Of a stretch of DNA of 20,164 nucleotides, positions 1 to 20,164 are shown one piece after another (the stretch's first letter is position 1; each line of letters opens with the position of its first letter). The position numbers and the translations under genes are program-made. This DNA comes from a virus: the IMG/VR virus record IMGVR_UViG_3300021959_000543, positions 1 to 20,164 of that record, one strand, 5' to 3'. The notes under the pieces were generated by a model. The model did not search any database and had not been told where the DNA came from. It worked only from the letters and a program-made list of their open reading frames with translations.

Positions 1-454
1 CCCGCCATTCGGTGAGGAACCGCTCAGAGGTCTTTGGGTGTATTCGGAGTGTTTCCCTGAGATGTGGCATAAGATGCTCTATAGAGTCGAGGGAGTGGCT
101 ACTGCTTGGAGATACGCAAATACAGAGCTATACTCTAACGCAAACGATAAGCCCGAGAATATGACCTATCAGGAATATCTAAAGGTAATCATCGATAGCT
201 ATGATCATGACTCAAAGAACACGCTGAAGAAAAATATAAATCAATACATAAATTTGCATAGGAAGAAAACCACTCAGCCAATACCTGAGGATGAGGCTCA
301 CCCACTCAGCGGGGTATCTTGGAAGTTTATCTGTAGGGTAGCGATCAGAGGAGACTTCAAAGGGCGACAGAGTAATAACCTGACCCCATTGGCAGTACAG
401 CGCAGAGAGAAATTAGGTATAACAGAGGCGGAAGCCAAAAGACTATATTCATGA
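1..454 (+). CDS. IbrA-like PAPS-reductase family protein, C-terminal part (5' end outside window)
   Basis: The frame is open from base 2 to the stop at 452-454, so this is the 3' end of a longer gene. A GTG at 38 is the first possible internal start, but coding continues upstream of it (PPFGEEPLRGLW...). The fragment contains RVEGVATAWRYANTELY, then a MTYQEYL segment, a basic helix (KKNINQYINLHRKK) and a VSWKFICRVAIRGDF stretch. This layout resembles the C-terminal DUF3440 region of IbrA-type phosphoadenosine phosphosulfate reductase-like proteins. The catalytic N-terminal ATP-pyrophosphatase domain would lie outside the window and cannot be checked. The next gene is ParB-like and overlaps by 4 nt (ATGA), which matches the known IbrA-IbrB pairing and supports the call. 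Family assignment is from memory of the fold pattern, not a search. The biochemical role in phages is not established. Confidence 0.55.
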   Translation, partial: PPFGEEPLRGLWVYSECFPEMWHKMLYRVEGVATAWRYANTELYSNANDKPENMTYQEYLKVIIDSYDHDSKNTLKKNINQYINLHRKKTTQPIPEDEAHPLSGVSWKFICRVAIRGDFKGRQSNNLTPLAVQRREKLGITEAEAKRLYS

Positions 455-951
455 AAAAACAACCACTCGATAAGATCACATGGATTGATCGTGATCTACT
501 GAAACCGAATAATTATAATCCGAACAAGGTAGCGCCACCTGAACTGAAGCTATTAAAGATATCGATACTTGAGGATGGATGGACTCAGCCTATAGTGATC
601 AATGCAGACTACACGATCGTAGATGGATTTCACAGATGGACTGTTAGCGGTCACAAGGAGATCAATGAACTCACTGATGGAAAAGTACCTGTAGTGATCC
701 TGAACGATACGGATGAGAATCAGAAGAAGATGGCGACTATCCGACACAATAGAGCGAGGGGTACTCATGGAGTATTGGAGATGTCTAAGATCGTGACTGA
801 TATGGTAGAGGATGGACTCACAGGTGAGGAGATCATGAGCAGACTTCAGATGGAGAAAGAGGAGGTAGTGAGGCTTCTATTTAAGGCAGGTATTCCAAAG
901 AGTCAGGTATTTAAAGATAAAGATTTCAGTCAGTCATGGCAGCCAAAGTAA
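451..951 (+). CDS. ParB/sulfiredoxin-fold protein, IbrB-like
   Basis: 166 aa. The N-terminal ParB-like nuclease fold is visible: LKPNNYNPN (residues 17-25), an ILEDGWTQPIVI segment (39-50), then IVDGFHRW (56-63), whose GFHR is the IbrB version of the ParB GxxR box. An RHNRARGTH motif (98-106) and a helical region that may be helix-turn-helix-like (GLTGEEIMSRLQ, 122-133) follow. The ATG overlaps the upstream IbrA-like stop by 4 nt, so the two are probably translationally coupled. Its own 3' end overlaps the terminase small subunit by 16 nt. IbrB proteins act with IbrA in E. coli, where the pair affects expression of eib genes. In phages the pair is common near terminase genes but its function is unclear; a DNA-directed activity is an inference from the fold. 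Confidence 0.72.
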   Translation: MKKQPLDKITWIDRDLLKPNNYNPNKVAPPELKLLKISILEDGWTQPIVINADYTIVDGFHRWTVSGHKEINELTDGKVPVVILNDTDENQKKMATIRHNRARGTHGVLEMSKIVTDMVEDGLTGEEIMSRLQMEKEEVVRLLFKAGIPKSQVFKDKDFSQSWQPK

Positions 952-1301
952 ACGACACAAATCGACACATAAAAAAAGCACTTCTTGAGGCTCTCGAGAA
1001 ATCACTCGGTGTGGTCACTACTGCTTGCAAGGCTGTAGGGATTCATCGCAGTACCTACTACAACTACTACAGAGATGATGAGGACTTCCGCAGAGAGGTA
1101 GATTCACTCACCGATGTAGCTATCGACTTCGCAGAGAGTCAGCTACATAAGCAAATAAATGAGGGATCAACAGCTGCGACTATATTCTATCTCAAGACGA
1201 AAGGTAAGAGTAGAGGGTATGTAGAGCGACAAGAGGTGTTTCATGATAGTAATATAGAAAGCCACCTCATAGAATGGAGTCCAGCAGACAAAGACGAGTA
1301 G
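936..1301 (+). CDS. terS: Terminase small subunit (HTH DNA-binding)
   Basis: 121 aa. Residues about 24-50 form a helix-turn-helix of the small-terminase type (SLGVVTTACKAVGIHRSTYY), followed by an acidic helix (DDEDFRREVDS) and a helical oligomerisation region. GSTAATIFYLKTKGK (about 77-91) is the usual small-terminase pattern in which a helix spans the subunit core. The protein would recognise the packaging site and stimulate the large subunit. The chosen ATG lies inside the end of the ParB-like gene (16-nt overlap). The 3' end overlaps the large subunit start by 28 nt, typical of compact packaging modules. No obvious Shine-Dalgarno is present. Function is from domain pattern and position directly before the large subunit. 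Confidence 0.8.
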   Translation: MAAKVNDTNRHIKKALLEALEKSLGVVTTACKAVGIHRSTYYNYYRDDEDFRREVDSLTDVAIDFAESQLHKQINEGSTAATIFYLKTKGKSRGYVERQEVFHDSNIESHLIEWSPADKDE

Positions 1302-2455
1302 AGCAGAGATGTAATCGCCAGTTCTATGACCTCATCCACTCAGATAAGAGATTTGTAGTACATCAGGGCGGTACACGATCAGGAAAGACCTATGCGATCT
1401 GTCAATACTTAGTTTATCTTCTGACGACCTCAGAGGAGCCTCTCGTGATCTCTGTGATCAGAAAGACGCTACCCTCACTCAAAGGATCTGTACTTCGGGA
1501 TCTGATGGGGATACTCGATGAGACTGGTCTCTTATATATGGGCGAGTACAATAAGTCCGCCAATGAATTTAGATATAATGATCACCTGATCGAGTTTCTC
1601 AGTTTAGACGAGCCTCAGAAGGTGAGGGGTAGAAAGAGGGATATAGCATACCTGAACGAGGGTAATGAGTTAATGCTCGAGGATTTCAGGCAGATCAACA
1701 TGAGAACGACACAGCGAGTGATCATCGACCTCAACCCCTCTGATCCTGTGCATTGGATATTCGATGAGGTGATGCCTCGTGAGGATTGCGATACATTCAT
1801 CACTACCTATAAAGACAACAAATTCCTATCACCTGATCTGGTCTATGAGATCGAGAGGATGAGGGAGAGAGATCCTGATTATTGGCAGGTGTACGGAGAG
1901 GGTCAGCGTGCAGTATTATCTAAGAGGCAGATCTTTAATAACTGGACTTTCATACCTCATGATCAGTTCCCTGTTTTAGACGATTTCGTGCTGGGTATCG
2001 ACTTCGGGTATAGTAATGATCCTACTGCGATAGTTGAGGTCTCTAAGCATAACGATACGCTCTATGTGAATGAACTGAAGTATTCTACAGGTATGACGAA
2101 TAAGGATATTGCGGATTTTATCATAGCTTGCGGACACGGAGACACTCTATCCTTTGCTGATAGCGCTGAGCCTAAGAGTATCGATGAGATCAAAAGACTC
2201 GGCTGCTTGATCAAGCCAGCGGTGAAGGGTGTGGGATCTATAAACTCGGGGATCTCTCTACTCAAGGAATTTGATATCGTGGTGAGTAAGGAGAGCAAGA
2301 ACTTATTTCACGAGTATAACACCTATTATTGGCAGCAGCTAAGAGATGATACTATCATAAATAAGCCAGTCGATAAAAATAATCACCTGATGGATGCGTT
2401 GAGGTATGGGGTTTATTCGCAGTATGGTAGGCGCACCGACTTTTTTGTTATTTAA
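1274..2455 (+). CDS. terL: Terminase large subunit (packaging ATPase/nuclease)
   Basis: 393 aa, a normal length for PBSX/Terminase_3-type large subunits. ATPase half: Walker A GGTRSGKT at residues 32-39, a probable Walker B IAYLNE at 124-129 with catalytic Glu129, and a motif III region IIDLNPSDP (150-158). Nuclease half (RNase H-like): Asp243 in GIDFG, Asp296 in FADSAEP, and Asp374 in HLMDALRYG, which together make the expected acidic metal-binding set. The protein cuts concatemeric DNA and pumps it through the portal encoded next. It overlaps the small subunit by 28 nt. GATC is strikingly dense here: about 21 sites in 1.18 kb by eye count. Confidence 0.95.
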   Translation: MESSRQRRVEQRCNRQFYDLIHSDKRFVVHQGGTRSGKTYAICQYLVYLLTTSEEPLVISVIRKTLPSLKGSVLRDLMGILDETGLLYMGEYNKSANEFRYNDHLIEFLSLDEPQKVRGRKRDIAYLNEGNELMLEDFRQINMRTTQRVIIDLNPSDPVHWIFDEVMPREDCDTFITTYKDNKFLSPDLVYEIERMRERDPDYWQVYGEGQRAVLSKRQIFNNWTFIPHDQFPVLDDFVLGIDFGYSNDPTAIVEVSKHNDTLYVNELKYSTGMTNKDIADFIIACGHGDTLSFADSAEPKSIDEIKRLGCLIKPAVKGVGSINSGISLLKEFDIVVSKESKNLFHEYNTYYWQQLRDDTIINKPVDKNNHLMDALRYGVYSQYGRRTDFFVI

Positions 2456-2459
2456 TTTT

Positions 2460-2467
2460 TACTTTTG
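2460..2467 (+). promoter_or_regulatory. Bacteroidota-type -7 element upstream of portal
   Basis: TACTTTTG matches TAnnTTTG and lies 21 nt before the portal ATG, right after the terminase stop. TTTTGTTATT is directly repeated at 2443-2452 and 2463-2472. No TTTG sits at the usual -33 spacing: the nearest, 2444-2447, is only 12 nt away. A head-module promoter is plausible but rests on the -7 box alone. Confidence 0.45.
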
Positions 2468-2488
2468 TTATTGGAAAATTTTTACTAA

Positions 2489-4258
2489 ATGGCTACACTC
2501 TTAGATCGCTTTAAGTCGCTGATCACTAAAAATCAGCAATCAACAAATGAGGCTTATAATAGAGCAATTTACAATTACTTAGGCGATAGCCTTGTATGGA
2601 ATCCTGAGAACGATGATACCTACATCAATAAGGGATACAGATATAACTCAACAGTTTACTCTATAGTAAACCTCATCACTAAGGCTGCATCTACTATTCC
2701 GCTATGTGTATATGAGATTCAGAGCGAGAATGATCTATCGAGATATAAGGCGATCACTTCATCAGGATTTGATGAATCTGTGATGCACAAGGCTCAGATG
2801 CTCAGAAAGCAATCTCTTGTAGAATTAGAGAATACCGAGCTTCACGAACTACTAAAGAGACCTAACCCAGCCCAATCATATAATGCATGGATCTCAGAGA
2901 TCATCGCATTTGGAAAGCTAACAGGGAACAGATACATCTTTGGGATCTCGCCTGACACAGGATCGAATAGAGGTAAGTTCAGAGAACTCTATGTACTACC
3001 CTCTCAGAATATGGAGATCCACTCAGGGGGTATCATGGAACCTGTAAAGGAATACACCCTCAGCTATAATGGAACCTATCGTATTGCAGCTAATGAGGTT
3101 TGCCATATCAAAGACTTTAATCCGTACTATGATGGTACAGGATCACATCTCTACGGGATGAGTCCACTTCATGCAGGTCTTAGAGTCTTGCAATCAAATA
3201 ACGAGGCGGTAAGTACTGGAGTGAAGTATCTACAGAATCAGATGGCTCGTGGGGTACTCATGTCAGACGAGGGAGATCTCAGCGCTGAGCAGGCTCGCCA
3301 GTTAAAGGAAAAATTCAAAGAGCAGCATCAGGGAACAAATAATGCAGGAGATGTATTGATCACCCCTAAGAAACTCAGTTGGATTAACTTCGGTCTATCT
3401 ACATCAGACCTCAGCTTGATAGAGCAATACAATGCTACGATCAAGGATCTGTGTAATATCTACAGCGTTCCTGTACAGCTACTGAATAACACGGACAGCA
3501 GCACATATAATAATATGAAAGAGGCGAAAAAGGCACTCTATCAAAATGCTGTGATCCCCGAACTGATCAAGATCAGAGAGGAACTAAACCGATGGCTAAC
3601 CCCTCAGTATGGATCAAACCTATATATCGACTTTGACTTCTCGGTGATCCCTGAACTACAAGAGGAGATGGATAAGGTGGTACAGCAGATGAGCAGTGCT
3701 TGGTGGCTGACCCCTAATGAGAAACGAGCAGCGATGTCTTATGGCCTTGATGAGGATAGCCAGTTCATGAATGACTACTATATACCCTCGAGCCTTATAC
3801 CTATGGCAAATGAGCCTGAACTGAGTGATGAGCCTGATATGATGCCGATGACTTCTATGATTGATCAAGAGGATGAGGTAGAGGATGAGGTAGAGGATCA
3901 GATAGAAGATCAAGAGGATGAGGTAGAGGATAAACAGGAATACAGCGGATATCCTCAGAGTGCATCTAATAACGCGCAGAGGATGCTCGACTGGATCGAG
4001 GAATACGGGAGAGATGAGGTCAGAGGCGGAACTGAGACAGGGCTTGCAAGAGCCAGACAACTGGCAGAGCGCAGATCACTCGATACCTCAACGATCAGAA
4101 GGATCTATAGTTTCTTCAGACGACACGAGGGGAACGAGACGATCAATTCCGACCTGAGAGACACCCCTTGGAAGGATAACGGCTATGTGGCTTGGAATCT
4201 GTGGGGAGGTACATCGATGTACAGATATGTCACTCGGATTGTAGAAAATTTAGATTAG
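2489..4258 (+). CDS. Portal protein with acidic linker and extra C-terminal domain
   Basis: 589 aa, longer than typical HK97-like portals (about 400-500 aa). Residues 1-450 are a phage_portal domain: an N-terminal STVYSIVNLITKAAS helix region, FGKLTGNRYIF, LYVLPSQNMEI, a long helical stem, and LCNIYSVPVQLLNNTDSSTYNN, which is a hallmark of HK97-type portals. It forms the dodecameric DNA channel. Residues about 459-482 are an almost purely acidic linker (repeated EDEVED) encoded by DNA repeats. Residues about 486-589 are a separate domain (YPQSASNNAQRML..., GGTETGLARARQLAERRSL, IRRIYSFFRRHEG, YVAWNLWGGTSM) that I recognise as a small module recurring in phage head proteins, function unknown. 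The stop is followed at once by the MuF ATG at 4259. Confidence 0.9.
   Translation: MATLLDRFKSLITKNQQSTNEAYNRAIYNYLGDSLVWNPENDDTYINKGYRYNSTVYSIVNLITKAASTIPLCVYEIQSENDLSRYKAITSSGFDESVMHKAQMLRKQSLVELENTELHELLKRPNPAQSYNAWISEIIAFGKLTGNRYIFGISPDTGSNRGKFRELYVLPSQNMEIHSGGIMEPVKEYTLSYNGTYRIAANEVCHIKDFNPYYDGTGSHLYGMSPLHAGLRVLQSNNEAVSTGVKYLQNQMARGVLMSDEGDLSAEQARQLKEKFKEQHQGTNNAGDVLITPKKLSWINFGLSTSDLSLIEQYNATIKDLCNIYSVPVQLLNNTDSSTYNNMKEAKKALYQNAVIPELIKIREELNRWLTPQYGSNLYIDFDFSVIPELQEEMDKVVQQMSSAWWLTPNEKRAAMSYGLDEDSQFMNDYYIPSSLIPMANEPELSDEPDMMPMTSMIDQEDEVEDEVEDQIEDQEDEVEDKQEYSGYPQSASNNAQRMLDWIEEYGRDEVRGGTETGLARARQLAERRSLDTSTIRRIYSFFRRHEGNETINSDLRDTPWKDNGYVAWNLWGGTSMYRYVTRIVENLD
3863..3931 (+). repeat. Direct repeat encoding acidic linker in portal
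   Basis: A 24-nt unit starting GATCAAGAGGATGAGG occurs exactly at 3863-3886 and again at 3908-3931. The spacer between them holds a further degenerate GAGGTAGAGGAT copy. It encodes alternating EDEVED/QEDE residues, so it expands or contracts in frame. Such a tract could vary in length between related phages. Confidence 0.85.
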
Positions 4259-6148
4259 ATGCCATTACCAAAACCAAGAGCAGGTGAAACTCTTGATGAG
4301 TTTTTAGATCGTTGTCCATTTGATACTCGTATGCTCATAGAGTTCGAGGATCAGGATCAACGCTTCGCTGTATGCAGATCACTATATGAGGAGTCTCAGA
4401 CTAAAGCATTTAGATTAGAGGCGCCTAAGATCAACAGAGGCGAGTTCATATCCTCATGGAATAAGCAGATCAAAAAGGCTGAATGGAATCAATTTCTTAA
4501 ATGGTTTAAGTATTTCAAGGCTGAGAATTTTAAGGCTGCGGATCAATTCTTAAAGACAGGTAAAATAAGCGGATTTGACGACCTTTTTCTGAATAGAGAT
4601 ATCACTAAGCTATATGAGGATTTATTTGTCGAGACAGGCACTCAAATCGCTGTGTGGCACTCAAAGACCTTTGAGAAGTATGTGTCAAAGAATCAAACCT
4701 TAACTAACTGGCGAGAGATGTTCGGATCCTATGGTCAGCGCTTCGCTGCGGATAAGGTCAGCCTCGTGAGCGGGAATAGAAAGAAAGAACTTCAATCAGT
4801 ACTAAAGCGCCTGATGAGTGATCCTGATTTTCAGAATATGAATGAGCGACAGGCTCAGAGAGTTCTCAGGAGTCGATTCACAGGATACTCAAAATCTCAG
4901 GCAGAGCGACTTGTTCGAACTGAGGTAGGTGCTGCTGCAAACTACGCATCGGTTCAGTCCGCAAATAACTTATTCGGATCTGATGGATATAAAAAGGAAT
5001 GGCTCGCTGCTATAGATGGTAGAGAGCGCCCATCTCACAACGCTGCGAATGGTCAGAGAGTAGATGCTACTGAGCCATTTGTGGTAGGCGGAGAGTATCT
5101 GAAATACCCTAAGGATCCATCAGCCTCAGCAAAGAATCGTATAAACTGCAGATGTACGATACTCACCTATCCGATCAACTCAGTCGAGAGGATAGAGGAT
5201 AGACCAACTGAGGGGCTTGTATCAGATATAGGATTCGGGATCACTGGATTTGATTCTGTGTCTATAGGTACTGAGATCGCTGAGGCAATCGCTGAGGTGG
5301 TGATCACTGGAGAGGTAGGTGGATCTATCAGACAGGCTAAGATCAATGAGTATATCGAAAAGAATAAACCTGATACTTGGAATACAGAGATACAGGATTG
5401 GGCTTATAGCAACACTAAAGCAGTTGGAGTACTCAAGGATGATATACTCGAGTTTATAGATAAGGATAGGCTAAAATCTATCAAGGTAGATATAGAGTAT
5501 GACGGTAAACAAAGAAGTGGCTCTTATCATAATGGCCTAAATAAAAAAATCCATTTCGATAAACTGGAGTCTTGGCAAGAGAGATATACAACTGTTTATC
5601 ATGAGATAGGCCATCACATTCATACTTGGACTCGGATGTTTAATGCTAAGGATTCGATGAGTATAAATATTATGCAGCCTGAATGGCAAGCGTTCTATAA
5701 AAAAGTACGCAAGGATTTTGGTGTAGGTCTCAGGGGTAAAAACAAAGCAGCTGCTGAGTCTAAATTCACACATCTATTCCCTGATACAAGAACCCCTGAG
5801 GGTTATCTTCAATACAAGAGGATGTGGAAAGGGGATAATCCTGAGTGGAAAATATTATTCAAGGATGAGATAGAGGAACTCGGTGAGAGAGTAGTCTATG
5901 AGCAACTGATGGATTTAGCAGATACTATTGGGGCGCTCACAAAGGAAAAGTATGGTTGGGGGCATGGTAGGTCTTACTATACACGAAGAGGATCTTATGG
6001 TCAAATGGCGGAGTTATTTGCTCACATGAGCGAATGGAGATTTAGCGATGCTACAATAGTCAAAAAAGTATTTCCCGAGCTATATGATGATGCCATGAAA
6101 TTATACGATGATTTAATCGAGCAAATAAGAGAATACAGAGGATACTAA
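4259..6148 (+). CDS. MuF head morphogenesis protein fused to a zincin metallopeptidase domain (putative MuF toxin)
   Basis: 629 aa. Residues 1-50 are a small phage N-terminal module (MPLPKPRAGETLDEFL, then EFEDQDQRFAVC). Residues about 80-300 are the Mu gpF/SPP1 gp7 minor head domain, ending in the classic RTEVGAAANYAS ... AIDGRERPSHNAANGQ ... FVVGGEYLKYPKDPSA ... INCRC pattern. After a linker (about 300-355) comes an unrelated C-terminal domain with HEIGHHIH at 448-455, a HExxH zinc site (His448, Glu449, His452). A later AELFAHMSEW has Glu585 as a plausible third ligand, matching the E-hF-A motif of gluzincins. MuF proteins are packaged in the capsid, and MuF fusions to toxin domains are a described polymorphic-toxin class. 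The C-terminal domain may therefore be a delivered effector, though a capsid-maturation role is possible. GATC density drops from 17 sites (4259-5344) to one (5345-6148), suggesting the C-terminal part was acquired. Confidence 0.85.
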   Translation: MPLPKPRAGETLDEFLDRCPFDTRMLIEFEDQDQRFAVCRSLYEESQTKAFRLEAPKINRGEFISSWNKQIKKAEWNQFLKWFKYFKAENFKAADQFLKTGKISGFDDLFLNRDITKLYEDLFVETGTQIAVWHSKTFEKYVSKNQTLTNWREMFGSYGQRFAADKVSLVSGNRKKELQSVLKRLMSDPDFQNMNERQAQRVLRSRFTGYSKSQAERLVRTEVGAAANYASVQSANNLFGSDGYKKEWLAAIDGRERPSHNAANGQRVDATEPFVVGGEYLKYPKDPSASAKNRINCRCTILTYPINSVERIEDRPTEGLVSDIGFGITGFDSVSIGTEIAEAIAEVVITGEVGGSIRQAKINEYIEKNKPDTWNTEIQDWAYSNTKAVGVLKDDILEFIDKDRLKSIKVDIEYDGKQRSGSYHNGLNKKIHFDKLESWQERYTTVYHEIGHHIHTWTRMFNAKDSMSINIMQPEWQAFYKKVRKDFGVGLRGKNKAAAESKFTHLFPDTRTPEGYLQYKRMWKGDNPEWKILFKDEIEELGERVVYEQLMDLADTIGALTKEKYGWGHGRSYYTRRGSYGQMAELFAHMSEWRFSDATIVKKVFPELYDDAMKLYDDLIEQIREYRGY

Positions 6149-6149
6149 T

Positions 6150-6350
6150 ATGAAAGAACAAAAACTACTGCAACTGATGGATGAGTACTTCGAGGACTTC
6201 GGAGATGTAAACATCATCTTAGAGATGGAACAAAGACTCGGTATTGATTTCGCTATCGATATGCTTGAGGGCAGAAATGGATCCAAAATAGTGGCTCTAT
6301 ATGTTGGGAAAAAATACGATGATGTTCAGCCCCAATACATTTACGAATAA
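6150..6350 (+). CDS. Small acidic protein, candidate immunity partner of the MuF-zincin
   Basis: 66 aa, starting one base after the stop of the MuF-zincin gene, so almost certainly co-translated with it. The sequence is acidic and looks alpha/beta: MKEQKLLQLMDEYFEDFGDVNIILEM (shown in two parts as MKEQKLLQLMDEYFEDFG and DVNIILEM), then GIDFAIDML, ending KIVALYVGKKYDDVQ. It has no signal peptide or membrane segment. I do not recognise the family. Its size, charge and position directly after a polymorphic-toxin-like C-terminus fit an immunity protein. It shares the low GATC content of the zincin segment, as if the two arrived together. A new promoter element starts right after it, so it groups with the upstream gene. 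Alternative: an uncharacterised head accessory protein. Confidence 0.6.
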   Translation: MKEQKLLQLMDEYFEDFGDVNIILEMEQRLGIDFAIDMLEGRNGSKIVALYVGKKYDDVQPQYIYE

Positions 6351-6355
6351 AATGA

Positions 6356-6363
6356 TATTTTTG
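6356..6363 (+). promoter_or_regulatory. TAnnTTTG element giving a near-leaderless protease/capsid transcript
   Basis: TATTTTTG matches TAnnTTTG and ends only 4 nt before the protease ATG at 6368. With the usual distance from a -7 box to the start site, transcription would begin at or next to the start codon. No -33 TTTG is visible at standard spacing. The element could drive protease and capsid independently of the toxin-like gene upstream. Confidence 0.45.
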
Positions 6364-6367
6364 TATT

Positions 6368-7066
6368 ATGAATAAAATGATCTACAAGACTACTCAGCTG
6401 GGATCCGTTCTCGATGCTGATGAGAAAGCAGGTATCGTCAAAGGATATGCCTCTATCTTTGGGAACATGGATAGTGATGGCGACATCATCACCTCAGGTG
6501 CTTACAGCAAGACGATCAGAGAGAATAAGAGCCGAATCAAATATCTATATCAGCACGATATGAATAAGCCACTCGGAAAGATGAATGATCTGTATGAGGA
6601 TCAGAAAGGGCTTGTATTTGAGGCGGAGATCCCTAAGACTCAACTCGGAAAGGATGTGATCGAACTCATGAAGGCAGGAGTGATCACTGAGAATAGTGTT
6701 GGGATCCTACCTATTCAGAAACAAATGAAAGAGGGCTATCGTGAGATCTCAGAGGTAAAACTCTACGAGGTGTCTGCTGTTACACTGGCAGCTAACGATC
6801 AGGCCATGATATTAGATGTAAAAGGAAATGTGGATTTGAACAAGGTCACAGACCGCTATGATCGAATCGCACAACTAATCCGCAAAGGTGAGATATCTGA
6901 CGAGCTTGGATATGCACTGGAGGCGGAGATACAAAAGTTAAAGTCTTATTTCATTGACTACGCTACGATCACTCAGCCAACTGATATTGAGGTTACTGAG
7001 CCGATTGAAGTCAAAGCAGATGAGGCATTCGACCCGTTAAATTATTTATTAAAGAAAATCTCTTAA
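6368..7066 (+). CDS. Prohead maturation protease (HK97 / U35 family)
   Basis: 232 aa. The herpesvirus-assemblin-like serine protease fold is readable: VKGYASIFGNMDSDGD near the N-terminus, catalytic His63 in YLYQHD, catalytic Ser110 in ITENSVGI, and Glu134 in KLYEVSAVTLAAN as third-triad candidate. The enzyme removes the N-terminal scaffold (delta) segment of the capsid protein encoded next. Residues after about 155 are a less conserved helical tail (KVTDRYDRIAQLIRKGEI) that may act in scaffolding. The start is fixed by the first in-frame ATG; an alternative ATG three codons later (MIYKTTQ) would shorten it slightly. The gap to the capsid gene is 3 nt. Confidence 0.92.
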   Translation: MNKMIYKTTQLGSVLDADEKAGIVKGYASIFGNMDSDGDIITSGAYSKTIRENKSRIKYLYQHDMNKPLGKMNDLYEDQKGLVFEAEIPKTQLGKDVIELMKAGVITENSVGILPIQKQMKEGYREISEVKLYEVSAVTLAANDQAMILDVKGNVDLNKVTDRYDRIAQLIRKGEISDELGYALEAEIQKLKSYFIDYATITQPTDIEVTEPIEVKADEAFDPLNYLLKKIS

Positions 7067-7069
7067 AAA

Positions 7070-8278
7070 ATGAGTGATCAAATTAAAAACCAACTTGATC
7101 AGATCGCTGAGGTAATCGATGCCAAAATCGAAAAAGCCAATGGTCAAGTTTTAGAAAACGCTAAAGGACAAATCGATAGCGTACTTAAAGGTGAGGTAGT
7201 AAGCCTTACTGAAAAACACAGAGAGTTAAACGAGCGTTTTGATGCTATGGAGATGGCTTCTAAAAAAGCCTTTGAATCTAAAGCGCCTGTATCTCTAAAA
7301 TCAGCACTTGATCAGATGATCAACGAGGGTGCTATTGAAGAACTAAGAAAAGGAAACACAAGCCGTTCTACATTCCAAGTTAAAGCTGGCGATATGACTA
7401 TCGCTAACTCTTTTACTGGAGTTGTAGCTGCTGAGACTGTTGTACCTCAAATCAAATTCGATCCATCAAGAGCGGTACACATCCGTTCATTAATCCCTGT
7501 AGGATCTACTGATGCTAATGTAATCCGCTTCCCAAAAGAGTCGGCTTACGATGATGGCGCTGGTGTTGCTGCTGGTGGTACTGCTGTTGGACAATCTGAT
7601 TTTGACATCACTGCTACTTCAGTGAATGTTGAGAAATTGGGTACATTTATGAGAATCACTGAGGAGATGTTAAATGACACACCTCAGCTGACTGCTTATC
7701 TATCTGCTCGTGTTCCAAACAAAGTGCTTTCTGTAGAGGATAACCAAATCCTTAACGGAACTGGCGCATCTAACCAATTAGATGGTTTCTTTACTGCTGG
7801 TAATTCGGCTGCGTTTAACGCAACAACTGCTGGATTTGCTGATGCTGTAGAGGCTGCTAATGAGTACGATGTACTTGTAGCTGCTATGAACCAGTTGAAC
7901 CTATCAAACTATAGCGCTTCAACTATCTTATTGAACCCAACTGATCTACACAAGATCGTATTACTTAAATCAACTGCGAACGAGTACCTTCGTCAGCAAA
8001 TATATTCAGGACTACAGCCTACTATCATGGGAATCCCTGTAACTGTTAATACTGCTGTTACTGCTGGTGAGTTCTTAGTTGGTGATCTTGGTCAGGCTTC
8101 ACAGCTTTGGATTCGTGAGAATTTAGCTGTTGAGTTCTCTCGTGAGGATTCTACAAACTTCCGTGACTACTTCGTTACTGTTAGAGTTCAAGAGCGTCTT
8201 GCTCACTCTGTATATCAGCCAAACGCTGTGATCACTGGAGACTTTGCAACTGCTAAAGCTGCACTTGAGACCCCATAA
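7070..8278 (+). CDS. Major capsid protein (HK97 fold)
   Basis: 402 aa. Residues about 1-70 are a charged, coiled-coil-prone scaffold/delta domain (IAEVIDAKIEKANGQVLENA, LTEKHRELNERFDAMEM). The HK97-fold body starts around residue 100 and shows the expected segments: VPQIKFDPSRAVHIRSLIPVG, FDITATSVNVEKLGTFMRIT (E-loop and spine), VEDNQILNGTGASNQLDGF, ASTILLNPTDLHKIVLLK, and a C-terminal REDSTNFRDYFVTVRVQERL strand region. Codons shift toward T- and A-ending forms compared with neighbours, as expected for a highly expressed gene. It is preceded by TCTTAAAAAATG, an A-rich start context without Shine-Dalgarno. A strong terminator follows 20 nt after the stop, isolating the capsid transcript from the accessory genes. 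Confidence 0.93.
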   Translation: MSDQIKNQLDQIAEVIDAKIEKANGQVLENAKGQIDSVLKGEVVSLTEKHRELNERFDAMEMASKKAFESKAPVSLKSALDQMINEGAIEELRKGNTSRSTFQVKAGDMTIANSFTGVVAAETVVPQIKFDPSRAVHIRSLIPVGSTDANVIRFPKESAYDDGAGVAAGGTAVGQSDFDITATSVNVEKLGTFMRITEEMLNDTPQLTAYLSARVPNKVLSVEDNQILNGTGASNQLDGFFTAGNSAAFNATTAGFADAVEAANEYDVLVAAMNQLNLSNYSASTILLNPTDLHKIVLLKSTANEYLRQQIYSGLQPTIMGIPVTVNTAVTAGEFLVGDLGQASQLWIRENLAVEFSREDSTNFRDYFVTVRVQERLAHSVYQPNAVITGDFATAKAALETP

Positions 8279-8299
8279 GAAACAATAGTTTTCTGATAG

Positions 8300-8330
8300 A
8301 GAACCCTCGCTTCGGTGGGGGTTTCTTTTT
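8300..8330 (+). terminator. Rho-independent terminator after the capsid gene
   Basis: GAACCCTCGC, TTCG tetraloop, then GTGGGGGTTTC and TTTTT. The stem is stable with G-T wobbles and a UUCG-type loop. It separates capsid transcription from the accessory cassette. Confidence 0.85.
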
Positions 8331-8349
8331 GACCCCTATAGAAAAATTT

Positions 8350-8402
8350 TTTTCTGTTGTTAAAATTTATTTATATATTGCGGTATCAAAATAAATCAAA
8401 AC
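8350..8402 (+). promoter_or_regulatory. Accessory-cassette promoter-like element, copy 1
   Basis: A 53-nt AT-rich stretch (TTTTCTGTTGTTAAAATTTA, then TTTATATATTGCGGTATC and AAAATAAATCAAAAC) lies directly upstream of the ATG at 8404. It recurs at 9129-9180 with two substitutions and one single-base indel. TATATTG resembles a Bacteroidota -7 box lacking one T. Both copies follow a terminator and precede a gene, so promoter function is likely. The precise boxes are uncertain. Confidence 0.65.
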
Positions 8403-8403
8403 A

Positions 8404-8655
8404 ATGAGAGCAGTAAAAACTATCAAGATTGAAAAAGGATTCTACAGAGGCCAGTTTAAAGGCTATGGCTTTGGAATTATTTATAACGATGACCTTCAGG
8501 GTGATCTCTTATGGAGCATACACTTCGAGGATCAAAACTTCGGAGAGATGGTATTCTCAGAGGAAGATCAGCTATGGTCAACCAAAAAAGAAGCAGTGAG
8601 TATGGCTGCATTATTTATTGACAGATACTCTAACGATTATATAACTAAATACTAA
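8404..8655 (+). CDS. Small hypothetical phage protein (accessory cassette)
   Basis: 83 aa, family not recognised. It begins KTIKIEKGFYRGQFKGYGFGI, is rich in aromatic and acidic residues in the middle (LLWSIHFEDQNFGEMVF), and ends in a helix (TKKEAVSMAALFIDRY). It has no signal peptide or membrane segment, so it is probably a cytoplasmic strand-rich domain plus helix. It resembles the protein at 10280: both start with IKIxKG followed by an aromatic/basic strand, and both end with xxKxEAV helices, so the two may be distant paralogues. It is the first gene after promoter copy 1. A role in takeover of the host is guessed only from position. Confidence 0.7.
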   Translation: MRAVKTIKIEKGFYRGQFKGYGFGIIYNDDLQGDLLWSIHFEDQNFGEMVFSEEDQLWSTKKEAVSMAALFIDRYSNDYITKY

Positions 8656-8657
8656 TT

Positions 8658-8673
8658 AAAACGCAAAACAATG
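8658..8673 (+). promoter_or_regulatory. Shared translation-leader motif, copy 1
   Basis: AAAACGCAAAACAATG is identical at 9858-9873; a variant (AACGCAAAATTATG) precedes the ATG at 9189, and TCAAAACAATG precedes 8404. It is A-rich with no Shine-Dalgarno and probably sets efficient initiation or a common transcript 5' end. Confidence 0.5.
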
Positions 8674-9042
8674 AGCAGAAAAATTAACTACGCAGAGGGT
8701 GGATCAATCCAAAACAGAATCGCTGAGGCACAAGAAACAAAGCCTGTAGTGGGCGAAGGTGCAACAGAACTAATGTACACAGACAGACGAGCATACTTCG
8801 TGACCTATGTCAGCGAGGATGGAAAGGAGTGCAGGATTCAGAGAGCCAAGTACAAATGCTTAGACTACTACGCTGGGCGCTATCATGTAGAGCCTGATCC
8901 TGAGGGTGAGGAATTAACGCTGAGGTTCAGATATGGAAAATGGCGAGTTCGCTATCAGCACAGATGGACAGGAGAGAAGGGATGGGCGGTATTTAAAGTA
9001 GCCTTCGGATATGCGAGAGAATACGAAGATCCGCACTTCTGA
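8671..9042 (+). CDS. Hypothetical phage protein (accessory cassette)
   Basis: 123 aa, not recognised. The N-terminus is polar (INYAEGGSIQNRIAEAQE). The rest is rich in Tyr, Arg and Glu with probable beta strands (RRAYFVTYVSEDGKECRIQR, LTLRFRYGKWRVRYQHRW, WAVFKVAFGYAREY). Two cysteines (ECR, KCL) are too few for a metal site. It is preceded by the conserved leader and lies 15 nt after the previous stop, so the two share a transcript. A terminator follows within 20 nt. It is a cytoplasmic protein of unknown function; the strand-rich basic character is compatible with nucleic-acid binding, but nothing demonstrates this. Confidence 0.7.
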   Translation: MSRKINYAEGGSIQNRIAEAQETKPVVGEGATELMYTDRRAYFVTYVSEDGKECRIQRAKYKCLDYYAGRYHVEPDPEGEELTLRFRYGKWRVRYQHRWTGEKGWAVFKVAFGYAREYEDPHF

Positions 9043-9060
9043 TCAAAATCAAATCAAATC

Positions 9061-9085
9061 AAAGCCCCTGAAAAGGGGTTTTTTT
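9061..9085 (+). terminator. Rho-independent terminator
   Basis: AAAGCCCCT, GAAA loop, AGGGGTTT and a run of T. It closes the first accessory transcript (8404-9042). Confidence 0.85.
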
Positions 9086-9128
9086 ATTCCCAGTATTTAC
9101 AGACCTCAACAGAAAAAGTGAAAAAAAA

Positions 9129-9180
9129 TTTTCTGTAGTTAAAATTATTTATATATTGCGGTATCAAAATAAAACAAAAC
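9129..9180 (+). promoter_or_regulatory. Accessory-cassette promoter-like element, copy 2
   Basis: TTTTCTGTAGTTAAAATTAT, then TTATATATTGCGGTATC and AAAATAAAACAAAAC, nearly identical to 8350-8402. The TTG of copy 1 is TAG here, so that triplet is not an essential -33 box. The strictly shared core is TTATATATTGCGGTATCAAA. It lies between a terminator and the start at 9189. Confidence 0.65.
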
Positions 9181-9188
9181 GCAAAATT

Positions 9189-9563
9189 ATGTTTACTAAA
9201 GAGCAACTACTAAACGGAATTAAGAGATCAAGAAAACAGGCTGACAAGGCTTCTGACAAACGCTTAGAAATCAAGGCAAAACTGATCGCCTGTAGAACAG
9301 TGAGAGATGCTAATCGCCTGTCTAAACTTCAAGACAAGTGGGATGTTGAATACTACAAGGCGACTGACTCGATTGACCGCATGACTCGATTGATGATCGA
9401 TCAAGGATTCACAATGACTCGTGAGGAGGCTGGATCTATGATGATGAAGTCGGACAAGTCGATCAATATGAGAGGCGATGTGATGTTCGAGACCTTCAAG
9501 AGACCTCAGAACAGAAAGATGTTTTTCAAGGGATCAAAACTAATCGGGATCTATATATTCTAA
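9189..9563 (+). CDS. Basic hypothetical protein (accessory cassette)
   Basis: 124 aa from ATG 9189. A longer TTG-initiated reading from 9156 would begin inside the duplicated promoter element and is rejected. The protein is strongly basic and largely helical: FTKEQLLNGIKRSRKQADKA, RLEIKAKLIACR, RDANRLSKLQDKWDVEYYKA, then a Met-rich region (EEAGSMMMKSDKSINM) and a basic C-terminus (FKRPQNRKMFFKGSKL). This could suit a small DNA- or RNA-binding protein, but I recognise no family. It is the sole gene between promoter copy 2 and the hairpin at 9567, so its level may be set separately from its neighbours. Confidence 0.68.
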   Translation: MFTKEQLLNGIKRSRKQADKASDKRLEIKAKLIACRTVRDANRLSKLQDKWDVEYYKATDSIDRMTRLMIDQGFTMTREEAGSMMMKSDKSINMRGDVMFETFKRPQNRKMFFKGSKLIGIYIF

Positions 9564-9566
9564 TCA

Positions 9567-9595
9567 CAGCCCCTACGGGGGCTTTAAATCTTTTA
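9567..9595 (+). terminator. Hairpin terminator or attenuator
   Basis: AGCCCC, TACG loop, GGGGCT followed by TTAAATCTTTT. The stem is perfect but the T-run is interrupted, so it may terminate only partly. The next ATG is at 9598, just past it; read-through would feed the downstream genes. Confidence 0.7.
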
Positions 9596-9597
9596 TC

Positions 9598-9822
9598 ATG
9601 ACTATCAAGGACACTATCGCATTTATGAAGGCACTCACCCCTAACCTAAGCACCTCAACGCTTGAAATTGTTTTTACCAAGAATCACAGAAAGGCTCAAG
9701 ACGATTTTCATGTGGCTGAATCTATCACCGCAAAAGCTAACGCTCAGGTGATGTTCAAAGAACTCAGCAAACGCTACATAGATGAGGTTCGTGATATGGG
9801 CTTCAGAACTATCGTCAGATAA
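9598..9822 (+). CDS. Small hypothetical protein (accessory cassette)
   Basis: 74 aa, not recognised. The sequence is mixed helical and basic: MTIKDTIAFMKALTPNLSTS, VFTKNHRKAQDDFHVAESI, and a C-terminal KRYIDEVRDMGFRTIVR. It has no membrane segment or cysteines. The start lies only a few bases after the terminator-like hairpin, so there is no room for an independent promoter between them. Expression must come from read-through or from a start site inside the previous gene. Confidence 0.62.
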   Translation: MTIKDTIAFMKALTPNLSTSTLEIVFTKNHRKAQDDFHVAESITAKANAQVMFKELSKRYIDEVRDMGFRTIVR

Positions 9823-9847
9823 ACTGGGGATTTATCTATTCATTAAC

Positions 9848-9855
9848 TATATTTC
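9848..9855 (+). promoter_or_regulatory. Possible -7 element before the ATGA gene chain
   Basis: TATATTTC has one mismatch to TAnnTTTG and lies 15 nt before the ATG at 9871, with the conserved leader between. No -33 element is seen. Confidence 0.3.
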
Positions 9856-9857
9856 TA

Positions 9858-9873
9858 AAAACGCAAAACAATG
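9858..9873 (+). promoter_or_regulatory. Shared translation-leader motif, copy 2
   Basis: AAAACGCAAAACAATG, identical over 16 nt to 8658-8673 and ending in the start codon of the gene at 9871. Confidence 0.5.
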
Positions 9874-10149
9874 GCAAATTCAAACACCTCAATTAACGCT
9901 TTCGGTCACGAACTAAGACACGATGAGCAGTACAACGGATGGACTAACTACATCACATGGCGAATCTACTTAGAATGGTTCTCAGACAGAGAATCTCTAC
10001 ATGACGAATACAGGGATGGCGATAGCTTCCGATCTGAGATCGTCATGATGCTTCAGAGTGGGATCAATTACTTCCACTGGTTAGACCTCAACAGGATCAA
10101 TCACATCAACTGGGATGAGATCGCTGATGCTATGAATGACTCTCTATGA
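9871..10149 (+). CDS. GWTNYxTW-type small phage protein
   Basis: 92 aa. Residues about 21-33 read YNGWTNYITWRIY, the signature of a small family seen repeatedly in phage and environmental genomes (NGWTNYxTW); the family function is unknown to me. The remainder is acidic and helical (ESLHDEYRDGDSFRSEIVMM) and ends WDEIADAMNDSL. It is the first gene of a five-gene chain in which each start overlaps the preceding stop as ATGA. It also carries the shared AACGCAAAACAATG leader. Cytoplasmic; no transmembrane segment is seen. Confidence 0.75.
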   Translation: MANSNTSINAFGHELRHDEQYNGWTNYITWRIYLEWFSDRESLHDEYRDGDSFRSEIVMMLQSGINYFHWLDLNRINHINWDEIADAMNDSL

Positions 10150-10283
10150 GAATCAGGATAAAGCAGATCAAGGGCTTGACCAAGGATGGCAAGTACTTCT
10201 ATTATATATTCATTAATGATGACCGCCCAATCGTAAAACTCGGTTGGGATCGGGTCATCCTAAAACTAAAGCAACTACTATGA
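10146..10283 (+). CDS. 45-aa mini-protein in the ATGA-coupled chain
   Basis: The ORF ATG at 10146 overlaps the previous TGA (ATGA), and its own TGA at 10281-10283 overlaps the next ATG at 10280. The 45-residue product is basic and strand-like: MRIRIKQIKGLTKDGKYFYY, IFINDDRPIVKLGWDRVI, ending LKLKQLL. The double overlap argues that it is a real, translationally coupled gene rather than chance. No family is recognised. It may be a short beta-rich domain. Confidence 0.6.
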   Translation: MRIRIKQIKGLTKDGKYFYYIFINDDRPIVKLGWDRVILKLKQLL

Positions 10284-10495
10284 GTCACACACCGATCAAG
10301 ATCAGAAAGGGTGCAGGGAGGTACCTGTATCGCCTAAACTACAGAATGGATGTTTGGGATATGATGCGAAACCCTGAGACAAGGAAATGGGAGATATTCA
10401 ACAGGAGTGATCCTGATATGTATTGCCCGACATTTGACAGCAAATCAGAGGCGGTCAGATACATCGAGAGTCAAACCGATAAAAAGTTCAAATGA
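10280..10495 (+). CDS. Small hypothetical protein, possible paralogue of the 8404 product
   Basis: 71 aa from ATG 10280, chosen because it overlaps the preceding TGA by the same ATGA arrangement as its neighbours; a TTG-initiated version from 10244 would overlap the upstream gene by 40 nt. The sequence starts MSHTPIKIRKGAGRYLYRLN, has a Trp/Asp/Asn-rich middle (DVWDMMRNPETRKWEIF), and ends FDSKSEAVRYIESQ. The IKIxKG start and K-x-EAV end mirror the protein at 8404. It is a cytoplasmic protein of unknown role. Confidence 0.65.
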   Translation: MSHTPIKIRKGAGRYLYRLNYRMDVWDMMRNPETRKWEIFNRSDPDMYCPTFDSKSEAVRYIESQTDKKFK

Positions 10496-10629
10496 TGTGG
10501 TGGGATACTTTACCAAATAATCCAGCACTTTATGATCCTAAGGATTATAATCAGTGCGATGAATGTGGCGAGGAGACTAAGAAGCCATCCTCGAAGTGTT
10601 GGCACTGCGATAAAGAGTTTGACCTATGA
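10492..10629 (+). CDS. 45-aa zinc-ribbon mini-protein
   Basis: ATG at 10492 overlaps the previous TGA, and its TGA at 10627-10629 overlaps the next ATG at 10626. The 45-residue product has an N-terminal MMWWDTLPNNPALYDP and then two Cys pairs: CDECGEE (Cys22, Cys25) and CWHCDKEF (Cys36, Cys39). This is a CxxC-x10-CxxC treble-clef/zinc-ribbon spacing. Such mini-ribbons often bind nucleic acid or a host enzyme. The coupled position and intact metal site make this a convincing gene despite its size. Confidence 0.7.
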   Translation: MMWWDTLPNNPALYDPKDYNQCDECGEETKKPSSKCWHCDKEFDL

Positions 10630-10889
10630 TGACACCAAAACACAACACGGAGGCCTTAAATGTGTCTCAAATCCTCTCTGATGCGTATAACTACGGAGAG
10701 GCTTATATCAAGGGCGAAGGATTTTATTATAAGATCCGTGCATCGATGACTTATGAGGATTTCTGTGCATCGCTGGAACGAGTGGATCTCGAGACGATGG
10801 AGAAGAATCGCAACGATTTCAGGAATGTGATCACCTTCGAATACTCTATCTATCGGATAGTCAAAGAACTACAATATAAAAATGCTTAG
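10626..10889 (+). CDS. Hypothetical acidic protein ending the ATGA chain
   Basis: 87 aa, not recognised. The N-terminus is MMTPKHNTEALNVSQILSDA, followed by aromatic strands (YNYGEAYIKGEGFYYKIRAS) and helices (TYEDFCASLERVDLETMEKN, FEYSIYRIVKELQY). It looks soluble, with one Cys and no transmembrane segment. It is the last of five consecutive genes linked by ATGA overlaps, so its translation probably depends on ribosomes finishing the zinc-ribbon gene. A 9-nt gap separates it from the nuclease-like gene that follows. Confidence 0.65.
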   Translation: MMTPKHNTEALNVSQILSDAYNYGEAYIKGEGFYYKIRASMTYEDFCASLERVDLETMEKNRNDFRNVITFEYSIYRIVKELQYKNA

Positions 10890-10898
10890 CTTTATGTA

Positions 10899-11276
10899 GT
10901 GAACACTAACCAATTCGCCTGTCACGCAGAGTATTTATTTGCTGTGCGATGTATGGAACAAGGGTATCATGTATCGATGCCCTTGCTTGATTCCAGCGTT
11001 TACGATGTGATAGTCGATACAGGGAAGCGATTAGTAAAGGTGCAGATCAAGGCGACATATAAAGAGCCTACTGATAGAAAGAATAGCGTTCATGTATCAA
11101 TAGCGAGAATAAATGGTAGAGAATACAAAGTATCTGATATCGACTTCTTGGCTATCTACTCTCACTACTTCAAAGGATTTTTTGTGTTCAAGTACAATAA
11201 GATCATGAGCGCATTAAGACTAAACCCTGACGGTCTCCATAAATCTAAATTCAATAACTTTGACCTCGATCTTTAA
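10899..11276 (+). CDS. PD-(D/E)XK nuclease-like protein
   Basis: 125 aa starting at GTG 10899; no ATG in frame gives a full domain. The catalytic pattern of a small PD-(D/E)XK nuclease is present: Glu11 in CHAEYLFAVRCMEQGYHVS, Asp36 in SSVYDVIVD, and Gln49-x-Lys51 in VKVQIKAT. The E-A-helix, YDxxxD, VQIK order matches Holliday-junction-resolvase-like or recombination-associated endonuclease families. YKVSDIDFLAIYSHY would be the following strand/helix. It closes the accessory cassette and is followed by a strong terminator. It may trim or resolve phage DNA or cleave host or competitor DNA; the substrate cannot be told from sequence. Confidence 0.72.
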   Translation: MNTNQFACHAEYLFAVRCMEQGYHVSMPLLDSSVYDVIVDTGKRLVKVQIKATYKEPTDRKNSVHVSIARINGREYKVSDIDFLAIYSHYFKGFFVFKYNKIMSALRLNPDGLHKSKFNNFDLDL

Positions 11277-11302
11277 CGAGATTGTTTCTTCATTGTTTTG
11301 CT

Positions 11303-11338
11303 AAGGCGCTGCTCGGAAACGGGTGGCGCTTTTTTTTT
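11303..11338 (+). terminator. Rho-independent terminator closing the accessory cassette
   Basis: AAGGCGCTGCTC, loop GGAAAC, GGGTGGCGCTT, then eight T in total. The stem has one G bulge and three G-T pairs. The T-run merges into the TACCTTTG element of the next gene. Confidence 0.85.
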
Positions 11339-11345
11339 ACCTTTG
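11338..11345 (+). promoter_or_regulatory. -7 element upstream of the connector operon
   Basis: TACCTTTG matches TAnnTTTG, 17 nt before the ATG at 11363 and immediately after a terminator. Transcription must restart here if the hairpin works. No -33 TTTG is visible at normal spacing. Confidence 0.55.
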
Positions 11346-11362
11346 TTTCAAAGAATTTTCGT

Positions 11363-11905
11363 ATGGCAAACATGATCATAAATAGTGTAACTGGATCTGA
11401 AATTGTTACGCTACAATCCGCCAAGGATTACATCAGAGTAGAGACAACTGCTGACGACACACTGCTCGCCTCTATCGTATCGACTGCTCACTCTTGGTGT
11501 GAGAACTACCTCAGTAGAGATATAGTAGCAAAGAACAGAACTGTTTATTATAAGTCTGTTGATCAAGCGAGAACATACTCTCAGGAATATGATCAAGCCT
11601 TTATTCAATTACCCTTTGCACCAGTGGATAGTATTGTCTCTGTCACCTCTGAGGGATCAGCGGTAGATTATGAGATCAAGGGAGTAGGGAATGATCAGAT
11701 CCTACTCAGCCAATCACCAGCGAAGGATGTCAAGATAAACTACATAACAGAGGGGCTTACAGATCCTGAGATAAAGATGGCAATCCTCATGCTATCCTCT
11801 ACGCTATACGATAACAGATCAGAGTTCGTCACAGGTACAATAGTCTCATCTATTCCTATGGGGATCAGAACTATCCTTAATCCATTTAAATTCGTGTTCA
11901 TCTGA
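11363..11905 (+). CDS. Head-tail connector protein (gp6-like, Phage_connect_1)
   Basis: 180 aa from ATG 11363. The frame is open back to an ATG at 11282, but that would translate through the terminator and promoter, so it is rejected. VTLQSAKDYIRVETTADDTL followed by LASIVSTAHSWCENYLSR is the standard start of gp6-like connectors (HK97 gp6, SPP1 gp15). FIQLPFAPVDSIVSVT is the strand region, and GLTDPEIKMAILMLSSTLYDN is the C-terminal helix. It forms the ring below the portal. It overlaps the next gene by 1 nt (TGATG), beginning a tightly packed connector operon. Confidence 0.88.
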   Translation: MANMIINSVTGSEIVTLQSAKDYIRVETTADDTLLASIVSTAHSWCENYLSRDIVAKNRTVYYKSVDQARTYSQEYDQAFIQLPFAPVDSIVSVTSEGSAVDYEIKGVGNDQILLSQSPAKDVKINYITEGLTDPEIKMAILMLSSTLYDNRSEFVTGTIVSSIPMGIRTILNPFKFVFI

Positions 11906-12246
11906 TGGATGCGGGCAGACTAAATACAAGAGTTCAGGTGATCAGACAAACGAAAACACCTGATGGATATGGCGGGAACTTTGCTACAGAGACTGTTGTA
12001 AAGACTATCTGGGCGCAGAAAGTTGAGACCGCAGGAGATATTGGATTTGAGGATGGACAGAGGAGACACTATATCAAGAGCGAGTTTATCATCAGAAAAA
12101 AGACAGCTGAGAATATCCTCGATAATGATATCTTGAAGGTGGAGGGTGAGCCTCAACGATACAGATTTAACAATAAATTTGAGCATATTGATAATCAGTA
12201 TATTAAGATCATAGGTACTAAAATTGAGAAGGTATCATTCCGATGA
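11905..12246 (+). CDS. Head closure / head-tail adaptor (SPP1 gp16-like)
   Basis: 113 aa. The start MDAGRLNTRVQVIRQTKTPD is the diagnostic N-terminus of the Phage_H_T_join family, followed by GYGGNF, a strand TVVKTIWAQKVE, and SEFIIRKKTAENILDND. The C-terminus continues as beta strands (QYIKIIGTKIEKVS). This small beta-barrel plugs the connector after DNA packaging. The ATG shares a base with the connector stop (TGATG) and the gene overlaps the next by 4 nt, consistent with coupled, equimolar synthesis of connector parts. Confidence 0.87.
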   Translation: MDAGRLNTRVQVIRQTKTPDGYGGNFATETVVKTIWAQKVETAGDIGFEDGQRRHYIKSEFIIRKKTAENILDNDILKVEGEPQRYRFNNKFEHIDNQYIKIIGTKIEKVSFR

Positions 12247-12605
12247 GGTATTCGATTAAAATAAAGGATTCTGATCTGAATCAACTCAAGAGTAAAATAA
12301 AAGATCTCAAGGCTATCGATGAGCGTGGTCTATCGGGTGCGCTGAAGAAAGCAGCTAAGACTGCTGTGAATAATGCAAAGAGAAATGCGCCAGTGGATAC
12401 TGGGAAGCTGAGAGATAATATCGGATACGATACTGATCCGATGCAGAAAAGAGTTGAGGTATTCTCAAATGCTGAATACTCAGGATATGTAGAGTTCGGT
12501 ACGAGATTCCAAAATGCTCAGCCTTATTTCACACCAGCTGTGAGATTAGCTGTGAGAAACCTGAAGAAAGATCTTGAGCGTTTAATTAAAAAAGCAATAT
12601 CATGA
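12243..12605 (+). CDS. HK97 gp10-like tail completion protein
   Basis: 120 aa. An N-terminal helix (LNQLKSKIKDLKAIDE) and basic helix (LKKAAKTAVNNAKRNA) lead into PVDTGKLRDNI, the hallmark of HK97 gp10-like proteins. VFSNAEYSGYVEFGT and AQPYFTPAVR also match the family (VEFGT...PFLRPA-type motif). The ATG overlaps the previous stop by 4 nt (ATGA), and the stop overlaps the next start by 4 nt. The role is in joining or finishing the head-tail interface, and position agrees. Confidence 0.9.
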   Translation: MRYSIKIKDSDLNQLKSKIKDLKAIDERGLSGALKKAAKTAVNNAKRNAPVDTGKLRDNIGYDTDPMQKRVEVFSNAEYSGYVEFGTRFQNAQPYFTPAVRLAVRNLKKDLERLIKKAIS

Positions 12606-13192
12606 GAGATCCTCAGAAATATATACGCAAGGCGATAATAGACACGCTCACAGGAAATATCCCAACTGAGGCAGGTAATGTTCAGGGATTCGAGTGGAAG
12701 GATGTAGTTCTTGACTGGGCTGCCTATATAGAGCAATACAATAGAGTAGTAAGAGCGAGAGGATATAAACCAACGATATGGAGTGCGCAAACCTCAACAT
12801 GGGGCGATGCCTCATTCCGATACGCTGTATCACTTCCCATCTATCACAGGATTCCAAACGATGCGGTACTTCCATATATCCGAGTGTATTCTTTAGGATA
12901 CAATGAGATCGATCAGAACGCATCCCTCTACAACTTAGATTGTCGCACAAGAGTTGAGGTGATCAGTGCCTATTATGGAGACGATGGCGGGGAGACAGAG
13001 GTGAATGACATAGTTTCTAAAATCGTATTTTTGCTAAGGAAACGACAGGGTAATTATATTGACATTTCAGATTTTGGTTTTAATGTATATACGACAACGG
13101 TAGAGGGTGTTGATTATATCGAGATAGATGAGGCGGATAGTACATACTTTAAAGCAATCATTGAATTATCGACTCGTGTACAAAAAACTTAA
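12602..13192 (+). CDS. Probable tail terminator protein
   Basis: 196 aa. VLPYIRVYSLGYNE, followed by CRTRVEVISAYYG and a helical VNDIVSKIVFLLRKRQG, is the layout of tail-terminator/DUF3168-like proteins, which cap the tail tube and join it to the connector. An N-terminal insertion of about 80 residues (GFEWKDVVLDWAAYIEQYNR, WGDASFRYAVSLPIYH) makes it longer than the usual 120-150 aa. It is the last gene of the connector operon, linked by a 4-nt overlap to the gp10-like gene. The assignment rests on pattern and position. Confidence 0.6.
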   Translation: MRDPQKYIRKAIIDTLTGNIPTEAGNVQGFEWKDVVLDWAAYIEQYNRVVRARGYKPTIWSAQTSTWGDASFRYAVSLPIYHRIPNDAVLPYIRVYSLGYNEIDQNASLYNLDCRTRVEVISAYYGDDGGETEVNDIVSKIVFLLRKRQGNYIDISDFGFNVYTTTVEGVDYIEIDEADSTYFKAIIELSTRVQKT

Positions 13193-13193
13193 A

Positions 13194-13346
13194 ATGGAAG
13201 AACTTAAATTTTATCTATTGCCTTTATTCGGAGTTAGTGTTTCTATGCTAAAGATGCTTAACCCATACATGGAGTTTGGAGTTTTGTTTTTATCAATCAT
13301 TTCAGTTCTTCTAAAAATTTATTGGGATTATAAAAAGAATAGATGA
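13194..13346 (+). CDS. Small membrane protein, holin-like
   Basis: 50 aa from ATG 13194, one base after the preceding TAA; a longer frame from 13128 overlaps the tail-terminator gene and is rejected. Two hydrophobic stretches are apparent (FYLLPLFGVSVSML and FGVLFLSIISVLLKIYW), ending in a basic tail YKKNR. This is typical of a small class II holin or antiholin. Its stop overlaps the next ATG (ATGA), and the next genes encode a spanin-like protein, an M15 peptidase and a 3TM holin, so lysis function is likely. Which of the two membrane proteins times lysis cannot be told. Confidence 0.6.
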   Translation: MEELKFYLLPLFGVSVSMLKMLNPYMEFGVLFLSIISVLLKIYWDYKKNR

Positions 13347-13621
13347 CCACCCCTAAGATAAATGATGAAAGCACTTTATCGATCAATATTAAATGGCTCA
13401 TTCAGATTGTTATTTTGGTCGGCAGTGCGGTATATCTTTACCTTGGGATTGACAATAGGGTGCGGGCGAACGAAGAAGAACTCAAAAGCCTCAGGTACAA
13501 CCAAAACACCTATATTTTTCCCGACATTCGAGTATTGGAATCAGAAGTGATCGAGTATAAATTAGAGCGGGAGAGAATAAGAAAAGAAATACAGCGCCTG
13601 AACGAAATCGTAAAGAGATAA
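13343..13621 (+). CDS. Membrane-anchored coiled-coil protein, i-spanin-like
   Basis: 92 aa. A polar N-terminus (TTPKINDESTLSIN) is followed by one transmembrane helix (residues about 19-36, IQIVILVGSAVYLYLGI) and then a charged coiled coil (VRANEEELKSLRYN, ESEVIEYKLERERIRKEI, ending QRLNEIVKR). A single N-terminal transmembrane segment with a periplasmic coiled coil is the plan of inner-membrane spanins. No lipoprotein o-spanin is visible nearby in this strand. It overlaps neighbours on both sides (ATGA at its start, TAATG at its end), so it belongs to the lysis operon. Alternative: a generic phage membrane accessory protein. Confidence 0.55.
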   Translation: MTTPKINDESTLSINIKWLIQIVILVGSAVYLYLGIDNRVRANEEELKSLRYNQNTYIFPDIRVLESEVIEYKLERERIRKEIQRLNEIVKR

Positions 13622-13989
13622 TGAAGTACTTTAAATACTACGAGTTTGATTCTCCTGATGTAGATGGATCAGGTCAGATGATGGATTCTGATTTCTTGAT
13701 GATGCTCGAGGCTGCTCGTGAGATCTATGGACAGCCTATGAGAATCACCTCAGGTTTTCGCACAGAAAACTATAATGAGGAGTTAAAGAAAAGAGGGTAT
13801 AAAGCATCATCTAAATCGAGCCACTTAAAAGGATTGGCTGCTGATATAGAATGCACCAATAGCACAGACAGATATAATTTATTAGACTCGTTGATCAAGG
13901 CGGGATTTAATCGTATAGGGATAGCTGATACATTTATCCATGTGGATAATGATTTAGATAAAGCGCCCTTCTTAATATGGACTTATTGA
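13621..13989 (+). CDS. Endolysin, M15-family peptidase (D-Ala-D-Ala/L-Ala-D-Glu type)
   Basis: 122 aa, a single M15A-type catalytic domain with no cell-wall binding domain. Motifs: ITSGFRTENYN (42-52), SSHLKGLAADI (66-76) with zinc ligands His68 and Asp75, and FIHVDND (105-111) with His107 as third ligand and Asp109 beside it. It cleaves peptidoglycan stem peptides to release progeny. It has no signal peptide, so export depends on a holin, and holin-like genes flank it on both sides. The ATG shares a base with the preceding TAA (TAATG). Confidence 0.9.
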   Translation: MKYFKYYEFDSPDVDGSGQMMDSDFLMMLEAAREIYGQPMRITSGFRTENYNEELKKRGYKASSKSSHLKGLAADIECTNSTDRYNLLDSLIKAGFNRIGIADTFIHVDNDLDKAPFLIWTY

Positions 13990-13990
13990 T

Positions 13991-14371
13991 ATGCTAAAAT
14001 TACTACTTCAATTACTCACAGGAAAAAAAGGAGAGTCAAGCGCTGTGGGTGTTCTCGCTAAGGACATCAGAGAGGCGATCAAAGGAAAAGAACTCGATCC
14101 TGAGAAACTGATAGAACTACAAACAAAAATAAATGAGTCAGAGGCTCAGCACAGATCTGTATTCGTTGCAGGATGGAGACCTTTTATAGGATGGGTTTGT
14201 GGTATATCACTGGCTTATAATTTCGTTCTTAGGGATTTAATTATTTTTGTTGTTGGGAATGACTTTGTGCCACCAGCACTTCAGATGGATCACCTGATGA
14301 CTGTTCTGATGGGAATGCTCGGATTAGGCGCTTTCAGGACTTATGAGAAAATAAAAAATGTATCTAAATAA
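13991..14371 (+). CDS. Holin of the 3TM superfamily (GTA_holin_3TM)
   Basis: 126 aa. A hydrophilic N-terminal half (VLAKDIREAIKGKELDPEKL, IELQTKINESEAQHRSVF) leads to VAGWRPFIGWVCGISLAYNF, the signature of GTA_holin_3TM proteins. Two further hydrophobic segments follow (LRDLIIFVVGN, MTVLMGMLGLGAF), and the ending FRTYEKIKN is also family-typical. It forms membrane lesions that release the M15 endolysin encoded just upstream. Starts 1 nt after the endolysin stop. With the 50-aa membrane protein at 13194 there are two holin-like genes in one cassette. Confidence 0.85.
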   Translation: MLKLLLQLLTGKKGESSAVGVLAKDIREAIKGKELDPEKLIELQTKINESEAQHRSVFVAGWRPFIGWVCGISLAYNFVLRDLIIFVVGNDFVPPALQMDHLMTVLMGMLGLGAFRTYEKIKNVSK

Positions 14372-14378
14372 AAAATAA

Positions 14379-17300
14379 ATGGGATTAGATTTAAACACCG
14401 CACTGATTAGTGACACCTTCGATGGGCTGATTAAGACACAGGATGGAAACGTTCTAACAGACTCACCACTACCAATAGGAGATGGTCGGGGGAATGATTC
14501 ATCTTTAGCGATTGCAACAGCTGGTAATGGTGTGACTATCACTGGAACTTTATTAGTAGATGGCGCAAATATTGGAACTGGTCTATCTACCGCTCAGGCA
14601 GATATCACAGCTATTGAGACCAAGACTGATTTTATTACAATCACAGGCGCTGTCAATTTAGATACTATAAAGACTAAATCAGATTATATCAGCGTAACTC
14701 AAGCAGTTGATTTGGATGCGATGGAGACTAAAACCAACTTCATCACTATCACTCAGGCTGTTAATTTAGACACTGTTGAGTCAAACGCTGCTGCTGCTAA
14801 AGCTAAAACTGATTACTTGACTGTTACCCAAGCAGTCGATTTAGATACATTAGAGAGTGACATGGTAGTAGCTAAGGCTGACATTACAGCCATCGAAGCT
14901 AAGACTGACTATATCACTATATCAAGCAACTTAAACCTCAACACAGTTGCCTCAAATGCCTCGAGTGCTAAGACTAAAACTGATTTTATTACAATCACTC
15001 AGGCGGTTGATCTCGATACTGTTGAGAGTGATCTCAGTCAAGCGCAAACGGATATCAATCTCATTGAGGCGAAAACCAATAATATCACGGTTACTCAAGC
15101 GGTAAACCTTGATACAATGGAATCGGATATCGCCACTAATAACGCTAAGAATAGCTACCCAGCTGCGGATGCCACTAAGGTTGGCTTTATCAGCGTTACA
15201 CAAGCCGTTGATCTTGATTCGATGGAAACAGACATCTCGAATCTATCGAGCAACAAATACGACAAAACAGGCGGTACTATTTCAGGAAACGTAACTGTTA
15301 CAGGTGATCTAACCGTAAACGGTACCACTACCACTGTAAACACGCAGACTTTATCGGTAGAAGATCCGCTTATTGAATTGGCAAACCAAAATAGCGCCAA
15401 TAGCGTTGATACTGGATTTTATGCGAATTACAGCTTAGATGCTGGGGTTACTACTAAGTATGCTGGTTTATTCAAAGATGCTGGCGATTCAGATAAATTC
15501 AAACTATTCAAAGGCTTAGAAGTTGAGCCGACTACCACAGTAAATACTGCTGGAACTGGATATACAAAAGGAGATTTAGTTGTTGGCGATTTAGATGCGG
15601 TAACCATTAGCGGAAACCTTACAGGAAACGTCAGCGGTAACTTAACGGGAACAGTTTTAACTGCTGCTCAAACAAACATTACAAGTGTAGGTACGTTATC
15701 GAGTCTTGCGGTTGGTGGAGATATAAATGTATCAAATACAAGCGGTGCTTATCTTTCAATTGACACGGATTCTGCTGCTGCTAATGCAGGAATTAGACTT
15801 AGCGAAAGTTCTACTCCTACAACAAATGGCGCTGAATTAGTTTATGATGGCTCTACAAATAAATTTCATATTAAAACAGGAGCTGCGAGCTTTACCGAAA
15901 GATTAACTATTGAAAGAGATAATGGTAACGTAGGTATAGGTACTTCGAGTCCTGCAAAAGAATTAGAAGTGTATGGTGATGCGCCTACAATAAGAATATC
16001 AGGAAACGGTCTTTCAGGTGGCAATAATTTTGGTTCTTTAGAATTTTACAACTATGATGGCTCAAGTGATGGTCCTAATGTAGCTGCTGCGGTTAGAGCA
16101 CTTGCTCGAAACGCTAATGGTTCAGGTGGACATTTAACATTTGAAACTTCAGTAGGAAATGCAGGTGAGGGAGTTCCTGCTACTGAAAAAATGCGCATAG
16201 ATGGAGAGGGTAACGTAGGGATAAATACGGACAATCCGCAACAGTTGCTTCAAGTTACAGGAAACCCTGCTATGTTTAGGTTAGAGTGTTCTGATACTAC
16301 TCTTGATGTAAATCAAGTATTAGGAGGTGTTGAAGTGTATAGTAATGATGCTAATGGAGTTGGTGTTGGAGTTAAAACATCTATTAAAACTATTTCTGAA
16401 AATACTTCAGGTTCTTTAATAGGAATGGCTTTCTCTACTACTGAAAATACAGGTAGTAATGAGGTAGAGCGTATGCGTATTGATGCTTATGGTAATGTAG
16501 GGATAGGAACTTCGAGTCCTTTAGCTAAAACTCACATAAAGTCAGGTGATTCAGGGTTTGCGGGTTCTTTAGGAACAAACTATGATGATTTAGCTGTTGA
16601 AGGTAGTGGAAATACAGGAATCACAATACTGACACCGAACAACAATAATGCGGGTATTGCCTTCGCTGATGAGGATTCTGAATTGCAGGGATTGATACTA
16701 TATTCTCACGGTTCTGATTTTATGGCTTTTAGAACCGCAGCACAAGAACGTCTGCGCATTGACTCAAGTGGTAATTTAGGTCTTGGAACTTCAAGTCCTG
16801 ACACACTTCTTCATTTAGCTAAAAACATAGAACCTGAATTAAAATTTGAAGCAACAGACATTGGTGTTGATGCAGGACAATCTCTTGGTACAATCTCTTG
16901 GTATGCTAATGACTCTTCAGCAGGAGGTGTTGGAGAAAGAGCATTTATATCATCTGTTGCCGAAAACGCAGGAACGCAGTATAGTCTTATTTTTGGAACA
17001 GGAAGCGGTGTTGATGCGACAGAAAAAATGCGCCTTGCGGATGATGGTTATTTAAGATTAGCAGGTGCGGGTATTCAATTCAACGGTGATACTGATTCTT
17101 CCAATGCGTTAGATGATTACGAAGAAGGAAACTTTGACCCCATTATTGCAGATGCTGCATCAGGTGGTAATGAAGCTACTACTTTTTCCACTTACGCTTC
17201 TTACACAAAAGTTGGAAGGCTTTGTACATTAACAATGGCTTTCACTAATATAGATACAACGGGACTGACTGCGGGTAATAATATATTTATTACAGGTCTT

Positions 17301-17528
17301 CCGTTTGAGATGGGTAATATTTCGGGAACTCAGTTTGCAATAGGAAATGTAGAACCTTCTGCACTTACATTTAGCGGAAATGTATCATTAAGACTTCAAG
17401 ACAGCACTCAATATATTAGAATTTATAATTCAGTAAGCGGAACTAATGCAGTACCATTAGATATAGCAGATATTACAAGTGGAACTTGTGATTTAAGAAT
17501 GACAATAACATATCATACAACGACATAA
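14379..17528 (+). CDS. Modular tail fibre / receptor-binding protein
   Basis: 1049 aa. Residues 85-280 hold eight copies of an ITITQAVNLD-like strand motif separated by short helical AKTKTDF spacers. Residues about 295-350 contain VTGDLTVNGTTTTVNTQTLS and VEDPLIELANQNS, a module common in marine-phage structural proteins. Residues about 500-890 carry four strong and one degenerate GNVGIGTSSP-type repeats (residues 516, 611, 705, 798 and about 890), each preceded by an MRID-like strand. The C-terminus starts at LDDYEEGNF (911) and is a beta-rich head with YTKVGRLCTLTMAF, probably the receptor-binding tip. GATC disappears from 15367 onward and codons become T/A-rich, so the distal half looks imported. 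Placement before the major tail gene is unusual. Confidence 0.85.
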   Translation: MGLDLNTALISDTFDGLIKTQDGNVLTDSPLPIGDGRGNDSSLAIATAGNGVTITGTLLVDGANIGTGLSTAQADITAIETKTDFITITGAVNLDTIKTKSDYISVTQAVDLDAMETKTNFITITQAVNLDTVESNAAAAKAKTDYLTVTQAVDLDTLESDMVVAKADITAIEAKTDYITISSNLNLNTVASNASSAKTKTDFITITQAVDLDTVESDLSQAQTDINLIEAKTNNITVTQAVNLDTMESDIATNNAKNSYPAADATKVGFISVTQAVDLDSMETDISNLSSNKYDKTGGTISGNVTVTGDLTVNGTTTTVNTQTLSVEDPLIELANQNSANSVDTGFYANYSLDAGVTTKYAGLFKDAGDSDKFKLFKGLEVEPTTTVNTAGTGYTKGDLVVGDLDAVTISGNLTGNVSGNLTGTVLTAAQTNITSVGTLSSLAVGGDINVSNTSGAYLSIDTDSAAANAGIRLSESSTPTTNGAELVYDGSTNKFHIKTGAASFTERLTIERDNGNVGIGTSSPAKELEVYGDAPTIRISGNGLSGGNNFGSLEFYNYDGSSDGPNVAAAVRALARNANGSGGHLTFETSVGNAGEGVPATEKMRIDGEGNVGINTDNPQQLLQVTGNPAMFRLECSDTTLDVNQVLGGVEVYSNDANGVGVGVKTSIKTISENTSGSLIGMAFSTTENTGSNEVERMRIDAYGNVGIGTSSPLAKTHIKSGDSGFAGSLGTNYDDLAVEGSGNTGITILTPNNNNAGIAFADEDSELQGLILYSHGSDFMAFRTAAQERLRIDSSGNLGLGTSSPDTLLHLAKNIEPELKFEATDIGVDAGQSLGTISWYANDSSAGGVGERAFISSVAENAGTQYSLIFGTGSGVDATEKMRLADDGYLRLAGAGIQFNGDTDSSNALDDYEEGNFDPIIADAASGGNEATTFSTYASYTKVGRLCTLTMAFTNIDTTGLTAGNNIFITGLPFEMGNISGTQFAIGNVEPSALTFSGNVSLRLQDSTQYIRIYNSVSGTNAVPLDIADITSGTCDLRMTITYHTTT
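14631..15218 (+). repeat. Eight tandem ITxTQAVxLD repeats in the fibre stalk
   Basis: FITITGAVNLD, YISVTQAVDLD, FITITQAVNLD, YLTVTQAVDLD, YITISSNLNLN, FITITQAVDLD, NITVTQAVNLD, FISVTQAVDLD, with unequal spacers of KTD/ESD-type residues. The copies differ in DNA but keep the strand pattern, which suggests a trimeric beta/coiled stalk. Confidence 0.85.
15924..17048 (+). repeat. Long-period GNVGIGTSSP repeats in the fibre
   Basis: GGT-AAC/AAT-GTA-GGx starts at 15924, 16209, 16491 and 16770, with a degenerate DGYLRLAG copy at 17046. The spacing is 95, 94, 93 and 92 codons. Each repeat follows a (K/R)MRID-type strand. Confidence 0.8.
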
Positions 17529-17538
17529 ATAAATAAAA

Positions 17539-17811
17539 ATGGCACTATCAAAACAAAGAGTACAAGACAAAATCGAAATCGTAGGTAAATTCAAAGCGAT
17601 TCAGATTCGTTACGCTGACCAAATCGTAGAAGATGGCAACGTTATTTCTCAAAGCTACCATAGAGATATGGTTTCTTGCGGTGATTACGCAAAAGCAGAT
17701 GAGCATAACGTAAAAGCAATCGCAGATGCGGTTTGGACTGCTGATTTAATCGCAGAATACGAAGCAAGCATTGCGCAACCTATTTCTGAAGAACCAGTAG
17801 CAGCTGAGTAA
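17539..17811 (+). CDS. Hypothetical protein downstream of the fibre
   Basis: 90 aa, not recognised by name. ALSKQRVQDKIEIVGKFKAI, IQIRYADQIVEDGNVISQS and YHRDMVSCGDYAK form a short alpha/beta sequence, with the C-terminus a helix and a Glu/Pro/Ala tail (ISEEPVAAE). The pattern of a small gene directly after a fibre is frequent in marine phages, where it may be a fibre accessory or chaperone, but this is inference. It lies wholly inside the GATC-free block, so it probably travelled with the fibre. It is preceded by TAAATAAATAAAAATG, and its stop shares a base with the next ATG (TAATG). Confidence 0.68.
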   Translation: MALSKQRVQDKIEIVGKFKAIQIRYADQIVEDGNVISQSYHRDMVSCGDYAKADEHNVKAIADAVWTADLIAEYEASIAQPISEEPVAAE

Positions 17812-18146
17812 TGACGTTCACTTGGATAATATCGGAACTAAAGGCGCTGGCTTATGATGAGCAGAGCGGTTTGGAAAATGTTATCCGAAGCGTAAAGTGG
17901 CATTATAAGGGCGAAGCTGGTGATCATACGCACACGCTTTCAGGCGATCTTAATTTAGAAGCGCCAAGTGATGAGCAGTTTATCCCATGGGATATGATTA
18001 AAAGCGATCCGAATATCGTGATTACATGGCTCGAGGCTGGTTTGGATGTAGATGCTTTACAGGCGAACATTCAAAAAGTGATTGAGATAAAAGCACAGCC
18101 TAAGGAGATCAGCTTGTATCTGGATCAACCAGCGCCAGCGGAATAA
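17811..18146 (+). CDS. Hypothetical protein, fibre-associated small gene
   Basis: 111 aa. MTFTWIISELKALAYDEQSG is followed by LENVIRSVKWHYKGEAGDHT, HTLSGDLNLEAPSDEQFIPW, a central helix (NIVITWLEAGLDVDALQ), and a C-terminal QPAPAE tail like that of the preceding gene. I recognise the general type (GLENVIxxVxWxY near a fibre gene in environmental phages) but no function. No transmembrane segment is seen. GATC reappears at 17922 within this gene, marking the right edge of the GATC-free block. Confidence 0.66.
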   Translation: MTFTWIISELKALAYDEQSGLENVIRSVKWHYKGEAGDHTHTLSGDLNLEAPSDEQFIPWDMIKSDPNIVITWLEAGLDVDALQANIQKVIEIKAQPKEISLYLDQPAPAE

Positions 18147-18155
18147 AAAATTTCT

Positions 18156-18163
18156 TAAATTTG
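18156..18163 (+). promoter_or_regulatory. -7 element upstream of the tail-tube genes
   Basis: TAAATTTG matches TAnnTTTG and lies 20 nt before the ATG at 18184. No -33 TTTG at standard spacing. It would restart transcription after the fibre genes. Confidence 0.45.
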
Positions 18164-18183
18164 GGCTATAAAATTTATTTACA

Positions 18184-18435
18184 ATGGCACAAATCAAAGA
18201 AGAACAACTAAAAGAATTACAAACTGCGATTGAGGCAGCTAATGCTTATCAGTTGGAACTCGGAAAACTCGATATCCAAAAGCATGGACTACTTCACGCA
18301 TTTAACGAAGCGAATGAAAAAATCAACAACATCAAAGAAGCCATCTTCGAGGAATACGGCAAAGGCGAAATCAACATCAAAACAGGTGAGTTCACCGAGC
18401 AGATGGATGAGGCTGAAGTCGTGGACAGCGAGTAA
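18184..18435 (+). CDS. Coiled-coil small protein with YGxGxINIxTGEF motif
   Basis: 83 aa. The first 55 residues are a continuous charged helix likely to form a coiled coil (IKEEQLKELQTAIEAANAYQ, NEANEKINNIKEAIFEE). Then YGKGEINIKTGEF (residues about 58-70) and an acidic end (DEAEVVDSE). The helix-YGxGxINxxTGEF plan occurs in small phage proteins located near structural genes; their role is unknown to me. It is preceded by a TAnnTTTG element and followed by the major tail gene. The C-terminal acidic tail overlaps another frame that continues to 18505, which I treat as non-coding. Confidence 0.7.
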   Translation: MAQIKEEQLKELQTAIEAANAYQLELGKLDIQKHGLLHAFNEANEKINNIKEAIFEEYGKGEINIKTGEFTEQMDEAEVVDSE

Positions 18436-18486
18436 ATGGATGTCCTTTAAGAACTGGGTGGCTCAGATGAAAAATAAATTATTTAA

Positions 18487-18494
18487 TATCTTTA
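18487..18494 (+). promoter_or_regulatory. Possible -7 element before the major tail gene
   Basis: TATCTTTA has one mismatch (final A) to TAnnTTTG, 14 nt before the ATG at 18509. AATAAGGAATG also gives a weak AGG Shine-Dalgarno-like triplet. Low confidence. Confidence 0.3.
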
Positions 18495-18508
18495 CAAAAA
18501 AATAAGGA

Positions 18509-18925
18509 ATGGCTACATCAGGAATTTTCAATGGATCACTACTATCGGTAAAAGTCGATGGTAATAAAATGCTAAACTCAACAAGCTGCTCGCTATCTCT
18601 ATCAGCAGATACCCCTGAGGCGACTACTAAGGACTCGGGTGGATTTCAAGAGGTAATCGTTGGAGTTAAATCTGGCGAGATCACTTTCGAGGGATTAGTT
18701 GCTTACGATTCAGGATCAGGATCACAGATCGGAGATATCTCTGATGAGTTGATCGCAGGTACTCAGGTGACTTGGGAGTTCTCTACTGATGTCGCAGGAG
18801 ACGATAAGTACAGCGGTACAGGATTTATATCTTCTATTGATATCACTGCTGATATGGAAAGCCCTGTTTCTTACTCAGGAACTATCGTAACTACAGGCAC
18901 TATCACTCAAGGGGTAGAGGCATAG
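18509..18925 (+). CDS. Major tail (tube) protein, TP901-1-like
   Basis: 138 aa. GIFNGSLLSVKVDGNKMLNS is followed by SCSLSLSADTPEATTKDSGG, GVKSGEITFEGLVAYD, VTWEFSTDVAGDDKYSGTGF and ISSIDITADMESPVSYSGTI. This is the strand order of TP901-1-family major tail proteins, in which TPEATTKDSGG is a typical loop. The protein polymerises into the tail tube around the tape measure protein. Its size is normal for the family. A perfect terminator hairpin begins about 20 nt after the stop, as with the capsid gene, which would boost its level over the chaperone and tape measure genes. Confidence 0.88.
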   Translation: MATSGIFNGSLLSVKVDGNKMLNSTSCSLSLSADTPEATTKDSGGFQEVIVGVKSGEITFEGLVAYDSGSGSQIGDISDELIAGTQVTWEFSTDVAGDDKYSGTGFISSIDITADMESPVSYSGTIVTTGTITQGVEA

Positions 18926-18946
18926 TAGAATAAATAAATAACAACC

Positions 18947-18972
18947 AAGGGGCTTAATCGCCCCTTTTTTTT
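18947..18972 (+). terminator. Rho-independent terminator after the major tail gene
   Basis: AAGGGGC, loop TTAATC, GCCCCTT then further T's. It has a perfect 7-bp stem. The chaperone ATG follows 10 nt later, so downstream expression needs read-through. Confidence 0.88.
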
Positions 18973-18982
18973 GCAAAACACA

Positions 18983-19354
18983 ATGACAAAACAAAGAGGA
19001 TACTACAAGATCGAGATGGGTGGTAAGGAACGCACCCTACACTTCTCAATGAATTTTTGGGCAAACTTCACCGAGATATTAGGTATAGGATTATCTGACT
19101 TAGGTGAGGTGTTCTCAGGAAACCTATCTATCAAAGCAATCCGTGCCTTAGTCTATTCAGGAATACTCACCTATGATCAAGAGGAGGGAAATGAGATCGA
19201 CTACAATGAATTTAAGGTAGGTGTATGGCTCGAGGATGTGACCTCTGAGCAACTACAGGGAATCATCGAAGCGATGGGTGAGTCTCGTGTACTGGGTAAC
19301 GATATGAATATGGGGATCCAGCGCAAATCAAAAACTACTAAGCAGGGAAAGTAG
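18983..19354 (+). CDS. Tail assembly chaperone (gpG-like)
   Basis: 123 aa from ATG 18983; the TTG at 18971 lies in the terminator T-run and is rejected. The leader GCAAAACACAATG resembles the accessory-cassette leaders. The sequence GYYKIEMGGKERTLHFSMNF, WANFTEILGIGLSDLG, SIKAIRALVYSGIL and EFKVGVWLEDVTSEQL fits gpG-like chaperones, with small helical bundles and an acidic middle. It coats the tape measure protein during tail assembly. Its stop TAG (19352-19354) directly follows a slippery GGGAAAG, allowing a -1 shift into the downstream frame. The position between the major tail protein and the tape measure is as expected for lambda-like phages. Confidence 0.85.
   Translation: MTKQRGYYKIEMGGKERTLHFSMNFWANFTEILGIGLSDLGEVFSGNLSIKAIRALVYSGILTYDQEEGNEIDYNEFKVGVWLEDVTSEQLQGIIEAMGESRVLGNDMNMGIQRKSKTTKQGK
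19345..19351 (+). other. Programmed -1 frameshift slippery heptamer
   Basis: G GGA AAG in the frame of gene G, abutting the TAG stop. It is the same heptamer used at lambda G-T. After slippage the reading continues GTA GAT AAG CCC. The -1 frame has a TAA at 19339-19341, so the shift must occur in the short interval holding this heptamer. Confidence 0.85.
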
Positions 19355-19695
19355 ATAAGCCCTTAACTTGGGATGATCTGTTAGATTACTATATCGGTCA
19401 GGTCGGGATATCGCCAATAGAGTTTTGGGCGAATACTTGGAAAGAGAACCAACTATTAGGCGAATCACATACAATCAAACACAATCTTGAGTGGGAAAGG
19501 ATCCGCTATTTAGCGACTATGATCCATAATGTGAATGTGACTAAAAAGGCTCACATGATCAAGCCTGAGAAACTAATCCCTCTACCTCAAGACATATACT
19601 ACAAGTCATCCAAGAAAGTCGAGATCCTATCGCCCGAGCAGGTACTGGAGATCGTGAAGAACTTCGGGAAAAAGAAAAAGGTGGAGAATGATTAA
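19351..19695 (+). CDS. gpT-like extension of the tail chaperone, made by -1 frameshift
   Basis: A 114-codon open frame, offset -1 from gene G, runs from the slippery site to TAA at 19693-19695. It lacks a usable start: the first in-frame ATG (ACT ATG ATC) falls well inside the domain. The product reads VDKPLTWDDLLDYYIGQ, GISPIEFWANTWKENQ, IKHNLEWERIRYLATMI, KKAHMIKPEKLIPLP, and ends in a basic KNFGKKKKVEND. PxxFWxxTW followed by a tyrosine/arginine helix is typical of gpGT C-terminal parts. The GT fusion would be about 237 aa (123 + 114) and would link gpG to the major tail protein during tube assembly. The stop overlaps the promoter element of the tape measure gene. Confidence 0.85.
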   Translation, partial: VDKPLTWDDLLDYYIGQVGISPIEFWANTWKENQLLGESHTIKHNLEWERIRYLATMIHNVNVTKKAHMIKPEKLIPLPQDIYYKSSKKVEILSPEQVLEIVKNFGKKKKVEND

Positions 19696-19700
19696 CTTTG
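19693..19700 (+). promoter_or_regulatory. -7 element upstream of the tape measure gene
   Basis: TAACTTTG matches TAnnTTTG and overlaps the gpT stop, 16 nt before the ATG at 19717. No -33 TTTG in the preceding A/G-rich codons. Confidence 0.45.
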
Positions 19701-19716
19701 AGCCAAATACTCTACT

Positions 19717-20164
19717 ATGGCGGAATCTAAACTTCGGGTAAATCTAATAGGTGATGCGAGCAGTCTGGACAGATCTCTAAAGATTGCCTCAGCAAGGCTT
19801 GACACATTTGGAAAAAAGATCTCTGATGTAGGTAGGGATCTGAGCCTGAAGCTAACACTTCCTATAGTAGCAGCAGGAGGCGCAGCTATAAAGATGGCCT
19901 CTGATATGGAAGAATCTCAGAATAAGGTGCGTGTCGCCTTTGGAGATTCATCTCGGAGTGTAGAGGCTTTCGCTAAGACTGCACTTGATTCATTTGGTAT
20001 AGCAGAGTCATCGGCTCTTGATATGACCGCTCTCTTTGGAGATATGGCGACAGGGATGGGTGTTTCTCAGTCGGAGGCTGCGAGCCTATCGACATCTCTC
20101 GTTGGACTCGCTGGTGATCTCTCATCATTCAAGAACATAAATATCGATGAGGTAACTACTGCCC
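19717..20164 (+). CDS. Tape measure protein, N-terminal part (3' end outside window)
   Basis: The frame is open from ATG 19717 to the window end (149 codons seen). AESKLRVNLIGDASSLDRSL, FGKKISDVGRDLSLKLTLPI, VAAGGAAIKMASDMEESQN, VRVAFGDSSRSVEAFAKTAL and FGIAESSALDMTALFGDMAT are the classic opening of TP901-type tape measure proteins, including the SMASDxEExxxKVxxxFG-like pattern. The protein sets tail length and later passes into the host envelope. It directly follows the G/GT frameshift genes, in standard siphovirus order. Size and C-terminal domains (lytic or membrane) cannot be seen. Confidence 0.93.
   Translation, partial: MAESKLRVNLIGDASSLDRSLKIASARLDTFGKKISDVGRDLSLKLTLPIVAAGGAAIKMASDMEESQNKVRVAFGDSSRSVEAFAKTALDSFGIAESSALDMTALFGDMATGMGVSQSEAASLSTSLVGLAGDLSSFKNINIDEVTTA

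Follow-up and report, generated by a model that had tools for sequence, protein, structure and literature searches.

Why should a phage genome rich in GATC contain a stretch of about 2.5 kb from which this word is missing, and is that stretch of foreign origin? The window analysed here is the entire record of an uncultivated virus (IMGVR_UViG_3300021959_000543, 20164 bases), a contig that represents a genome fragment and whose genes, all of them late, are those for the packaging, capsid, and tail of a tailed phage. GATC was found 195 times along the window, and not once between 15363 and 17922, exactly as the first-pass annotation had described. The next longest gap measured 721 bases, and from the density in the rest of the window about 25–28 sites would be expected in this block (15367–17921), which also lacks CATG, CTAG, and CCGG and contains eight ACGT sites. 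The gap spans the distal two thirds of a tail fibre gene (14379–17528, plus strand; 1049 aa, with matches to tail fibre PHROGs, E 2.5e-30), the small gene that follows it (17539–17811, plus strand; 90 aa, phrog_6228), and the first third of the DUF7936 gene. The fibre has a repeat-rich stalk as its N-terminal third, in common with the related contig L102, and varies in its C-terminal half. Among cultured phages, a DNA search revealed no near relative of the window, and a search of bacterial genomes with the MCP profile, aimed at prophages and hosts, gave distant matches only (30–32% identity). The comparison contigs used below are designated by L numbers, and many of them are fragments.

A second palindrome, ACGT, marks the same region in the opposite sense. 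The ten ACGT sites in the window are all located between 14449 and 17817, and a segment scan based on this word alone placed the cluster at 14401–17880, with a log-likelihood ratio of 17.6 against a maximum of 7.5 in 300 random placements; thus, the foreign signature does not depend on GATC. The scan carried out with eleven other palindromes, GATC excluded, delimited a similar segment at 14161–17880 (29.3 versus 21.0). In the codon-based test, the observed and expected ACGT counts were 5/5.1 in the distal fibre, 2/2.3 in the small gene (7/7.4 for both together), and 2/1.2 in the proximal fibre, against a single site in the other genes, where 30 were expected; outside the fibre gene, the small gene, and the first codons of the DUF7936 gene, no ACGT was found in any gene tested. 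GATC behaved in the opposite way, with 177 sites versus 119 expected in the other genes of the main gene set and 181 versus 122 in a wider ORF set. Both words deviated between cassette and backbone, with p values of 3e-5 for GATC and 9e-7 for ACGT (uncorrected), so the compositional difference between module and backbone goes beyond what amino acids and codons account for. Moreover, the fingerprint of 16 palindromes in the block was far better described by the backbone of L107/L108 (log-likelihood of about −28) than by its own backbone (−50).

When 53 loci were screened with seven palindromes, only ten locus–word pairs departed (p < 0.005, uncorrected) from the backbone to which they belong, the window being second in strength only to contig L131. 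The latter is a mirror case, in which GATC is absent from the backbone (0 observed, 27.4 expected) and present in the cassette (8 versus 7.5; p 5e-10, uncorrected). Regarding the limits of the foreign segment in the window, the start of the gap at 15367 agrees with the first-pass annotation, but the signature defined by ACGT begins further left, at about 14400; the left boundary of the import is uncertain, because the proximal fibre can be aligned with L102 by DNA but carries two ACGT sites.

The parentage of the different genes was then compared. The nearest backbone relative spanning the fibre region is a single contig, of which L004, L102, and L128 are overlapping pieces; its major proteins are close to those of the window (89% protein identity for the MCP and 91% for the tail tube). 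In the MCP tree, the window grouped with L002, L003, and L004 with a support of 100/100, and its capsid and tail genes in general sided with these contigs. At the DNA level, the longer stretches aligned with L102/L128 at 71–80% identity from 6356 to 15971, including 71–77% within the fibre gene up to the latter position; beyond it there was no long alignment until 17525, where similarity resumed. In contrast to this backbone affinity, the small gene was 92.5% identical over 245 bp to that of L098 and only 68% to the L102-type contig. This 92.5% level was found in L098–L101, phages with otherwise different genes, which besides the fibre and the small gene share with the window only the gene at 13343, plus a short gp6 stretch in L099. 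Accordingly, in the small-gene tree a grouping of the window with L004 was rejected (AU test, p 0.0002 for protein and 0.0003 for DNA), and in the tip tree a grouping with L102 was rejected as well (p 0.009), L102 pairing instead with L126 (99/99). The sister groups of the window in both trees were weakly supported, and the nearest tip found had about 42% protein identity at best, with no near-identical donor among the contigs compared. Therefore, the tip and the small gene are not congruent with the backbone, and, together with the ACGT contrast and the residual GATC deficit considered below, this supports the import proposed in the first-pass annotation as regards these two pieces; its term "recent" is to be taken in a relative sense, as the nearest copy of the small gene differs by 7.5% in DNA and the nearest tip is as distant as indicated above.

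Three conserved stretches, each with DNA shared with phages of other backbones, could have acted as recombination anchors. The left one (15253–15600, plus strand) is a conserved fibre segment with about 75% DNA identity to L124, L105, L106, and L115, whose backbones are different. The second (17070–17140, plus strand) corresponds to the conserved start of the tip domain, with the motif NALDDYEEG and 80–88% DNA identity across phages, and the third (17525–17780) extends over most of the small gene. The alignments place the right junction at 17767–17820, where the similarity to L098 stops and the L102-type backbone, with the DUF7936 gene, resumes.

The tail fibre PHROGs and the fold of the tip place the module in the C-terminal part of the fibre, predicted to bind the receptor. 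The putative tip domain (17073–17525, plus strand) was modelled as an all-beta head (AlphaFold2, pLDDT 92), whose predicted fold resembles the C-terminal domain of the Dettilon tailspike gp208 (PDB 6f7d; Z 14.3) and Noumeavirus NMV_189 (7qrr; Z 15.0), despite a sequence identity to these of only 14–17%. Both its position and this modelled fold suggest a receptor-binding role. The small gene adjoins the 3' end of the fibre gene in many related contigs, and its relatives are found in cyanophages, pelagiphages, and a roseophage. Its product was also predicted to be folded, with good confidence (pLDDT 90), but the search of PDB folds gave no convincing match (best Z 4.0) and that of BFVD only uncharacterised viral proteins; as these matches were uninformative, a chaperone role is not claimed for it. 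As a check for a diversity-generating retroelement in this window of late genes, direct repeats (30 nt or longer) were inspected in the fibre and small genes, and they corresponded to stalk and motif repeats.

The same gene pair lacks GATC over long distances in other phages, with gaps of 2400 bases in L102, 3061 in L098, 3109 in L100, 2606 in L103, and 4131 in L106. Since relatives carry the gap at this very gene pair, a shared pool of cassettes accounts for it better than a one-off event in this phage, and, given the gap of L102, the gap alone provides no date for the import into the window phage. Over 11 related cassettes, the most depleted 4-mers among those with an expectation above 8 were CATG (0 observed, 25 expected), CCGG (0/18), CTAG (4/64), GGCC (1/10), GATC (6/54), and CGCG (4/22), and these six lowest ratios all correspond to palindromes. 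To describe the donor as merely free of GATC enrichment, as had been done, is therefore an understatement, as such cassettes actively avoid GATC, CATG, CTAG, and CCGG. A depletion of this kind is the pattern that would be expected of restriction-site avoidance.

Taking these results together, the GATC gap is most probably an exchanged fibre tip and small gene that has not yet been adjusted to the restriction-shaped word usage of its new genome. The tip and the small gene following it would constitute a cassette exchanged between phages, the source of which would be a pool of related marine phages in whose hosts GATC, CATG, CTAG, and CCGG are probably targets of restriction, so that the cassette would have lost these four words. 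The backbone of the window, GATC-rich and nearly devoid of ACGT, would have been shaped elsewhere, likely also by restriction enzymes. Once the window phage had separated from the L102 lineage, the GATC-avoiding tip and small gene would have replaced the resident copy, probably through homologous recombination, and the cassette, unadjusted so far, would appear as a GATC gap that retains ACGT sites.

A different reading of the same depleted words deserves some attention, but we regard it as rather unlikely. According to it, a pool of fibre-tip genes circulates among unrelated marine phages and is filtered by every host through which it passes, so that it would gather the avoidance of the union of all these words (GATC, CATG, CTAG, CCGG, GGCC, and CGCG) whatever the backbone in which it is found.

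Less probable still is that no import took place and that the gap arises from the amino acids and codon usage of the fibre, with few ATC and G-ending codons and few Asp-Leu, Asp-Gln, or Asp-Pro pairs, as a trait of this class of proteins. The codon shift invoked in the first-pass annotation is real, with a GC3 of 0.20 in the distal fibre versus 0.43 in the rest; of the 42 isoleucine codons in the former, only 2 are ATC, compared with 122 of 213 across the ten backbone genes counted, and codons ending in G make up 9%, against 24% in these ten genes. However, the fibres of most near relatives show the same low-GC3 shift, so the preference for T/A endings is typical of such fibres and was rejected as a sign of import, which is in favour of a class trait. 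The significance of the gap varies with the null model, because the choice of the latter changes the expectation: the block should contain 8.8 GATC sites by base composition and 6.0 by a Markov model of order 2 built within it, and synonymous resampling of the distal fibre gave 8.1 under the codon usage of the rest and 5.1 when its own codons were shuffled (P about 0.001 for the latter). Compared with the figure of about 28 obtained by density, the expectation is reduced to about 5–8, and most of the apparent deficit is due to amino-acid and codon make-up. Nevertheless, the absence is still beyond chance: with 1.6 further sites expected in the small gene by synonymous shuffle, the distal fibre and the small gene should have about 6.7 and have none, a residue that codon make-up leaves unexplained, in a region chosen after the fact and with nominal p values weakened by the repeated motifs of the fibre, as the shuffles treat codons as independent. 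In addition, GATC is not excluded from this class of fibres, since the fibres of the GATC-rich phages L076 and L113, taken as controls, exceed the expectation (32 versus 16.1 and 17 versus 11.6), the former with a GC3 of 0.21; ACGT runs in the opposite direction, and the trees conflict. The estimate of the first-pass annotation for the surroundings was corrected as well: TerL (1274–2455) contains the 21 GATC sites claimed, but its own codons predict 12.6, a ratio of about 1.7 rather than four times chance. Across the window genes outside 14379–17811, GATC is about 1.5-fold above the codon-usage expectation.

That the contig is an assembly chimera, with two phages joined inside conserved fibre and small-gene sequences, seems very unlikely. 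It would fit an uncultivated metagenomic contig of 20 kb in which conserved sequence that also occurs in other phages lies close to either end of the block; however, the fibre is a single intact frame of 1049 aa, the gene order is that of L102, none of the contigs compared was identical to either side, and several independent contigs show a similar contrast between cassette and backbone. Finally, selection against GATC within the host-recognition cassette, by which it would escape MutH nicking or Dam-directed mismatch repair and diversify faster, would fit the scarcity or absence of the word there in at least seven related contigs and the toxicity of MutH to unmethylated GATC phage DNA (reported in literature cited by PMC4687349), but it is highly improbable, as CATG, CTAG, and CCGG, irrelevant to MutH, are at least as depleted and other cassettes are at or above the expected GATC (21/14.2 in L113, 8/7.5 in L131, and 13/9.4 in L190).

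Mosaic tail fibres are a known phenomenon in phages, and the exchange favoured here, of a fibre tip with its small gene, is a clear new example of it, made easy to see by the mismatch of fingerprints. In marine phages, metaviromic islands and variable host-recognition modules were described by read recruitment (Mizuno et al. 2014, PMC3909814); as in those, the C-terminal, receptor-binding end of the fibre is variable and the N-terminal part conserved, but here the module was recognised from its word fingerprint and from gene phylogenies, and the tip is accompanied by a small gene. Avoidance of restriction-modification sites has also been described in phage genomes (Rusinov et al. 2018, PMC6286503), in cases where the host codes for the corresponding enzymes. 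Our cassettes show a similarly strong depletion of short palindromes, including GATC; however, that analysis was made per genome, whereas here the avoidance fingerprint of one segment differs from that of the rest. A genome-wide over-representation of GATC, the cause of which was left unexplained, was reported for mycobacteriophage subcluster B3 (PMC4841201), which is similar to the window in that a single phage lineage is enriched, and different in that here one cassette of 2.5 kb escapes the enrichment, in uncultivated and probably marine viruses. A search of the literature gave no directly matching precedent for the use of restriction-site fingerprints to trace phage genes of foreign origin. 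A contrast between palindrome fingerprints within a single phage genome can serve to recognise exchanged host-recognition cassettes and can give a hint of the restriction systems of former hosts, with no need of culture or of a known host; among the contigs examined, the window and the mirror contig L131 are the clearest cases.

Some other observations were made along the way. The phages sharing the MCP (L002–L081) differ sharply in their missing and abundant 4-bp palindromes; per 10 kb, L043 has 0 GATC and 53 CTAG, L031 has 45 CCGG and 0 CTAG, and L060, L073, L075, and L076 have 123–140 GATC and 0 ACGT. The last four, as well as the unrelated L113, combine GATC excess with ACGT absence as the window does. 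A search for Dam-type methylases (PF02086) in 19 relatives gave only two matches below the cut-off, most likely cross-matches, because they lie inside or overlap PF01555 matches. N6_N4_Mtase (PF01555) itself was present in L005, L009, L020, and L031, none of which is GATC-rich. Around GATC, the search for a longer Chi-like motif detected no dominant 6- or 7-mer, with GTGATC, TGATCA, and GATCAC modestly enriched. On the coding strand of the window (1–20164), CTCC occurs 3 times and GGAG 91 times, a strong strand asymmetry, and the genes outside the fibre module contain 2 CTCC versus 29 expected. The best MCP match, in L079 (3968–5175; 97%), spans a number of bases not divisible by three and sits on a long branch of the tree, which suggests a frame disruption or a sequencing error in that contig. 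Finally, the gene at 13343–13621 (92 aa) may be another exchanged gene, as it is 76–83% identical to counterparts in L098–L101, L121, and L122 and yet has no match in L102.
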